From contig CAJWCU010000024.1 in the NCBI GenBank assembly GCA_913030825.1, positions 1 through 47,487 of the forward strand: 47,487 bases of DNA. The letters are read 5' to 3'. The notes beneath the pieces were generated by a model. The model saw nothing but the letters and a program-made list of their open reading frames with translations. It was not told where the DNA came from and did no database searches. Shown here piece after piece: positions 1-47,487 of the stretch (position 1 is the first letter of the stretch; every line of letters starts with the position of its first letter). The translations under genes were made by a program, and so were the position numbers. Source of the DNA: an uncultured Rhodospirillaceae bacterium. GTDB taxonomy: Bacteria > Pseudomonadota > Alphaproteobacteria > Rhodospirillales > Casp-alpha2.

Positions 1-1271
1 CCGTCAACGTGCTGCTGCGCTGCGGCGTGGCGGCGGCGGATATCGAAATCTGCCGTGACGCGGCCAAGGTTCGCGACGTCCTGGCGGCGGGGCGGGTCGC
101 CGTGACGCCGGACGGCCATCTCCTGGTCGATGCCGATTTGGAGGTCTTGGTCGAGGCGACGGGCGCGCCCGAGGCGGCGGCGTCGGTTTCCGAAGCCGCC
201 ATCAAGGCGGGCAAGCACCTGATCCTGGCGTCCAAGGAAATGGCCTCGGTCTGCGGCCCCATGCTGGGCCGTCTGGCGGCGGATAACGGCGTCGTCTACA
301 GCCTGCCGGACGGCGACCAGCCGAGCCTGCTGATCGGGCTGATCTCGCGGGCCGAGTTGTTGGGCCTGGACGTCGTCATGGCGGGCAAGGCGAGCGAATA
401 CGACGTCGTCTGGCACCGCGCGAAGGGCGAACTCAGCTATCACGGCAAGACCTTTGCCGTGCCCGATTTCGCCGATGTCTGGAACCATGAAGGCGCCGAC
501 ATCCCGGAAATCCTGGCCGACCGAGCCGCCCCCTTGGGGCCGACGGCGTTGAAGTCCGTGCCGGATCTTTGCGAAATGATGCTGGTCTGCAACGCGACGG
601 GCTTGAAGCCGGATTTCGAAGCCTTCCATGCCCCTCTGGCGCGGACAGTGGAGTTGCCCGACGTGTTCCGCCCGGAAACCGAGGGCGGGGTTCTGATGAA
701 TGCCGAGGACGGCCAAGGCGTCGTCGATATCGTCAATTGCCTGCGCCGGTCCGACGAATTGAGCCTGGCCGGCGGTGTCTTCGTCATCGTGCGGTGTTCC
801 GACCGGGAAACCTGGAAGGTGATCCGGGACAAGGGTATTCCCGTCAGTTCCTGCGGAAATTACGGCCTGTTGCACAATCCGGTGCATCTTCTGGGGATCG
901 AAGCCGCCGCCTCGATCATCGCCGCCGCGCGGGGCGGCATGCCGACCAGCGGCCGCGCGCCGCAGCCGACCTTCGATCTCGTCGGCCGGGCGACCCGCCC
1001 GTTTTCCGCGGGCGAGGTGCTGGACATGAGCGGCCATCACCATTCCATCGACGGGGTCGAGCCCTTGGTTGGGCCGGCTCAGGCCGTGGTGCCCGGGGCG
1101 GCCCTGCCGTTCTATCTGGCGGCCAACGCGCGGCTCGCCGTGGATGTGCGGCCCGGCGAAATCCTGACCGTGGAAATGGTCGAAGAACCGGCGGACTCGG
1201 CGCTCTGGCGTCTGCGCCGTGAACAGGATGCGGTCTTTAAAACGCCGGACGCCGCGGCCGCCGTGACTTAG
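1..1271 (+). CDS. NAD(P)-binding homoserine dehydrogenase-like protein with C-terminal SAF domain (5' truncated by window)
   Basis: The frame is open from the first bases of the window, so the GTG at 9 is probably internal and about 50 N-terminal residues, including the Rossmann glycine motif, lie outside. The visible part has a family-typical segment reading EATGAPEAAASVSEAAIKAG and then GKHLILASKE, as in homoserine dehydrogenase-like oxidoreductases. A C-terminal stretch (about residues 330-400, from GRATRPFSAGEVLD) resembles the SAF domain found in this family. Proteins of this type are NAD(P)-dependent oxidoreductases of uncertain substrate; some sit in sugar-acid or flagellar/antifreeze-like contexts. 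The stop is TAG at 1269-1271. No operon partner is visible downstream. The family assignment is fairly safe; the substrate is unknown. Confidence 0.8.
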   Translation, partial: VNVLLRCGVAAADIEICRDAAKVRDVLAAGRVAVTPDGHLLVDADLEVLVEATGAPEAAASVSEAAIKAGKHLILASKEMASVCGPMLGRLAADNGVVYSLPDGDQPSLLIGLISRAELLGLDVVMAGKASEYDVVWHRAKGELSYHGKTFAVPDFADVWNHEGADIPEILADRAAPLGPTALKSVPDLCEMMLVCNATGLKPDFEAFHAPLARTVELPDVFRPETEGGVLMNAEDGQGVVDIVNCLRRSDELSLAGGVFVIVRCSDRETWKVIRDKGIPVSSCGNYGLLHNPVHLLGIEAAASIIAAARGGMPTSGRAPQPTFDLVGRATRPFSAGEVLDMSGHHHSIDGVEPLVGPAQAVVPGAALPFYLAANARLAVDVRPGEILTVEMVEEPADSALWRLRREQDAVFKTPDAAAAVT

Positions 1272-1382
1272 GCAGGGCACTCCGCCTCCGGCGCGGACCT
1301 GACTTTCGATATAATTGATTTATCGACCGTTTTAGGCGAGTAATCGTCCCGACGCCTGGGGGGGCGAACAAGGATTGTTTAG

Positions 1383-1868
1383 TTGGATTTGGACGTGTCC
1401 ACGTCCGCGCCGGAAGGCGTGGAGCTCCATGAATCTTTGGCGGAGCTATACGACTATTGGAACCGCGCACGGGGGGACCGCTGGGCCCCGGCCTGGTCTG
1501 ATTTCCGGCTGACGGATTTCAGCGACAAATTGATCCCCTTGCTGATCGTCCTGGACGTCAAGCGCGATCCGATGGATTTCGTTTATCGGTTCTGGGGAAC
1601 GGCGAACACGGTCAATCTGGGATACGACTGCACCGGGAAGTCGGTTCACGAAAACGGGTTGTTCGGCGACAAGGTGTTCAATGAATGCCGGCAGGTCGTT
1701 GAAGAGCGCCGGCCGATTATCTTTCATTCCAAGGTCACCCGTGACGACGGCTTATACCGCGAATATTCGCGGATCCGGTTGCCGCTGTCCGATGGCGGGG
1801 ACAAGGTCGCGCACATCATTTCGTCCGTGCATATCACTGTAAACCTGGTCGAAGACTTCGGAGAATAG
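1383..1868 (+). CDS. PAS domain-containing protein
   Basis: 161 aa, essentially one PAS-fold sensor module without an attached kinase, cyclase or HTH output domain. The order YDYWNRARGDRWAP, then a central RFWGT motif, then TGKSVHE and a C-terminal HIISSVHI strand is typical of a short PAS family common in Rhodospirillales. The start is a TTG at 1383 preceded by AAGGA eight bases upstream; a GTG at 1395 is the alternative. It is convergent with a paralogue of the same family at 1925-2419, which suggests local duplication. The ligand and partner are unknown. Confidence 0.8.
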   Translation: MDLDVSTSAPEGVELHESLAELYDYWNRARGDRWAPAWSDFRLTDFSDKLIPLLIVLDVKRDPMDFVYRFWGTANTVNLGYDCTGKSVHENGLFGDKVFNECRQVVEERRPIIFHSKVTRDDGLYREYSRIRLPLSDGGDKVAHIISSVHITVNLVEDFGE

Positions 1869-1924
1869 CCACGCCGAAGACGACCGGGCGCCCTCAATGG
1901 GACGCCGGCCTTCCCAATCCCTGT

Positions 1925-2419
1925 TTAATCGGCGAGACCGTAACGGCTCATGGAAATGATATGGGCGCGCTCGCCCGCGTCGTTTTCCAACGGCAGGTCG
2001 ATCGTTTCGAACGAAACGTAGCTGCGTTCAGGGTAAACGCTTAAACCCGTTCGGCGCACCGGCATGTCGCCGTGCAACGCCAGACGATGAGCCTCCAGAA
2101 TTCGGTCCCGGCCGGCGGCGGGGAAATACTCGCTCAACAACTTTCCCGTGGCGTCGAAGCGCAGCCAGTCCGCCGTGTCCGTTCCCCAGAAACGGACGCG
2201 GAAATCCTCTCCGCCGTTTATGGCGTCCTTCACGACGAGCTTTGGTGCATAGGCATAAACGGAAGGAAGGTCGATATCGCGCCACCGCGGACAGGCCCGA
2301 CCGGCCCGGCGCTGGTCCCAATACGCCAGCATCCAAAGAAGGTCCGGCGCGTGAAAATCCCAGGTCTGTTCGACGTACGGTCCTTCGACCGGCTCCAGTC
2401 CGAAGCGTGGGCTGGCCAT
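1925..2419 (-). CDS. PAS domain-containing protein (paralogue of the preceding gene)
   Basis: 164 aa, the same single-PAS family as 1383-1868: LLWMLAYWDQRRAGRACPRW, a central RVRFWGTDTADWL, TGKLLSEYF and a C-terminal ERAHIISMSRYG. The ATG start is supported by GGGAGGG about seven bases upstream on the minus strand. It converges on its paralogue with only 56 bp between the stops. No output domain is present, so it probably acts as a stand-alone sensory or protein-interaction module. Function unknown. Confidence 0.8.
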   Translation of the reverse strand: MASPRFGLEPVEGPYVEQTWDFHAPDLLWMLAYWDQRRAGRACPRWRDIDLPSVYAYAPKLVVKDAINGGEDFRVRFWGTDTADWLRFDATGKLLSEYFPAAGRDRILEAHRLALHGDMPVRRTGLSVYPERSYVSFETIDLPLENDAGERAHIISMSRYGLAD

Positions 2420-2597
2420 CGCTTTCCCTCCCCGAATCCCCTTGTCGGGATCCTGTGACTTGGAAGCGTAACCTAATGAATGGCACGGGGGCTATGCGAA
2501 CCGCACAAAATACTATGTAAATTTGGTCGCCTTTCCAGACCGGAATACTATATAGAAATCAAAGGGTTCGATGGCCTGGAACGGTCCTGCGGCGGGG

Positions 2598-2606
2598 TGG
2601 TATACT
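2598..2606 (+). promoter_or_regulatory. Candidate extended -10 promoter element of the dioxygenase gene
   Basis: TGGTATACT reads as an extended -10 (TGn followed by TATACT) 29 bases before the ATG at 2635. No convincing -35 is visible, as is often the case with extended -10 promoters. Inference from pattern only. Confidence 0.35.
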
Positions 2607-2634
2607 GTTAAAAACAGACGGAGGCATCCCATCC

Positions 2635-3486
2635 ATGACCATTAAAATCGAACCCTTGGACGCGCCCATGGGGGCGGTCGTTCACGGCCTTGATTCCCGT
2701 AAACCGCTGACGGACGGCGACTTCAAGGCGGTCGAACAGGCGATGCTCGACCATATCGCCATCGTCGTTCCAGAGTTGGAGGAAAACGTCCCGTGGCTGC
2801 GCGATTTCGGCAGCCGCTTCGGTCCTTTGGTGCCGCATATCCTGGACCAGTACCACCATCCGGACGGCTTCGAGGTCTCGATCATCGCCAAGAACATGGA
2901 CAGCCCCGAAAGCCGCAACACGGCCAAGCCGGCGGGCGCTTTCTGGCATTCCGACCTGTCCTACGAGGTCAATCCTTCGGACGCCATTTTCCTTTACGCG
3001 ACGCATCTGCCGTCCAAGGGCGGCGATACGGAGGTCGTCAATATGCGCGCGGCCTATGCCGCCCTGCCGGACGCCACCAAGCGGCGGCTCGAGGGCCTGA
3101 CGGCGATCCATCGTTGGGGTTGGAAGACTTTGGGCGCCACGCCGACCCTGACGCCGGAACAGCAGGCCGCCCACCCGGATGTCATTCATCCCGTCGTGCG
3201 CCCACACCCCAAGACCGACGCGCCGATCCTGTACGTCAGTCCCGGCTACACCATGAAGATCGTGGAATTGGAGCAGGCGGAAAGCGATGACCTGTTGGAG
3301 GAGTTGTTCGAGCACGCGTTGAAACCGGAATTCCGCTACCGCCACAAATGGTCGCTGAATTCCCTGGTTGGGCTCGACAACCGGTCGTCCATGCATTGCG
3401 CGGTCGACGATTACACCGAACCCCGGCGCATGTTGCGGATGATCGTCGGTTGCACCGACGGGCGTCGCGGTAAGGTCGCGGCCTAA
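2635..3486 (+). CDS. TauD/TfdA family Fe(II)/2-oxoglutarate-dependent dioxygenase
   Basis: 283 aa, the usual length for this family of cytoplasmic non-haem iron oxygenases that hydroxylate small organic acids or sulfonates using 2-oxoglutarate and O2. The first two iron ligands are visible as H105-S-D107 in the segment GAFWHSDLSYE. The third His and the 2-oxoglutarate-binding Arg lie in the C-terminal stretch DNRSSMHCAVDDY...RRMLR. GGAGG lies ten bases before the ATG. The neighbours give no pathway context, so the substrate (taurine, 2,4-D-like, alpha-ketoglutarate-coupled sulfonate) cannot be assigned. Confidence 0.88.
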   Translation: MTIKIEPLDAPMGAVVHGLDSRKPLTDGDFKAVEQAMLDHIAIVVPELEENVPWLRDFGSRFGPLVPHILDQYHHPDGFEVSIIAKNMDSPESRNTAKPAGAFWHSDLSYEVNPSDAIFLYATHLPSKGGDTEVVNMRAAYAALPDATKRRLEGLTAIHRWGWKTLGATPTLTPEQQAAHPDVIHPVVRPHPKTDAPILYVSPGYTMKIVELEQAESDDLLEELFEHALKPEFRYRHKWSLNSLVGLDNRSSMHCAVDDYTEPRRMLRMIVGCTDGRRGKVAA

Positions 3487-3504
3487 TCCGATAAACGTCG
3501 TTTC

Positions 3505-3520
3505 CCCCGGAATTCCGGGG
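3505..3520 (+). terminator. GC-rich palindrome after the dioxygenase gene
   Basis: CCCCGGAATTCCGGGG is a perfect 16-bp palindrome 19 bases after the stop of the TauD-family gene and before htpX. There is no clear T-run on the + strand, so its role as terminator is only suggested. Confidence 0.35.
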
Positions 3521-3617
3521 CCGAGGGCTTGCGCGGGGTTCCGGCGCGACTAGATATTCCTTGCGCTTTCGGCGTCCCGTCCGGGCCGTCGTTTGTTATG
3601 GGGAAGGATATTCGGAC

Positions 3618-4544
3618 ATGCTGCGCATTCTGCTGTTTCTCGGCACCAACCTGGCGATCGTCGCACTGATCAGTCTGACGTTCCGGCTGCTCGGCCTGGA
3701 AGGATTGCTGCAATCGAACGGCGTCGATTTGAACATCAACGCGCTGATCGTCTATTCGGCGGTGATCGGTTTCGCCGGTGCCCTGATCTCGCTGTTCCTG
3801 TCAAAGACCATGGCCAAGAAGGGCATGGGCGTGAAGATCATCGCCCAGCCCGCCAACCCGACGGAACAATGGATTTTCCAGACTGTCGCGGCACAGGCCA
3901 AGCAGGCGGGCATCGGCATGCCCGAGGTCGGTATTTTCGATCATGCCTCGCCCAATGCCTTCGCCACCGGCTGGAACCGTAACAATGCCCTGGTCGCCGT
4001 CTCGACCGGTCTGCTGACCAACATGGACCGCAAGGAGGTCGAGGCCGTCCTCGGTCACGAGGTCGCCCACGTCGCCAACGGCGACATGGTGACGCTGACC
4101 TTGATCCAAGGGGTCGTGAATACCTTCGTCATCTTCCTGTCGCGGATTGTCGGCCATCTGGTCGACCGCTTGGTGTTTCGGGTCGAACGCGGCCACGGAC
4201 CGGCGTTCTGGATCGTCTCGATGATCGCCGAATTCATCTTCGGCATTGTCGCCATGATGATTGTCATGTGGTTTTCCCGCTGGCGCGAATTCCGCGCCGA
4301 CCGGGGCGGGGCGGAACTGGCCGGCAGGCGCCATATGATCGACGCGCTGAAGGCGTTGAAGGCGGCCCAGGACGCGCCGCCCATGCCGGACGAGATGAAG
4401 GCCTTCGCCATCAGCGCCGGGCGCATGCAGGCGCTGTTCTCCAGCCACCCGCCGCTCGACGCCCGGATCAAGGCGCTGGAGGAAATGGACGCGGGAGGGG
4501 AGGCCAAGCGCGGCCCGCGTGGCGTCTCCCGGCCCTGGCGGTGA
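3618..4544 (+). CDS. htpX: Membrane zinc metalloprotease HtpX
   Basis: 308 aa from the ATG at 3618; the frame extends 57 bases further upstream but without family similarity. HtpX is an inner-membrane M48 peptidase that degrades damaged or misassembled membrane proteins together with FtsH. The N-terminal hydrophobic pair (residues about 1-22 and 38-62) and a third and fourth hydrophobic region around 160-215 fit its topology. The catalytic motif is H147-E148-V-A-H151, and the third zinc ligand lies in the segment REFRADRGGA. Length and motif spacing are normal. It appears monocistronic, converging on the secreted MBL-fold gene. Confidence 0.95.
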   Translation: MLRILLFLGTNLAIVALISLTFRLLGLEGLLQSNGVDLNINALIVYSAVIGFAGALISLFLSKTMAKKGMGVKIIAQPANPTEQWIFQTVAAQAKQAGIGMPEVGIFDHASPNAFATGWNRNNALVAVSTGLLTNMDRKEVEAVLGHEVAHVANGDMVTLTLIQGVVNTFVIFLSRIVGHLVDRLVFRVERGHGPAFWIVSMIAEFIFGIVAMMIVMWFSRWREFRADRGGAELAGRRHMIDALKALKAAQDAPPMPDEMKAFAISAGRMQALFSSHPPLDARIKALEEMDAGGEAKRGPRGVSRPWR

Positions 4545-4574
4545 CCGTCGCACCCGGCGGCATTACCTGAAACG

Positions 4575-4608
4575 AAAAACGGCCCCCACGATTGCTCGAT
4601 GGGGACCG
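4575..4608 (-). terminator. Rho-independent terminator of the MBL-fold gene
   Basis: On the minus strand, nine-base arms CGGTCCCCA and TGGGGGCCG (one G-T pair) flank an 11-base loop and are followed by TTTTT. It lies just past the stop of the gene ending at 4637 and could also stop htpX transcription from the other side. Confidence 0.8.
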
Positions 4609-4636
4609 CTCTCGGTAAGGAGAGTTTGGCTTCGGC

Positions 4637-5473
4637 TTACTTTCCGAAGGTCTTCTCGTCGCCCGGCTGCATGACGACGATCTCGGTCGTGTCGCCCATG
4701 CCGCTCAGGTGTGTCTTCAATTGGTCCGGCGTGCCCTTGAGCAGTCCGAAGGTGCCGTAGTGCATCGGCATGACGGTCTTCGGTTTGAGGAACTTGTTGA
4801 CCGCATAGGCCGCGTGGCGCGGGTCCATGGTGAACCAGCCGCCGATGCAGATCAGCGCCAGATCCGGTTTGTAGAGGTCGTGGATCAGTTCCATGTCCTT
4901 GAACACGCCCGTGTCGCCGGAATGGTAGATGGTATAGCCGTCCTCGAGCTTGATGATGTAGCCCGCCGGCTCGCCGCCCGGATAAATGGCCTCGACACCG
5001 TCTTTCTTCGAGACGATCTCGGACGAATGTTCGGCGTGGGTCATGGTGATCGTAATATCCGGGCCCAATGGTGTAATCGGGCCGGACTTGTTGAAGCGGA
5101 TCAGCTGTTCTTTCGGCACCATGCCCAGGATGCGCATGGTATGGCCCATGTCGGCGTTCACGCCGACTTTGGCGCCGGTCATCTTGGCGAGTGCGGCCGT
5201 ATCGCCGATGTGGTCGCCGTGGCCGTGGGTGACCAGGATCAGGTCGACCTTACCCAGCTTGGCCAGGTCTTTGTCGTCGGCCGGCGTCTTCGGATTTTTG
5301 GTGATGAAGGGATCGATCACGATCACCTTCCCGCCCGGTGTCTTGATGCGGAAGGCGGCCTGTCCGTACCACTTCACGTCGGCGGAGGCATGGGCGTCGG
5401 CGGCGGGCGCAGCGGCCCAGGCAAAACCGGCGATCAACGCACCGGCTAGGGTCGTCGTCACGAAACGTTTCAT
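4637..5473 (-). CDS. Secreted metal-dependent hydrolase, metallo-beta-lactamase fold (UlaG/UPF0173-like)
   Basis: 278 aa with an N-terminal signal peptide (basic MKR, hydrophobic core 7-22, AxA-type site near 22-28), so it is probably periplasmic; most relatives are cytoplasmic. The MBL metal motif is H83-G-H85-G-D87-H88, followed by MTHAEHSSE, a HSGDTGVF segment and a final MHYGTF histidine. These are typical of the family that includes L-ascorbate-6-phosphate lactonase UlaG and UPF0173. Substrate unknown. AGGGAGGA lies about nine bases before the ATG, and a strong terminator follows. Confidence 0.88.
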   Translation of the reverse strand: MKRFVTTTLAGALIAGFAWAAAPAADAHASADVKWYGQAAFRIKTPGGKVIVIDPFITKNPKTPADDKDLAKLGKVDLILVTHGHGDHIGDTAALAKMTGAKVGVNADMGHTMRILGMVPKEQLIRFNKSGPITPLGPDITITMTHAEHSSEIVSKKDGVEAIYPGGEPAGYIIKLEDGYTIYHSGDTGVFKDMELIHDLYKPDLALICIGGWFTMDPRHAAYAVNKFLKPKTVMPMHYGTFGLLKGTPDQLKTHLSGMGDTTEIVVMQPGDEKTFGK

Positions 5474-5705
5474 GTTGCGTAGTCCTCCCTAAAGGCAAAG
5501 CCGAAGTCTAACCTGCCTTGCGCCGAACCTGCCACAGAACTCGGGCGATGCAAACTATTTCACAACATCTCCGTCAATTTTTTCACGGCGCGGGTAGATC
5601 GGCGGGTGGTGGCGGCTTTCGGCGGTCGTGCGGGGTGCCGGACAGAGGTCTTGACCGCGGGTGAACAAAATGCGAACAAATTAGCCTGATCATGAGGAGG
5701 TCGCG

Positions 5706-6305
5706 ATGACGGTGACGGGTGCGGACGGACGGGCACGATGTTCCTGGGTCGGCCAGGGAAAGGACTTCTACGAGGCCTATCACGACGTCGAATGGGGTGT
5801 TCCCGTGCACGACGACCGGCAGCATTTCGAGATGCTGAACCTGGAGGGCGCGCAGGCCGGATTGAGCTGGGAAACCATCTTAAAGAAGCGTGATAACTAT
5901 CAGAAATTGTTCCGTGATTTCGATCCGGTGAAATGCGCCAAACTGACCGATCCACAGCTTGAAAAAATCCTCACCAATCCCGGCATCATCCGCAATCGGC
6001 TGAAGGTCTATGGTGTGCGCAAGAACGCCTTGGCCTTCCTCGCGGTGCAGAAGGAGCATGGCTCGTTCGACGCCTACGTCTGGTCTTTCGTCGATGGAAA
6101 ACCCATCGACGGCAAGCGCAAGCAGATGTCCGACGTGCCCGCCAAGACGGCGGCGGCGGAAGCGCTGTCGAAGGATCTGAAGAAACGCGGCTTCACCTTC
6201 GTCGGTCCGACCATCGTTTACGCCTACATGCAGGCGGCGGGCCTGGTGAACGACCACGTGGCCGGGTGCTTCCGATATGCGCCTTGCCGGGCGCTGGGTG
6301 CGTGA
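5706..6305 (+). CDS. tag: DNA-3-methyladenine glycosylase I
   Basis: 199 aa. Removes 3-methyladenine from alkylated DNA as the first step of base-excision repair. The N-terminus RCSWVGQGKDFYEAYHDVEWG and the following LNLEGAQAGLSWETIL are diagnostic. The zinc-snap ligands are C12, H26, H184 and C188, with the same spacing at the C-terminal pair as in the E. coli enzyme. GAGGAGG lies shortly upstream of the ATG. No ada or alkB neighbour is seen, so constitutive expression is likely. Confidence 0.94.
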   Translation: MTVTGADGRARCSWVGQGKDFYEAYHDVEWGVPVHDDRQHFEMLNLEGAQAGLSWETILKKRDNYQKLFRDFDPVKCAKLTDPQLEKILTNPGIIRNRLKVYGVRKNALAFLAVQKEHGSFDAYVWSFVDGKPIDGKRKQMSDVPAKTAAAEALSKDLKKRGFTFVGPTIVYAYMQAAGLVNDHVAGCFRYAPCRALGA

Positions 6306-6458
6306 GGGTGTGGCGGCGGCTTAAGCGATCGCGAACTTGATCACGAAGACGCCCGCCAAGGCCTCCCGGCGCAGGGTCGTTTGCTGCTGGGAAAGTTTGA
6401 AAAGGGAGTCGAGCATGCCTGTCCTCGTTTCGAGGTGCGGTCCCCGGAGCGTCCGGCC

Positions 6459-8744
6459 CTATTTGTCGTCGTCTTTGTCTGTTTCCGGGATTCCGGGTTC
6501 TTCGTCGAAATCCGGACGCTCCCCTTCGGGCGCTTTGACGAGGGTCGCCTTGGGGCGTTTTTCGCCGGCCGTCTTGGGTTCCTGGATCTGTACGTGGGCC
6601 GCCGGCGCGTTGCCCTGGCCGTCGACGCCGAAATAGATCGTCCGGTGGGGGAAGGGGATTTCGATGCCTTCCTCGTCGAACCGGTTCTTGATCAGGCGGT
6701 TGAACGCCCGCTGCAGGCCCAACTGCTTGCCGGGCAGGACTTTCAAACGAGCACGGATGATCACCGCGGAATCGTCGAAGCTCTGCACGCCCATGATCTC
6801 GATGTCCTCCATGATCATGGGTGCGAAGTTCTCGTCCCGGCGCATTTCCTCGCCCACCTCGCGGATGACGTTCATGCAGTGGTCCACGTCTTCGCGGTAG
6901 GCGATCCCGATGTCGAAGAAGGCGAAGGAGAACACCTTGCTGCGGTTTGTGGTCGAGGTGACTTCGCTGAACGGGATCCGGTGCACATCGCCGTGCAGGT
7001 CGCGGAGTTGAATGGACCGAAGGGACATCGATTCAACCTTGCCTCGGTAGCCGCCCAGCACCACCAGGTCCCCGACGGCGACGGAGTCCTCGATCAGAAT
7101 GAACAGGCCGGTGATAACGTCCTTAACGAAGGTCTGGGCACCGAACCCGACCGCCAGGCCGATGATGCCGGCGCCGGCGATCAAGGGGCCGATATCGACG
7201 CCCAATTCCGAAAGCACGGTCAGCGTCACCAGAATGGCCAGCGTGATCAAAACGACGTTTCTGAGCAGCGGCAACAGGGTCAGCGCCCGTTGTGTTCCGG
7301 GCGCATCGGCCTCCGCTTTGGCGTTTTTCACGAGATACCGTTCGATTGCGAAGCTGATCATCTCCCAAATCAGAAGCGCGACGATGACGATCACGGCGAT
7401 GTTGGCGACGCTTTTGGCGATCACTGTGCCGGTCGGGGTGGCGATCCAGCCGACGGCGTCGATGCCCCAGACTTTCAGCACCGCGAGCGTCGCGCCGCCG
7501 TAGATCGCGAACCGGGTGGCGCCGGTGAGAACGGGCAGATAACGGTTGGCCCGCGCCTCGAGACCGGGGAAGCGTTCGTTCTGTTCGTCGCTGATCGAGA
7601 AGAACTCTCGCAGGCCCTTGCGGACCAGCAAGGAGCAGACATAAGCGGCGGCGAAGACGACAAGGCTGACCACCGTGGACCGAAGGACAAAGTCGAAACC
7701 GCCCGGCACCTCGAGCGCCCAAACGCCGAAGATCGCGATGACGTACAGAATGGCGACCAAGTGCCATACGTCCGCGAGGCGCTGGCGAAGCGGGCCCGCC
7801 GTGCGCTCCGCCCCGCCGCGGATCAGGTCGGCGACACCGTAGCGGGTCTGCATGATGAGGATGAACAGCATCGCCGCCGTCAACAGGCCGGCCAGCTTCG
7901 CGGCGATCGCGTGAACCGGCCCCGACACGCCGAGTTCCGGCAGGGCTTCGATCAGGAAATACCCGTAGGCGAGAAAATAAACGAAGCGCCGGATCCACAA
8001 GTTGGCGTAATTCGCGGTTTCGTCCGTCAGCGGCACCAGCCGCATCGCCGATACCCGAGGGGCGAAGCACATTTTGGAAATCGCCAGCGCGATGCGCGCG
8101 AACACGCTTGCGTTGATCACGGCAAGGGCCAGCACGCGCCCGCCATGGGCCGGGGAAACCAGCGTCATTGTCGCATAGGCGCCGGTCAGGAACGCGGTGA
8201 CGGCGATCAGGTCGAGAACGGCGCGGAGAACCGTGAGGAAAATGCGCATCGCCAGGCCGCTTGCCGCCTGTGCTTCAATCGACCGGTGGAAGCGGCCCAA
8301 CAGGTATTTCGCGATGCGTTCCAGGACCACGCCGACAACGACGATGAGGATCAGCTGCCCCGCCAGAAGAAGCCATTGATTGCGGTTTTCAGGCTGCGCC
8401 AGAAAGGCCGCCGCCGAGGACACGAGTTCGGGGAGGTCGGCTAAGTCGTGGGCCACGGTCGCGAGTTGCGCGCCGACGGCATCCATTTTGTCGGCGACGG
8501 TCTGGATCATGATCTGGCCGAGCGATGCGCCGGTTTCGCCGCTGCTTGCCTTTTGAACCGCGATATAGGCTTCCAGCTGGGCGATCAGCGCCGAGCGCTT
8601 GCCGTCGTCCTTCAACGCCTCAAGCAACTGTTGCGCATCGGCGGTGGAGTCAGCTGAGCCCGCGGGCGTGCCCTGGGCAAAACCCGGAGACGCCACGAAC
8701 AGAATGAACAGGGTGCAAAACAGATGGACGAGAAACAGCCTCAT
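6459..8744 (-). CDS. Large MscS-family mechanosensitive ion channel
   Basis: 761 aa from the ATG at 8744; the frame extends 13 codons further upstream, but the chosen start gives a clean signal peptide (MRLFLVHLFCTLFILFVASP...AQG). An N-terminal periplasmic domain (about 25-125) is followed by roughly ten hydrophobic segments. The MscS core comes after these, with a pore-lining helix rich in Gly/Ala near GAGIIGLAVGFGAQTFVKD. The beta domain (SVAVGDLVVLGGYRGKVES) and an alpha/beta C-terminal domain ending in a charged tail complete it. It resembles the YbdG/MscK-like extended channels that protect against hypo-osmotic shock. A long antisense frame exists but is a coding shadow. Confidence 0.9.
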   Translation of the reverse strand: MRLFLVHLFCTLFILFVASPGFAQGTPAGSADSTADAQQLLEALKDDGKRSALIAQLEAYIAVQKASSGETGASLGQIMIQTVADKMDAVGAQLATVAHDLADLPELVSSAAAFLAQPENRNQWLLLAGQLILIVVVGVVLERIAKYLLGRFHRSIEAQAASGLAMRIFLTVLRAVLDLIAVTAFLTGAYATMTLVSPAHGGRVLALAVINASVFARIALAISKMCFAPRVSAMRLVPLTDETANYANLWIRRFVYFLAYGYFLIEALPELGVSGPVHAIAAKLAGLLTAAMLFILIMQTRYGVADLIRGGAERTAGPLRQRLADVWHLVAILYVIAIFGVWALEVPGGFDFVLRSTVVSLVVFAAAYVCSLLVRKGLREFFSISDEQNERFPGLEARANRYLPVLTGATRFAIYGGATLAVLKVWGIDAVGWIATPTGTVIAKSVANIAVIVIVALLIWEMISFAIERYLVKNAKAEADAPGTQRALTLLPLLRNVVLITLAILVTLTVLSELGVDIGPLIAGAGIIGLAVGFGAQTFVKDVITGLFILIEDSVAVGDLVVLGGYRGKVESMSLRSIQLRDLHGDVHRIPFSEVTSTTNRSKVFSFAFFDIGIAYREDVDHCMNVIREVGEEMRRDENFAPMIMEDIEIMGVQSFDDSAVIIRARLKVLPGKQLGLQRAFNRLIKNRFDEEGIEIPFPHRTIYFGVDGQGNAPAAHVQIQEPKTAGEKRPKATLVKAPEGERPDFDEEPGIPETDKDDDK

Positions 8745-8929
8745 CCGGCCATCATATGACCACCGCGTTTCGTTCGACAACATTCACGTCGTATCGCCGC
8801 TCGTTCAAGGCGCCTGCACATTGCCGCGCGTTGGGTGCTTCGCGCGCTCGATTGGCACGAGCGTATGGTTCGGCAATTTGTTCCCTAGCACGGAGGCTTC
8901 GGCCGATGCCGAAAAAGAGGCCTCTTCAC

Positions 8930-9172
8930 TCAGAACTTGTCGGATTTTTCTTCTAAGGCCGATACTTCGTCGGGGTCGAGTTGTCGGTTGGCGTGAGCCT
9001 CCAAGTAGGCTTCCAGGTCGCGCTGAGCGACCCGCCAGTCGCGGCCGAATTTGACGGCTCGCAATCGGCCTTCGTTGATCCAGGCACGAACCGTGTTCTC
9101 CCGCATCTTCAGCAGGGCCGCGACCTCATGAATGGTCAACATCGGTTTCGATAGCATCACTGGTTCCCGCAT
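8930..9172 (-). CDS. Small helix-turn-helix DNA-binding protein (excisionase/MerR-like)
   Basis: 80 aa from the ATG at 9172. Alternatives are 9247 (105 aa, unsupported AT-rich leader) and 9157 (preceded by GGGAA). Almost the whole protein is one HTH_17-type domain: LTIHEVAALLKMRENTVRAW then RLRAVKFGRDWRVAQRDLEAYLE. Such proteins act as recombination directionality factors or as small transcription regulators. No integrase is nearby. It is divergent from the bicarbonate permease gene, with about 180 bp between the starts, much of it T-rich, so regulation of that neighbour is a reasonable guess. Confidence 0.8.
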   Translation of the reverse strand: MREPVMLSKPMLTIHEVAALLKMRENTVRAWINEGRLRAVKFGRDWRVAQRDLEAYLEAHANRQLDPDEVSALEEKSDKF

Positions 9173-9355
9173 GTCGGCTTGGGACTCTTGAATATAGGTC
9201 AGGATGCCGGGGTGTCCATAGGTTGATGTTTTTTTATTTTTATGCATGTTTGTTTCTGTTTTTATACGTTTTTAATCAATTTGGCGACTTTCGGCCGTCA
9301 CACGCACCTGCCGCGTCGGGCCCGAAACGCCCGCAAAAATAGGAGAACAATCGAA

Positions 9356-10318
9356 ATGGACCTTGCTCTCTCCACCATGCTCTCGGCGCCGGTTCTGTTC
9401 TTCGTGCTCGGGCTCGCGGGCGCGCTCGCGTCGGTGGAGATCCGCGTTTCCGAGAATTTTTCAAAAGCCATCGCGCTTTATCTGCTGGCCGCAATCGGAT
9501 TGAAAGGCGGGGTCGCCATTTCAAAAGAAGGCCTGGGCGACATCGCCGGTGCTGCGGCTTCGGGCGTGATCCTCAGCTTCTTGATGCCGCTGGTCGCCTA
9601 TCTGCTGCTTCGCCGGTTGACCCGGTTCAACCGGCGGGAGGCCAGCGCCATCGCGGCCCACTACGGATCGATCAGTATCGTGACCTTTATCGCGGCAAGT
9701 ACGGTCCTTGGCGACCTGGGGCTGCCGTTTGCGGCGGGCATGGTCGCCGTCGCGGCCTTGATGGAGGCGCCCGCCATCGCCACGGGTTTGGCGATCGCCG
9801 GTCAGGGCAACATGAGCCGGCCGCCGCTGCGCGAATTGTTGAAGGTCGTGCTGTGGAACGAGAGCATCTATCTTATTCTCGGGGCCATGATGGTCGGGGC
9901 GATCATCGGTGCGGAAGGCGGCAAGACCATTGCGCCTTTCTTCTTCGACCCGCTCCAAGGCGTGCTCTGCCTGTTTCTGCTCGATATGGGATTGAAAACG
10001 GGGGATGGGCTTCGCCGCGACCGGCGGGCGCTGTATCCGGGAACGTTGGTGTTCGGCTGCATCATGCCGGTCATCGGCGCGGGGCTTGGGTTCGCCGCGG
10101 CCCTCGGGATCGGGTTGTCCGCCGGTTCGGGCGCGCTTTTGATGACCCTGGCGGCATCGGCATCCTATATCGCGGTGCCGGCGGCCATGCGGGTCGCCAT
10201 GCCGGAAGTCAATCCGGCGATCTACGCGTCGTTATCCTTGGGCGTAACCTTCCCGTTCAACCTGATCGTCGGCATTCCCGTCTACGTGACGATCGCGCAA
10301 AGCTATCTGGCGCCATAG
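9356..10318 (+). CDS. Sodium-dependent bicarbonate transport family permease (SbtA-like)
   Basis: 320 aa from the ATG at 9356, which has AGGAG ten bases upstream; an upstream in-frame extension lacks family similarity. About ten transmembrane helices are arranged in two related halves, with Gly-rich re-entrant segments such as YLLAAIGLKGGVAIS and HYGSISIVTFIAAS that are typical of the SbtA family (formerly DUF897). In cyanobacteria SbtA imports HCO3- with Na+; in heterotrophs the substrate is usually untested. No SbtB/PII-like partner gene is adjacent. The divergent small HTH protein may control it. Confidence 0.85.
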   Translation: MDLALSTMLSAPVLFFVLGLAGALASVEIRVSENFSKAIALYLLAAIGLKGGVAISKEGLGDIAGAAASGVILSFLMPLVAYLLLRRLTRFNRREASAIAAHYGSISIVTFIAASTVLGDLGLPFAAGMVAVAALMEAPAIATGLAIAGQGNMSRPPLRELLKVVLWNESIYLILGAMMVGAIIGAEGGKTIAPFFFDPLQGVLCLFLLDMGLKTGDGLRRDRRALYPGTLVFGCIMPVIGAGLGFAAALGIGLSAGSGALLMTLAASASYIAVPAAMRVAMPEVNPAIYASLSLGVTFPFNLIVGIPVYVTIAQSYLAP

Positions 10319-10328
10319 GCGGCGGGCG

Positions 10329-11129
10329 TCAGTCCGCCAATTCAATCCACACCGGCGTGTGGTCCGACGGCTTTTCCTTACCGCGCGGCGTCTTGTCGAT
10401 GTCGCAGGCAACAAGGCGGTCGGCGGCCTGGGGCGACAGCAGCAGGTGGTCGATGCGTAGGCCGTTGTCCTTCTGCCAGGCCCCGCCCGTGTAATCCCAA
10501 TAGCTGTATTGGTGGACGCCCGGGTTCATGGCGGTGAAGGCTTCGGTCAGGCCCAGGTTCAACAGCGTGCGGAACCGGGCGCGGCTTTCCGGGCGGCAGA
10601 GGGCGTCGTCGGCGAAGCGCTGCGGATCGTAGACGTCGAAATCGGTCGGGCAGATGTTGTAGTCGCCGGCCAGAACGAAGGCTTCCTCGGTCTTCAGCAA
10701 TTCCTTGGCGCGGAGGACCAGACGGTCCATCCAACCCAGCTTGTAGGTGAATTTCTCGTGGTCCGATCCGTCGTCGTTGCGGGTCGGATTGCCGTTGGGA
10801 AGGTAGATGGTGGAGACGCGGACCGGGCGTTCACCGGAATCGATCACGGCCTCGACGTAGCGGGCCTGTTCGTCGCTGTCATCGCCGGGCAGGGCGGTCA
10901 GCTCGATTTCCATCGGGAATTTGGAAAGGATCGCGACGCCGTTGTAGGTCTTCTGGCCCGAGACCGCGATGTTGTAGCCAAGGTCCTCGATCTCCATGCG
11001 TGGGAAGTTCTCCTCGACGCATTTCAATTCCTGCAGCAACGCCACATCCGGCTGAAATTCGCCCAGCCATTCCTGCACGCGCGGCAGGCGCGCCTTGATC
11101 GAGTTGACGTTCCAGGTGGCGATCTTCAA
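10329..11129 (-). CDS. xthA: Exodeoxyribonuclease III
   Basis: 266 aa. AP endonuclease and 3'-5' exonuclease of base-excision repair, EEP fold. N7 and E34 (ATWNVNS, LLQELK) bind the metal, D156-x-N158 (AGDYNIC) is the catalytic pair, and S-D256-H257 near the C-terminus supplies the catalytic His. It lies downstream of erpA on the same strand, separated by a clear terminator, and converges on the bicarbonate permease gene with a 10-bp gap. Length and motifs are normal. Confidence 0.96.
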   Translation of the reverse strand: MKIATWNVNSIKARLPRVQEWLGEFQPDVALLQELKCVEENFPRMEIEDLGYNIAVSGQKTYNGVAILSKFPMEIELTALPGDDSDEQARYVEAVIDSGERPVRVSTIYLPNGNPTRNDDGSDHEKFTYKLGWMDRLVLRAKELLKTEEAFVLAGDYNICPTDFDVYDPQRFADDALCRPESRARFRTLLNLGLTEAFTAMNPGVHQYSYWDYTGGAWQKDNGLRIDHLLLSPQAADRLVACDIDKTPRGKEKPSDHTPVWIELAD

Positions 11130-11148
11130 GGCTTGAGCTCTCCCAATG

Positions 11149-11175
11149 AAAAAAGGCCCGCTCGGGCGGGCCTTT
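11149..11175 (-). terminator. Rho-independent terminator after erpA
   Basis: On the minus strand GGCCCGC, a four-base loop and GCGGGCC form a perfect seven-base stem followed by six T. It separates erpA from xthA, so the two genes are probably separate transcripts. Confidence 0.88.
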
Positions 11176-11201
11176 CTCCTAACACGAAACGCGGCGGGCG
11201 G

Positions 11202-11558
11202 TTAAACGCCGAATGACGATCCGCAGCCGCAGGTCACGTTGGCGTTCGGGTTGGTCATCTGGAAGTAGGAGCCGATAAGGTCTTCCTTGAAATCCAGTTC
11301 CGAGCCCTTGAGCAGGTCCAGCGAGGTTTCATCGACGACCACCTTGATACCGTTCTTTTCGAACAGCAGGTCGTCGTCGTTGACCGTCTCGTCCAGGTCG
11401 AAGCCGTAGGAAAAGCCCGAGCAGCCGCCCGCAGACACCGCAATGCGCAGCATCAGGTTCGGGTTGCCGTCTTGATCTTTCAACTGGCCGATGCGCTTGG
11501 CGGCGCTATCGGAAATCAGAATGCCTTCTTCGGGGGCCAATTGCGTGCCGTCCGGCAT
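11202..11558 (-). CDS. erpA: Iron-sulfur cluster insertion protein (ErpA/HesB-IscA family)
   Basis: 118 aa from the ATG at 11558, chosen because AAGGA lies nine bases upstream and the length fits the family; the frame continues to 11612. A-type carriers accept Fe-S clusters from the scaffold and insert them into apoproteins. The three conserved cysteines are present: C46 (GGCSGFSY), C110 and C112 (CGCGSSF). In many alphaproteobacteria this gene sits next to xthA and dgt, as here. ErpA is the likely name; an IscA-like role cannot be excluded from sequence. Confidence 0.9.
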   Translation of the reverse strand: MPDGTQLAPEEGILISDSAAKRIGQLKDQDGNPNLMLRIAVSAGGCSGFSYGFDLDETVNDDDLLFEKNGIKVVVDETSLDLLKGSELDFKEDLIGSYFQMTNPNANVTCGCGSSFGV

Positions 11559-11652
11559 GGCGAAAATCCTTACATCGTCGTGTGAATTGAGTTGCCCTGA
11601 ATCTAAGGGCACGGAGCTGAAAATTCAATGACCGGGCGCAGATGGCCCCAGG

Positions 11653-12099
11653 TCATTTTTTCTTGGCCGTTTTGCGGGTTCGGGACTTCAGGAAATGGTC
11701 GATGCCTGCCTGGGCGACCGCCATGTCCTGTTCCGGCGCCCCGCCTGACACCCCGATGCCGCCGACGACATCCGTTCCCAGGGTCACAGGCCGCCCGCCG
11801 CCGACGATGCAGAACCGGCCGCCCAACGACGTATAGATGCCGAAGGTCAGATTTCCGGGCACCGAGGCTTCGTTGTATTCGTGGGTGCCTTTCTTGGAGA
11901 CCGCCGCCGTCATGGCTTTGTCGACGGCCAAAGTGACGCTCAGCACCTTGGCCCCGTCCATCCGTTCCATGGCGATCAGACTGCCCGATTCGTCCGTCAC
12001 GGCGATCACCATGGGCACCTTGATGGCTTGGGCCTTTTTCGCGGCCCCCCGGATCAGCAGGCGTGCGTCGTCCAGAGACAGTCTTTTGATTTCAAGCAT
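11653..12099 (-). CDS. GlcG/HbpS family heme-binding-like protein
   Basis: 148 aa. The whole protein matches the small GlcG/HbpS (DUF336) fold: N-terminal LSLDDARLLIRGAAKKAQ, a VAVTDESGSLIAMERMDGA-like core strand-loop, and the Gly-rich stretch IVGGGRPVTLG...GGIGVSGG. Family members bind haem or accompany glycolate and propanediol metabolism, but no such genes are nearby. GGGAGG lies shortly before the ATG. The C-terminus is a short lysine-rich tail. Function uncertain. Confidence 0.85.
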   Translation of the reverse strand: MLEIKRLSLDDARLLIRGAAKKAQAIKVPMVIAVTDESGSLIAMERMDGAKVLSVTLAVDKAMTAAVSKKGTHEYNEASVPGNLTFGIYTSLGGRFCIVGGGRPVTLGTDVVGGIGVSGGAPEQDMAVAQAGIDHFLKSRTRKTAKKK

Positions 12100-12170
12100 G
12101 TCGGCCTCCCATCCGAACCGTTATAATCGCCCCGGTCGCCCGCGCAACGGCTTTCGCCGGACCCGCGCCC

Positions 12171-13406
12171 GTGACGATCGAGGAGGAAGCCCCCATCGAC
12201 AGTTCCCATTCATCCACTGAGCGGTCCCTCGATTCCGCCTTTCCGCTGGCTCCGTATGCCTGCCGGTCGGAGGCGTCGCGCGGACGCCTGTATCCCGAGG
12301 AGGTCAGTGCGACCCGCGGCTGTTATCAGCGCGACCGGGACCGCATCATTCATTCCGTCGCCTTCCGCCGGCTGGCCTACAAGACGCAGGTCTTCGTCAA
12401 TCACGAAGGCGATTTCTTCCGCACACGCCTGACCCATTCGCTGGAGGTCTCCCAGATCGCGCGGTCGATCTGCCGGTATCTTCATCTCAACGAGGACCTG
12501 GGTGAGGCCCTGGCGCTGGCCCATGACCTGGGCCATCCGCCGTTTGGGCACGCAGGCGAAGATGCCTTGAAAGAGGTCATGGCGCCCTATGGCGGCTTCG
12601 ACCACAACGCCCAATCCCTGCATGTCGTGACCAAACAGGAAGAACGCTATCCCGGTTGGGACGGATTGAACCTGACCTGGGAAACGCTGGAAGGCGTGGT
12701 CAAACACAACGGACCGCTGATCAATTCCGGCAACCGGCCGCTGCCCCGCGCCATCGCCGAGTACCAGGAACTCCAGGATCTGGAACTCGCGACCTACGCC
12801 GGGGCCGAGGCCCAGGTCGCCGCCATCGCCGACGACATCGCCTACAACAACCACGATATCGACGACGGCCTGCGCGCCGGGCTGTTCACCATCGACGACC
12901 TTGCCGACGTGCCTATGGTCGGGCGTATCTTCCATGAGGTCCGGCGCGAGAGTCCCGATCTGGACGAATCGCACCTGATTCACGAAGCCGTCCGCCGAAT
13001 GATCGGCGAAATGGTCACCGACGTGATCGAGGAAACGCAGCGCCGCCTGATGGATGGCAAGCCCGAAAGCCCCGAGGCCGTGCGCCATTTGGGCGGCCCG
13101 GTCGCCGGTTTCTCCGACGACATGCGGGAAAAGGACTCCGCGCTGAAGAAATTCTTGTTCGACAACATGTACCGGCACTACAAGCTGAACCGCATGACCA
13201 GCAAGGCACGCCGCGTCGTCAAGGACCTGTTCAGCCTGCTGATCCGCGAGCCCGAATGCCTGCCCACCGACTGGCGGGCCAAGGTCGAGGGCCCGGAGAC
13301 CCAGGCGACGGCGGAACATCTCTGCGACTACATCGCCAGCATGACGGACCGTTATGCGGGCGAGGAGCACCGCCGGTTGTTTGACCTGCACACGCGGTCG
13401 TCCTAG
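12171..13406 (+). CDS. dgt: Deoxyguanosinetriphosphate triphosphohydrolase-like protein
   Basis: 411 aa, HD-domain dNTP triphosphohydrolase that splits dNTPs to nucleoside and PPPi. The ligand set is visible: H89 (LTHSLEVSQIAR), H118-D119 (AHDLGHPPFGH) and D221-D222 (ADDIAYNNHDIDD). The conserved region begins near LAPYAC (about residue 26). The GTG at 12171 is the only start codon close by and has no good ribosome site; a purine-rich AGGAGG actually lies inside the first codons, so the true start is uncertain. It heads the large co-oriented core block. argS, its usual downstream neighbour in alphaproteobacteria, is absent. Confidence 0.92.
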   Translation: MTIEEEAPIDSSHSSTERSLDSAFPLAPYACRSEASRGRLYPEEVSATRGCYQRDRDRIIHSVAFRRLAYKTQVFVNHEGDFFRTRLTHSLEVSQIARSICRYLHLNEDLGEALALAHDLGHPPFGHAGEDALKEVMAPYGGFDHNAQSLHVVTKQEERYPGWDGLNLTWETLEGVVKHNGPLINSGNRPLPRAIAEYQELQDLELATYAGAEAQVAAIADDIAYNNHDIDDGLRAGLFTIDDLADVPMVGRIFHEVRRESPDLDESHLIHEAVRRMIGEMVTDVIEETQRRLMDGKPESPEAVRHLGGPVAGFSDDMREKDSALKKFLFDNMYRHYKLNRMTSKARRVVKDLFSLLIREPECLPTDWRAKVEGPETQATAEHLCDYIASMTDRYAGEEHRRLFDLHTRSS

Positions 13407-13453
13407 ACAGGCCGCTGTCCCTGATGGGATGCCGGAAACTTTAAGGATTAACC

Positions 13454-14518
13454 ATGGCCCGCCGGCCCGATAAGGAATTTAGCGTTTCCGCCTCCGACGC
13501 CTTGGAGTTCGAACCCGAGCCCAAGCGCCGCCGGGGTATCCCGACGACGGCCTGGCTGTTGCTGGTTCTGGTCCTGGTGACGGGGGCGGGGCTCGGCGGT
13601 TTCCTGTTCGGCGACCGCCTGGCCGATATGGGCGGCGGCGAAGGCGGCCAGGTGCCTGTCGTTCATGCCGCGCAGGGTGCGATCAAGGTGCGGCCGCAGA
13701 ACCCGGGCGGCCAGGAAATCCCGTTCCGCGACTACGACATCAACAAAAGGATGCAGGGCGAAGAGCCGACCGGCCGGGTGGAAAACCTGCTGCCGCCGCC
13801 GGAGCAGGCCAAGGCCCTGCCCCAGGAAACGGCGGCACCGCCGGCCGGAACGCCGCCCGTGCCCGCCGCGCAGACCGGCGCCGACCCGGCGCCGCCGGCC
13901 GAGCAAGCGAATGCGGAATCCCTGTTGCCCGCAGCGCCGGCGCCCGCGCCGACGCCGGTCGCCCCGCAACCATTGACGCCGTCATCCGCCGCCCCGGCGG
14001 CGGTTCAGCCGGCGCCCACGCCGCCGCCGGCTAAGACGGTCGCCGTCGCGCCGACACCGAAACCGGCGCCGCAGCCCGCCCCGCCGCCGCCCGCGCCACA
14101 AACCCAGGCGCCCGCCGGTGGCCCCATGCAACTGGTGCCGAAATCGCAGCAGACTGCGCCGACACCGGCGCAGGCACCTGCCGCCGCACCGGCTCAGGAA
14201 GCGCCCAAGGAAACGGCCAAGGCAGCCCCGGCGCCCCCGGCGGCACCCGAAACCATTCCGGCGTCCAGTTGGCAGATTCAGCTTGCCGCGTCGCGCGCCG
14301 CGACGGCGGCCAAGGCCGAGGGCGAGCGATTGAAGAAGAAGTATTCGGATGTGCTGGGGGCCATGGCGGTCAATATCGTCCGCGCCGATCTGGGGGCGAA
14401 GGGCGTGTTCTACCGCATCCGTCTGGGCCCGGCCGGCGACAAGACCCAGGCGCGGGCCGTTTGCGCCAACCTGTCCAAGCGCGGGCAGGGGTGTCTGGTC
14501 ATCGCCCCCGGCAAATGA
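13454..14518 (+). CDS. SPOR domain-containing inner-membrane protein
   Basis: 354 aa, type II membrane topology: cytoplasmic basic N-terminus, one transmembrane helix at about 31-52, a long Pro/Ala-rich periplasmic linker (about 100-265), and a C-terminal SPOR domain (about 270-354, starting SSWQIQLAASR). SPOR domains bind denuded peptidoglycan at the division septum. Its position just before nagZ and scpAB is conserved in alphaproteobacteria. The low-complexity linker is rich in short PAP/APA motifs and gives strong spurious frames. Its stop overlaps the nagZ start (ATGATG/TGA), suggesting translational coupling. Confidence 0.9.
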   Translation: MARRPDKEFSVSASDALEFEPEPKRRRGIPTTAWLLLVLVLVTGAGLGGFLFGDRLADMGGGEGGQVPVVHAAQGAIKVRPQNPGGQEIPFRDYDINKRMQGEEPTGRVENLLPPPEQAKALPQETAAPPAGTPPVPAAQTGADPAPPAEQANAESLLPAAPAPAPTPVAPQPLTPSSAAPAAVQPAPTPPPAKTVAVAPTPKPAPQPAPPPPAPQTQAPAGGPMQLVPKSQQTAPTPAQAPAAAPAQEAPKETAKAAPAPPAAPETIPASSWQIQLAASRAATAAKAEGERLKKKYSDVLGAMAVNIVRADLGAKGVFYRIRLGPAGDKTQARAVCANLSKRGQGCLVIAPGK

Positions 14519-15492
14519 TGGACCGCCCCAACGGCACGCCCCGGGCGGCGATCTTCGGCTGCGCGGGAACGTCGCTTAGCGACGACGAGAAACGCTTTTT
14601 CGAAGAAACCAACCCGCTGGGCTTCATCCTGTTCGCCCGCAATGTCGAGACTCCGGATCAGGTCCGGGCATTGGTCGGCGATCTGCGCGCCACGGTCGGC
14701 GACGCCGCCGCGCCGGTGCTGATCGATCAGGAAGGCGGGCGGGTGCAACGTCTGGGCCCGCCGCATTGGCCGAAACGGCCGCCGGCTTCCGAGTTTGCCG
14801 AGATGTATCTGACCGACCCGTCGGGGGCCGCGGCGGCGCTGACGGAGAACGCCGAGGCCATCGCCAAAGACTTGGCGGACCTGGGCATCACCGTCGATTG
14901 CTGGCCGGTTCTCGACCTGCCGCAGCCGGGGGCCGATCCGATCATCGGCGACCGGGCGCTGGGCACGGAAACCGATGCGATTGCAGCCTTGGGCCGGGTC
15001 ATCATGGACGCCCTGCATGCCGGGGGCGTTTCGCCGATCATCAAGCATGTTCCCGGCCATGGTCGCGCCACGGTGGACAGCCACAAGGCGCTGCCGGTGG
15101 TCGAAACGGACCTGGCGACCTTGGCGGCGAGCGATTTCACACCGTTCCGCAATCTCGCCGACGCGCCCTGGGCGATGACCGCCCATGTCGTCTACACGGC
15201 GGTGGATGCGGACAACTGCGCGACGTTTTCCGACAAGGTGATTGCGAAGGTCATTCGCGGCGATATCGGTTTCGACGGACTGTTGATTTCCGACGACCTG
15301 TCCATGCACGCGCTGTCGGGCGGGTTCGGCGACCGGACGGAACGGGCGCTCGCGGCGGGCTGCGACGTGGTCCTGCATTGCAACGGCGAGATGGCGGAGA
15401 TGGCGCCGATTGCCCAGGCTGCCCATATTATGGGGGACGACGCCGTGGCGCGGTTCGTCCGGGCCGAAGCGGCCCGCACCGCCGCGTCCTAA
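14515..15492 (+). CDS. nagZ: Beta-N-acetylhexosaminidase NagZ
   Basis: 325 aa, cytoplasmic GH3 enzyme that removes GlcNAc from anhydro-muropeptides in cell-wall recycling. The key motifs are IDQEGGRVQRL (D71), KHVPGHGRATVDSH (K177-H178 and the D188-S-H190 catalytic loop) and LLISDDLSMHAL with the nucleophile Asp at 260-261. The start is one of two tandem ATGs (14515 or 14518) overlapping the stop of the SPOR gene. Length is slightly below that of the E. coli enzyme but normal for alphaproteobacteria. Confidence 0.95.
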   Translation: MMDRPNGTPRAAIFGCAGTSLSDDEKRFFEETNPLGFILFARNVETPDQVRALVGDLRATVGDAAAPVLIDQEGGRVQRLGPPHWPKRPPASEFAEMYLTDPSGAAAALTENAEAIAKDLADLGITVDCWPVLDLPQPGADPIIGDRALGTETDAIAALGRVIMDALHAGGVSPIIKHVPGHGRATVDSHKALPVVETDLATLAASDFTPFRNLADAPWAMTAHVVYTAVDADNCATFSDKVIAKVIRGDIGFDGLLISDDLSMHALSGGFGDRTERALAAGCDVVLHCNGEMAEMAPIAQAAHIMGDDAVARFVRAEAARTAAS

Positions 15493-15514
15493 CCCACCGA
15501 AAGACGTTTCGCGC

Positions 15515-16216
15515 ATGATGCCCGATTTCGATCTCGCCGCACTGGCCCATACGATTTCCGTCTGGATTTTGCCGGTCTTGTTCGCCGTGACCTTTCACGA
15601 AGCCGCGCACGGTTTCGTTGCGAATATGTTGGGCGACGATACGGCCCGGCGCCTGGGCCGCGTCACGTTTAATCCGCTGAAACATGTCGACCCGTTCGGC
15701 ACGGTGATCCTGCCGGCGTTGCTGCTGTTGGGATCGGGCGGGCGGTTCATGTTCGGCTTCGCCAAGCCGGTGCCTGTGAATTTCGGGCGCCTGAACCGGC
15801 CGCGCCGCGACATGGTCCTGGTCGCCGCCGCCGGGCCGGGGGCCAACCTGATCCTGGCGTTGCTGTCGGGCATCGCGCTGACCAGTGTCACCGAACTTCC
15901 ACCCGCCGCCGTCGAATGGACGGCTCAGAACTTGGTCAATTCTGTCTGGATCAACCTGCTTCTGGCGGTTTTCAACATGCTGCCCGTGCCGCCCCTGGAC
16001 GGCGGACGTGTCGCCGTCGGGTTGCTGCCCGACGCCCTGGCTCGGCCGCTCGCCCGGTTGGAGCGGGTCGGCATCCTGATCATCCTGGGCGTGGTCTTCC
16101 TGCTGCCGCTGATCGGCGACCAGATCGGCGTCGATCTGAACATCTTCTGGTGGCTGGTCGGCGTTCCGGCCCAGGCGTTGATGAATCTGCTGTTCGCGGG
16201 TCTGGGACTCGCTTAA
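15515..16216 (+). CDS. Site-2 protease family (M50) membrane metalloprotease
   Basis: 233 aa, an integral membrane protein of the short rhomboid-length S2P group. The zinc site is H28-E-A-A-H32 within the first hydrophobic helix, and the second ligand is D161 in NMLPVPPLDGG, the standard family pair. Unlike RseP it has no PDZ domain. Its substrate is unknown. It lies 22 bp after nagZ and before scpA in a conserved alphaproteobacterial order, so it is probably in the same transcript. Confidence 0.92.
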   Translation: MMPDFDLAALAHTISVWILPVLFAVTFHEAAHGFVANMLGDDTARRLGRVTFNPLKHVDPFGTVILPALLLLGSGGRFMFGFAKPVPVNFGRLNRPRRDMVLVAAAGPGANLILALLSGIALTSVTELPPAAVEWTAQNLVNSVWINLLLAVFNMLPVPPLDGGRVAVGLLPDALARPLARLERVGILIILGVVFLLPLIGDQIGVDLNIFWWLVGVPAQALMNLLFAGLGLA

Positions 16217-16294
16217 AAGCCTCGCCTGGCCTAAAAGGTTCTAGAGCGGCCAGGGGCCTTCGGCCCCATATTCCGTGCGAACGCAAGGATTACG

Positions 16295-17149
16295 ATGAGC
16301 GACGATTTCGATACCCCGGAAACACCGACGGTGCACCGCGAAGTGATCTTCATGGTCGATCTCGACGGCTATGAAGGGCCGCTCGACGTGCTGCTGTCGC
16401 TGGCCCGGGATCAGAAGCTCGACATCACGCAGATTTCGATCCTGGCGCTGGCCGACCAGTACCTGAAATTCATCGCCGCCGCCCAGCAGAAGAACCTGGA
16501 AATCGCCGCCGACTACCTGGTCATGGCGGCCTGGCTGGCCTACATGAAATCGCGCCTGCTGCTGCCCGATCTGGGTGGCGAGGACGAGCCGACCGGCGAG
16601 GAAATGGCCGCCGCCCTGGCGTTCCAGATCAAGCGCCTGGAAGCCATGCAGGAAGCCGGGCATCAATTGATGGCGCGGCCGCGCCTGGGGCAGGATTTCT
16701 TCGCCCGGGGGGCGCCCGAAAAACACCCGATCGAGACCGAGCATATTCTCGAGGTGACGCTTTTCGAACTGCTGCAGGCTTATGCCCGCCAACGGCGGCG
16801 CGGGTCGGGCGGCGACCGGACATTGCATATCGAGCCGTTCGAGGTTTATACGGTCGAGGACGCGCTCAAGCGGCTGCGCCGGCTGATGGGCCGGACCCCC
16901 GATTGGCAGTCGCTGTGGAGCTACCTGCCCGAGGAAATCCGGGGCGGTCTTTTCGGTAGATCGGCGGTGGCATCGACCTTCGCCGCCAGTTTGGAACTCG
17001 CCAAGGAAGGCAAAGTGAATATTCGCCAATCCGATACCTTCGGCCCCATCTATCTGCGCCAGCGCACCGACGGCGGCGAGGGCGCCGGCCCGCGCGCCGT
17101 GGCCGGAGACGGCGAGGATGGCGGCAGCGGCGGTAACGGCGACCAATAG
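16295..17149 (+). CDS. scpA: Segregation and condensation protein A
   Basis: 284 aa kleisin subunit that joins ScpB and SMC in the bacterial condensin. The N-terminal YEGPLDVLLSLARDQKLDI motif binds the SMC neck. The middle YLVMAAWLAYMKSRLLLP helix is diagnostic, and the C-terminal winged-helix portion includes VVASTFAASLELAKEGK-like sequence. AAGGA lies shortly upstream of the ATG. It is followed after 15 bp by scpB. The C-terminal tail is Gly/Asp-rich and probably disordered. Confidence 0.95.
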   Translation: MSDDFDTPETPTVHREVIFMVDLDGYEGPLDVLLSLARDQKLDITQISILALADQYLKFIAAAQQKNLEIAADYLVMAAWLAYMKSRLLLPDLGGEDEPTGEEMAAALAFQIKRLEAMQEAGHQLMARPRLGQDFFARGAPEKHPIETEHILEVTLFELLQAYARQRRRGSGGDRTLHIEPFEVYTVEDALKRLRRLMGRTPDWQSLWSYLPEEIRGGLFGRSAVASTFAASLELAKEGKVNIRQSDTFGPIYLRQRTDGGEGAGPRAVAGDGEDGGSGGNGDQ

Positions 17150-17164
17150 GGGCATCCTGATAAG

Positions 17165-17875
17165 ATGAGCGACATCAACCGCGATCACCTGCGCCTGCTG
17201 GAGGCCGTTCTATTCGCGTCCGAAGCGGCGATGACCGAACGCGTGCTGGCCAACCGGCTGCCCGACGATGCCGATCTGAAGGCGTTGTTGAAGGAACTAC
17301 AGGACGAATACGCCGGGCGCGGCGTCAATCTGGTGCATGTCGGCGGATCCTGGGCGTTCCGCACGGCCGAAGACCTGGCGGCCCAGATGACCAAGCACAT
17401 CGAGATCACCCGCAAGCTGTCGCGTGCGGCGATCGAAACGCTGGCCATCGTCGCCTATCATCAGCCGATCACCCGTGCCGAGATCGAGGAAATCCGGGGC
17501 GTGTCCTTGAGCAAGGGCACCATGGATATCCTGCTGGAAGAAGGCTGGATCAAGCCGCGCGGCCGCAAGGATGCGCCGGGCCGGCCGCTGACCTGGGGCA
17601 CGACGGACGGGTTCCTCGACCATTTCGGTCTGGAAAACCTGCGGGACCTGCCGGGGATCAAGGAACTGAAGGCCATGGGCCTTTTGGAATCCGGCCCGGC
17701 GTTGAACGTCTACCGGTCTTCCGGTGAATTGGGCGAAGATGGCGCCGCCGAAGACGAAGACGAAAGCGACGAAGTCACGGGCGATCAGGCCCCGCCGCCC
17801 GGCGGCGCCGACATCACCGAAGACGACAGCGAGGAAGCCCTCGACCCCGACGACGGCCTGCAGTCCGCCGGGTAG
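17165..17875 (+). CDS. scpB: Segregation and condensation protein B
   Basis: 236 aa. Two winged-helix domains (about 8-85 and 90-165) with the typical LRLLEAVLFASEAAMTERVL start and the TLAIVAYHQPITRAEIEEIR segment. An acidic disordered tail (about 180-236) rich in Asp/Glu follows, as in many alphaproteobacterial homologues. It partners ScpA and SMC in chromosome organisation, directly downstream of scpA. Confidence 0.95.
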   Translation: MSDINRDHLRLLEAVLFASEAAMTERVLANRLPDDADLKALLKELQDEYAGRGVNLVHVGGSWAFRTAEDLAAQMTKHIEITRKLSRAAIETLAIVAYHQPITRAEIEEIRGVSLSKGTMDILLEEGWIKPRGRKDAPGRPLTWGTTDGFLDHFGLENLRDLPGIKELKAMGLLESGPALNVYRSSGELGEDGAAEDEDESDEVTGDQAPPPGGADITEDDSEEALDPDDGLQSAG

Positions 17876-18083
17876 GTGCCACGCCCGTCCCGATAAAGGG
17901 AAATCTGATATAGACTTATTCCTGCGGGCGGGCCGAAAAGCCTTGCATGACCCTGTGATTCCCTTACATCTATCCGGGTTATCTAGATAGGTCAGGGGGG
18001 CTGGCCGGGGCATTGCGGCACCATTTCGTTTCTGCCATCATCCCGTCTCCCTATTCGGAAAAAGCAAAAGAGAAAGTAGAATA

Positions 18084-18332
18084 ATGGGTACATTCAGCAT
18101 CTGGCATTGGCTGGTTGTCCTGGTCGTCGTGCTGGTTCTTTTCGGCGGCGGCGGCAAAATCTCTCGGCTCATGGGGGATTTCGGTAAGGGTTTGAAATCT
18201 TTCAAGAAAAGCATGAAAGAGGACGATGAAGCTCCTGCCGATGGGACGGCCGAACGCAAGGCCATCGACGGCGACCAACCCGCTCAGCCCGCCGATACGG
18301 CGTCGGCCGAGAAGGATAAGGCCGCCAGCTAA
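18084..18332 (+). CDS. tatA: Sec-independent protein translocase subunit TatA
   Basis: 82 aa. One N-terminal transmembrane helix (about 5-21), the FGGGG hinge, an amphipathic helix rich in Lys ([20 protein letters not shown]) and a disordered acidic tail give the TatA architecture. TatA assembles the pore for folded, cofactor-bearing proteins carrying twin-arginine signals. It heads the tatABC cluster, with a 207-bp upstream gap that includes a TATCTAGATA palindrome at 17980-17989. Confidence 0.95.
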
Positions 18333-18412
18333 GCAATCCGCGGGTCGCGTGCCTATTGGAATTTAGGCCCCCCGCATTTCCAACGATCGGCCTTTCGGAG
18401 CAATAATCCGCC

Positions 18413-18871
18413 ATGTTCGATATCGGCTGGCAGGAACTGTTCATCGTCGCCATCCTTGCGATCATCGTGATCGGCCCCAAGGATTTGCCGCGTGCCGTGC
18501 GCACGGTGACCCAGGCCATCCGCAAGCTGCGGTCCATGGCCGGTGAATTCCAGGCGGGCCTGGACGAGGTCGCGCGCGAGGCGGAATTGGACGATATCCG
18601 CCGCGAGGCCAATAAGATCGCCAACTACGACGTGACCAAGGAAATCAAGGACAACCTGGATCCGGACGGCGAGATCGAAAAGGCCGCCGACCTGGACAAG
18701 GACCTGCGCGATACCATGACCGAGGCCAAGGACGCCTCCGTCGAGGCGACGCGCCCGGACGCTGCGGCGCCGGTGACCGCCGAGCCGCCGGCCGCTCCGA
18801 CCGAGCCGGTAACGCAAGCGGAAACCGTCAAGACCGACACGGCGCCCGCCGCCGATACGGCGAAAAGCTAG
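18413..18871 (+). CDS. tatB: Sec-independent protein translocase subunit TatB
   Basis: 152 aa. The N-terminal helix MFDIGWQELFIVAILAIIVIG, followed by PKDLPRAVRTVTQAIRKLR, is diagnostic for TatB and differs from TatA in length and Glu/Pro placement. The long amphipathic and acidic region ends in a Pro/Ala/Thr-rich tail. With TatC it forms the twin-arginine signal receptor. It lies between tatA and tatC. Confidence 0.95.
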   Translation: MFDIGWQELFIVAILAIIVIGPKDLPRAVRTVTQAIRKLRSMAGEFQAGLDEVAREAELDDIRREANKIANYDVTKEIKDNLDPDGEIEKAADLDKDLRDTMTEAKDASVEATRPDAAAPVTAEPPAAPTEPVTQAETVKTDTAPAADTAKS

Positions 18872-18880
18872 GCGGGGACG

Positions 18881-19777
18881 ATGGCCGATACCACCCAAGA
18901 CGATCCGTCCGCCGGTTACGACGCCGACGAAATCAAGATGCCCTTGCTGGAGCATCTGGTCGAACTGCGCCAGCGCCTGATCTATTGCTTCCTGGCGCTG
19001 ATCGTTCTGTTCTTCGTCGCCTATGGTTTCTCGGAACACATCTATGCGTTCCTGGTCCATCCCCTGGCCGACGTCATGCAGGATTCCGGGGGACAGCGGC
19101 GACTGATCTATACGGCCCTGCACGAAGCCTTCTTCACCTATTTGAAGGTCTCGTTCTTCGCGGCGTTGTTCGTCGGCTTTCCATTCATTGCCATGCAGCT
19201 GTGGGGCTTTGTCGCGCCGGGGCTCTACAAGCACGAAAAGCGCACATTGGCGCCGTTCCTGATCGCCACGCCGATCCTGTTCTTCATGGGCGGTGCGCTG
19301 GTCTACTACTTCATCTTCCCCATGGCCTGGAAGTTCTTCCTGGGCTTCGAATCGGCGGGCATCGATGGCTCTCTTCCGATCCAGTTGGAAGCCAAGGTCG
19401 ACCAGTACCTGTCCCTGGTCATGCAGCTGATCTTCGCCTTCGGCCTGTGTTTCGAACTGCCGGTGGTGATCACCCTGCTGGCGCGCATGGGTGTGGTCAC
19501 GGCCAAGGGCCTGCGGGCCAAGCGTAAATACGCCATCGTCTTCGCCTTCGTCGCCGCGGCAGTGCTCACACCGCCCGACGTGATCAGCCAGATCGGCCTC
19601 GCCGTGCCGACGATCCTGCTGTACGAGATCTCGATCCTCGCCGCCCAGCTGATGGAAAAAAAGCGGGGCCACGTCGAGGATGAAGACGACGACGATCTGG
19701 ACGACGACGAGCCGGACGCATCGCCGGAAGGTACCGCCGAAGCGTCGGACGACCCGCCGCCGGGCACCGTTCCTTAA
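18881..19777 (+). CDS. tatC: Twin-arginine translocase subunit TatC
   Basis: 298 aa with six transmembrane helices. The first cytoplasmic segment [16 protein letters not shown] carries the conserved Glu and Arg of the signal-peptide binding site. [29 protein letters not shown] and [14 protein letters not shown] are family signatures. A C-terminal acidic extension (about 255-298, rich in Asp/Glu) is longer than in E. coli but common in this group. It starts 10 bp after tatB. Confidence 0.96.
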
Positions 19778-19809
19778 CCTTCTTTTCCCTGCCTGTATGA
19801 TTGATTTCA

Positions 19810-19840
19810 CCGCCCCTGGACGGGGCGGGCCCGCCCGCCT
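19810..19840 (+). other. GC-rich hairpins between tatC and serS
   Basis: CGCCCC, a short loop and GGGGCG form one stem, and GCGGGC/GCCCGC forms an overlapping alternative. There is no T-run after it. It may be a weak tatC terminator or a serS leader structure. Confidence 0.35.
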
Positions 19841-19915
19841 ATAAGTGCGCGAAGGCCGTCTGTCGGCCACCGACAGCCGACGCCAACCAGATTAATACGC
19901 CCCGAAGAGAAGCCG

Positions 19916-21199
<1,284 letters not shown>

Positions 21200-21200
21200 C

Positions 21201-21980
21201 ATGCCCAGCCGTATCGATCTGAGCCAGGCCCGCGTGCTCATTTCCAATGACGACGGCATCCATGCGCCGGGCATCAAGATATTGGAAAACGCCGTGCGTG
21301 CCGTGGCGCGCGAGGTTTGGGTCGTTGCCCCGGAAACGGAACAATCGGCGACCAGCCATTCCCTGACCCTGCGCCGCCCGCTGCGTATCCGTAACGTATC
21401 GGACGGACGCTTCGCCGTGGACGGCACGCCGACGGACAGTGTCCTGTTGGGCATTCAGCGGGTCATGCAGGACCACCGTCCGGATATCGTCATGTCCGGC
21501 GTCAACCGGGGCGCCAATTTGGGCGAGGACGTTCATTATTCGGGCACTGTCGCAGCGGCCATGGAGGGGGCCTTGATGGGCATTCCATCGATCGCCTTCT
21601 CCCAGGAATACGACGACAAGCGCAACGTGATCTGGGAAACTTCGGAACGCTGGATGCCGGATATTCTGGCCAAGCTGAACGACGTCGCCTACGACCCGTC
21701 GACCCTGTTGAACATCAACCTGCCGGATTGCCGGCCGGACGAGGTCCAGGGGATGGAGGTCACGCGCCAGGGCCGGCGCAAGATCGGCGGTGAAATCCAG
21801 GACGGCCGCGATCCGCGGGGCGAGCCCTATTATTGGGTCGGCATTCAGCGCGACGAAGAAAAATTCCAGCACGGCACGGACTTGGACGCCTGTATTCGCA
21901 ACGTCATTTCGGTGACGCCGCTGACCTTGGACCTGACGGCAGGGAGCGAACTGGACCGACTGCGCGAGGTCTTTCCGTGA
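21201..21980 (+). CDS. surE: 5'/3'-nucleotidase SurE
   Basis: 259 aa from the ATG at 21201. Survival protein and metal-dependent phosphatase of nucleoside monophosphates. The metal-binding ISNDDGIHAPGI (D17-D18) and SGVNRGANLGEDVHYSGTVA motifs are intact. Its stop overlaps the pcm start in a GTGA junction, so translation is probably coupled, as in many proteobacteria. Confidence 0.96.
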   Translation: MPSRIDLSQARVLISNDDGIHAPGIKILENAVRAVAREVWVVAPETEQSATSHSLTLRRPLRIRNVSDGRFAVDGTPTDSVLLGIQRVMQDHRPDIVMSGVNRGANLGEDVHYSGTVAAAMEGALMGIPSIAFSQEYDDKRNVIWETSERWMPDILAKLNDVAYDPSTLLNINLPDCRPDEVQGMEVTRQGRRKIGGEIQDGRDPRGEPYYWVGIQRDEEKFQHGTDLDACIRNVISVTPLTLDLTAGSELDRLREVFP

Positions 21981-22651
21981 ACCGGGTGCGGCCCCAGGTC
22001 GAGGAGATCCTGGCCGCGGAGCGCGAGGAACTGCTGGCCAGTCTCAGGCGATTGGGCGTTTCCGACGAACGGGTGTTGGAAGCCGTCGGCCGGGTGCCGC
22101 GCGAACAGTTCCTGGCCGAGATTTTCCAAGACCGCGCCTATCGCAATCTGGCCCTGCCGATCGGGCATCAGCAGACCATCAGCCAGCCCTGGGTCGTCGC
22201 CCGCATGACCGAAGCTCTGGAAGTCACCGACCGCACCAAGGTTTTGGAGATCGGTACGGGCTGCGGTTACCAGTCGGCGATCCTGTCGCTGCTTTGCCGC
22301 CGGCTCTACACCATCGAGCGGCACAAGGGTCTGCTGACCGAGGCCGAACGCCGGTTCCGTGCCTTTGGCCTGACCAACATCACGACGCATCTCGGCGACG
22401 GGTCGCTTGGTTGGAAGGAACAGGCGCCGTTCGAACGCATCATCGTCACGGCCGCGGCCGAGGACATTCCCCCCGTGCTGCTCGACCAATTGGCCGAAGG
22501 TGGCATCATGGTCCTGCCTGTCGGCAGCCAGGCGAGCGACGGCGAACAACGGCTCTACCGTGTCGACAAGGGGCCGCTGGGCCTGGAAATCGAAGACATG
22601 GGCGAAGTCCGGTTCGTGCCGCTGGTGGCGGGCGTCGCCGCCCCGGCGTGA
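21977..22651 (+). CDS. pcm: Protein-L-isoaspartate O-methyltransferase
   Basis: 224 aa from a GTG overlapping the surE stop. Repairs isoaspartyl residues in aged proteins using AdoMet. The motif I glycine loop VLEIGTGCGYQSAIL (93-95 GTG) and the QTISQPWVVARMTE segment with the substrate-side residues are typical. The short N-terminal helix (EEILAAEREELLASLR) is normal. It ends in a second GTGA-type overlap with a possible upstream start of the M23 lipoprotein gene. Confidence 0.96.
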   Translation: MNRVRPQVEEILAAEREELLASLRRLGVSDERVLEAVGRVPREQFLAEIFQDRAYRNLALPIGHQQTISQPWVVARMTEALEVTDRTKVLEIGTGCGYQSAILSLLCRRLYTIERHKGLLTEAERRFRAFGLTNITTHLGDGSLGWKEQAPFERIIVTAAAEDIPPVLLDQLAEGGIMVLPVGSQASDGEQRLYRVDKGPLGLEIEDMGEVRFVPLVAGVAAPA

Positions 22652-22668
22652 CGGGCGGGACTGTGAAA

Positions 22669-23724
22669 ATGGCAAGCAACATCGACATTCGGAGAACGGG
22701 CAGGGCGGCGGCGCGGATTGCGGGGTGCCTGATGCTGCTGTTTCTGACGGCCTGCGGGGCCGCCGAATGGCCGCCTCGGTCGTCGGGCGGCGGCACATCC
22801 GTTGCCCAGCCGCAGCGGTCCGTATCAAGCAGTCCAACCCGCGCGACGCGCCAGGGCGGGGATTTGGTCTTCATCGGTGCGAACGCGGTGCGCGTCGGGC
22901 CGGGGGATACGCTTTACTCTATCTCGCGACGTCATCGGGTCAGCCTGCGCGCCCTGATCGAAGCCAACGGCCTGGAGCCGCCCTTCACCCTGCAGGTCGA
23001 TCAACGCCTAGTTCTGCCGCGCGGCCGTCAGCATACGGTGAGGGATGGCGAGACCGTCTACGCCATCGCCCGCAAATACGATGTCGAACCCAACGAACTG
23101 GCGCGCATCAATGGCATTAAGCCGCCCTATACGATCCGGGTCGGCGAACTGCTGCTGGTGCCCGAGGGCAACCTGGAGCAAGCCAAGGTGCCGCATCGCC
23201 CGGAGCCGCGTTCCGCCACTCGTCCGACGGCATCGCCGCCTTCTGAACCGGCCGCGTCCCGGTCGGCCGTTCCCATGCCGCCGCACCGGCCCAAGGCCGT
23301 TCAGACGGCGAGCCGCGCCCTGCCGGGCCCACCCCGGCGCAGCGGCCAGGGTTTTCATTGGCCGGTTTCCGGGGGGCGCGTGATCTCGCGCTACGGCCCC
23401 AAGAAAAGCGGTCTGCACAACGACGGCATCAACATTCGCGCCCCGCGTGGGACGCCCATCGTCGCCACGGAAAACGGCGTCGTCGCCTATGTCGGCAACG
23501 AACTGCGGGGATTCGGCAACTTGGTGCTGATCAAGCATGACGGCGGTTGGATTTCCGCCTACGCCCATACGGACCGATTGTTGGTGTCCAAGGGCGATCA
23601 GGTCCGCCGGGGGCAGAAGATCGCGACCGTTGGCGATACCGGCGGCGTGGATGAGCCGCAATTGCATTTCGAATTGCGCAAGAACAAGCGCGCGGTCAAT
23701 CCGCAGACGCTTCTTAAATCCTGA
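22669..23724 (+). CDS. NlpD-like lipoprotein with two LysM domains and degenerate M23 domain
   Basis: 351 aa from the ATG at 22669; GTG at 22663 or 22648 (overlapping the pcm stop) are alternatives. A lipobox LFLTAC puts the lipidated Cys at 29. Two LysM peptidoglycan-binding domains lie at about 75-118 and 122-166, followed by a Pro-rich linker and an M23/LytM domain (about 235-351). The M23 site is altered: HNDGIN replaces HxGxD and PQLHFE replaces HLHFE, so zinc hydrolysis is unlikely. As in NlpD/EnvC, it probably activates amidases during septum splitting. The position after pcm is conserved. Confidence 0.92.
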   Translation: MASNIDIRRTGRAAARIAGCLMLLFLTACGAAEWPPRSSGGGTSVAQPQRSVSSSPTRATRQGGDLVFIGANAVRVGPGDTLYSISRRHRVSLRALIEANGLEPPFTLQVDQRLVLPRGRQHTVRDGETVYAIARKYDVEPNELARINGIKPPYTIRVGELLLVPEGNLEQAKVPHRPEPRSATRPTASPPSEPAASRSAVPMPPHRPKAVQTASRALPGPPRRSGQGFHWPVSGGRVISRYGPKKSGLHNDGINIRAPRGTPIVATENGVVAYVGNELRGFGNLVLIKHDGGWISAYAHTDRLLVSKGDQVRRGQKIATVGDTGGVDEPQLHFELRKNKRAVNPQTLLKS

Positions 23725-23767
23725 ATAGAGCGAAGGGTCGGTGGGCCACCTGGGCCGCGCGCCAGGC

Positions 23768-23956
23768 CTAGGTTTCCATCTTCCGCTTGGCTTGCTGCAG
23801 AAGCTCGCGGGCCATGGCGTCCTGGCCCTGCTGCGAGGCCAGCCAGGCCTGTTCGATCATATGGCGCACGGCGGTCGGCAGGCCGTCCATGCCGTGGGCC
23901 ATTTCCTTGAGCCGCAGGATACTGGCCTGCAAATCCGCGTCTTCCACCTGTGCCAC
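23768..23956 (-). CDS. Small conserved-looking hypothetical protein
   Basis: 62 aa, GTG start. Almost entirely helical and soluble: LQASILRLKEMAHGMDGLP then HMIEQAWLASQQGQDAMARE and a basic C-terminus. It lies between the NlpD-like gene and the DUF815 ATPase, on the strand of the ATPase and 134 bp after its stop. The base composition matches its neighbours. Family not recognised; it may be a short helical adaptor. The main doubt is its short length. Confidence 0.5.
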   Translation of the reverse strand: MAQVEDADLQASILRLKEMAHGMDGLPTAVRHMIEQAWLASQQGQDAMARELLQQAKRKMET

Positions 23957-24090
23957 GTCTGGGCCCCATTCCCGTTCACGCCGCCGAAATCATAGCACGA
24001 TGGTCGAAGGCGGCCATTCACGATTAAGGGATGCACGCCAGGGGCGGGAGAGGGGCGGGAGAGGGCCTGGTGAGGGGCGGGTGACGGGCG

Positions 24091-24948
24091 TCAGTCGAGC
24101 CGTTTGCCCAGGCGACCGGCCAAGTTCTGGATGTACTGCCAGGCGACGCGGCCCGAACGCGAGCCGCGCGTGACCGCCCATTCGTTGGCTTCCTTGCGCA
24201 GGTCCACATCCGGCGCATCGAGGCCGTAACGCTTGGCGTAGCCTTCGATCATCTGGAAGTAGGTCTGCTGATCGACGTTGTGGAACCCCAGCCAAAGCCC
24301 GAAGCGGTCGGACAGGGAAACCTTTTCCTCGACCGCTTCGCCGGGGTTGATCGCCGTCGACCGTTCGTTTTCGATCATGTCGCGGGCGATCAGGTGGCGG
24401 CGGTTGGATGTCGCGTAGAACAGCACGTTGTCCGGGCGGCCTTCGATCCCGCCGTCGAGAACGGCTTTCAGTGACTTGTACGACGTGTCTTCCGTGTCGA
24501 AGCTGAGGTCGTCGCAGAACACCAGGCAGCGGCGGCCCGACGGGCGCAGCAGCGACAGCAGGGTCGGCAGCGATGGAATCTCTTCGCGGTGGATTTCGAT
24601 CAACAGCAGCGAGCCGGGTTCGTCCGCGTTGATCTCCGCGTGCAGCGCCTTGACCAGCGAGCTTTTCCCCGTGCCGCGCGATCCCCACAACAGGGCGTTG
24701 TTGGCCGGCAGACCGCCCGCGAAACGGCGGGTGTTGTCGGACAGCTGTTGTACTTGGCTGTCGATGCCGCAGAGCAGGTCCATCTCGACTCGGTTGACCT
24801 TCGGTACCGGTTCCAGCCAGGAACGGTCCGCGTGCCAGACGAAGGCGTCGGCGGCGGAAAGGTCGTTGTCGGGCGCCGGCGGCGGAGCGATGCGGTCCAA
24901 CGCGTTGGCGATGCGGTCGAGTACTTTGTAGATGTCGATATCGGTCAT
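24091..24948 (-). CDS. DUF815 family P-loop ATPase
   Basis: 285 aa AAA-type ATPase. Walker A is GSRGTGKSS (89-97) and Walker B is LVFCDDLSFD (141-150), followed by LKAVLDGGIEGRPDNVLFYA and an arginine-bearing SNRRHL segment. DUF815 proteins are widespread in alphaproteobacteria and of unknown role. It diverges from yajC-secDF, a recurrent arrangement. Cytoplasmic, no signal. Confidence 0.9.
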   Translation of the reverse strand: MTDIDIYKVLDRIANALDRIAPPPAPDNDLSAADAFVWHADRSWLEPVPKVNRVEMDLLCGIDSQVQQLSDNTRRFAGGLPANNALLWGSRGTGKSSLVKALHAEINADEPGSLLLIEIHREEIPSLPTLLSLLRPSGRRCLVFCDDLSFDTEDTSYKSLKAVLDGGIEGRPDNVLFYATSNRRHLIARDMIENERSTAINPGEAVEEKVSLSDRFGLWLGFHNVDQQTYFQMIEGYAKRYGLDAPDVDLRKEANEWAVTRGSRSGRVAWQYIQNLAGRLGKRLD

Positions 24949-25037
24949 GGCGGGCGGAAGTTACGGCGGCTTGCCGGGGGCGTCAATCTTCCGTGTGACG
25001 GCGCGCCGGAAAACCGGGAATTTTTCGCGGATTGCGT

Positions 25038-25065
25038 TTGCATCGGCGGGTCTTGCGGTTATAGT
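25038..25065 (+). promoter_or_regulatory. Candidate sigma-70-type promoter of yajC-secD-secF
   Basis: TTGCAT, a 16-base spacer and TATAGT lie about 80 bases before the yajC ATG in the divergent gap with the DUF815 gene. Pattern-based inference. Confidence 0.45.
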
Positions 25066-25147
25066 CCCGCGCACCCAGATATGACGACCGGTTCCCCGGA
25101 ATTAAAAGCGCCCCCGCACCCTTTAATGGGGGATTGAGGAGATAAGT

Positions 25148-25582
25148 ATGTTGATTTCGCCCGCATTTGCCCAGGCAGCCGGAGGCGGCGCCGGAGGTGG
25201 CGGCCTTGAGGCGTTCCTGCCTTTGATCCTGATCTTCGTGATCTTCTATTTCCTGCTCATCCGTCCGCAGCAGAAGAAGATGAAAGAACACAAATCCATG
25301 CTGGAAGCGGTTCGGCGCGGTGACAAGGTCGTCACGGGCGGCGGCATCATCGGCACGGTGACCAAGGTCAGCGAAGGCGACGAAGTCGTCGTCGAAATCG
25401 CCGAAGGCATCAAGGTCAAGGTCCGCAAGAGCACATTGTCCGCGGTCGAAAGCAAGTCCGAGCCGCAAGCCGGCGACAAGAAAGCCGACGCCAAGGACGC
25501 CGCCAACGATTCCGCCGACGAAGGCGAGAAAAAGGCCGGTGGCCTGCGTGGCCTGTTGGGCGGCGGAAAGAAAGACGGTTGA
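25148..25582 (+). CDS. yajC: Preprotein translocase subunit YajC
   Basis: 144 aa. A short periplasmic N-terminus, one transmembrane helix (about 22-41, ILIFVIFYFLLIRPQQKK) and a soluble beta-rich domain with GDKVVTGGGIIGTV are diagnostic. The Lys/Asp/Gly-rich tail (about 100-144) is longer than usual. YajC associates with SecD-SecF and AcrB. GAGGAG lies about seven bases before the ATG. It heads the yajC-secD-secF cluster. Confidence 0.95.
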   Translation: MLISPAFAQAAGGGAGGGGLEAFLPLILIFVIFYFLLIRPQQKKMKEHKSMLEAVRRGDKVVTGGGIIGTVTKVSEGDEVVVEIAEGIKVKVRKSTLSAVESKSEPQAGDKKADAKDAANDSADEGEKKAGGLRGLLGGGKKDG

Positions 25583-25648
25583 TCCGTCGTTTCCCGCCGT
25601 TCGCGTTTCCTCCCGTTCCTGAAATCTGATCCCGCCGGTTAATCGCCC

Positions 25649-27232
25649 ATGGTCTATTTCCCCAAGTGGAAGGTCGTTCTCGTCCTGTTGGTCTGCCTGC
25701 TCGGCGTGGCCTATTCGGCGCCCAACTTCCTGCCAAAATCCGCCACCGAAGACCTGCCCGGCTGGTTGCCGTCACAGCAGGTGAACCTGGGCCTCGATCT
25801 GCAAGGCGGCTCGCACTTGCTGCTCGAAGTCGAGGTCGACGAGGTCATTCGCCAATACCTGGAAGGCATCGCCGAAAGTGCGCGGGGAGAGCTGCGCACG
25901 GCCCGCATTCGGGCCCGTGGTCTGGGCGTTGCGGATCAGGTCATCGGCGTCACCATTGCGGATGAGAAAGACGTCGAGAAGGCGCGGGGCGTTCTCTCGC
26001 AAATCGAACCGGGCGCCAGTGTCGAGGTCGACGGGACCCGTATCACCATCACGCCGTCGGATCAGACGATCCTGGACCGCCGCAATTCGGCGCTTCAGCA
26101 GTCTGTCGAAATCCTGCGCCGCCGGATCGACGAAACGGGCACGCGCGAGCCGACCATCCAACGCCAGGGCGATACCCGCGTGCTGGTCCAGGTGCCGGGC
26201 CTCAAGGATCCGGAACGCTTGAAGGCGATCATCGGCAAGACGGCTAAACTGACCTTCCAACTGGTGGATGTCGAAAATTCGGTGAGCGAGGCCCGTGAAC
26301 GCGGCCGTGTACCACCCGGGTCGGTTCTTCTGGAAGCGACCGAGGAAGACCGCGCCGTCGGCCGCCAGGACGCCTACTTGGTCAAGCGCCGGGTTCTGGT
26401 TTCGGGCGAAGACCTGGTCGACGCCCATCAGAGCTTCGAGCAGCGCACCAACCAGCCCGTCGTCAGCTTCCGCCTGAACGCCCGCGGCGCCAAGAAATTC
26501 GGTGACGTGACGACCAAGAACGTCGGCCGGCCCTTTGCCATCGTGCTCGACCGTAAGGTCATCAGCGCGCCGGTCATCCGCGAGCCGATCATTACCGGCA
26601 GCGGCCAGATTTCCGGATCGTTCACCGTACAGTCGGCCCAGGATCTGGCGCTGCTGCTGCGCGCCGGGGCCTTGCCCGCGCCGATCAAGATTCTTGAAGA
26701 ACGCACCGTCGGCGCCAGCCTGGGCGCGGACAGCATCGCCGCCGGCGAAATCGCCTGCGTTGTCGGGTTGATCGCGGTGATCATCTTCATGGCCGTGGCC
26801 TACGGGCGGTTCGGGTTAATGGCCGACATCGCACTTGTCTTCAACCTGCTGCTGATCCTGGCGACGCTGTCGATCATCCAGGCGACCCTGACGCTACCGG
26901 GTATCGCGGGGATCGTGCTGACGGTCGGCATGGCGGTCGACGCCAACGTGCTGATCTTCGAACGCATCCGCGAGGAAGTCCGCGCCGGGCGAACACCGAT
27001 CAGCGCCATCGACGCCGGGTATAGCCGAGCACTCACCACCATTATCGACGCCAACGTCACCACCCTGATCGCCGCCATCCTGCTGTATGCCTTCGGCTCC
27101 GGCCCGGTGCGCGGCTTCGCGGTGACCCTCGCCATCGGCATCGCGACGTCGATGTTCACGGCGATCATGGTCACGCGCCTGATGGTCGTTGCCTGGCTGC
27201 GCCGCACGCGGCCCCAGGAATTACCGGTTTAG
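25649..27232 (+). CDS. secD: Protein translocase subunit SecD
   Basis: 527 aa, six-helix RND-type membrane subunit that uses the proton gradient to pull secreted proteins across the membrane. The first helix (about 8-27) is followed by the large periplasmic P1 region starting LGLDLQGGSHLLLEV. The membrane block has GIVLTVGMAVDANVLIFERI, the signature with the functional Asp. The length is typical for alphaproteobacteria. No strong ribosome site precedes the ATG. Confidence 0.96.
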   Translation: MVYFPKWKVVLVLLVCLLGVAYSAPNFLPKSATEDLPGWLPSQQVNLGLDLQGGSHLLLEVEVDEVIRQYLEGIAESARGELRTARIRARGLGVADQVIGVTIADEKDVEKARGVLSQIEPGASVEVDGTRITITPSDQTILDRRNSALQQSVEILRRRIDETGTREPTIQRQGDTRVLVQVPGLKDPERLKAIIGKTAKLTFQLVDVENSVSEARERGRVPPGSVLLEATEEDRAVGRQDAYLVKRRVLVSGEDLVDAHQSFEQRTNQPVVSFRLNARGAKKFGDVTTKNVGRPFAIVLDRKVISAPVIREPIITGSGQISGSFTVQSAQDLALLLRAGALPAPIKILEERTVGASLGADSIAAGEIACVVGLIAVIIFMAVAYGRFGLMADIALVFNLLLILATLSIIQATLTLPGIAGIVLTVGMAVDANVLIFERIREEVRAGRTPISAIDAGYSRALTTIIDANVTTLIAAILLYAFGSGPVRGFAVTLAIGIATSMFTAIMVTRLMVVAWLRRTRPQELPV

Positions 27233-27253
27233 GGACGGGGAGGAGTTAAGGAC

Positions 27254-28198
27254 ATGCGCTTGTTACGTATCGTCGCCGACGAAACCAACATCCCGTTCAT
27301 GCGGTTCCGCAAGCTTTTCATAGCGATTTCGTCGTTGGCCGTGGTGCTGTCGGTCGTCCTGGTCCTGGTCAAGGGTATGAACTTCGGGATCGATTTCCAG
27401 GGCGGTATCCTGATCGAGGTCCGCATGCCGCAGGCCGCCGATATGGGCAAGATGCGCGGCCAGTTGGGCGGGCTGGGCCTGGGCGAGGTCAGCCTTCAGG
27501 AATTCGGCGATCCGTCGGACGTTTTGATCCGCATCGGCGCCCAGGAAGGCGACGAAACGGCGCAACAGGCCGCGATCAACCAGGTCAAACAGGCGCTGGG
27601 CGAAGGCGTCGACTACCGCCGTGTCGAATTCGTCGGGCCCAAGGTGTCGTCAGAACTGCTGCTCGACGGCGTATTGGCGGTGGCGGTGGCGATCATCGCC
27701 ATGCTGATCTACATCTGGCTCCGCTTCGAATGGCAGTTCGGCCTGGGCGCCGTGATGGCGTTGACCCATGACGTGTTTCTGACCCTCGGGGTTTTCTCGC
27801 TGCTCGGGTTGGAGTTCAATCTATCGACCGTTGCCGCCGTGCTGACCATCGCCGGCTATTCCATCAACGATACGGTCGTCGTGTTCGACCGCATCCGCGA
27901 AGACCTGCGGAAATTCAAGTCGAAGCCCATCGACGAACTGCTGAACGGCTCGATCAACGCGACGCTATCGCGGACCTTGATGACCTCGCTGACGACCCTG
28001 GTCGCTCTGCTGGCCCTGTTCTTCCTGGGCGGCGAGGTGATCCGCGATTTCTCCTTCGCGATGATCTTCGGTATCCTGATCGGGACCTATTCGTCGATCT
28101 GCGTCGCCGCACCGCTGCTGCTCTATACCAACGTCGCCTCGCGCGCCCGCTCCGGCGGTGCCGATGCCGAGGCCGAGGAGGCGGCGGAAACGCCGTAA
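27254..28198 (+). CDS. secF: Protein translocase subunit SecF
   Basis: 314 aa, partner of SecD. The N-terminal helix is followed by the periplasmic GMNFGIDFQGGILIEV segment and five more helices, with LTIAGYSINDTVVVFDRIRE and LSRTLMTSLTTLVALLAL signatures. GGGGAGG lies about ten bases before the ATG and 21 bp separate it from secD. The tail is Ala/Glu-rich. Confidence 0.96.
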   Translation: MRLLRIVADETNIPFMRFRKLFIAISSLAVVLSVVLVLVKGMNFGIDFQGGILIEVRMPQAADMGKMRGQLGGLGLGEVSLQEFGDPSDVLIRIGAQEGDETAQQAAINQVKQALGEGVDYRRVEFVGPKVSSELLLDGVLAVAVAIIAMLIYIWLRFEWQFGLGAVMALTHDVFLTLGVFSLLGLEFNLSTVAAVLTIAGYSINDTVVVFDRIREDLRKFKSKPIDELLNGSINATLSRTLMTSLTTLVALLALFFLGGEVIRDFSFAMIFGILIGTYSSICVAAPLLLYTNVASRARSGGADAEAEEAAETP

Positions 28199-28210
28199 CC
28201 GCCCCGACCG

Positions 28211-28609
28211 ATGCCCGGACTAGACGTCACGCCCCTTGTTCCCGCCGGCCGGAAGATCATCCAGTCGTATGGGGACGGGCGGTTCCGCGTCGCGGGCGAT
28301 GTTTATGACGGCTCCATCCTGATTTGGCCCGACCAATGCCTGACCTGGGCGGCACGCAGCGTCGCCGATCTTGATGCCGGCAACCTGCATCATATCGTGA
28401 CCGGGCCCGACGCGCCGGAACCGACGGCGGAGCTTCTCATTATCGGATGTGGCGGCACTTTCGTCGCCCCGCCCAAAGGTCTCCGCCAGGACCTTCGGGC
28501 CCGAGGGATCGCCGTCGAGTGGATGGACACGGGCGCGGCCTGCCGGACGTTCAACGTGCTCCTAGGGGAAGATCGACGTGCCGCGGCGGCCATTTTGGCC
28601 GTCGATTGA
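28211..28609 (+). CDS. Mth938/NDUFAF3-like protein (DUF498)
   Basis: 132 aa, single domain. Motifs IIQSYGDGRFRVAGDVYDGS and the C-terminal GIAVEWMDTGAACRTFNVLL identify the Mth938/DUF498 family, whose mitochondrial member NDUFAF3 assists complex I assembly. Its place directly after secF is conserved in alphaproteobacteria and is one of the arguments for its mitochondrial homologue's origin. The bacterial function is not proven. It starts 12 bp after secF. Confidence 0.92.
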   Translation: MPGLDVTPLVPAGRKIIQSYGDGRFRVAGDVYDGSILIWPDQCLTWAARSVADLDAGNLHHIVTGPDAPEPTAELLIIGCGGTFVAPPKGLRQDLRARGIAVEWMDTGAACRTFNVLLGEDRRAAAAILAVD

Positions 28610-28625
28610 CCGGTGCCGTGACATC

Positions 28626-28654
28626 TTCCGTTTTTCACCTCTTTTCTGTATAAT
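28626..28654 (+). promoter_or_regulatory. Candidate promoter with consensus -10 before the 227-aa hypothetical gene
   Basis: TATAAT at 28649-28654 is a perfect -10, 17 bases after a weak -35 candidate (TTCCGT). A transcript would start near 28661, just before the repeated leader. Confidence 0.55.
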
Positions 28655-28661
28655 GGAGGCT

Positions 28662-28725
28662 TCCAGAAGGGTTTTCTGACTCCCAGAACGGGAAAAACGA
28701 TCCAGAAGGACTGCTCCTAGAAGGA
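28662..28725 (+). repeat. Four purine-rich quasi-repeats in the leader of the 227-aa gene
   Basis: TCCAGAAGG (28662), TCCCAGAACG (28681), TCCAGAAGGA (28701) and TCCTAGAAGGA (28715) recur at intervals of 19, 20 and 14 bases between the predicted transcription start and the ATG at 28740. Several contain AnGGA-like motifs, as bound by CsrA-type regulators; decoy ribosome sites are another reading. Confidence 0.55.
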
Positions 28726-28739
28726 GCCGTACAGAGAAG

Positions 28740-29423
28740 ATGACAGACGTTACAAAAGTGGGGGGAGCCCCCCCGCAAGCGGTAAACCGTCCAACCTCCC
28801 CGCAGAAAGACGCCAAAACCGGCGCCGGTGAAAAAACCGGTGCGGCCGAACGCACGTCGGAAACCTTCCGGCTGCCCGACGCCTTTTCCGATGGCGGCTC
28901 CGAGGCCGTTACGGCGGCCGAGGCCCTGAAAGCGGTGTTCACCAGCCTGACCGAGGCTTTCTCCGAAGCAGAGGACAACCCGCCAGCAACCGGCGGTGCG
29001 CTCGAAGACCTGCTGAGCGAGATTAAGGTCGCGGCCCCCTTCCTGGACCGCGTCCTAGCGGCCCGCAAGGAAGAGTTGCTTGCCGAAGGCGACACGGCCG
29101 GTCTGCAGGAACTCGACGCCACGTTGGCCGAAGCCGAAGCGGCGATCGCCGATGCCCGTGCTGGGCTGGAGACGGCGGCCGATGCGCTTCCCGACGAAGA
29201 CGTGGTCGAGGATCCGGCGGTGACGGCGGCACTCAACGCCATTCTCGGGGAAGACCGGGAGATACCGGCGTTTTCCGCCGACGAGTTGCGTGAAGGCCGA
29301 CAGGAATTCATTTCCCTGGTCTTCGACGACATCGCCGACGCCATCGGACGCCACCGCAACGCCGGCGCACAAACGGCATCGTTCACGTTGAACGCGCTGG
29401 GCGGGACGAACCTGACGGCCTAA
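28740..29423 (+). CDS. Acidic hypothetical protein with its own promoter
   Basis: 227 aa, family not recognised. The first 60 residues are disordered (Thr/Gly/Lys/Pro-rich). The middle (about 60-165) is strongly helical and acidic with heptad-like Leu/Ala spacing, for example LDATLAEAEAAIADARAGLE, so a coiled coil is likely. The C-terminus (about 185-215, EFISLVFDDIADAIGRHRN) is a further helix. There is no signal peptide or membrane helix. It has a consensus -10 and a repeat-rich leader and is set apart from the NDUFAF3-like gene. It and sodB interrupt the usual NDUFAF3-like/NDUFAF6-like pairing. Confidence 0.75.
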   Translation: MTDVTKVGGAPPQAVNRPTSPQKDAKTGAGEKTGAAERTSETFRLPDAFSDGGSEAVTAAEALKAVFTSLTEAFSEAEDNPPATGGALEDLLSEIKVAAPFLDRVLAARKEELLAEGDTAGLQELDATLAEAEAAIADARAGLETAADALPDEDVVEDPAVTAALNAILGEDREIPAFSADELREGRQEFISLVFDDIADAIGRHRNAGAQTASFTLNALGGTNLTA

Positions 29424-29775
29424 GTTCCGGGTTCTTTTGAAATGGATGCGGACGTGCCGTAAGGCGCGAACCGTTCGTCGTGTTCGGTGCCCAACGGTTC
29501 TCGGGCAAGGCGCCTTGTCGGCGCGCAGTTGGTTCGTGAGGTGGGTATCGGGCCCTGTCTTCCTTTAAGCAAAAGGTTTTCAGCGGGACTGCGGGCCGAA
29601 AAATGCTGGTACATGGCAAAAATCTTCCCATCTTTCTGTCATCAGGGGTGCAGGCGAGCCCAAGGTATCGTATGAACACGTATCACCCCCCGCCGCGCGT
29701 CCCGTTTTCGGTGGAACGCGCCACATCGATGCATCGGTTGTGAGGGGTGCATCGAGGTTTAGAAGGAGAATATTT
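29424..29775 (+). promoter_or_regulatory. 352-base intergenic leader upstream of sodB
   Basis: No convincing gene. It holds a CAAGGCGCCTTG palindrome (29506-29517) and an inverted repeat CGATGCA...TGCATCG (29727-29733 with 29748-29754) 22-49 bases before the sodB ATG. GGGGTGCA also occurs twice (near 29645 and 29744). The hairpin next to the sodB ribosome site could regulate sodB, for example in response to iron, but that is inference. Confidence 0.4.
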
Positions 29776-30369
29776 ATGAGTTTCACGCTTCCCGATCTGC
29801 CCTATGCCAAAGACGCCCTGGCCCCCCATATGTCGGCGCAGACGTTCGATTTTCACCATGGCAAACACCATCAGACCTACGTGACGAACCTGAATAACCT
29901 GATCGAAGGTACGGATTACGCCGGGAAGGACCTGGTTGAGATTTCCAAGGAAGCCTTCGCCAAGAAGGACATGGGCGTCTTCAACAACGCCGCGCAGGTC
30001 TGGAACCACACCTTCTTCTGGAATTCCATGACGCCGAATTACGCCGCGCCGTCGGGTGACTTGGCCGCCGCCATCGACAAGAGCTTCGGTAGCCTGGACG
30101 AGCTGAAAACCAAGTTCACCGGCGCCGGCGCCACGCGTTTCGGCTCGGGCTGGGCCTGGCTGGTTCAGAAGGCCGACGGCGGCCTGGACGTCGTCAGCAC
30201 GGCCAATGCGGAATTGCCGCAGCTTGAGGGCCTGAAGCCCCTGCTGACCTGCGACGTGTGGGAGCATGCCTATTACCTGGATTATCAGAATGCCCGCCCC
30301 AAGTTCCTGGAAGTCTTCTTTGACAACCTCGCCAACTGGGATTTCGCGGCGCAGAACCTGGCCGGGTGA
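29776..30369 (+). CDS. sodB: Superoxide dismutase (Fe type likely)
   Basis: 197 aa, cytoplasmic Fe/Mn-family SOD. The metal ligands are H27 (DFHHGKHH), H78 (VWNHTFFW), D160 and H164 (DVWEHAYYLDY). The ALAPHMSAQTFDFHHGKHHQ region and VFNNAAQVWNHTFFWNSM are closer to iron SODs, but metal specificity cannot be fixed by eye. The start is the ATG with AGAAGGAG eight bases upstream. A strong terminator follows. Its position between the two complex-I-factor relatives is unusual. Confidence 0.94.
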   Translation: MSFTLPDLPYAKDALAPHMSAQTFDFHHGKHHQTYVTNLNNLIEGTDYAGKDLVEISKEAFAKKDMGVFNNAAQVWNHTFFWNSMTPNYAAPSGDLAAAIDKSFGSLDELKTKFTGAGATRFGSGWAWLVQKADGGLDVVSTANAELPQLEGLKPLLTCDVWEHAYYLDYQNARPKFLEVFFDNLANWDFAAQNLAG

Positions 30370-30398
30370 TCGGCTTTACACACGGACTACGTGACGAC

Positions 30399-30424
30399 GG
30401 GGCGCCCGGCGGGCGCCCCGTTTC
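30399..30424 (+). terminator. Rho-independent terminator of sodB
   Basis: GGGGCGCCC and GGGCGCCCC form a perfect nine-base stem with a three-base loop, followed by GTTT. It ends 16 bases before the next ATG. Confidence 0.8.
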
Positions 30425-30439
30425 CGTATCTGCCCCACG

Positions 30440-31336
30440 ATGACGAACCCGAGTTCTTCCGTCCCGCCCATGCCGTCTCCGGAGGCTTGGTCGATCTTGG
30501 CCGAAATGCTTCGCAAGGACGACCGGGACCGCTACCTGACGGCACTTCTGGCGCCGCCCGAGGCACGGGAAGGTTTGCTCGCCCTTTATGCCTTCAACCT
30601 GGAAATCGCCCGCGTTCGTGAGACCGTTTCCGAAGAACTGATCGGGCGCATGCGCCTTCAATGGTGGCGCGACCGGATGGACGGTTTCTATGCCGGTAAA
30701 CCCACCGAAGATGGCGTGAAGGGCCATCCCTTGGCCGAGCCCCTGACCTGGGCGATCCATCGTTACGGCCTCGACCGGGCGGCGTTGGACGGACTGATCG
30801 ATGCCCGCGAGGCCGATCTTGCCGACGTGCCGCTGGCCGATCTGGCCGACCTTGAATCCTATGCCAAGAAGACCGCCGCCCCCGTCGTGATGCTGGCCTT
30901 GCATATCCTCGGCCAAGCGGACGGTTCTGCCGCCGAGGCAGCAGAAGACGTCGCCGTGGCGCAGGTGCTGACCGGCGTGTTGCGGTCCGTGCCATTCGAT
31001 CTGCGGCGCGGCTGGATACGGTTGCCCGGGGACATTTGCCGTGACGCGGGGCTCGATCTCGGACGTTTACATGATCGAGGTCCGGCGGGGCAGGAAGCCG
31101 AATTGGCGGCGGTGGTTGAACAAATCGCCGACCGCGCCCATGCGGCGCTTATCCGGGCGCGCGGCTGTCCGGCGCCCCGCGCAGCCTTGCCTGCCTTGCT
31201 TCCCGCACGACTCGCGGCGCGCGATCTGAAACGCCTGGCGCGGGCGGGCCACGATCCGTTCGACGGGACGGTGCTGCGGGTCGACGGTCTGCGTCCATTG
31301 ATCTTGCTTTCCGCTCGTCTCAGGGGGAAATTCTAG
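30440..31336 (+). CDS. Squalene/phytoene synthase-family protein, NDUFAF6-like
   Basis: 298 aa, all-helical isoprenoid-synthase fold. The first segment LLALYAFNLEIARVRETVSE aligns with the position of the first DxxxD motif of true phytoene synthases but lacks its aspartates. RMRLQWWRDRMDGFY is the typical continuation. Loss of the aspartates and the neighbourhood (secDF, DUF498, trmFO) point to the NDUFAF6-like group, whose mitochondrial member assists complex I assembly, rather than to carotenoid synthesis. No other carotenoid gene is present in the window. Confidence 0.85.
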   Translation: MTNPSSSVPPMPSPEAWSILAEMLRKDDRDRYLTALLAPPEAREGLLALYAFNLEIARVRETVSEELIGRMRLQWWRDRMDGFYAGKPTEDGVKGHPLAEPLTWAIHRYGLDRAALDGLIDAREADLADVPLADLADLESYAKKTAAPVVMLALHILGQADGSAAEAAEDVAVAQVLTGVLRSVPFDLRRGWIRLPGDICRDAGLDLGRLHDRGPAGQEAELAAVVEQIADRAHAALIRARGCPAPRAALPALLPARLAARDLKRLARAGHDPFDGTVLRVDGLRPLILLSARLRGKF

Positions 31337-31379
31337 GCGGCTGCGTCGATGGAGGCGGCGGCTGGAGCGGACCTGAGCG

Positions 31380-33035
31380 ATGACAGAAATCAAAAACGAC
31401 GAGGTTCGGCGCCTGAAGGAACGCGGGGTGTTCTACCTGACCTGCGGTCTGAAGGAAGACGCGGTCAGCACGTTGGAGCGGGCCGCGAAGCTGGCGCCCG
31501 AGGATGCCGAGATTGCAGAATTGTTGAGCCGCTTGCGCCCACCGGAGGAGCGTAAGGGCAGGGTGATTGGAATCCGTTCGCGCGCCGAGCGCTCGCCTGT
31601 ATCGGATGGTCAGCCTGAGCCGGAAATGTTTGACGAGCCTGAAGCGCCGCCGCCCTCGGCGGCTGACGAGGGGGCGGAGATCGCGTCGGCAGCTGCCACG
31701 GAAAATGCGCCGAGTGCCCCTTCCAATGAACACGCGGCATTGATCGCGGCCTTCACCGCCGCACACAAGGCGCGGGATTGGCCGCGTGCTCTAATCGCCG
31801 GACAGGCTTTGGCCGAAGCCCGGCCGGACGATCCCAAGGCCTGGGGCTCGCTGGCATTGACGCAGCGGCGCCTGTTCTTGTTCGATGCGGCGCTGGAATC
31901 CCACGACCGTGCCATGCAATTGACCCGCTCGACCAATCATTCGGCGGCCCGGGCCAAGACCTTGTGGGATGCGGGCCGCTATGCCGAAGCCGAGGCGGCC
32001 TATGAAGCCGTGTTGCCGCATCTGGATCCGGAAAGCCGTGAATACGCCGACGCCCGCATGTCGCTGGGCATGGTTCGGATGACCCATAAGGGGCCGGCCG
32101 CCGGGGTCGATGATTTCGAATGGCGCTGGAAGACCGGCGAGCTTGAGTTGCCCGCGGTCGATCAACCCTATTGGGACGGCACGCCACAACCGGACAAACG
32201 CATCCTGCTGTTCGGCGAACAGGGTTTCGGCGACGCCATCCAGTTCGCCCGTTATGTGCCGGTCATCGCCGGGCGATGCGCCCAGGTGGTCATGCCGTGC
32301 AAGCCGCCGTTGAAGCGGCTGATGCAATCCCTGCCGGGCATGCCGGACGTTTGCGATCAAACGATATCGCGGAGCTCCTTCGACCTGTTCATTCCCGCCA
32401 TGTCCTGCATGCGGATCCTGGGCGCGGAACCCGGTGATATTCCCTGCGACGTGCCCTATCTGCACGCGGCGGCGGAAGATGTCGGGCGGCTGCGCCCCTT
32501 GATCTGGGACCGGCCGGGCCTGCGTGTCGGCATCGCCTGGACCGGCAGCCCGACGAACGTGATCGCCTGGAAGAAATCCATCGATCCGTCGCTGTGGCAA
32601 ACGCTGTTGGCGGTTCCGGGCGTCAGTTTCTTCAGCCTGCAGGTGCTGCGTGACGACATGCCGGAGCGGCTCAAAACCGCGCCTGACGGGGTCGTGGACC
32701 TGGCGCAGCACTTGAACGACTTTGCCGACACGGCGGCTGCGATCGATTGCCTGGATCTTGTCATCACCGTCGATACGGCGGTCGCCCATCTGGCCGGTGC
32801 GCTGGCCAAGCCGGTTTGGAACTTGATCCCCAAGACGCCCGATTGGCGATGGGACCTGGAGCGCGAAGACAGCGCCTGGTATCCGACCATGCGGCTCTAT
32901 CGGCAGGATGCCTTCGGCGATTGGGCGGGAGTGATCGCAAAGGTGGCCCACGACCTGGGGGGCTTCAGGCCGCCGGCGGGCGAAGAGGGCAAAAAACGGC
33001 GCGGCCTTACTCGGCTGCTTCCTTGGAAACGCTGA
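31380..33035 (+). CDS. TPR protein with GT9/heptosyltransferase-like C-terminal domain
   Basis: 551 aa. Residues about 10-55 form one TPR-like pair ([20 protein letters not shown]), a disordered Ala/Glu linker follows, and about 120-250 contain further TPRs. The C-terminal half (about 265-535) is glycosyltransferase-like: [37 protein letters not shown], then [22 protein letters not shown], as in ADP-heptose transferase-like proteins. Such TPR-GT fusions modify proteins or surface glycans; the target is unknown. The 3' end overlaps trmFO on the opposite strand by 29 bases. Confidence 0.87.
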
Positions 33036-34389
33036 TCCAGGAGTTCAAATCTTCGAGCGCCCGTTTCGACAGCAACTGTTTGCGGTCGCGGCCGCGCGGG
33101 CGCTGCTTCTTCGGCAGGTCGTCCGTCGGCAGCGGGGGAAACAGGCCGAAGTTGGCGTTCATCGGCTGGAAAGTCTCAGCCTCGGCGCCGCCCGTGATGT
33201 GGTTCAAAAGCGCGCCGATGGAGGTCGTCGCCGGCGGCAAGGCCGGGTCCTTTTCCAGGCGTTCGGCGGCGGCAAAGCGGCCCGCCAGCAGGCCGATGGC
33301 CGCACTCTCGACATAGCCTTCGCAGCCGGTGATCTGTCCGGCGAACCTCAGCCGGGGTTGAGTTTTCAGGCGCAGCGCGCCGTCCAGCAGCCTCGGGCTG
33401 TTGATGAAGGTGTTGCGGTGGATGCCGCCCAGCCGCGCGAACTCGGCGTTTTCCAGGCCCGGAATGGTGCGGAAGATGCGCTGCTGTTCGCCGTAGGTCA
33501 GTTTGGTCTGGAAGCCGACCATGTTGTAGAGCGTGCCGAGCGCGTTGTCCTGGCGTAGCTGTACGACAGCGCCCAAGCGCGTTTCCGGGTCGTGCGGATT
33601 GGTCAGGCCGACCGGTTTCATGGGCCCGAAGCTGAGCGTCCGGGGGCCGCGTTCGGCCATGACCTCGATGGGCAGGCAACCTTCGAAATAGGGCGTGTCC
33701 TTTTCCCAATCCTTGAATTGGTGCTTTTCAGCGGCGAGCAGGTCTTCAATGAAGGTTTCGTACTGCGCGCGGGTCATCGGCAGGTTGATGTAGTCCTTGC
33801 CGTCGCCCTTATCGTAGCGGCTCTGATACCAGGCCTTGTCGAAGTCGATGGACTCCTTATGGACGATCGGCGCAATGGCGTCGAAAAAGGCAAGTTGATC
33901 CTGGCCCGTGACGTCGCAGATCGCCTTCGACAATCCCGGCGAGGTGAGGGGGCCGGTGGCGATGATCACGCTCGACCAGTCTTCGGGCGGTAGGGTGTCG
34001 ATCTCGCCGCGTTCGATGGTGATCAGCGGATCGGACTCCAGCGCCTTCGTCACGGCGGCGGCGAAGCCTTCGCGGTCGACGGCCAGGGCGGCTCCGGCCG
34101 GCACCCGGTGGGCATCGGCCGACGACAGGATCAAGGACCCAAGGCGGCGCATTTCCTCGTGCAGCAGGCCGACGGCGTTGGTCTCGTAATCGTCGGAGCG
34201 GAACGAGTTGGAGCAGACCAGTTCAGCCATGTCCTGAGTATGATGGGCGTCGGTCGCCCGTTCGGGCCGCATTTCATGCAGCACCACGGGCACACCGGCG
34301 CGGGCCAGCTGCCAGGCGGCTTCCGAACCGGCAAGGCCGCCGCCGATCACGTGAACGGGGGCGGAATTCGCGGGAGAGTAATCGGTCAT
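33007..34389 (-). CDS. trmFO: Methylenetetrahydrofolate--tRNA-(uracil-5-)-methyltransferase TrmFO
   Basis: 460 aa from the ATG at 34389; the frame extends 12 codons further upstream to 34425. Folate- and FAD-dependent enzyme making m5U54 in tRNA. The FAD loop is [16 protein letters not shown], and the signature [20 protein letters not shown] with its catalytic-region Cys is intact, as are [15 protein letters not shown] and the C-terminal ANFGLFPPL. It converges on and overlaps the TPR-GT gene. Confidence 0.96.
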
Positions 34390-34491
34390 GGAGCGATAGA
34401 TAGCTATAAATGCCGGTAGGAGCAATCGCCCCGATATGCGAATGTTGCATGGGTGTTAAGGAAATTTACCCTTCGTTTATTTGGCGCTGGC

Positions 34492-34497
34492 TATAGT
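34492..34497 (+). promoter_or_regulatory. Candidate -10 element of the pentapeptide-repeat gene
   Basis: TATAGT lies in the AT-richer divergent gap (34390-34558) between trmFO and the pentapeptide-repeat gene. No good -35 is seen at the proper distance. Confidence 0.3.
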
Positions 34498-34558
34498 CCC
34501 CATTGGATTTTTGGGCCGGACCGGGGACCGGTGGGGTTAGGCCAGCGGGAGTCGCTTG

Positions 34559-35944
34559 ATGTCTCTGCAGAGTTCGCGAGAATTCGGCGATCATCAGTGG
34601 AAGAAAATTTCTCAACAGGAACTCGATGAGATCCTTGAGAAACACATGCTGTTCGCCAACGGGCGCACCGGCGGCGAGCGCGCGACCCTGTCCATGTTCG
34701 ATCTCAGCTACCTCGATCTTTCCGGGCGCAATCTGGCGCGCATCGAATGTGCGGGCACGTTGTTCTGTCATTGCGACCTGTCCGACGCCAATCTGGAAGG
34801 GGCGGTCCTGTTCGCCGCCGACATGCGTTACACGAACCTCCAACGCGTCAAATTGGACAAGGCCGATATCCGGGGCGCCTGCCTCGCGGGTTCTGATCTG
34901 ACGGGGGCGTCTCTGGTCGATGCCGACATGCGCGACGGGGTCCTTTTGAAACCGAAGAAGGGCGGCGGCGATCTGATCCCCGTGGTCCACGAGGACGCCA
35001 CCGGCGGCTTCGAGAAGGCGACTATTCGCGGCGCCGACATGACGGGGGCCAAGGTCTCCGATTCCATGATCGTGCAGACGGACATGACCGATTGCATCCT
35101 GCGCAACGCCAAATTCATCCGCACCAACCTGTCGCTGTCGAACCTGACCGGCTGCGATTTGGAAGGGGCCGACTTCACGGATGCCAACCTGTCCGGCGCG
35201 ATTTTCCACGGGGCCGTGTTCAATCACACCAACCTGTCCAACGCCGACCTGTCGGGCGCCGACCTGGTGGGCGCGATCTTCGACAACATGGACCTGACCA
35301 AGGTCAACTTGGATGTCGCCTATTTGGCCAAGCGGGTCGAGGACCTGGATATCAGCTTGCAGGAAATCGTGCTGCTGCATGCGCGTTGGGTCGATTCCAA
35401 CGGATCGGACGGCGCGCGCGCCGTGTTTTCCAAGACGGACCTGACGGGCAAGGATTTGTCGGGCGTCAATCTGGCGGCATCGGACATGTCCTTTGCGATC
35501 CTGCAGAAGGTCAATTTTTCACGTTCGGAACTGCTGATGGCCGATCTGTCGTTCGCCGACCTGCGCGGCGCCGAGATGGCGCGGTCGGACCTGCGCGGCA
35601 TCAAGCTGACCCGTGCCAACCTGGTCGGGGCCAATATGGTGGGGGCGCTGTTGGGCGAGGTCGTGATTTCGACCAAGGCCCAGGGCGGCAAGGTGCGGGC
35701 CAACCTGGATCACGCAATCCTGCGTGACGCCAAGCTGAATGGCGCCGACCTGCGCAATGCGGACCTGGAGGCAACGGACCTTCGCAACGCGGACCTTCGC
35801 GATGCCGATCTGCGCGGCGCCAGCCTGCTGGACGCGGACCTGACCGGTGCCGATCTCCGGGGCGCCCAACTGGCGGGCATCGACAAGCGGGGGGCGGTGG
35901 GCCTGCCGGATGCCGCCGGTCATGAAGACGCGGTCATCGACTAG
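34559..35944 (+). CDS. Large pentapeptide-repeat protein
   Basis: 461 aa from the ATG at 34559, with GCGGGAG eight bases upstream. Two long blocks of A(D/N)LXX repeats (about 55-250 and 295-455) should form right-handed quadrilateral beta-helices. They are split by a short helical insert (about 260-295, ISLQEIVLLHARWVDS). There is no signal peptide, so it is probably cytoplasmic. Some family members mimic DNA and protect gyrase, others are structural; neither can be claimed here. A non-repeat insert at about 135-160 (KPKKGGGDLIPVVHEDATGG) interrupts the first block. Confidence 0.9.
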   Translation: MSLQSSREFGDHQWKKISQQELDEILEKHMLFANGRTGGERATLSMFDLSYLDLSGRNLARIECAGTLFCHCDLSDANLEGAVLFAADMRYTNLQRVKLDKADIRGACLAGSDLTGASLVDADMRDGVLLKPKKGGGDLIPVVHEDATGGFEKATIRGADMTGAKVSDSMIVQTDMTDCILRNAKFIRTNLSLSNLTGCDLEGADFTDANLSGAIFHGAVFNHTNLSNADLSGADLVGAIFDNMDLTKVNLDVAYLAKRVEDLDISLQEIVLLHARWVDSNGSDGARAVFSKTDLTGKDLSGVNLAASDMSFAILQKVNFSRSELLMADLSFADLRGAEMARSDLRGIKLTRANLVGANMVGALLGEVVISTKAQGGKVRANLDHAILRDAKLNGADLRNADLEATDLRNADLRDADLRGASLLDADLTGADLRGAQLAGIDKRGAVGLPDAAGHEDAVID

Positions 35945-36012
35945 TCACCACCGCGGTTCCTAGGGTATATCTTCCCTCCCCACGCATTCGCCTAAGAACG
36001 GAACGCCGGACC

Positions 36013-36462
36013 ATGGAAACCCCCGAATTCCAATTCGACCAACGCACGGTGATGAGCCTGCTGCTGATCGTTTTCGCCTTTTACATCGGGCGGAAAATTC
36101 CCCGTTGGATCGCCGGCGTGCCGTATGTGAAGCCGGAAGAGGCCCGCGACCAGATCGCCGCCGATGCGGAAATCCTGGTCATCGACGTGCGCTCGCCCAG
36201 CCAGTTTTCCGGCAAGGACGGGCATATCGCGAACGCCCTGAACCTGCCGTTGATCGATCTGATGGGCCGCATCCGCCACATCAAGAGCGACCTGGGCCAA
36301 TACGCGGAAACGCCGGTCCTGGTCGTCTGCAAGAACGATCAATTGTCGGCCCGCGCCGCGCGCATCCTGCGCAAGAACGGTTTGAACAAGGTCGCCGTCC
36401 TGGACGGCGGTCTGAAGGCGTGGAAGAAAGCGGGTATGCCGGTTCAAGGCGCGACGGCATAA
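36013..36462 (+). CDS. Membrane-anchored rhodanese-like domain protein
   Basis: 149 aa. A single hydrophobic segment at about 12-26 anchors it; the rhodanese domain spans about 38-145. The active-site loop is VVCKNDQLSARAA with the catalytic Cys106 present, so it may carry persulfide sulfur. The IDVRSPSQFSGKDGHIANALN motif is typical. It is a separate unit between the pentapeptide gene and the CoA-transferase pair. Confidence 0.9.
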   Translation: METPEFQFDQRTVMSLLLIVFAFYIGRKIPRWIAGVPYVKPEEARDQIAADAEILVIDVRSPSQFSGKDGHIANALNLPLIDLMGRIRHIKSDLGQYAETPVLVVCKNDQLSARAARILRKNGLNKVAVLDGGLKAWKKAGMPVQGATA

Positions 36463-36568
36463 ACTCCGTCGCGTCGTCCCGGCCACCCGCGTTCCGGCGG
36501 GGAATTGACCGGCTCCCGGCCCTATGACACCCTGGCGGGTGAAACATCCAATACCGGACAAAAAGATC

Positions 36569-37396
36569 ATGACCGACCAAACCGACGTCGCGGCTCTCGC
36601 CGAACAGGTGCCCGACGGGGCGCTTGTCGCGCTGCCGCCCGATTACAGCTTCGTTCCCATGGAACTGATCCGCGCCCTCATCCGCCGCGGGGTCAAGGAC
36701 CTGCATGCGATCGCCGTGCCCGTTTCCGGCATGGCGGCCGATCTTTTGATCGGCGCCGGCTGTCTGCGGGTGATGGAGGCGGCCGCCGTTTCCCTGGGCG
36801 AGGCCGGTTTGGCCCCGTCGTTCACACGCGGTGTGCAGGACGGAAGCCTGACCATGAAGGACAGCACCTGTCCCGCCATCCATACGGCTCTGCAGGCGTC
36901 GGAGAAGGGCGTGCCCTTCATGCCCCTGGGCGGCATCATCGGTTCCGACATCGTGAAATACCGCAATGATTGGAAGGTCGTGGACGATCCCATGGGTGAA
37001 GGTAACGGGCGTATCCTGCTTGTCCCGGCGATCCGGCCCGATGTCGCCTTCGTCCATGCGCCGCTGGCCGACCGCCACGGCAATATCTGGGTCGGCAAGC
37101 GTCATGAATTGTTCACCATTGCCCATGCGGCGAAGACGACGCTGGCGACCTATGAAGAGCTTCACGACGGCGACTTGACCGAAGACCCGGTCCTGTCGGC
37201 GGGCACGATCCCGGCCATGTATATCGGCGGCCTGGCCCGCGCGGTCGAAGGGGCGAAGCCCCTGGGCCTCGCCGGAAGCTACGGTGCCGACATGGAGCAC
37301 ATCCGTGCCTATGCCAAGGAAGCCCGCACCCAGGAAGGGTTCGACGCCTACCTCAAGCGCGAGGTTCTGGGCGGCCAGGCCGAGGCGGCGTCCTGA
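36569..37396 (+). CDS. CoA-transferase-like protein, alpha subunit
   Basis: 275 aa from the ATG at 36569; the frame opens 15 codons earlier. Family I CoA-transferase alpha fold, with RPDVAFVHAPLADRHGNIWVG and the EELHDGDLTEDPVLSAGTIP region. The usual Gly-rich GxGxxG-like loop near the N-terminus reads DGALVALPPDYSFVP, which is degenerate. It is followed two bases later by the beta subunit, so they form one enzyme. This pair resembles the glutaconate-CoA-transferase-like/IpdAB group more than acetoacetate transferases. Substrate unknown. Confidence 0.85.
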   Translation: MTDQTDVAALAEQVPDGALVALPPDYSFVPMELIRALIRRGVKDLHAIAVPVSGMAADLLIGAGCLRVMEAAAVSLGEAGLAPSFTRGVQDGSLTMKDSTCPAIHTALQASEKGVPFMPLGGIIGSDIVKYRNDWKVVDDPMGEGNGRILLVPAIRPDVAFVHAPLADRHGNIWVGKRHELFTIAHAAKTTLATYEELHDGDLTEDPVLSAGTIPAMYIGGLARAVEGAKPLGLAGSYGADMEHIRAYAKEARTQEGFDAYLKREVLGGQAEAAS

Positions 37397-37398
37397 CC

Positions 37399-38145
37399 AT
37401 GGCCGATTATTCCTCTGATGAATTCCTGATTTCCGTCATCACGGGCCTGTTGCCCGAGAAAGGCAACGCGGCGGTGGGAGCGGCCTCGCCCGTGCCCGGC
37501 TCGGCCGTGCTGTTGAAGCGCGAGTTGACCGGTGGCGCGTTGCGCGCCTCGCTGATCCAGGGGACGTCCAACAACCCGTTCACCGACGGCGGGCGCGAAT
37601 TGTTCGACGCGGCCGGGCAGGGGCGCATCGACGTGTTCTTCCTGGGCGGCGTGCAGATCGACGGCCAGGCCAACCTGAACCTGGTCGGCACCGGCGAGTA
37701 CCCGGCGTTGGAGCGGCGGTTCCCGGGATCGTTCGGATCGCCCTATATGTATTTCACCGTGCCCAACGTGATCCTGTTCCGCCCGGAACATACCCGCCGG
37801 GTCTTCGTCGAAAAGGTGGATTTCATCAGCGCCCCCGGCGTCAGCCCGCCCGACGTGCAGCGCATTGGCGGGCCCAAGGCTTTGGTGACTGAGCTCTGCC
37901 TGATGTCCTTCGATCGGGACAAGGGGCGCTTCCGGCTGGAAAGCGTCCATCCGGGTCATAGCGTCGAGGAAGTCCGCGACAATACGGGCTTCGATTTCGA
38001 CGTGCCGGACAAGGTGCCGACGACGGCGGAGCCGAGCGGCGAGATGCTCGGTGTCCTGCGTTCGAAGATCGGCCGTGAGATCGCCGGGACCTATCCGGAG
38101 TTCGCGGAAAGGGTGCTGGGATACCGCGCGGAGTTGAGCGCTTAA
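37399..38145 (+). CDS. CoA-transferase-like protein, beta subunit (catalytic Glu not seen)
   Basis: 248 aa. The beta-subunit landmarks FFLGGVQIDGQANLNLVGTG and KVDFISAPG are clear. At the place where true family I transferases have the acyl-accepting Glu, the sequence reads AVGAASPVPGSAVLL, with no Glu. This resembles related proteins such as IpdB that act as ring hydrolases rather than transferases. It is coupled to the alpha subunit. Confidence 0.85.
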   Translation: MADYSSDEFLISVITGLLPEKGNAAVGAASPVPGSAVLLKRELTGGALRASLIQGTSNNPFTDGGRELFDAAGQGRIDVFFLGGVQIDGQANLNLVGTGEYPALERRFPGSFGSPYMYFTVPNVILFRPEHTRRVFVEKVDFISAPGVSPPDVQRIGGPKALVTELCLMSFDRDKGRFRLESVHPGHSVEEVRDNTGFDFDVPDKVPTTAEPSGEMLGVLRSKIGREIAGTYPEFAERVLGYRAELSA

Positions 38146-38342
38146 CCTGATTCCGCGCGGTTTTCCGCGTGTTCGGTCCTTTCAAGGCCCGATTCCCTCG
38201 ATCGACGGGGGAAAGAACCCCTATATTTTCAATGGGTAAGGCGAAACTTCGGGCAACATGTCGTTGCCATATTTATTTTTGGACGTACATGTGTCATATA
38301 GATAGAGCTGACAGAACGTCACCCTTAGAGCGGAGAAGCGCT

Positions 38343-38645
38343 ATGATTGATCAAGCTTCTACTGTCGCGTCATTTCCTTTGACGCTTGTGAAGCAGATTT
38401 CTCAAAGCACCGAGAACTCGCTTCAGCAAACTCGTGAAGAGGTCGAGGAAGCTGTCGAGAGTGGTTTCCGTTCTGAGGAACGGCAATCACTCGAAGAATC
38501 GACCTCTCCTTCGGCGGCCACTCAGCCGTCTCAGGACAGCAACTCCTCTGGTGACGACCGTGGGGGTAACCCCTCGGACAAGACTACTGGTGAGGGTGGC
38601 GACACCCAAACCGCCAGAGGCAATGTCTTCAATGATATTGCCTGA
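38343..38645 (+). CDS. Small Ser/Glu/Gln-rich hypothetical protein
   Basis: 100 aa from the ATG at 38343, with CGGAGAAG upstream. The first third is helical (VASFPLTLVKQISQSTENSL then EEVEEAVESGF); the rest is disordered, rich in Ser, Thr, Gly and Asp, with no Cys, Trp or Tyr. Codon use is more AT-rich than that of neighbouring genes. No signal peptide or recognised family. The upstream 200 bases are also AT-rich. It may be a rapidly evolving or transferred gene. It is followed by a run of stable hairpins ending in a terminator. Confidence 0.6.
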   Translation: MIDQASTVASFPLTLVKQISQSTENSLQQTREEVEEAVESGFRSEERQSLEESTSPSAATQPSQDSNSSGDDRGGNPSDKTTGEGGDTQTARGNVFNDIA

Positions 38646-38653
38646 CACTCTTG

Positions 38654-38697
38654 CTTCCCCTTCGGGGGAGGTTGCTAACCCGTCGGTCTTCGGACCG
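38654..38697 (+). other. Two consecutive UUCG-type hairpins
   Basis: CTTCCCC/GGGGGAG around a TTC loop (38654-38670) and GTCGGTC-TTCG-GACCGGC (about 38682-38699) follow the stop of the 100-aa gene. With the terminator downstream they could form a processed 3'-UTR small RNA. Confidence 0.5.
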
Positions 38698-38737
38698 GCA
38701 GAGTCTCAACCTTAGGAGACGTTCTGAAGGCACGGCT

Positions 38738-38777
38738 GAGCTCCCCCGGGTTTCCCGGGGGGGCTCTTTCGTTTTTC
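38738..38777 (+). terminator. Strong Rho-independent terminator
   Basis: GAGCTCCCCCGGG and CCCGGGGGGGCTC form a 13-base stem with one G-T pair and a three-base loop, followed by TTTCGTTTTT. It ends the transcript of the small Ser-rich gene and its hairpins. Confidence 0.88.
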
Positions 38778-38873
38778 GGGCCGGATGTGTAAAACGAACG
38801 CCAGTCCCAACGGCGCCCGGCCATGATCCGGGCGACAAGAAACATCCGACCAAAACCACCGAAGGCAACATCC

Positions 38874-40097
38874 ATGGCATCCCAGACCAATTCGTCCGGC
38901 GGCGATAACGCCGGGCCGCTCGCCGGTATTCGCGTTCTCGATTTTTCCCGGGTTTTGGCCGGGCCGTGGTGCGCCATGATCCTGGGCGATCTGGGCGCCG
39001 AGGTGATCAAGGTCGAAAGCCCGGAAGGCGACGACCTGCGCCATTTCGGCCCGCCGTTCCAGAACGGTGAAAGCGCCTATTTCCAGATCACGAACCGAAA
39101 CAAGAAAAGCATCGTCATCGATCTGAAAACGGAAGAGGGACAGAAGCTCGCCCACGATCTGGCGATGACCGCTGATGTCCTGGTCGAGAATTTGCGGGGC
39201 GGGGCCATGGAAAAATACGGCCTCGGATACGAGCAACTGCGCACCGACAACCCGGGGCTGATCTATTGCGCCGTGTCGGGCTATGGGCGCACGGGGCCTG
39301 CCAAGGACCGTGCCGGCTACGATTTCCTGATCCAGGCCGAAAGCGGCCTGATGTCGATCATCGGGGATGAAACCATGCCGCCCATGAAGGTCGGCGCCGC
39401 CGTGACCGACATGGCGGCCGGACAGGACGCCCTGAACGGCGTGCTGGCCGCCCTGTATCACCGCGAGAAAACCGGCAAAGGGCAGTTCATCGACGCGGCC
39501 CTGCTGGACAGCGCCGTCACGTTATTGGCCAATCAGGGCTCTGCCTATCTGATGACCGGCGAGCGGCCAAAGCGGTTGGGCAACGACCATCCGTCGGTGG
39601 TCCCGTACCGGCCGTTCGAGACCAAGGATCACCCCCTGGCTCTGGCGATCGGCGCCGACCGGCAGTTCCGCAAATTCGCCGCCGTTCTCGGCCGCCCCGA
39701 CATGGCGGACGATCCGCGTTTCGCGACCAACGGTGCCCGGGCGGACAACCGGGTGGCGCTATATGAAATCGTCGAGGCGATCCTGATGACCCGCGGCCGT
39801 GACGAATGGCTGGTCGATCTGCATGCGGCGGGTTTGCCGGCCGGTGCGATCCGGACCGTCGACGAGGTCCTGGAAGCCCCCGAGGTGAAAGCCCGCGACA
39901 TGGTGGTCGAGGTCGAGCATTCCACATTGGGCCGGGAACGTATTCTCGGATCGCCCCTGAAATTGTCGGAAACGCCTGTCGTCATCCGTTCGGCGCCGCC
40001 GACCCTGGGCGAGCAGACCGCCGAGGTCCTGACCGACGTTTTGGGATGGGACGACACGGCCGCCAGGACCTATGCCGACAAGGTGAAACCCACCTAA
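38874..40097 (+). CDS. CaiB/BaiF family CoA-transferase
   Basis: 407 aa from the ATG at 38874. Class III CoA-transferase: RVLDFSRVLAGPWCAMILGDLGAEVIKVE near the N-terminus, and D150 in AGYDFLIQAESG at the catalytic position where the aspartyl-CoA thioester forms. The C-terminal lobe includes LPAGAIRTVDEVLEAPEV. The substrate is not evident. It is unrelated by fold to the two-subunit CoA-transferase at 36569-38145. Confidence 0.92.
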   Translation: MASQTNSSGGDNAGPLAGIRVLDFSRVLAGPWCAMILGDLGAEVIKVESPEGDDLRHFGPPFQNGESAYFQITNRNKKSIVIDLKTEEGQKLAHDLAMTADVLVENLRGGAMEKYGLGYEQLRTDNPGLIYCAVSGYGRTGPAKDRAGYDFLIQAESGLMSIIGDETMPPMKVGAAVTDMAAGQDALNGVLAALYHREKTGKGQFIDAALLDSAVTLLANQGSAYLMTGERPKRLGNDHPSVVPYRPFETKDHPLALAIGADRQFRKFAAVLGRPDMADDPRFATNGARADNRVALYEIVEAILMTRGRDEWLVDLHAAGLPAGAIRTVDEVLEAPEVKARDMVVEVEHSTLGRERILGSPLKLSETPVVIRSAPPTLGEQTAEVLTDVLGWDDTAARTYADKVKPT

Positions 40098-40106
40098 GCC
40101 GAACAC

Positions 40107-40673
40107 CTAGTCACTTTGCTGCAGGCAGCGATGAAAGGCGCGGTTCTTCGCCCGGGCGGCGCTGTCGCGTCCGTCCTGTTTGAGCCGACGTTCGTCGCGC
40201 AGCAGACGCAAGCAGTCGATCTGGTCCGGTCGGTCGGCCGTGGCTTCTGCGCGGCCCGACCGCACGCCCGAGCCCGCTTGGGCGTCGCGCGACCTCAGGC
40301 TGCCGCCATAGGTCTCGCGTCCGGTGGCGTTGCGGTAGAACAGTTCGTCGGGATGAACCCAAAACCCATGAGGCGTCGGGCACCAGGTGTCGGTGACGCC
40401 GCCGCCCGGGCCCGACGCTTCGACGCGGCGGCATCCTTCGGCATCCGGTTCGCCTTTCAGGGTGACCGTCCCGCCGGTACCGCCGGGGCCTTGCCAATTT
40501 CGGGATGTGCCGGTCTCGCCGGATGTCAGGGCGGCCTGAATGGCGGCCTGTTCCGCCTGCATGTCGGAAAACGGGCGACTTTCCGGCGCTTGGGCACAGG
40601 CCGTCAGCAGGGCGCCGATGAACAGGGCGGGAATTAGAGCCGCCGACAGGGAATTGAGGCTGTGTCGTCTCAT
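40107..40673 (-). CDS. Putative small secreted lipoprotein
   Basis: 188 aa from the ATG at 40673; the frame opens 30 codons earlier. A lipobox ALLTAC gives the lipidated Cys at about 26. The mature part has two cysteines near EGCRRVEAS and DTWCPTPHG, then WVHPDELFYRNATG, and ends in a charged segment DCLRLLRDERRLKQ. Family not recognised. It lies 66 bp after the DUF1223 gene on the same strand, and both products are exported. Confidence 0.72.
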   Translation of the reverse strand: MRRHSLNSLSAALIPALFIGALLTACAQAPESRPFSDMQAEQAAIQAALTSGETGTSRNWQGPGGTGGTVTLKGEPDAEGCRRVEASGPGGGVTDTWCPTPHGFWVHPDELFYRNATGRETYGGSLRSRDAQAGSGVRSGRAEATADRPDQIDCLRLLRDERRLKQDGRDSAARAKNRAFHRCLQQSD

Positions 40674-40738
40674 TGCGGGAGATATAGGAACGGTTTCGCC
40701 GTGAAGCCATACCGCATCGGGGCGGTGGGGACGGATGC

Positions 40739-41512
40739 TTAGGACGCAGGCCCGCGCGGGCATAGAGCCGCGCCCAGGATGTGCCCTTGGTTCGGGGCCT
40801 GTACCAGGATCGCGCAGCCCATGGCTTTGCCGTCCGGATTATCTGCCAAGGCATCGTCGGGCAGGCTGAGCTTCCGCGCCGTTCCACGCCAGTCCCCCAG
40901 CTTTCGAAGGTCTCGTACGATGTGGCGGCTGACCAGGATTTTTCCGTGGTTCTCGCCTTTCTTGACCTCGGTCTCGGCGCGGTCGAGGAACCGCGCCAGA
41001 TAAACGCCCCCGATATCGGCGCCGCCCGAACTGCCCGATAACGTGACTTCCAGCGCCCCGCCGTCGGACGCGGGGGCGATCGCGATGTCGAGTTTCCGCG
41101 TCCCCAACGCCCGATCTATGGCGTCGGCGACCTGCGGGCGGCGCGATCCGACCGCTTCATATCGGCCGTCGATGATCATCTGCGGCGTATAAACGCCCGA
41201 CTGGTCGCGGATAGCGACGTTGTAGTCGCGTTGGCGCGCGGTGTACTGGGGCGACGAAAAGGGGTCTTTCCATTGGCCGTGCCACATGTAGGTCAGGCTG
41301 TCCCAGTAGTCGACGTGGAATTCCAGGGCGACAATGTCCGTCCGCTCCGCCAATTCAGCCAGATAGGCCTCGGCGGGTGGGCAGGAGTAACACCCCTGAG
41401 AGGTGAAAAGTTCGACCACCACGGGGGGCGAATTCTGTGCCGAAGCGGGTGAAAAAACGCCCGTGACGAGCATCACTGCGAAGGCGGCGCAAAAGGTTTT
41501 AACATGTGACAT
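40739..41512 (-). CDS. DUF1223 domain secreted thioredoxin-like protein
   Basis: 257 aa with a signal peptide (basic HVK, hydrophobic 7-22, ASAQ site). DUF1223 proteins have a thioredoxin-like fold; the redox-type C41-Y-S-C44 motif is in VVVELFTSQGCYSCPPAE. HVDYWDSLTYMWHGQWKDPF follows as in the family. Probable periplasmic thiol protein of unknown partner. It may form an operon with the putative lipoprotein. Confidence 0.9.
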   Translation of the reverse strand: MSHVKTFCAAFAVMLVTGVFSPASAQNSPPVVVELFTSQGCYSCPPAEAYLAELAERTDIVALEFHVDYWDSLTYMWHGQWKDPFSSPQYTARQRDYNVAIRDQSGVYTPQMIIDGRYEAVGSRRPQVADAIDRALGTRKLDIAIAPASDGGALEVTLSGSSGGADIGGVYLARFLDRAETEVKKGENHGKILVSRHIVRDLRKLGDWRGTARKLSLPDDALADNPDGKAMGCAILVQAPNQGHILGAALCPRGPAS

Positions 41513-41597
41513 GGCTGCGTTCCCTGTTGTCTTTCATGATGATTGGGGACGCGTGAATTCCGTGTCAATTTCGCACCCTTAGGCGTATGCTCAAAAG

Positions 41598-41939
41598 ATG
41601 GTGAGCCAAGTTCACAATTCCGCCGCGTCTCTTCCCCGCCCAACCACGTTGGGCGAGAAATTGATGCGCGAAGCCCGTCAGGCCCTGGCGAATCCCGCGC
41701 AATCCAAGGGCGGTCGGACGGTCGAGGATACGGTCGACTTCTCGACCGTCGATCTCGGCGGTGGTAACAAAGCCGTGAACCTGGCTCGCGGGGGGCAGAA
41801 TGCGAATGCCGTCCGTTCAGCCAAGCCGGAAGACCTGGCCGAGACGCTGGACCGTGGATTGGCCGAAGGATGGCATGTCGGGAATCTGTTCCGTGGCGTG
41901 ATCCGCGGGTTTTCATCCCTGTTCCGTTTCCGGTTCTAA
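41598..41939 (+). CDS. Small hypothetical protein with hydrophobic-aromatic C-terminus
   Basis: 113 aa, family not recognised. An N-terminal helix (TLGEKLMREARQALANP) is followed by a TVDFSTVDLGGGNKAVNLARGG low-complexity middle. The C-terminus is an amphipathic segment ending FRGVIRGFSSLFRFRF. It is not a classical signal or transmembrane protein. The gene ends 25 bases before a good terminator, supporting expression as its own unit. Confidence 0.65.
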   Translation: MVSQVHNSAASLPRPTTLGEKLMREARQALANPAQSKGGRTVEDTVDFSTVDLGGGNKAVNLARGGQNANAVRSAKPEDLAETLDRGLAEGWHVGNLFRGVIRGFSSLFRFRF

Positions 41940-41964
41940 AAACTCCAAAACGTTCATGACCTTT

Positions 41965-41985
41965 CCCGGGGCAGGCCCGGGTTTT
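41965..41985 (+). terminator. Rho-independent terminator of the 113-aa gene
   Basis: CCCGGG, a five-base loop and CCCGGG form the stem, followed by TTTT. Confidence 0.72.
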
Positions 41986-41999
41986 CGATAGGCTTGACC

Positions 42000-42023
42000 T
42001 TTCGTGCCTGTTTTGGCACGAAA
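42000..42023 (+). promoter_or_regulatory. Perfect inverted repeat before the CDP-alcohol phosphatidyltransferase gene
   Basis: TTTCGTGCC and GGCACGAAA form a nine-base perfect dyad with a six-base TGTTTT spacer, directly after TTGACC (41994-41999, a possible -35) and 46 bases before the ATG. It looks more like an operator than a terminator, since no T-run follows on the + strand. Confidence 0.45.
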
Positions 42024-42068
42024 AGTGCGCCGCATGGGAGTGTGCGCGCCAATATCGATGGACCCGTC

Positions 42069-42761
42069 ATGACCGCTGCCCGTCTCGAACCGCCGCCGTT
42101 GCGCGTCCGCACGGCCATGGAACAATTCCCTCTGATCCGCGTGCTTTCACGGGCGATTACGCCGCGTCTGGCGGCCTTCGGCATGACACCCAATCAGGCG
42201 ACTGCCTTGGGCTTGGTTTCGGGCCTGGCCGCCGCCGCTTGTTTCGCGCTTGGTTCCTTGCCGGTGCAGTTGCTCGGGGCGGGACTGTTCTTTCTCTATT
42301 ACCTTTTCGATCACTGTGACGGTGAATTGGCGCGGATGTGCGGCTTGGCTTCACGTTTCGGCGCCTATTTCGACGACTTGGTGGACTGGGGCGTCCATGC
42401 CGCGTTCTTCCTGGCCGTCGGCTACCACGCGATGGCCGAAGCGGGCGAGGCCCTTTGGATGTGGTTGGGTGTGGCGGCAGCCCTGGGCGGTACGGTCAAT
42501 GCCGCTTTGCCGCTCGTTCTGGGGCGGGTGCCGGAGGGCGAGCCCCAGGTGTCAACGCTGTCGGACCTGGGGCAGGACGCGGGGTGGTGGCATGTCGCCG
42601 TTTTTGCTTTTCGCGGATTGGCGCGGGCGGATTTCTGGTTGATCGTCGTCGGCCTGGCGCTTGGTGGGTGGCTCTGGGTGCTGTTGCCCGCCGCCGCGAT
42701 CGGCGCACAGGTGTTCTGGCTGCTCTACCTGAGCAAGTCGGCACGGCGTATCGTGACCTGA
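42069..42761 (+). CDS. CDP-alcohol phosphatidyltransferase
   Basis: 230 aa integral membrane enzyme with about six helices. The catalytic motif DGx2ARx8Gx3Dx3D is complete: D84-G85, A88-R89, G98, D102, D106 within DHCDGELARMC...FGAYFDDLVD. These enzymes condense CDP-activated lipids with an alcohol. The partner alcohol (inositol phosphate, glycerol phosphate or other) cannot be told. The stop is immediately followed by a pentanucleotide repeat tract. Confidence 0.92.
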   Translation: MTAARLEPPPLRVRTAMEQFPLIRVLSRAITPRLAAFGMTPNQATALGLVSGLAAAACFALGSLPVQLLGAGLFFLYYLFDHCDGELARMCGLASRFGAYFDDLVDWGVHAAFFLAVGYHAMAEAGEALWMWLGVAAALGGTVNAALPLVLGRVPEGEPQVSTLSDLGQDAGWWHVAVFAFRGLARADFWLIVVGLALGGWLWVLLPAAAIGAQVFWLLYLSKSARRIVT

Positions 42762-42793
42762 TCTGACCTGACCTGATCTGAACTGACCTGACC
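42754..42793 (+). repeat. Eight tandem copies of TGAYC (5-bp repeat)
   Basis: TGACC/TGATC units in a row, with one TGAAC, cover the last codons and stop of the CDP-alcohol phosphatidyltransferase gene and the gap before the convergent GntR gene. The unit is five bases, so slippage would shift the reading frame at the 3' end. Confidence 0.8.
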
Positions 42794-42806
42794 GGGGCCG
42801 ATATAT

Positions 42807-43604
42807 CTATGGCGCATAGGTGCGGGGCGGCATCCCGAGGTCGAGGGTCAGGTCCGTCGGCGGAATGTAGTAATCCTGGTAATACATCGCCTGGCCGTCC
42901 GGCCCATATCCGACGACGTTCAGGACGGAGGCCCTTTCGCCTTTCGGCCATCGGCATTTTTTGGATATCCAGGCGGGCGGCTGTTCGAAGCGCATGAGCT
43001 GGCGGCTTCGTTCCACGGCGAACTGGCGTCCCCGGGCCATCATATCCTTCAGGTTGATGCCGTTCAGATCCGCCAGCGGCGGGGTGACCAGTTCCGGGAA
43101 ATTGTCGGCCAGCGCGTAGAATAGATTGAACACGTCGAACCTGTCGTCGATCACCATGACGCGTTCGATGCGAACGACCGTTTCCGTCGTTTGTCCCAGG
43201 TCGGCGGTCCAGGGCCCGTGATCGGAAATGATATCCCGTTGGAGCACGCGGGTGGCGACGGGAAGGAATTTGCCGCCAGATCCCTCAGCGTCCAGAAACC
43301 GCATGTGCCAGGGTTCGTTGATCGGCCGGCTCAGATCCGAGACGACGCTGCCGCTGCCGCGGCGCCGTTGAATGATCCCCGCGAACGCCAGGTTGCGCAG
43401 CGCGCGTTGCACGGTGCCCAGGCTGCACGGGGTTGTGCGGACAAGTTCGGCTTCCGTCGGGAGGCGGGCACCCGCTGCCCAAAAGCCGTCCATGATCGAT
43501 TCCGTGAACGCCTTGGACAGGGTCTCATGTTTCGGCAAGTCCGTCTGAGCGGGCCAGTACCGTTTGACGAAGTCCTCGGTCTTCCGGTCGGAAAAGCCGG
43601 TCAT
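42807..43604 (-). CDS. GntR family transcriptional regulator with UTRA effector domain
   Basis: 265 aa. An N-terminal winged HTH (about 25-90) with GARLPTEAELVRTTPCSLGTVQRALRNLAFAGIIQRRRGSG is typical of the HutC subfamily. The rest is a UTRA ligand-binding domain (about 100-260). It diverges from the aconitase X genes, with an inverted-repeat operator in between, so it probably represses that operon and perhaps itself until its effector appears. Confidence 0.9.
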   Translation of the reverse strand: MTGFSDRKTEDFVKRYWPAQTDLPKHETLSKAFTESIMDGFWAAGARLPTEAELVRTTPCSLGTVQRALRNLAFAGIIQRRRGSGSVVSDLSRPINEPWHMRFLDAEGSGGKFLPVATRVLQRDIISDHGPWTADLGQTTETVVRIERVMVIDDRFDVFNLFYALADNFPELVTPPLADLNGINLKDMMARGRQFAVERSRQLMRFEQPPAWISKKCRWPKGERASVLNVVGYGPDGQAMYYQDYYIPPTDLTLDLGMPPRTYAP

Positions 43605-43665
43605 GTGATCCCTCTATACGCGTCACGCCACTCAATTGGACGCCGCCCGTTCGGAGAAGGCGGCA

Positions 43666-43695
43666 TTGACAGTTTAAATTACTATGTCGTAATTA
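43666..43695 (+). promoter_or_regulatory. Promoter-operator of the aconitase X operon
   Basis: TTGACA (43666-43671), an 18-base spacer and TAATTA (43690-43695) form a promoter. A dyad AATTAC-N6-GTAATT (43677-43694) covers the spacer and -10 and is the likely GntR binding site. AATTACTAT also occurs as a direct repeat here. Confidence 0.65.
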
Positions 43696-43741
43696 CTATA
43701 TTCTTTTTTGGAGCGCGGATAAACGCGGTCCGCTCGTTGGG

Positions 43742-44983
43742 ATGGGAGAAACAGCCTTGAAATTGACGGACGAAGAAAAGGCCATGCTGGCCGGTGAGAT
43801 GGGCGAGGCGAAGCGTTGGGCCATCGATCACCAGATCAAGGTCGGCGGCATGTTCGACGCGCCGGACCTGGTACCGGTCAGCCAGGCCCATATGATGGCC
43901 GACCCGGAATCCCTCGGCGAGGCCGGCGGCGATTTCCTGGAAGATATGGTGGCCAAGGGCGCGCGTGTCGCGATCCCGATGATCACCGATCCCCGGGGCG
44001 TCGACCTCAACCATTATCGCCCGTTGGGCCAATCTGAAGAGATGGCCACACTGGAACGGCGGATGATCGCCGCCTGCGAAAAGATGGGCATCCTGATGAC
44101 GAATACCTGCGTCAACTATCAGACGATCATGCCGCCGGTCCTGGGTGACCACGTCGCCTACGGCGATACGGGCGTGGTGATCTATTCCAACAGCATCTGC
44201 GGCGCGCGCTCCAACTTCGAAGGCGGGCCCTCGGCCCTGGCCGCCGGGTTGACCGGCCGCACGCCGCGTTACGGATTGCACCTGGACGAGAACCGTCAGG
44301 CGACGCGGCGTTTCGTCGTCCGCGAACAGCCGAAGGAACTGACCGATTGGGGCGTGCTCGGCGCGCTGGTCGGCAAGCTCGCCGGATCCTACTGGGCCGT
44401 GCCGGTCATCGAAGGGCTGGAGGTCGTGCCGACTTCGGACGAGGCCAAGCACATGGGGGCCGCGATGGCGAGCTTCGGCTCGACCCCGCTGTTCCATATG
44501 GCGGGGATCACGCCGGAGGCACAGACCCTGGCCGACGTCGGCGGCGACAAGTTGCCGGCCGAGGAGATCACCAAGGCGGACCTGGATGCCCTGCGCGCCG
44601 GGTTCGGCGCCAAGGGCGACAAGATCGACGTGGTGGTCTTCGCCGCCCCGCAATTGTCCATCGTCGAAATGCAGGCCCTGGCGGCGCAATGCGCCGGCAA
44701 GACCTTCAAGTCTGCGGTCATCGTCTGCACCTCGCCGCAGGTTTATCCGGATGCTACCCGCATGGGGCTGATCGACGTCATCGAAGGCACCGGCGCCAAG
44801 GTGCTGGAAGGGACCTGCTTCTACAATCAATACGCCCGCGAGATCGGCGAGGCCAACGGCTGGACGCGCCTGCTCAGCAACTCGGCCAAGATCGTCAACA
44901 TCATCAGCGGCTATGGCTATACCCCGGCGCTGGCGAGCATGGACCGATGCGTCGCCTCCGCCGTTGCAGGAGAAATCGTATGA
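43742..44983 (+). CDS. Aconitase X catalytic (large) subunit
   Basis: 413 aa, AcnX/DUF521 large domain. ATG at 43742; a TTG at 43757 giving MKLTDEEKAML, with GGGAGA upstream, is a strong alternative. Family-typical stretches include VPVSQAHMMADPESLGEAG, TNTCVNYQTIMPPVLGDHVAYGDTG and SNSICGARSNFEGGPSALAAGLTGRTP with the cluster-ligand cysteines. Separate large and small subunits, as here, are the type II arrangement. Characterised bacterial members dehydrate cis-3-hydroxy-L-proline; archaeal ones act on phosphomevalonate. The divergent GntR gene suggests a catabolic role. The stop overlaps the small-subunit start. Confidence 0.92.
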   Translation: MGETALKLTDEEKAMLAGEMGEAKRWAIDHQIKVGGMFDAPDLVPVSQAHMMADPESLGEAGGDFLEDMVAKGARVAIPMITDPRGVDLNHYRPLGQSEEMATLERRMIAACEKMGILMTNTCVNYQTIMPPVLGDHVAYGDTGVVIYSNSICGARSNFEGGPSALAAGLTGRTPRYGLHLDENRQATRRFVVREQPKELTDWGVLGALVGKLAGSYWAVPVIEGLEVVPTSDEAKHMGAAMASFGSTPLFHMAGITPEAQTLADVGGDKLPAEEITKADLDALRAGFGAKGDKIDVVVFAAPQLSIVEMQALAAQCAGKTFKSAVIVCTSPQVYPDATRMGLIDVIEGTGAKVLEGTCFYNQYAREIGEANGWTRLLSNSAKIVNIISGYGYTPALASMDRCVASAVAGEIV

Positions 44984-45393
44984 CCAAGGAATTGAAATGC
45001 CACAAGGGCATCGGCGAAAAAGTGCAGGGCATCGCCCTGGTGGCCGACGACAACTTCTCGGCCCGCTACGACCTGGACCGCAAGAAGGGTGTGTTCTCCC
45101 GCCCGGCCCATAAGCTTTGCGGGCAGTCCTATCACGACAAGATCCTGGTTCTGAACACGTCGAAGGGCGGGGTCGCTTCGGCCTGGATGCTGCACGAGAT
45201 GAAGTCGCGCAACATCTGCCCCAAGGCGATCCTGTTCAACACGGCGAACACGATCCTGGCCCAGGGCGCGGCCCTGGCCAACCTGACCATGTGCGACCGC
45301 TTCGAAGACGGTGACGTGACGCAATTGATCCAGACCGGCGATGAGGTGATCGTCGATCCGGAACAGGGTTTGGTGACGGTGGTGAACGGCTAA
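44980..45393 (+). CDS. Aconitase X swivel (small) subunit
   Basis: 137 aa, DUF126 swivel domain that closes over the catalytic subunit. FSARYDLDRKKGVFSRPAHKLCGQS and LNTSKGGVASAWMLHEMK are diagnostic. Translation is coupled to the large subunit by an ATGA overlap. Confidence 0.92.
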   Translation: MTKELKCHKGIGEKVQGIALVADDNFSARYDLDRKKGVFSRPAHKLCGQSYHDKILVLNTSKGGVASAWMLHEMKSRNICPKAILFNTANTILAQGAALANLTMCDRFEDGDVTQLIQTGDEVIVDPEQGLVTVVNG

Positions 45394-45424
45394 GCAGCGC
45401 CGCCGGCGTCTTCGCGGGTCTGTC

Positions 45425-45449
45425 GGCATCCGCCCCAACGGGCGGTGCC
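45425..45449 (+). other. Long hairpin after the aconitase X operon
   Basis: GGCA(T)CCGCCC and GGGCGGTGCC form a ten-pair stem with one bulge and a CAAC loop, 32 bases after the operon stop. No T-run follows. It may end the operon and marks the last GC-rich chromosomal segment before the RT cassette. Confidence 0.5.
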
Positions 45450-45474
45450 GGTCAGGCCAATATATGTGCATTTA

Positions 45475-45506
45475 TTTGGATTCTACCGCATAAATCTGGT
45501 ATGAAT
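45475..45506 (+). promoter_or_regulatory. Candidate promoter of the reverse-transcriptase cassette
   Basis: TTGGAT (45476-45481), an 18-base spacer and an extended -10 TGGTATGAAT (TATGAA at 45500-45505). Transcription would start near 45512, at the first of several leader hairpins. Confidence 0.5.
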
Positions 45507-45573
45507 GCAGAATCACACCTCTTGGTGTCTCTCTAAGCTCTGGAAGCTTGAGATCGTTCGCTTCAAGGTGTCG

Positions 45574-45684
45574 TCGGTTGCGGGAATGTCCCGTTCACAT
45601 CGGACGACGTGCAGCAAGTGGAACGCCGACTGTGCCGAGCCGACCGTTGGGAGAAATCCCGGCGGGATCGTTTCGGCGGCAAGC
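45574..45684 (+). repeat. 111-bp direct repeat, copy A
   Basis: Identical base for base to 45943-46053. It starts TCGGTTGCGG and ends CGGCGGCAAGC. The start-to-start distance is 369 bp and the spacer between copies is 258 bp. Both copies read GCGNVPFTSDDVQQVERR in the same open frame. Confidence 0.97.
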
Positions 45685-45752
45685 GGGTTTCCGGCGGTGC
45701 TACCAAGAATGCGAAGAGGCCTCTGGAACCCATCTACACTACGGAGGCTACT

Positions 45753-46079
45753 ATGCGATTTACAGGCGAAGCCCGGGCGTGGGTTGGCAGGAGAGGAGCG
45801 TCGAGGTGGCGCGTCGGGCGTTATGTTATGGCGTCTGCAGCCCTGTTCATGATATGTTCTGCGGGGCTATGTGGTTTCGGGTTTGATGTTCGAGCTTCGC
45901 TCAGCGTAGAATCCGAATATTCAGTCGGTCCAACCGCTGAGTTCGGTTGCGGGAATGTCCCGTTCACATCGGACGACGTGCAGCAAGTGGAACGCCGACT
46001 GTGCCGAGCCGACCGTTGGGAGAAATCCCGGCGGGATCGTTTCGGCGGCAAGCAACCCGATTTCAGTGTGGGTTCCTAG
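45753..46079 (+). CDS. Small putative secreted or membrane protein encoded across repeat B
   Basis: 108 aa from an ATG with GGAGG about five bases upstream. The N-terminus is Arg-rich (RAWVGRRGASRWRVGR), followed by a hydrophobic signal-like or transmembrane stretch (YVMASAALFMICSAGLCGFGF). The C-terminal 45 residues are mostly repeat B and end in tandem TAG TAG. The frame is open upstream back to 45552, through repeat A. Family not recognised. It may be a real accessory gene, or only the chromosomal part of a longer frame made when the RT copies the region. Confidence 0.45.
   Translation: MRFTGEARAWVGRRGASRWRVGRYVMASAALFMICSAGLCGFGFDVRASLSVESEYSVGPTAEFGCGNVPFTSDDVQQVERRLCRADRWEKSRRDRFGGKQPDFSVGS
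45943..46053 (+). repeat. 111-bp direct repeat, copy B
   Basis: Identical to copy A and placed 48 bases before the RT start codon. Flanking bases differ at once on both sides (T before TCGG here versus G in copy A; AACCC after here versus GGGTT after A), so the repeat ends are sharp. Confidence 0.97.
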
Positions 46080-46100
46080 TAGTGGCGCTGAGAAGAGGGA

Positions 46101-47321
46101 ATGCAACAACACCGCCGCCCTTTAAATATCTTCTCCCATAGCAATCTTGAGATTGCTTGGCAGGACGTTTCAAAAGGGAAGCGTATGTCGCGCTCGTTTG
46201 GTGTTGATGGCCAAACGATTGAAAGTTTTGCGAGCCACAAAGATCAAAACCTCCGAGACATTCGTTCGCGAGTGTTAGCTGGGACTTACAAGTTCTCGCT
46301 GCTCAACGCTCGACCAATCCCAAAGCCCGGTTCGACGAAACCTCGAATAATATCAGTGCCTACTGTGGAGGATCGAATTGTGCAGAGGTGCATTCTCAAT
46401 TTTCTTTTGAAGGGAGATCGCTTGAAGGTATTGAACCCAATTAGTCATGGGTTCAATAGAGGTGTGGGCCGAGGGGTGCCTTCAGCGGTTAGGGAAGCAA
46501 AAAAATATAGAAAGACCGGGCTGTGGGTACTGAAAACAGATATTTCTTCTTTTTTTGATAAAATAAATAGAGATTTATTGTTTCAAGAAATTGATAAAAA
46601 GCTCAATAAGACATCAATTTTTAGTTTACTCAAATCAGCGCTCGATTCTGAAATAAATACCGAAGACCCTGAAATACAGGATATTGTCTACCAGAATGGG
46701 ATTGTCGTTGGCGAAGGCATTCGCCAGGGGATGCCCTTGTCTCCTTTGATATCTAATTTTGTTTTAAGGAGATTTGATGCGGCTGCGCAAAAGCGAAGTC
46801 TGAAAATAGTGCGGTACGCTGATGACCTTATCTTATTTTGTAAGGATGAGCCGGCCTGCAAGGACGCGTATCTTTTCGTTGAGGCAGAACTGCGAAAAAT
46901 TCGGCTTGGCGTGCCTGAACTCAGTGTAAGCGGGAAGAGCGTAATAAAATCACCGGAAGAGAGCGTGGAATTTTTAGGTTTCGAACTTTGCGGCAAGAAA
47001 GATCGTTACGCTGTCCGAATTCCAAAGGAAGCTTATGAGACCTTAAGCGACAGACTTAGTGTGTATGGGACATTTCAAACTGCATTTGAGAAGAAGAGAA
47101 CACTTTCTCGAGTCACCCAGACGATTGAGAACATCGTGGTTGGATATGAGCGGAGCTATGACGTTGCCGACTCGAGCAACCATGCTGAGTTTAAAAATTA
47201 CGCCCGTTCAAAAAAGAAGGCGACCGTGAACAGTCTGCTGAAGTCAATGTTCGGTGCCGAGGTAATAAATAGATTAAGCGCCGAACACCGAGAATTTTTA
47301 GGTTTCAGCTCTGATCAATAG
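46101..47321 (+). CDS. Standalone RNA-directed DNA polymerase (reverse transcriptase) of unassigned group
   Basis: 406 aa. In order: an RT0-like block (16-45, AWQDVSKGKRMSRSFGVDGQ), IPKPGSTKPRIISVPTVEDR (73-92), SHGFNRGVG (115-123), motif A with D147 (KTDISSFFDKI), RQGMPLSPLISN (208-219), the catalytic YADD at 239-242, and VEFLGF (289-294). The C-terminal 100 residues form a basic helical thumb-like region, with no HNH endonuclease or maturase zinc motif. QGxxxSP rules against DGR RTs; NAxxH and VTG retron motifs are missing. Codon use is strikingly AT-rich compared with all neighbours, so it was probably acquired by transfer. AAGAGG lies just upstream of the ATG; an in-frame ATG at 46185 with AAGGGA is a weaker alternative. 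Confidence 0.92.
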   Translation: MQQHRRPLNIFSHSNLEIAWQDVSKGKRMSRSFGVDGQTIESFASHKDQNLRDIRSRVLAGTYKFSLLNARPIPKPGSTKPRIISVPTVEDRIVQRCILNFLLKGDRLKVLNPISHGFNRGVGRGVPSAVREAKKYRKTGLWVLKTDISSFFDKINRDLLFQEIDKKLNKTSIFSLLKSALDSEINTEDPEIQDIVYQNGIVVGEGIRQGMPLSPLISNFVLRRFDAAAQKRSLKIVRYADDLILFCKDEPACKDAYLFVEAELRKIRLGVPELSVSGKSVIKSPEESVEFLGFELCGKKDRYAVRIPKEAYETLSDRLSVYGTFQTAFEKKRTLSRVTQTIENIVVGYERSYDVADSSNHAEFKNYARSKKKATVNSLLKSMFGAEVINRLSAEHREFLGFSSDQ

Positions 47322-47324
47322 GCG

Positions 47325-47487
47325 TCAGGCCCGCTTCTTTTCCGGCTTCCGGTCCAGATAGGGGGCGAGGTACTCGCCCGTATAGCTGCCCTTGGTCGCG
47401 GCGACGTCTTCGGGCGTGCCCTGGGCGACCAACTTGCCGCCCTTGGTGCCGCCTTCGGGTCCCAGGTCGATCACCCAGTCGGCCGTC
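47325..47487 (-). CDS. uvrA: Excinuclease ABC subunit UvrA, C-terminal end (truncated by window)
   Basis: Only the last 53 codons are inside the window. The translation [20 protein letters not shown] followed by [22 protein letters not shown] is the highly conserved UvrA C-terminus of the nucleotide-excision repair damage sensor, ending in a Lys/Arg-rich tail. Its stop is three bases from the RT stop on the other strand. Confidence 0.95.

What the first reader, a model, noticed from the sequence alone, without database searches (positions are those of the whole stretch)
45512..47321. Reverse-transcriptase cassette with a perfectly duplicated upstream template-like region
An AT-rich standalone RT lies downstream of a promoter-like site and a hairpin-rich leader that contains two identical 111-bp copies. 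Bacterial RTs without endonucleases that sit next to a noncoding RNA are often anti-phage systems (retrons, DRT2, DRT9). A long exact direct repeat as part of the upstream RNA is not a feature I know from those groups. The whole unit (about 1.9 kb) sits in an otherwise conserved chromosomal setting. Seen: RT, repeats, hairpins. Known: RT groups use adjacent ncRNA templates. Inferred: this is one functional retroelement or defence system.
Basis: partly seen in the sequence, partly recalled or inferred. Interest (0 to 1): 0.93.

Follow-up and report, generated by a model that had tools for sequence, protein, structure and literature searches.

The report
Reverse transcriptase with repeat-flanked hidden gene
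A small mobile bacterial cassette carries an unclassified reverse transcriptase beside a template flanked by two identical repeats; joining the repeats would create a gene that never stops, which suggests the enzyme may assemble a hidden gene as one known anti-phage system does.

Summary
Observation confirmed: an exact 111-bp direct repeat (R1 45574-45684, R2 45943-46053) precedes a 406-aa RT (46101-47321). It is not a one-off. Of 18 distinct loci of this RT kind, 13 have an R1-R2 pair upstream, 4 do not, 1 runs off its contig. R is 94-100% identical within a locus but differs between all but close relatives. In 12 of 13 the spacing is a multiple of 3 and one sense frame stays open around the R+B unit: joined at R, as circle or concatemer, it is an endless ORF. 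The exception has a broken RT. The idea was noted on three loci; 9 of 10 pair-bearing loci fetched later fit. No sign of DGR adenine mutagenesis. The RT fits no class tested. Best reading: terminal repeats for template switching, and concatemeric cDNA that assembles a hidden gene, as in DRT2, but with another RT and a unit three times larger. A second RT clade (one member fused to RNase H) has the layout without the endless frame. Transcript, cDNA and defence are untested. The cassette is an insertion with an 8-bp flanking duplication.

The parts
45459..47323 (+). whole inserted cassette (leader, R1, B, R2, RT)
   Evidence: Absent in the 5 same-genus genomes in which both flanks align (L091, L093-L096; right flank of L091 for 36 nt only)
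45451..45458 (.). GTCAGGCC, left copy of an 8-bp flanking duplication
   Evidence: single copy in the nearest relative L091
47324..47331 (.). GTCAGGCC, right copy of the 8-bp flanking duplication
45574..45684 (+). R1, direct repeat copy 1 (no start codon between the preceding in-frame stop and R1)
45685..45942 (+). B, 258-nt segment between the repeats
45943..46053 (+). R2, direct repeat copy 2 (100% identical to R1); codes for the C-terminal part of the small ORF
45743..45747 (+). GGAGG ribosome-binding-site-like motif before ATG 45753
   Evidence: sequence
45753..46079 (+). small ORF, 108 aa, one hydrophobic segment, ends 8 codons after R2
45825..45881 (+). hydrophobic (TM-like) segment, mean Kyte-Doolittle 1.85 over 19 residues
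45685..46053 (+). repeat unit B+R2, 369 nt = 123 codons; the sense frame of the small ORF is stop-free around the circularly joined unit
45883..45912 (+). sigma-70-like promoter TTGATG-18-TAGAAT, downstream of the ATG and upstream of R2
46101..47321 (+). reverse transcriptase, 406 aa, QGMPLSP and RYADD motifs, no maturase or endonuclease domain found

Best explanation
The cassette makes an RNA with terminal direct repeats (R1-B-R2). The RT copies it toward R1; the cDNA end complementary to R1 re-anneals on R2 (A-B-A' logic, with A of about 110 nt), and copying goes round again, giving a concatemer of B+R units (or a one-R circle). In that product the start codon in B, the hydrophobic segment, R and the next B are one frame without a stop: an endless ORF whose product is a polymer of 123-residue units, each with a membrane-like segment. 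In the genome the frame is cut: it has no start upstream of R1 and stops 8 codons after R2. A promoter-like site inside B lies after the ATG in the genome but before it in the concatemer. By analogy with DRT2 Neo the product is probably an inducible membrane effector of phage defence. Shown: repeats, their conservation, frame and spacing. Inferred: RNA, template switch, concatemer, translation, defence.
For: R pair in 13 of 18 distinct loci, R1=R2 or nearly so within loci but different between all but close relatives. Spacing a multiple of 3 in the first 10 of 10 (chance 1.7e-5) and 12 of 13 in all; one sense frame open around the unit in 12 of 13. The hypothesis was written down on three loci (window, L002, L023); of 10 pair-bearing loci fetched later (L026, L027, L028, L031, L041, L043, L044, L087, L089, L090) 9 fit (chance for the spacing alone about 4e-4, own arithmetic). 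Conservative test, taking the genomic small ORF as given and asking only whether R1 is in its frame and the stretch from R1 to the ATG is open: 8e-10 over 10 loci (loci treated as independent, ATG chosen in that frame). No start codon between the upstream stop and R1 in 6 of 10 loci, against a plain long ORF. L090, with a broken RT, has also lost the frame (spacing 452). The RT model is nearest to GsI-IIC RT, including its template-switching complex, and G2L4. DRT10 uses A-B-A' realignment, DRT2 an endless ORF (PMC12632851, PMC11100668).
Against: No RNA, cDNA or protein data. Four relatives with RT (L022, L024, L030, L040) lack an R pair. L044 keeps the frame although its RT is split over two frames. 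The segment before the ATG is conserved between L043 and L044 at the nucleotide level, with no third-position excess, so codon-level selection is not shown there. The best promoter-like site lies between ATG and R2 in only 8 of 10 (chance 0.04), and in most units it is no better than many shuffles give. 110 nt is far more homology than DRT10's 4 nt. A second RT clade has the same R layout without an endless frame, so R may serve something more general. No clear RBS-ATG in L087; L089 is weak support (shuffle P 0.47, two antisense frames open too).
Confidence: 0.58

Rival explanations
1. DGR-like retrohoming without mutagenesis: R1 is a template repeat, R2 a target repeat at the 3' end of the small ORF; the RT keeps R2 identical to R1 or swaps in new versions.
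For: R2 is the 3' part of an ORF and R1 an upstream copy; R evolves fast between loci yet in concert within a locus. The second RT clade has the same layout with no frame rule. The same repeat scan finds DGR-like template/variable repeats at L006, L009 and L020.
Against: R1/R2 differences are 15 over 12 loci (10 of this clade, L003, L081; L061, L087, L089, L090 not counted) with R1 base T6 G5 A3 C1, whereas the controls differ almost only at adenines of one copy (L006 20 of 20, L020 8 of 9; the ungapped count of L009 is not usable). No IGxxxSQ motif; DGR-like RTs form a separate clade. Does not explain spacing in multiples of 3 or the open frame before the ATG.
Confidence: 0.14
2. Mobile retroelement whose own replication uses the terminal repeats; the small membrane protein is an accessory and there is no defence role.
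For: 8-bp flanking duplication and empty sites in 5 genomes; the RT stop lies 2 nt from the element's end; rare, patchy distribution (3 of 317 order and 3 of 385 class genomes at E 1e-30, the window's own included).
Against: No integrase, endonuclease or intron RNA found; R does not lie at the element ends; one copy in its genome; does not predict the open frame. It can be true together with the best explanation.
Confidence: 0.12
3. Ordinary small membrane-protein (toxin-like) gene plus RT; R1 is an upstream regulatory or antisense-target copy kept identical by recombination.
For: Small ORF with RBS-like motif in the first 10 of 10 loci (ATG chosen in frame); membrane partners are noted for several DRT systems (PMC12632851 discussion passage).
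Against: Frame and spacing rule (8e-10); R1 keeps the coding sense, in frame, with no start upstream in 6 of 10 loci.
Confidence: 0.1

Closest known systems
DRT2 (neo gene assembly)
   Same: RT with adjacent template whose concatemer has one stop-free frame, unit a multiple of 3, with RBS and start codon; the gene is hidden in the linear genome (PMC11100668, passages read)
   Different: RT is not Drt2 (50 bits against a cut-off of 390); unit 303-453 nt against 120; repeats of 63-150 nt instead of ACA motifs; the frame is sense to the RT, whereas neo mRNA is opposite to its ncRNA; most units carry a hydrophobic segment (8 of 10 reach Kyte-Doolittle 1.6)
DRT10 / UG17 (telomerase-like tandem repeats)
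   Same: A-B-A' template logic; UG17 is the best-scoring named UG profile (152 bits)
   Different: two true UG17 members score 439 and 460 bits; no SLATT partner; DRT10 repeat of 9 nt with A of 4 nt in Eco3
Diversity-generating retroelements
   Same: upstream copy plus copy at the 3' end of a coding gene, beside an RT
   Different: no adenine bias, no DGR motif, separate clade
Group II intron and G2L4 RTs
   Same: nearest solved structures (6ar1_A TM 0.72, 9d4s_B TM 0.74)
   Different: TIGR04416 181 bits against cut-off 300, no GIIM domain in the three clade members scanned, no intron RNA in the Rfam search
Retroviral/LTR terminal repeat strand transfer
   Same: terminally redundant RNA; one member of the second clade has RT fused to RNase H
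   Different: no gag, integrase or LTR structure seen; comparison is by recall

Membership tests
DRT2 | RT matches the Drt2 profile | tested here: not met
   NCBIfam Drt2 50.4 bits, cut-off 390; PADLOC Drt2 E 6.9e-14, 49.7 bits
DRT2 | stop-free frame through concatenated template, unit a multiple of 3 | tested here: met
DRT2 | neo read from the strand opposite to the ncRNA | tested here: inconclusive
   open frame is sense to the RT; antisense open in 0 of 9, none in L044 and L087, two in GC-rich L089; direction of the real template RNA unknown
DRT2 | phage-triggered concatemeric cDNA and defence | not testable with these tools
   needs experiments
DRT10/UG17 | UG17 RT | tested here: not met
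   152 bits against 460 and 439 for L049 and L011; separate clades with SH-aLRT 100 and 99
DRT10/UG17 | SLATT protein between ncRNA and RT | tested here: not met
   small ORF has no PADLOC, Pfam, NCBIfam or PHROGs hit
DRT10/UG17 | A-B-A' repeat in template | tested here: met
   R1-B-R2, but A is 111 nt, not 4 nt; that it is the template is inferred
DGR | adenine-specific differences between the two repeats | tested here: not met
   with DGR-like controls L006 and L020; the window's own pair has no difference, so the test rests on relatives
DGR | DGR RT motif (IGxxxSQ, recalled) and clade | tested here: not met
   QGMPLSP; separate clade
Group II intron | maturase domain, intron RNA, profile cut-off | tested here: not met
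Retron | msr-msd RNA and retron RT | tested here: not met
   NCBIfam retron St85 80.5 bits, cut-off 235; no retron RNA in Rfam search; msr-msd fold not searched otherwise; no retron RT in the trees
UG6 and other UG classes not in PADLOC | class profile | not testable with these tools
   no UG6 hit among the 25 best of 87 PADLOC families shown and no UG6 model known to be at hand; myRT paper passages

The most novel reading that the evidence does not exclude
Bacteria invented RT-built hidden genes more than once: two RT clades outside the named groups tested store a permuted gene between terminal repeats and join its halves by template switching. In clade 1 the result is an endless membrane polymer; in clade 2 (one member with RT-RNase H) it is a complete gene of about 114-121 codons per unit, R being followed by 46-57 codons that end just before the next start.
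Probability: 0.35. Interest if true: 0.95.

Novelty: new variant of a known kind. Interest (0 to 1): 0.86.

Why it matters
If true, gene assembly by reverse transcription is a repeated solution and not a peculiarity of DRT2, and the frame-and-spacing rule gives a way to find further genes that ORF finders cannot see. It would also give bacterial RTs a retrovirus-like use of terminal repeats.

Tried and rejected
Membership in DRT2, UG17/DRT10, UG4, Drt9, Drt3a, DGR, group II. DGR mutagenesis. Assembly artefact (other loci). Protein-level selection before the ATG: not shown. Homology of the B5' peptides in clade 2: scores in the R frame (26, 23, 26) are no better than in other frames (up to 43), and open runs of that length have shuffle P 0.12-0.24 each, so the clade-2 permuted gene is weak.

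Mended on checking: a note that the best promoter lies between ATG and R2 in 10 of 10 was too strong, it is 8 of 10; a note that 8 of 10 units reach hydrophobicity 1.85 was wrong, 8 of 10 reach 1.6; the spacing of L061, first noted as 381, is about 382 because of an indel.

Not examined: 19 phage records with remote RT hits (25-30% identity); most of 88 plasmid records (mainly 29% identical group II-like hits in Sinorhizobium); near-copies NC_021976, NZ_CP029006, CP119240; weak viral hits L098-L100. Nothing found: viral scans with the window RT, A1, L061 and L081; L081 in phages and E. coli.

Papers: PMC12632851 outline, parts 1 and 2 of 8, passages; PMC11100668 passages; PMC4244168 passages; PMC8934634 passages; all others as search listings only. 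I found no description of this layout in nine searches, some aimed at single systems; papers outside the open library were not searched.

Full report
Observation. The 111-bp repeat is exact and sits where stated. Between the copies (B, 258 nt) are a GGAGG-ATG start at 45753, a hydrophobic coding segment and the only strict promoter-like match of the leader, 45883-45912. Copy 2 is the 3' part of the 108-aa ORF 45753-46079; the RT follows at 46101.

The cassette is an insertion. In five same-genus genomes (L091, L093-L096) the two flanks (by recall aconitase-X small subunit and uvrA) align next to each other without it; for L091 only 36 nt of the right flank align. L097 aligned on the left side only, and one of the eight genomes (window's own included) had no match. 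GTCAGGCC stands on both sides of 45459-47323 and once in the nearest relative. It lies in or beside a terminator-like hairpin (by eye).

Conservation. Searches of 150 and 317 relatives, 385 class and 398 phylum genomes, GTDB contigs, plasmids and viral contigs gave 18 distinct loci of this RT kind (near-copies L025, L029, L042, L045 counted once with L023, L022, L041, L043). Fifteen are in the tree; L044, L088 and L090 are placed by search hits only. R1-R2 pairs upstream of the RT, as length/spacing of the core: window 111/369; L002 105/384; L023 119/375; L026 107/366; L027 63/303; L028 97-103/339; L031 110/375; L041 126/399; L043 123/378; L044 129/387; L087 145/453; L089 150/381; L090 142/452. 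No pair: L022, L024, L040, and L030, which keeps only an R2-like stretch by eye. L088 has 300 nt upstream only. Core identity within a locus is 94-100% (longer alignments fall to 87% in L031). Between loci the R sequences show no clear likeness, even between L043 and L044, which are 67% identical over the half of the query that aligns; L087 and L090 share R.

Frame rule. In the first ten loci the spacing is a multiple of 3 in 10 of 10 (chance 1.7e-5), and one sense frame is open around the circular unit in 10 of 10; antisense 0 of the 9 tested first and 0 for L044. Shuffles keep a sense frame open with probability 0 to 0.12 per locus. Because the genomic small ORF explains part of this, I also tested only what it does not explain: 8e-10. 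The loci are not fully independent; without L044 and L002 it is about 6e-8 (own arithmetic). The hypothesis was written down on the window, L002 and L023. Of ten pair-bearing loci fetched after that, nine fit; L090 does not and has a broken RT. L089 is weak support because GC-rich (shuffle P 0.47), L087 strong (0.001). 12 of 13 spacings by chance is about 1.7e-5 (own arithmetic). In 6 of 10 loci, the window included, no start codon lies between the upstream stop and R1.

RT. Clade support is SH-aLRT 100 for 15 rows, apart from group II, DGR-like, UG17, UG4, Drt9 and Drt3a rows (quick method, 48 rows after dropping 6 near-duplicates of the set; UG4 and Drt3a long-branched; no retron, Drt2 or G2L4 row). 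It scores 181 bits on the group II profile (cut-off 300; the 7 group II controls 317-434). AlphaFold model pLDDT 88, pTM 0.82 from 8 sequences; nearest solved structures are GsI-IIC (including its template-switching complex) and G2L4, then DGR, DRT9, DRT2.

Second clade. A control scan of 53 other RT loci, several with short upstream stretches, gave 8 with a repeat of 50 nt or more: three DGR-like controls (L006, L009, L020), L005, L066 and L035 (diverged, not studied), and L003 and L061. The last two and a Pseudomonas island locus (L081) form, with L068, a second RT clade (SH-aLRT 100) with R of 127-132 nt, 98-100% identical, spacing 369, about 382 and 376, a small ORF beginning MQKRA whose C-terminal part is R2, and no endless frame. 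L061's RT is fused to RNase H and has a weak maturase-domain match (27.8 bits, cut-off 23). L086, of the same kind, shows no repeat in the 2.9 kb fetched; L068's contig ends near the RT. The two clades group together with support 59 only.

Mechanism. The simplest account of identical terminal repeats, an open frame across the R-to-B join and the unit length rule is that R1 and R2 are joined in a nucleic acid made by the RT, and that this product is translated. R folds better than shuffled sequence on average (z negative in 10 of 10, -0.63 to -4.54; three of the stretches were offset by 1 to 30 bases), as expected if R is also an RNA signal. Whether the joined product is a concatemer or a circle cannot be told from sequence. 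A phage-defence role is by analogy only.

Noticed in passing
L061:1405-3105 (G496): RT fused to a C-terminal RNase H domain in a locus with 127-nt direct repeats, an unusual combination in bacteria.
   Followed up: partly
L040:7014-7329: TGTCC repeated about 63 times without error inside an annotated CDS next to the clade RT on an Acetobacter plasmid; possible phase-variable repeat.
   Followed up: partly
L015, upstream of the Drt9 RT: A 43-nt direct repeat, 95% identical, spacing 103.
   Followed up: no
L029: A GTDB contig titled Marinimicrobia appears to carry the same RT locus as L022 of an alphaproteobacterial genome; possibly a mislabelled or contaminated MAG.
   Followed up: no
L081:3741-3935 and 5414-7190: Annotated 64-aa hypothetical protein is the small ORF of the second clade; a recombinase and a TIR-domain gene follow, suggesting a defence island.
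   Followed up: no
L044:3440-4673; L045; L090: RT reading frames split or broken in these plasmid and viral contigs; L044 and L045 still keep the R pair and the multiple-of-3 spacing.
   Followed up: partly
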